Source of the DNA: Candidatus Poribacteria bacterium
GTDB taxonomy: Bacteria > Poribacteria > WGA-4E > WGA-3G
Assembly: GCA_009845505.1 (NCBI GenBank)
Contig: VXZL01000449.1
Coordinates: 1-10,227, forward strand
Length of the DNA stretch: 10,227 nucleotides
Direction: 5' to 3'
Position 1 is the first letter of the stretch. Every line of letters starts with the position of its first letter. The translations under genes and the position numbers were made by a program. The notes beneath the pieces are model-generated. The model was not told the DNA's origin. It saw only the letters and a list, made by a program, of their open reading frames with translations, and made no database searches. Below, in pieces: positions 1 through 10,227 of this stretch.

Positions 1-1100
1 TTTCTGCCTGTGAGCGGGCATCACAAATTGTCCAACCTGCTACACCTGAAATAGAAGAGAAGCGTAGTGAGATTGCTATCGGAATCGTTTTACCTTTGAC
101 AGGACACGTGGCTGCTACGGGTGAACGTATGGAACAGGGGTTCGCACTCGCTATTGATGAAATCACCAAGGCAAATGTCAGCGAGGTCCGACTCAAGTTT
201 ATCTTTGAGGACGATATGGGCACGCCAGAAGGGGCGGTTCAGGCATTCAATAAACTCATTGGGACAGATAGCGTGGTTGCTATTCTCGGTCCCTCAACAT
301 CGAGTGCAACACAAGCGGGTTTCCCGATTGCACAAGCACACAAGATCGTGGCACTCAGCCCGACAGCGGGAGCAAGTGGGCTTACTGACATCGGCGACTT
401 TGTTTTCCGTATCCCACTCACGACGGCGGTCGCTATTGCCGCGGGCATCAAGGAAACGCATGCGAAACTCGGTTATCAACGAGTAGCCACGTTATATGAC
501 GACACGGATCTCTTTTCTACAGATCAAGACACGGTATTACGGGAAGTATTTGAAGCAAATGGTATTGAGGGGCTCCCCCCAGAAACTTTCCAAACCGGTG
601 ATACTGACTTCTCAGCGCAACTCACTCGGATAAAAGCGTTGAATCCGGATGCTATTTTCGTCTCAGCATTGCCACCGGAAAAACCAGGAATCCTGATTCA
701 AGCACGCCACCTCGGTTTAACGGCTCCCATTATTATTTCTTCGTTAACCGATGTTGAGGTAGCAGCTGCGGGGCCCGCCGCCGAGGGGGCAATCACTTTC
801 GTAAGTTGGATTAGCACAGATGACACCCCCGGAAATCAAGCTTTCGTTCAGAATTATAGCGAAACGTTTGGGATGGAACCAGACGGATTTGCTATGGTCG
901 CGTATACTTCCGTCTATATCTTAGCGGAGGCAATTAGGAATGCCGAATCCACCGATTCGGCTGCGATTCGAGACGCGCTGGCGGACATCAAAGACTTTGA
1001 CACAGTTTTCGGCAAATTCTCTTTTGCTGCCAACGGGGACGCTATCTATGATCCGAAGGTCCTGAGAGTGAAAGATGGCACGTTGCAGGCGTTTGAATAA
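1..1100 (+). CDS. Branched-chain amino-acid type ABC transporter substrate-binding lipoprotein (5' end missing)
   Basis: Extracytoplasmic receptor that would capture a small ligand, probably a branched-chain amino acid or similar amide, and deliver it to an ABC permease. The frame is open from base 3 and its start lies left of the window. The first visible residues are S-A-C-E, preceded by a codon ending in TT (F, L, I or V). This matches a lipobox, so Cys at 9-11 is probably the lipidated first residue of the mature protein. The body is a type 1 periplasmic-binding fold (Peripla_BP_6/LivJ-like): it opens with IGIVLPLTG, then has EGAVQAFNKLI, an AILGPSTSSAT ligand-loop segment and LSPTAGASGLTD. 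About 365 residues are visible, near the usual mature length. The internal TTG at 96 is not a real start. No permease or ATPase genes follow; leuC starts 31 bp downstream with no terminator between them, so co-transcription is plausible. Exact ligand unknown. Confidence 0.9.
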   Translation, partial: SACERASQIVQPATPEIEEKRSEIAIGIVLPLTGHVAATGERMEQGFALAIDEITKANVSEVRLKFIFEDDMGTPEGAVQAFNKLIGTDSVVAILGPSTSSATQAGFPIAQAHKIVALSPTAGASGLTDIGDFVFRIPLTTAVAIAAGIKETHAKLGYQRVATLYDDTDLFSTDQDTVLREVFEANGIEGLPPETFQTGDTDFSAQLTRIKALNPDAIFVSALPPEKPGILIQARHLGLTAPIIISSLTDVEVAAAGPAAEGAITFVSWISTDDTPGNQAFVQNYSETFGMEPDGFAMVAYTSVYILAEAIRNAESTDSAAIRDALADIKDFDTVFGKFSFAANGDAIYDPKVLRVKDGTLQAFE

Positions 1101-1131
1101 CTCCGTCAGAGACATAAGGTAAAACAAAATT

Positions 1132-2532
1132 ATGCCAAAAACAATGTACGAAAAGATATGGGAGGCGCATCTCGTTCGCGCTTCCGCAGACGAGGTGCCG
1201 ATCCTCTATATCGACACGCACCTCGTTCATGAAGTCACATCCCCACAAGCATTTGAAGGATTGCGGCTTAATAACCGAAAGGTACGCCGTCCGGATCTGA
1301 CCTTCGCGACCATGGATCACAACGTACCGACAACAGACCGATCACTACCGATTACCGACCTGATTGCCGCGAAACAGATGGAAACGCTGGCGGAAAACTG
1401 CGCTGAGTTTGACATTCCGCTCTACGATATCGACAGTCCCGAACAAGGCATCGTCCACGTCATCGGACCCGAACTCGGTATTACACAACCCGGCAAAACC
1501 ATCGTCTGTGGTGATAGCCACACCTCAACGCACGGCGCACTCGGCGCACTCGCTTTCGGTATCGGTACGAGTGAAATTGAGCATGTCCTCGCAACGCAGT
1601 GCCTCTTGCAACAGAAATCGGAGACCTTCGAGATTCGGATTGATGGCACACTGCCTTATGGCGTTACCGCAAAAGACATTATTCTCGCGATTATTGGACA
1701 CATCGGTATCGACGGTGGCAACGGTGCCGTCGTGGAGTATACAGGTGCTGCGATCCGTGCCCTTAGCATTGAGGAACGGATGACCGTTTGCAACATGTCG
1801 ATTGAGGCAGGTGCACGCGCGGGAATGATTGCACCTGACGAGACTACCTATGAATACATCGCTGGCAAGCGTTTCGCACCGAAAGGCGAAGAATTTGACG
1901 CAGCGGTTGAACGCTGGAAGCAGCTCCCGACCGACGATGGAGCAACCTACGATCGGACTCTACTACTCGATGCAGCGGACATTGCACCACAAGTAACGTG
2001 GGGGACAAACCCAGGTATGGTAACCGATGTAACCGGTCGCGTGCCGGATCCAGCAGAGATGACGACAACCGATGAAAAGACTGCCACTGAACACGCCTTA
2101 GCATACATGGATCTCAAACCCGGTACGCCAATCACAGATATTCCGGTAGACAGAGTCTTTATTGGCAGCTGCACCAATTCCCGCATCAGTGATTTACGGG
2201 CTGCCGCTGAAGTCGCGCAGGGCAGGAAGGTTGCAGAGACCGTCAGCGCGATGGTCGTCCCAGGTTCACAGGCGGTTAAACGCCAAGCGGAAGCAGAAGG
2301 ACTCGACGAGATTTTCCGTGCTGCAGGTTTTGAATGGCGCGAAGCGGGATGTAGCATGTGCCTCGGCATGAATCCCGATATCTTAATGCCAGGTCAACGT
2401 TGTGCCAGCACGTCGAACCGAAACTTTGAAGGCAGACAGGGCAAAGGCGGACGCACGCACCTTGTGAGTCCACAGATGGCTGCCGCCACTGCGGTAACGG
2501 GACATTTTGTAGACATCCGAACGTTTCAGTAG
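1132..2532 (+). CDS. leuC: 3-isopropylmalate dehydratase large subunit LeuC
   Basis: Large subunit of isopropylmalate isomerase, which interconverts 2- and 3-isopropylmalate in leucine biosynthesis in the cytoplasm. The protein has 466 residues, the same length as the E. coli enzyme. It is an aconitase-superfamily protein with the three cysteines that hold the [4Fe-4S] cluster: C347 in FIGSCTNSR, and C407 and C410 in [11 protein letters not shown]. Other family blocks are present: DHNVPTTDR near residue 62, [23 protein letters not shown] from about 126, and a C-terminal segment with [23 protein letters not shown] residues. The ATG at 1132 gives the normal LeuC N-terminus; only a weak AAGG at 1116-1119 lies upstream, 12 bases away. 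leuD follows 72 bp later on the same strand and supplies the swivel domain. leuA and leuB are not in the window. Nothing is broken or missing. Confidence 0.98.
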
Positions 2533-2538
2533 AAAGCA

Positions 2539-2565
2539 TGGAAAACTGGAAGATTGGAAGGAGGA
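2539..2565 (+). repeat. Short degenerate 8-bp tandem repeat in the leuC-leuD spacer
   Basis: Three consecutive 8-base units, TGGAAAAC, TGGAAGAT and TGGAAGGA, followed by GGACC, lie between leuC and leuD. The units share TGGAA. The array also contains an AAGGAGG core, the best Shine-Dalgarno match in the spacer, but this sits too far from the leuD ATG at 2605 to serve it and close only to internal non-ATG codons. It may be a degenerate copy of a dispersed GGAAGATTGGAAG-type repeat; this single copy cannot show that. Confidence 0.45.
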
Positions 2566-2604
2566 CCTTTGCCTTCAATCTCGAATATAAAGGAAACAAA
2601 AAAT

Positions 2605-3186
2605 ATGGAAGCATTCAAAGAACACGTTGGACGTGTCGTCCCACTTGATCGAATTAATGTTGACACCGACCAGATTATCCCGAAGCAATTTTTGAAACGG
2701 ATTGAACGCACCGGATTCGGCGAGTTTCTCTTCAACGATTGGCGTTACCTCGAAAACGGCGATCCGAACCCAGAATTCGTGTTGAACCTCCCGCGCTACG
2801 CCGGTGCAAGCATTCTCATTGCGGGTGCGAATTTCGGTTGTGGTAGCTCGCGTGAGCATGCTCCGTGGGCGCTCCAGCAGTACGGTTTCAAAGCGATTTT
2901 GGCACCCTCGTTTGCAGACATTTTCCGTAACAACTGCTATAAAAACGGCATTCTCCCGATTGCCCTACCTGCAGACGTTATCGCCTCGCTCAGCCAAGCA
3001 GCACACGACACTAAGGGTTACCAGTTGATGGTAGACTTGGCGGCGCAATCGGTGATCTGTCCGGACGGCACTGCACACACTTTTGAGATTGGCGACTTTG
3101 AGAAGTACTGCTTACTGAACGGACTCGATGAAATCGGTTGGACCTTGCAGTATGAAGCGGAGATTGCTGCTTATGAAAATCAATAG
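2605..3186 (+). CDS. leuD: 3-isopropylmalate dehydratase small subunit LeuD
   Basis: Small (swivel-domain) subunit that pairs with LeuC to form isopropylmalate isomerase. I place the start at the ATG at 2605, giving 193 residues: it begins [15 protein letters not shown] as LeuD proteins do and has AAGGAAAC about 10 bases upstream. The frame is open back to a TTG at 2554, but those extra 17 codons are low-complexity spacer and have no counterpart in the family. Recognisable blocks are [15 protein letters not shown] (from about residue 18) and the swivel-domain loop with [14 protein letters not shown] (from about residue 77), followed by [16 protein letters not shown]. It is co-oriented with leuC and presumably co-transcribed with it. 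No clear terminator follows; a short CTTCG/CGAAG hairpin at 3202-3215 lacks a T-run. Confidence 0.97.
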
Positions 3187-3188
3187 TC

Positions 3189-3312
3189 TTGTATCGGATT
3201 TCTTCGCCAGCGAAGGAAGCTGAGAAAGCCCTGAAGGAGTCAGGAATTGATGTTCGCTCCTACAAAAGAGCTAGATGATCCTGCCCTCATGAAAAAACAA
3301 CTTGATTTCTAG
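3189..3312 (+). pseudogene. Possible frameshifted remnant of a small protein gene
   Basis: In one frame the spacer after leuD reads SSPAKEAEKALKESGIDVRSYK, which has plausible protein composition (an amphipathic helix then a strand), and then hits TGA. Dropping one A from the CAAAAG run near 3262-3266 lets the frame continue as ELDDPALMKKQLDF and end at TAG 3310-3312. This looks like the C-terminal end of a decayed gene with a single-base insertion. No start, no ribosome site and no N-terminal part remain. I do not recognise the family. Chance coding-like sequence is the main alternative. Confidence 0.3.
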
Positions 3313-3330
3313 GAGCACTGAGGCTATACT
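3302..3330 (+). promoter_or_regulatory. Sigma70-type promoter for the Rpn-like nuclease gene
   Basis: TTGATT at 3302-3307 and TATACT at 3325-3330 are separated by exactly 17 bases and match the -35 (4 of 6) and -10 (5 of 6) consensus. Transcription would begin near 3337, giving a leader of about 44 bases before the ATG at 3381. The spacing and position make this the best forward promoter I see in the window. Confidence 0.55.
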
Positions 3331-3353
3331 ATTTTTCAAATCTCATCCTCAGT
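3317..3353. repeat. Inverted repeat flanking the -10 element
   Basis: ACTGAGG (3317-3323) and CCTCAGT (3347-3353) are perfect 7-base inverted arms separated by 23 bases. The left arm ends just before the -10 hexamer, and the right arm lies about 10-16 bases past the predicted transcription start. The layout would suit an operator for a dimeric repressor, but the arm spacing could also be chance. Confidence 0.35.
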
Positions 3354-3380
3354 CCAAATGGATTGAAAATTTAAGCACCT

Positions 3381-4409
3381 ATGTCAAAAGCCCCGAAATC
3401 TCTTGAACCTTCTGATATCCTGATAGAACATTTCCCCGACCGAAGTATCAGACGGTTGTTCCAGGACCCGGAGTATGTGCGAGGCTTAGTAGAAATCATC
3501 GCGCCTGACCTTGTAGGATTCCTTGATTTCAGCAGAGGTACGCAGCAGAACCGGAGTTTTATCTCCGATGCGTTGCGGGAGCGGGAGTCGGATGTCCTGC
3601 TACGTGTGCCGTTTCAGAGGACGACTGAGAACGAAGAACTCCTTATCTATATTCTGATTGAGCATCAATCGACGGTAGATCCTACGATGGGATTTCGGAT
3701 GTTGTCTTATATGATGGAGATATGGCAAGGGCAGTGGCGGGAGTGGCAGTCGGAGGCTGGGTCGAGACGACGTTTGGATCCGATCTTACCGATAATATTT
3801 TACACAGGGGATCGGCGGTGGACTTCTCCGTTGTCGCTGACGGCAATAATGGAGGTCCCCGAAATCCTGGAGCGATTTGTGCCGACGTTTGACACCCTAT
3901 TTTTAGAAGTAAAAACAGCAGATCGAGAGACTCTAACGAAGCCTGGGCATCCATTAGGGTGGTTGTTAAGTGTTCTTCAAAAAGAGCGTTCGGGGAAATC
4001 AGCACTCAGTGAAGCGTTAGCATCCGCGGTATCGGCGTTAAGTCGGTTGGATGAAGCACAAGTATCGCAAGTGCGTCCAGCACTTCTCTATTTTATCCAA
4101 TTGATTCTGCATCGTCGGTCAGCTGAGGAGCGTGAAGAGTTAATAGAATTGGTCAAACGCCATAGTCAAGATGAAAGTGAGGTAGTAATCATGGCACAAA
4201 CAGCGGCTGAATTCCTTATAGAACAAGGCAAAGCCGAGGGCATCATAGAAGGCAAACAGGCAGCAATCCTACAGCTTCTACGGATCCGATTTCAGAACGT
4301 CCCAGAAACGCTTTCTGATCGGATTACCTCCATCCAAAATCTTTCACACCTTGATACCCTCTTAGAGCGGGTGATGACCGCCCAAAGCCTTGAAGATATT
4401 CAGGGTTGA
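3381..4409 (+). CDS. Rpn/YhgA-like PD-(D/E)XK nuclease (recombination-promoting nuclease, 'putative transposase' family)
   Basis: The 342-residue protein belongs to the Rpn/YhgA-like family (Transposase_31-type), whose E. coli members are DNA endonucleases that raise RecA-independent recombination. Visible features are an N-terminal FPDRSIRRLFQDP segment, the nuclease core with SDVLLRV (D71), YILIEHQS (E94-H-Q96) and FRMLSYMMEIW (from about 105), then LDPILPIIFYTG (132-143). E94-x-Q96 stands where classic PD-(D/E)XK enzymes have E-x-K; the Gln form is usual in this family. The C-terminal part (about 280-342) has QGKAEGIIEGKQ and RIRFQNVPETL, resembling the DUF4351-type tail. No Shine-Dalgarno is evident before the ATG at 3381 (TTAAGCACCT), so translation may be weak or use a near-leaderless mode. 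It has its own promoter and a downstream terminator candidate, so it is probably a single-gene unit. No terminal repeats flank it, and it is not a mobile element by itself. Confidence 0.88.
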   Translation: MSKAPKSLEPSDILIEHFPDRSIRRLFQDPEYVRGLVEIIAPDLVGFLDFSRGTQQNRSFISDALRERESDVLLRVPFQRTTENEELLIYILIEHQSTVDPTMGFRMLSYMMEIWQGQWREWQSEAGSRRRLDPILPIIFYTGDRRWTSPLSLTAIMEVPEILERFVPTFDTLFLEVKTADRETLTKPGHPLGWLLSVLQKERSGKSALSEALASAVSALSRLDEAQVSQVRPALLYFIQLILHRRSAEEREELIELVKRHSQDESEVVIMAQTAAEFLIEQGKAEGIIEGKQAAILQLLRIRFQNVPETLSDRITSIQNLSHLDTLLERVMTAQSLEDIQG

Positions 4410-4467
4410 ATATTGTAACAGCTGCATGTAAACGACCTTGTTCCCCCGACGAAGGGTTTTTGCTCAC

Positions 4468-4497
4468 AAGAAACGCCCAAGCAAAACGGTGTTTTTT
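4468..4497 (+). terminator. Intrinsic terminator candidate after the Rpn-like gene
   Basis: As RNA, AAGAAACGCC (4468-4477) can pair with GGTGTTTTTT (4488-4497), with two G-U wobbles and a 10-base loop. The T-run at 4492-4497 forms the 3' side and tail. It lies about 60 bases after the stop of the nuclease gene. The stem is AT-rich at its base, so efficiency is uncertain. Confidence 0.5.
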
Positions 4498-4554
4498 CTG
4501 GATCAATAATTATTGTCCTTTCAGTAGATTTTCAACCAACAAATTTGAAGAAAC

Positions 4555-4594
4555 CAGGCACTTGCGGATTAATAAGCATAACAGTGCCTGTTTT
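4555..4594. terminator. Hairpin with T-tail upstream of the HAD gene
   Basis: CAGGCACT (4555-4562) and AGTGCCTG (4583-4590) are perfect 8-base arms around a 20-base loop, followed by TTTT (4591-4594). A small inner TGC/GCA pairing (4563-4565 with 4576-4578) could shorten the loop, and AAA at 4551-4553 can pair with the T-tail, making it potentially bidirectional. It lies 38 bases before the HAD start, so it could be a second terminator or a leader structure acting on the HAD-guaB-selN unit. Confidence 0.45.
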
Positions 4595-4631
4595 CATCTT
4601 AAAATCTTCCAAACTTAGCATAAGGAGCGAA

Positions 4632-5327
4632 ATGCCTTACAGAGCCATCATATTCGACCTGTATGGTACATTGGTTGACAATTTCAGTCGCCGAGCGTAC
4701 GATAAAGTCCAAGAGGAAATGGCAAAAATTCTGGGTGTACCGTATCCAAAGTTCTGGCAAGCTATGGGAGAAACCATTAAGGACAGGTCATTAGGTAATC
4801 TCTCCGCTGAAGAGAATATTGTTGAGGTATGTCGGCGTTTAGGTGCTAAAGCAGATAGGACACAAATTGAACAGACCGTTTTTCTACAGGACGAATTCAC
4901 AAGGAATTCTATTATTCTCAAGTTTGAGGTTTCGGAAGCACTGAATCTGCTAAAACTTAACGGATTACATATAGGGCTTATCACCAACTGTAACGCCGCT
5001 GTTCCGCGGTTTTTTCCAGAATCTCCGTTAGCCCAATACATTGATGCCCCTGTTTTCTCCTGCGAAGAACGAGTCAAAAAGCCTTCACGTCGCATCTATA
5101 AGATAGCGTATGAACGGTTGAAGGTCAAACCGCAGGAGTGTCTCTATGTCGGAGATGGAAGCGGCGAAGAATTGAAGGGGGCAGCGGCGGCAGGAATGCT
5201 ACCCATACTAAAGCGTGCCGATCTAACGGATGTCTATGACCCACACCGACCAGAAGTAGAAAATTGGCAAGGTATTGCTATTGATGAAATCTCGGAGTTG
5301 TGCGCTATCGTTTCCAAATTGGCGTAA
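4632..5327 (+). CDS. HAD-superfamily hydrolase with Tyr in motif I
   Basis: Cytoplasmic haloacid-dehalogenase-fold hydrolase of 231 residues, with a helical C1-type cap between motifs I and II (about residues 17-95). Motif I is FDLYGTLVD with nucleophile D9. Y11 replaces the second Asp used by phosphatases for acid-base catalysis; the same D-x-Y-G-T-L pattern is seen in 2-haloacid dehalogenases and some uncharacterised HADs. Motif II is LITN (T118), motif III probably K150 in VKKPSRRIY, and motif IV YVGDGSGEEL (D175, E179/E180). The ATG at 4632 is chosen because AAGGAG sits just upstream (4622-4627). The open frame reaches back to an ATG at 4545, but that stretch contains the 4555-4594 hairpin and has no HAD similarity. 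guaB begins 26 bp downstream, so the two are probably co-transcribed. Substrate unknown; dehalogenase, phosphatase or a nucleotide-linked role are all possible. Confidence 0.87.
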   Translation: MPYRAIIFDLYGTLVDNFSRRAYDKVQEEMAKILGVPYPKFWQAMGETIKDRSLGNLSAEENIVEVCRRLGAKADRTQIEQTVFLQDEFTRNSIILKFEVSEALNLLKLNGLHIGLITNCNAAVPRFFPESPLAQYIDAPVFSCEERVKKPSRRIYKIAYERLKVKPQECLYVGDGSGEELKGAAAAGMLPILKRADLTDVYDPHRPEVENWQGIAIDEISELCAIVSKLA

Positions 5328-5339
5328 TTATGTGTTAAC

Positions 5340-5345
5340 AGGAGG
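5340..5345 (+). promoter_or_regulatory. Strong ribosome binding site of guaB
   Basis: AGGAGG lies 8 bases before the ATG at 5354 and is the strongest Shine-Dalgarno match in the window. It fixes the guaB start and argues for high translation of IMP dehydrogenase. Confidence 0.85.
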
Positions 5346-5353
5346 GATGAATA

Positions 5354-6853
5354 ATGGCTCACTTTTTTTGTGAAGCAAGCCGGACTTTCAGCGAATATTT
5401 GCTTTTACCCAACTTAACGACGAAGGATTGTATCCCTGAAAATGTTATCCTGAGAACCCCTCTGGTGAAGTTTAAAGTGGGGCAACAACCCTCTCTGGAA
5501 GTAAATATCCCGTTTGCTTCTGCAATCATGCAAGCCGTTTCGGATCACAATCTGGCAATTGCCTTGGCAAGACAGGGTGGGATATCCTTTATTTATGGGT
5601 CCCAAAGTATTGAAGAGCAGGTGGCAATGGTCCGGACGGTTAAAAATCACAAAGCAGGTTTCGTTGTCAGCGACTCAAATTTAAAGTGTGATAGTACTAT
5701 AGAAGATGTCGTGAAACTTACTGAAGAAACAGGGCACTCGACGATTGCTATAACCCACGATGGCTCGTCTTCAGGTGAACTCCTTGGACTTATAACGGAT
5801 AAGGATTATAGATTGAGTCGCGTGGATTTAGAGGCTAACGTAAGCGAATTCATGACGCCGTTTCCCGAACTAATTGTGGGTCAAAAGGGAATTACGATTG
5901 AAGCTGCCAACGACCTCATTTGGAAACACAAGATAAATTGTCTGCCGATTGTTGATGAAAATCGTAAACTGGTACATTTGGTCTTTAGGAAGGATTACGA
6001 TGACCATAAGAAAAACCCGCTTGAATCCGTAGATTTCCAGAAAAGACTTGTTGTTGGTGCCGGAATTAATACCAGAGATTATAAAGAGAGAGTACCAGCA
6101 CTGGTCGCAGCAGGCGTTGATATTATGTGTGTCGATTCTTCTGAAGGGTATACAGAGTGGCAATCAGACACGATCCAATTTATTAAAAATACGTACAATG
6201 GGACTGTGAAAGTGGGTGGCGGAAATGTCGTTCACGGAGATGCATTTACGTATCTGGTAGAAGCCGGTGCTGATTTTATAAAAGTAGGTATCGGTGGAGG
6301 TGCTATTTGTATAACAAGGGAACAGAAAGGAATCGGTCGTGGGCAAGCAACTGCCCTCATTGAAGTCGCTCGGCAAAGGGATCAGTACCTGAAAGAAACC
6401 GGTGTTTACGTGCCAATTTGCTCAGATGGTGGTATATTCCAAGATTATCATATTGGTTTGGCACTTGCGATGGGTGCGGATTTCGTGATGATGGGCAGAT
6501 ACTTTGCGAGGTTCGACGAAAGCCCAAGTAAGATAAGAAAATTGGGTATGAATACAGTGAAAGAATATTGGGGTGAAGGCACAAAGCGAGCCTCTAATTG
6601 GCAACGCTACCACGAGGGCGGCGGTCCAGAATTACTGTTCGAGGAGGGTGCTGATGCTTATGTACCGTATGCAGGAAAGATGAACGATAATTTGAAAACG
6701 ACTCTCGCAAAGATCCTATCGCTTATGTGTAATTGCGGGGCGATATCCCTACCGGAATTCCGTCAAAAAGCGAGATTCGTGTTAGTCTCTTCAGCAAGTA
6801 TTCGCGAAGGCGGTGTTCACGATATTATTCCCAGAACGACGCAGGATGGGTAA
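5354..6853 (+). CDS. guaB: IMP dehydrogenase, Tritrichomonas-like type
   Basis: Catalyses NAD-dependent oxidation of IMP to XMP, the committed step of guanine nucleotide synthesis, in the cytoplasm. It has 499 residues, with a TIM barrel interrupted by a CBS-domain pair (about residues 104-220). Catalytic features are GGAICIT with nucleophile C319 and T321, the NAD-contacting DSS at D261, the IMP phosphate region SDGG (D358) and the mobile flap NWQRY with R418 and Y419. From memory these fall at the same residue numbers as in the Tritrichomonas foetus enzyme. Long blocks also match it: [65 protein letters not shown]. Most bacterial IMPDHs instead have GSGSICITQ and shorter, different flaps. 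The start has an excellent AGGAGG. HAD lies 26 bp upstream and selN starts 1 bp after the stop. The C-terminus ends in TTQDG, with no peptide anchor motif. Confidence 0.95.
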
Positions 6854-6854
6854 C

Positions 6855-8429
6855 ATGAAAACTTTCGACAACAAAATCACACTTAATCTCAACGGTAACG
6901 CAAAAATCAACGTCAAAGCCTTCATCGCGCCGATTGAATATACACAATACAACTTTCATGTAGACTGGGATACATTAGCAAACCTACGCGTCGCTGAACC
7001 AGAAAAACAGTATCCCCACTCAATCTTCTGCGACTTCCTCCCTAAGGAAGCCGTTTCTGTCGGGACACCTTGGGAGATTGAGCACGCTGGTCCTCTGGAA
7101 TTGATGAAGCAACTTCATCCGAGTCCATCTCTGGGTATGCGCTGGGATCTGCATCACCATAAAACCGAATCTCAAGGACTATGGGCATGCCTCCGCGCCC
7201 ACGGCGATGAATTCGCTGACATTGTGTTCCGCATCCACGCGCAATTTGCCCTAAAAGATGGTTGGTTCACGCCTTCCCAGTTTACGGGGCATCTTGTTAT
7301 TGATAGGATTAAAAGATCGGTTGCCTTTTTTCAGATGTCTGTTCCTAACGGGACCGTAAACTTTGACACTTGGTGGAAGAAGGATCCAGACGCGGAGGGG
7401 CATATTACGGATATCGGCTTCTGCCCGCAAATGGAGCTCCATGCTGGAACAGAAGATATCCTGCAAAACGCTAAATTCGCTGAATCCATTAGGCAAGAGG
7501 AAGTGGAGCACCAATTAACGCGCTGCTTCTACAAATCACAGCAAATTAACTGGGTATCGCTCAAAGAAGCGTTGGAGACGGCACCCGCAGAACAGAAACC
7601 GATTCATGCCATCTCAATAGATGGACCGCTCCTTGACGAATCCTGCTGAGGGAGTGGCAAAGGCTTGAGGGCAGGTGTCCTCTCAAAAGACGAAGTTATT
7701 GAATTTTTAAACGAAAATTTTGTCAATACATGGGTACCCAATTGTGAATTAGGACGTATCCAGAGTTTGCGGGAACCGATTGCCAAAAGACGCGAACGCG
7801 AGGGGAAGAGCTTTGACACATCGCACCCGTTAGCACAAGCGATTATTAAAGGCTGGGAAACCGGATCCAAAAAAGGCTCGCCGGTAGATTGCTTGGTTAT
7901 ATCGTCAACGTTTGAACTAATGGGTAGACAAATGGTCAATAATCTCCGCGAAGACAGTGAGCGTGAGGGACTCCCGAAGCATGTGCATTATCTCGCATTT
8001 CTCAAGGAAGCCTTGGGAGGAAAACAGCCCGGGTTAGGCAATATTGTACTAAGCCGTGAGCAGCCATTACAGACAGTGTTGGGCACTTTTCGGATACCAA
8101 CTGTGGGGCATCAGGACTGGACTGTTGTCATGATTGATACCACAGCCCTTGGAAACGGCGGCACGCTCACCATTGACGTTGAAATCGGTAGAGAAGATGG
8201 TGAAGCGGCGTTCTTTCTGCTTGAGGGCGATAAAGAACTTCCCACAGAAGAAACATTACCTAAAGACAAGATTACTTGGGTATGGGGTGAACCCGGGGAC
8301 ACCCGTCAAATTAAGCATCGCTTCAACAAAGGTCAATTATTTAAGTTAGGTGTTATTGGAGCTTGGGTGAGAGACGAACCGTGCATAAACGCCTTTCACG
8401 CAAAAATTTCTGTAGAGGCAGCAGATTGA
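6855..8429 (+). CDS. Selenoprotein N (SELENON/SEPN1) homologue with in-frame TGA selenocysteine
   Basis: One 524-residue reading frame interrupted only by TGA at 7647-7649, read as selenocysteine U265. The centre is D-E-S-C264-U265-G-S-G-K-x-L-R, the S-C-U-G redox motif of animal selenoprotein N, in which Cys and Sec form a thioredoxin-reductase-like selenenylsulfide pair. Homology continues on both sides: FTPSQFTGHL (138-147), a VPN segment (163-165) and DIGFCPQMEL (186-195) before the Sec; FLNENFVNTW (284-293) and YLAFLKEAL (379-387) after it. The ATG at 6855 has AGGA 8 bases upstream inside the end of guaB; an ATG at 6846 is the alternative. Unlike human SELENON there is no signal or membrane segment and no EF-hand, so the protein is probably cytosolic. 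It also has an extra C-terminal domain (about 394-524) rich in predicted strands. A standard caller would report two ORFs (ending 7649 and starting TTG 7665). The main alternative is a nonsense mutation; the SCUG context and the hairpin downstream argue against it. Confidence 0.93.
7647..7649 (+). other. Selenocysteine codon (TGA)
   Basis: In-frame TGA directly after a Cys codon (TGC) and before GGG AGT GGC, giving C-U-G-S-G. The frame stays open for 259 further codons with clear homology to selenoprotein N. TGA also serves as the true stop of several genes here (4407-4409, 8427-8429 and the deacetylase at 8430-8432), so a general reassignment of TGA is not the explanation. Confidence 0.9.
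7665..7686 (+). promoter_or_regulatory. Bacterial SECIS element candidate
   Basis: Stem TTGAG (7665-7669) pairs with CTCAA (7682-7686), then GG (7670-7671) with CC (7679-7680), leaving T7681 bulged and a 7-base loop CAGGTGT (7672-7678). It starts 15 bases after the TGA and its loop begins 22 bases after it, within the range typical of bacterial SECIS hairpins that bind SelB. The loop contains GGU as in the E. coli fdhF element; the bulged U is on the 3' side here rather than the 5' side. It lies inside the coding sequence, as bacterial SECIS elements do. Confidence 0.7.
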
Positions 8430-9164
8430 TCACTGATTACCGACATCCGACAATCGTACAAACCTGTATCCGTCCTGTTTAAGTCGAGTGATAATCTGGT
8501 CTGTCGCTTCGACCGTCCCCGAACGATCTGCATCCTTATTTTCCGCTTTTCCATCGTGCAGGACGATAATTGAACCCGGTTTTGTTTTCTTTAATACGGT
8601 CTCAGTGATTTTGTCGGGATTCTGGGTCGTCCAATCCCAACTCCAGACATTGCAACTGATGTGCGCTCGATTACCTTTCGCAAGTACCCACGCCACTGGC
8701 AGGAATCTTGTTAATATCGGTGCTCGGATTACAAGTTCATCTGTAACACCGGCTTGACGAAGCAGGTCGTCTGTCCGTTCGATTTCTCGCTGGATATAGG
8801 CAGGTGGGCAGAAACCGAGCACGGGGTGACTGTAGGAATGATTTCCAATTTGGTGCCCTTCAGCGATAGCACGCTGGAGTGTTTCAGGATATTTTTCAAT
8901 CCGATTTCCAATCATAAAGAAGGTGGCTTTGACGTTATGCTCGGCGAGGATATCAAGCAGCCGATCCGTATAGGGTGGATTCGGGCCATCGTCAAAGGTA
9001 AGTGCAACCACGCGTTCGTCTGTATTTAGGCGAACAATATTCTTTCCGAAGGGAGGTTTAAAGTAAATCCATAGCAGTGCCGCTGTCGCGAATCCTATTA
9101 GAGTAGTGATTAGTGATCTCAAAATGTGTTCCTCATCAAACCAATTTTTCTTGACAGCTTTCAT
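8430..9164 (-). CDS. Membrane-anchored polysaccharide deacetylase (NodB/CE4 family)
   Basis: Carbohydrate esterase family 4 protein of 244 residues that would remove acetyl groups from N-acetylated glycans such as peptidoglycan or an exopolysaccharide. A basic N-terminus (KAVKK) precedes one transmembrane helix (about 15-35), placing the NodB domain outside the cytoplasmic membrane. Motif 1 is TFDDGP (D58 catalytic base, D59 metal), motif 2 NHSYSHP (H109 and H113 metal ligands), motif 3 IRAPI in place of the usual RxPY, motif 4 WSWDW (174-178) and motif 5 VLHDG (H203). The metal triad is complete; the weaker motif 3 (Ile for Tyr at 150) may alter substrate contacts. The start at 9164 has no clear Shine-Dalgarno but keeps the whole signal anchor. 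The gene converges on selN with stops touching. Length is normal for a single-domain NodB protein. Confidence 0.92.
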   Translation of the reverse strand: MKAVKKNWFDEEHILRSLITTLIGFATAALLWIYFKPPFGKNIVRLNTDERVVALTFDDGPNPPYTDRLLDILAEHNVKATFFMIGNRIEKYPETLQRAIAEGHQIGNHSYSHPVLGFCPPAYIQREIERTDDLLRQAGVTDELVIRAPILTRFLPVAWVLAKGNRAHISCNVWSWDWTTQNPDKITETVLKKTKPGSIIVLHDGKAENKDADRSGTVEATDQIITRLKQDGYRFVRLSDVGNQ

Positions 9165-9191
9165 CGAACATGCTATTATTTTTCTCGAATT

Positions 9192-9200
9192 ATTATAGCA
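9192..9200 (-). promoter_or_regulatory. Extended -10 promoter for the deacetylase gene
   Basis: On the minus strand the sequence reads TGCTATAAT, a perfect TATAAT with the TGn extension. Transcription would begin near 9185, about 20 bases before the deacetylase ATG. No good -35 hexamer is visible, which is tolerated in extended -10 promoters. The spacer to the divergent methyltransferase is only 79 bp, so the two promoters must lie close together. Confidence 0.5.
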
Positions 9201-9243
9201 TCAACAATAGTCTTTTTCCCGATAATTTTATATTCTTTCACAC

Positions 9244-10227
9244 ATGAGACTATCTATGAAAACCACCCATCAGATCCTTTTTCAAAACGCACAAGATTTA
9301 AAAGTACTCCCTTCAGAAAGCGTTGATTTGGTCGTTACCTCCCCACCGTATCCCATGATTGAGATGTGGGACGATATATTCAGCGCCCAAAATTCGGAGA
9401 TTCAAAATGCCCTTATACGCGGTGACGGTAAGCAGGCTTATGAATTAATGCACCAGATCCTTGATTCTGTATGGAATGAAATGTTTAGAGTCTTAAAGAA
9501 TGGCAGATTTGCTTGCATCAATATAGGCGATGCAACAAGAAAAATCCGAGATGACTTCTGTTTATATCCCAACCATGCCAGAATTCTGAATTATCTCCTA
9601 ACTATCGGGTTCTCAGCACTCCCTGACATCCTCTGGCGCAAACAGGCGAATACCCCCAATAAATTTATGGGCTCCGGTATGCTCCCTGCGGGTGCTTATG
9701 TGACACTTGAACACGAGTATATCTTAATCCTCAGAAAAGGTTCCAAAAGAGAGTTTAAAACAGAATCCGAAAAAGAAAACAGACGCGAAAGTGCCTTGTT
9801 CTGGGAAGAACGGAATATTTGGTATTCAGATGTTTGGATGGATATTAAGGGAACAGATCAGAAGCTTCCGAATGCAGTGTCACGATTGAGGAGCGCAGCA
9901 TTTCCATTTGATCTGGCTTATCGACTCATCAATATGTATTCCGCAAAAGATGATGTGATACTTGATCCATTTTTGGGTACAGGAACTACGACTGCTGCTG
10001 CAATGACATCAGGACGCAATAGCATCGGTGTTGAAATCGACGAGAGTTTTCAACAGATTATTTGTCCGATTGTGCATCACATTATCGAGTTTTCAAACGA
10101 TTATTTGTCCGACAGGTTGCAAAGACACTTGGCGTTTGTCGAAAATAGGATCCGAAACGCGGGAATGACAAAATATACAAATAAGTACTACGGCTGCCCG
10201 GTGGTGACGAGCCAAGAGCAGTTTATT
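9244..10227 (+). CDS. Beta-class DNA methyltransferase, probably N4-cytosine (3' end missing)
   Basis: S-adenosylmethionine-dependent site-specific DNA methyltransferase (N6/N4 Mtase family). 328 residues are visible and the frame is still open at the right edge. The motif order is catalytic TSPPY first (32-36), then the target-recognition region, an AAFPFDLAYRLI block (219-230), and the SAM-binding DPFLGTGTTT (241-250) with GVEID (262-266). Catalytic motif before SAM motif defines the beta class. Ser in SPPY, rather than Asp or Asn, is typical of enzymes making N4-methylcytosine. Start is ATG 9244 or ATG 9256 (MKTTHQ); an in-frame TAA at 9223 rules out anything further upstream, and neither start has a Shine-Dalgarno. 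No restriction endonuclease is visible, but one could lie beyond the edge. It is transcribed divergently from the deacetylase. Confidence 0.92.
   Translation, partial: MRLSMKTTHQILFQNAQDLKVLPSESVDLVVTSPPYPMIEMWDDIFSAQNSEIQNALIRGDGKQAYELMHQILDSVWNEMFRVLKNGRFACINIGDATRKIRDDFCLYPNHARILNYLLTIGFSALPDILWRKQANTPNKFMGSGMLPAGAYVTLEHEYILILRKGSKREFKTESEKENRRESALFWEERNIWYSDVWMDIKGTDQKLPNAVSRLRSAAFPFDLAYRLINMYSAKDDVILDPFLGTGTTTAAAMTSGRNSIGVEIDESFQQIICPIVHHIIEFSNDYLSDRLQRHLAFVENRIRNAGMTKYTNKYYGCPVVTSQEQFI

Follow-up and report, generated by a model that had tools for sequence, protein, structure and literature searches.

A SELENON-like gene with an in-frame TGA, very probably read as selenocysteine, in Candidatus Poribacteria, and its bacterial family

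The stretch of DNA analysed here (the window: 10,227 nucleotides, positions 1 to 10,227 of contig VXZL01000449.1, Candidatus Poribacteria assembly GCA_009845505.1) carries on its forward strand a SelN-like gene preceded by a gene for IMP dehydrogenase (Table 1). The two genes possibly form an operon, and the same arrangement is found in a second genome of the species (G055). The window also contains a gene for a YhgA-like putative transposase (3381-4409). A search of 11 related loci revealed IMP dehydrogenase upstream of SelN in two of them (L138 and L147) and the visible end of such a gene in a third (L140).

Table 1. Positions and supporting evidence for the features of the SelN-like locus (numbering of the window)
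Feature	Position	Strand	Evidence or remark
IMP dehydrogenase gene, upstream neighbour	5354..6853	+	its stop codon and the SelN ATG are separated by 1 base
SelN-like gene, 524-residue product	6855..8429	+	ATG at 6855; TGA stop 8427-8429 included; homologues and vertebrate SELENON match
N-terminal SELENON core region, about residues 17-200, with FRIHAQF, FTPSQFTGH and PQMEL blocks	6903..7454	+	alignment, structure model
Thioredoxin-fold redox domain, about residues 229-390, with Cys264-Sec265	7539..8024	+	
TGC, Cys264, partner in the Cys-Sec pair and proposed resolving residue (role inferred)	7644..7646	+	sequence
In-frame TGA, predicted Sec, residue 265	7647..7649	+	same TGA in same-species genome; TGA in 75/76 related loci
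Proposed bacterial SECIS stem, 7667-7672 with 7677-7682, loop AGGU 7673-7676	7667..7682	+	family-wide test
C-terminal beta-sandwich domain, about residues 396-522	8040..8420	+	alignment, structure model

The first-pass annotation had described this gene as two adjacent ORFs split solely by a TGA, which is borne out: positions 6855-8429 make up 524 codons in one frame, interrupted only by a TGA at codon 265, and reading through it yields DESCUGSGKGLR (residues 261-272). The gene of G055 shows 14 differences in 1575 positions and keeps the identical TGA; since this genome is independent, the codon is no assembly slip. Comparison with seven related genes gave dN/dS values of 0.15-0.40 for residues 1-260, 285-389 and 390-524 (residues 261-284 were excluded, and the near-identical G055 gene shows zero change in the middle part), values that point to purifying selection on either side of the TGA. 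Gene callers split such genes: of the 173 bacterial match proteins listed, 56 stop exactly at the Cys preceding the site; of the rest, 16 extend across it and 101 do not, and some proteins begin just after it. This pattern would also be expected of an ordinary stop between two distinct proteins, of a pseudogene or of an error in the sequence. However, a TGA of this kind agrees poorly with the TGA of the independent same-species genome and of 75 of the 76 related loci (the exception, L098, is without that stretch), with purifying selection on both sides, with two parts that together make up one SELENON core, and with the codon constraint after the TGA (see below), and we regard it as very improbable.

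In single BLASTP comparisons the joined protein matched the bonobo SELENON entry with 125 bits (29% over 344 alignment columns, E=2e-35) and the coelacanth entry with 123 bits (30% over 309 columns, E=3e-34). The vertebrate match covers both sides of the TGA and is colinear through the core, as expected of a member of the SELENON core family. The window protein contains the stretch S-C-U-G-S-G-K-G-L-R and the blocks FTPSQFTGH, DIGFCPQMELH, FLNENFVNTW and FLKEAL, all as first annotated, and the human counterparts that the annotation had given (FSPAQFTGH, DIGYIPQMELE, LLNESFISTW and FLKEGL) were found in the bonobo entry. The human motif is D-Q-S-C-U-G-S-G-R-T-L-R; its flanks are visible in the database entries, which diverge at the Sec position, as is common in gene predictions. 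The window's DESCUGSGKGLR fits the context DxSCUGSGxxLR, its Sec being deduced from the TGA, the codon constraint and the machinery. Common to animal SELENON (SEPN1) and the bacterial protein are the colinear core, the FRIHAxF, QFTG and PQMEL blocks, and Cys-Sec-Gly followed by SG[KR]xLR. In contrast, the bacterial protein is without the EF-hand region or an animal-type N-terminus, has an extra beta sandwich and occurs in many copies per genome. The window protein gave zero Pfam families at E<=10, so no EF-hand match, in a search whose EF-hand control is weak (two vertebrate entries and the close relative P0245 reached best E-values of 0.024, 0.011 and 0.0044, all below the Pfam cut-offs); in the alignment no bacterial segment corresponds to the vertebrate EF-hand stretch, and the last 130 residues of the bacterial proteins are unmatched in the five vertebrate SELENON entries aligned. 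Because the EF-hand N-terminal to the core is missing, we do not file the window protein as an animal-type SELENON; the SelN EF-hand is listed among the parts gained at the base of animals (PMC7016017). Another gene of the same genome, on contig C202, is nearer to animal SELENON than the window copy (34% over 235 alignment columns). Judged by its sequence, the window protein is near certainly a bacterial SELENON-core protein.

The structure model suggests an N-terminal SELENON-specific part, a thioredoxin fold of the DsbH/AGR type with Cys264-Sec265, and a C-terminal beta sandwich. Foldseek searches with this model returned mostly beta-rich matches to the C-terminal domain, the redox domain showing on a second look, with low identity (14-16%) to DsbH/AGR-type structures. 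DsbH, thioredoxin-like DUF255 and AGR-type proteins share the fold only, and the window family differs from them in its vicinal Cys-Sec; for the DsbH/DUF255 family PF03190 the window protein had no Pfam match, and its type-B relative P0175 scored 13.5 bits (cut-off: 27). The joined protein had no match at E<=1 in Pfam, in NCBIfam (searched with three family proteins) or among PDB sequences (queries P0001 and P0175). An adjacent Cys-Sec pair is also present in vertebrate thioredoxin reductase (GCUG), where it lies at the flexible C-terminus of a flavoenzyme, and we claim no homology. The window copy belongs to the Poribacteria clade with the added C-terminal beta domain; this domain is present as a second copy in many paralogues, and the window protein shares the beta sandwich with two ECF sigma proteins encoded in the same genome. 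By eye, the window copy has no signal peptide; one is present in other paralogues.

The first-pass annotation proposed to look for selA, selB, selC and selD in the same genome. The window's genome (G000) encodes a tRNA-Sec (78.1 bits, cut-off: 47; anticodon tca according to ARAGORN), in a search where 5 of 14 control genomes exceeded the cut-off and all 14 gave signal below it. SelA was found with 516 bits, and SelB is encoded beside the tRNA-Sec on the same contig. SelD is the part that did not come out as proposed: no match over cut-off was found in the G000 draft (86% complete), though one is present in G055, and the Sec machinery is complete when this same-species selD is counted. Within the phylum, SelD over cut-off was found in 75 of 84 genomes (G055 included) and SelB in 76 of 84. 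Among the SelD matches listed over cut-off, those of L134-L137 and of other genomes of the phylum contain one in-frame TGA themselves. Paralogues with Gly or Trp at the site (see below) could be taken to mean that a reassigned code or a suppressor tRNA has UGA decoded as one of these residues. Such decoding is nonetheless hard to reconcile with a gene whose own stop is TGA, with one TGA at one place in nearly all matches listed, with the encoded tRNA-Sec, SelA and SelB, with a codon constraint specific to the site, and with animal relatives annotated as selenoprotein N; we give it hardly any credence.

The RNA downstream of the TGA was analysed in 156 distinct Sec sites, picked by motif pattern from the loci examined; a family stem beginning 17 bases downstream of the UGA can form. 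All six of its pairs (loop AGGU, AGUU or ACGU) are possible in 92 of 102 distinct sequences of the Val-type class, compared with a mean of 2.2 (maximum 8; 300 draws) when synonymous codons are drawn at random according to flanking usage, and with a mean of 80.5 (maximum 85; 300 permutations) when they are permuted within columns. In the Pro-type class, 37 of 41 distinct sequences allow all seven pairs (loop GGUC), the random synonymous draws giving a mean of 0.1 (maximum 1) and the column permutation 37.1; since the latter reproduces the pairing, the Pro-type stem is backed by codon choice and not by covariation. At Sec+7, Arg is encoded by AGG or AGA in 153 of the 156 sites, as against 11 of 81 flanking Arg codons. 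With the sites thinned to 77, the mean folding energy relative to synonymous permutation had z from -1.1 to -2.5 from the UGA and from -0.1 to +2.0 further down. The three non-poribacterial sites differ downstream of the TGA; for L119 and L102, two of the three, the predicted fold contains a CCCTC...GAGGG hairpin.

For the window itself, the stretch after the TGA has no extra stability relative to shuffles (z 0.57), and no Rfam match was found in the window at the gathering score. The minimum-energy fold of the whole 48-base stretch is another hairpin (-14.2 kcal/mol, against -8.9 for the family stem), and the family stem has near-zero probability in it; at least four family-stem pairs appear in the 48-base folds of 51 of 102 Val-type and 28 of 41 Pro-type sequences. 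Omitting the first 12 or 15 bases, counted from the TGA, makes the family stem the predicted fold in the window (-8.9 kcal/mol), and omission of the first 12 places it in the predicted fold of 93 of 102 Val-type sequences (the window's included) and 40 of 41 Pro-type ones. A ribosome at the UGA would cover those first bases. A SECIS-type hairpin downstream of the UGA is supported family-wide; in the window and in about half of the Val-type sequences it is the predicted fold only with the first 12 bases left out. We consider a constrained RNA signal after the TGA well supported by the sequences; its exact shape in the window is less sure, because the whole 48-base stretch prefers the rival hairpin. 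The constraint lies directly 3' of the UGA in these bacterial genes, in contrast to the eukaryotic rule of a SECIS in the 3' UTR (PMC12013277).

Both halves of the original proposal, core-wide homology to SELENON and a TGA decoded as Sec, are well supported by the alignment, the machinery, the codon constraint and the motif distribution (see below). The window protein is very probably a selenoprotein, and we hold its SELENON-family identity together with Sec decoding with high confidence.

The finding is larger than the first annotation saw, for the window gene has many bacterial relatives, which make up a large family. Of the phylum's 84 genomes, 64 carry a strict DNA motif of the Sec site (381 sites in total, up to 15 per genome), and its reversed pattern, used as a control, occurs in 0 of 84; the strict motif requires AGR at Sec+7 and therefore misses sites like those of Planctomycetota. 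Motif-positive genomes are confined to three of ten families (f1-f3), and SelB is present in six of the seven motif-free families (all but f5). A query piece from the type-B copy of the same genome matched in 64 of 84 genomes, with TGA in 144 of 150 among the matches listed. A scan of contigs of named genomes, which kept the best 80 of 177 relatives (76 loci), so that other phyla may be missed, yielded 73 loci from Poribacteria, two from Planctomycetota MAGs (L097 and L119) and one from an uncultured bacterium (L102); the in-frame UGA is kept across these homologues, as expected of a bacterial selenoprotein. Viral contigs contained no relative. SelN arrays with five or six Sec sites per locus of about 13 kb were seen in L108, L123, L122 and L127, with six sites in 13 kb in L108 and L123. 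One protein, P0107, consists of the C-terminal half of one SelN and the N-terminal half of a second, ending in DDESC, so that a double-Sec fusion is possible. The type-B copy of the window's own genome (L022:1609-2792, minus strand, contig C202) has the TGA, with a frameshift upstream of it in the draft, and its counterpart in the same-species genome (L027) is in one frame.

The protein searches over candidate lists covered the best 120 of 263, 71 of 71 and the best 120 of 375 matches. The 16 site-spanning proteins listed have Cys-Gly (12), Cys-Thr, Cys-Trp, Ser-Gly and Gly-Trp (one each) at the position of the pair, and a Cys form at the Sec site was found in none of them. The first-pass annotation had held that close homologues with a residue other than Sec or Cys here would refute it, and taken literally all 16 are such homologues, but we read them as derived. 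The Gly paralogue of the window's own genome (L021:1553-3406, contig C636) has GGA in place of TGA and downstream stem bases that can still pair, which suggests a recent single-base loss of Sec. As the paralogues with Gly, Thr or Trp at this position make clear, the domain is able to persist when Sec is lost.

Several relatives are fused to other domains. Four loci (L083:5056-7140, L084, L087 and L088; Pfam was run on two) encode in one frame an ECF sigma factor, a hydrophobic helix and a SelN domain with the predicted Sec, and this fusion is, from its sequence, a candidate selenocysteine-containing transcription factor. In L066-L078 the SelN domain is followed by a C-terminal thioredoxin-like domain, identified by Pfam as AhpC-TSA/Redoxin in the two examined (L066 and L072).

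The explanation that we favour overall, with considerable confidence, is that of a bacterial selenoprotein belonging to the SELENON core family and working as a thiol reductase. SelB and Sec-tRNA would read the TGA at 7647 as selenocysteine, a step strongly supported by sequence, guided by an RNA element after the TGA that is probably the stem 7667-7682. The Sec selenolate would then attack disulfide or oxidised-thiol groups of a partner, Cys264 resolving the intermediate, a thiol reductase role that has also been proposed for animal SELENON. Partner or site is probably chosen by the beta domain, and the cytoplasm is the probable site of action of the window copy, given the signal peptide missing by eye. 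Taken by itself, the reductase role seems to us moderately probable. The same family and the same Sec decoding could instead serve mainly a redox sensor or a binding protein, as might be expected from the ECF sigma factors fused to SelN domains in four loci (Pfam on two), from the beta sandwich shared with two ECF sigma proteins that the genome also encodes and from the paralogues that persist without Sec. However, a thioredoxin fold with neighbouring Cys and Sec is usually a sign of thiol chemistry, the fusions to C-terminal AhpC-TSA/Redoxin-type domains fit electron transfer, and the window copy is without a sigma domain, so that we consider a mainly sensory or binding function rather unlikely and retain the thiol reductase for the window protein. 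In the ECF sigma fusions, with their hydrophobic helix, the SelN domain may sense the redox state outside the cytoplasm, a role that we put forward tentatively.

Two trees (66 and 38 rows, samples of hand-chosen rows and random ones from a thinned set) were calculated; both are unrooted and drawn at the midpoint, with vertebrates as the only animals, and in the first the two long branches (animals and type A) meet. Vertebrates form one clade (support 100/100 in both), type-B/C Poribacteria together with Planctomycetota and L102 a second (96/78 and 94/88), and the type-A proteins, including the window's, a third (100/100 and 100/99). The window row is absent from the thinned set of the first tree and present in the second; the nearest row to the window protein in that second tree is L123 (81%).

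Poribacteria are known from sponges, and the bacterial genes could therefore be animal SELENON acquired by symbionts from a sponge host, by a very old transfer from animals, or be contamination. The confinement of the motif to three of ten families of the phylum agrees with such an origin, as does the SelN reported in a sponge (PMC3473315). On the other hand, copies lie on single-contig genomes and beside bacterial neighbour genes, the constraint beside the TGA is of the bacterial type, and there are several deep bacterial clades, one of them of Planctomycetota, with vertebrates (the sole animals in these unrooted trees) as one clade outside; taken as a whole, origin from animals is improbable in our judgement, although a very old transfer from animals may have taken place. 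We speculate, with a good deal of doubt, that SELENON was instead a bacterial invention: an exported Se-dependent thiol reductase of Poribacteria/Planctomycetota may have reached an animal ancestor by gene transfer and gained the EF-hand there, the same Sec domain may, in Poribacteria, have come to serve a membrane-tethered ECF sigma factor as its outer sensor, and the Sec arrays may serve redox exchange with the sponge host.

An inventory of prokaryotic selenoproteins from May 2026, with 119 families/subfamilies by its authors' count (PMC13188914), has no SELENON row in its table, some rows of which are unnamed hypothetical proteins; several of these hypothetical families carry NCBIfam numbers, and three SelN-family proteins matched nothing in NCBIfam at E<=1. 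The known prokaryotic selenoproteins of that inventory resemble the window protein in bacterial Sec decoding and, many of them, in a thioredoxin-like fold. Sec-containing SelO is described in bacteria, with SelN unmentioned in the available part of the source (PMC12013277). We found no literature that pairs Poribacteria with selenoproteins and no earlier report of a bacterial SELENON; subscription papers and bioRxiv were outside the search, so that a prior report is possible.

Mutations in SELENON cause a group of human muscle diseases (PMC12839072). The bacterial genes add a family to the prokaryotic selenoproteome that is unusual in its gene multiplication, arrays and sigma-factor fusion. 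A bacterial relative without membrane anchor or EF-hand is a simpler protein for structure determination and enzymology, and its comparison with animal SELENON separates the core (the redox domain and N-terminal part) from the animal addition (the EF-hand). The family also makes the origin of SELENON testable, and if our speculation on the outer sensor is true, the ECF sigma fusion would be a selenocysteine-containing transcription factor.
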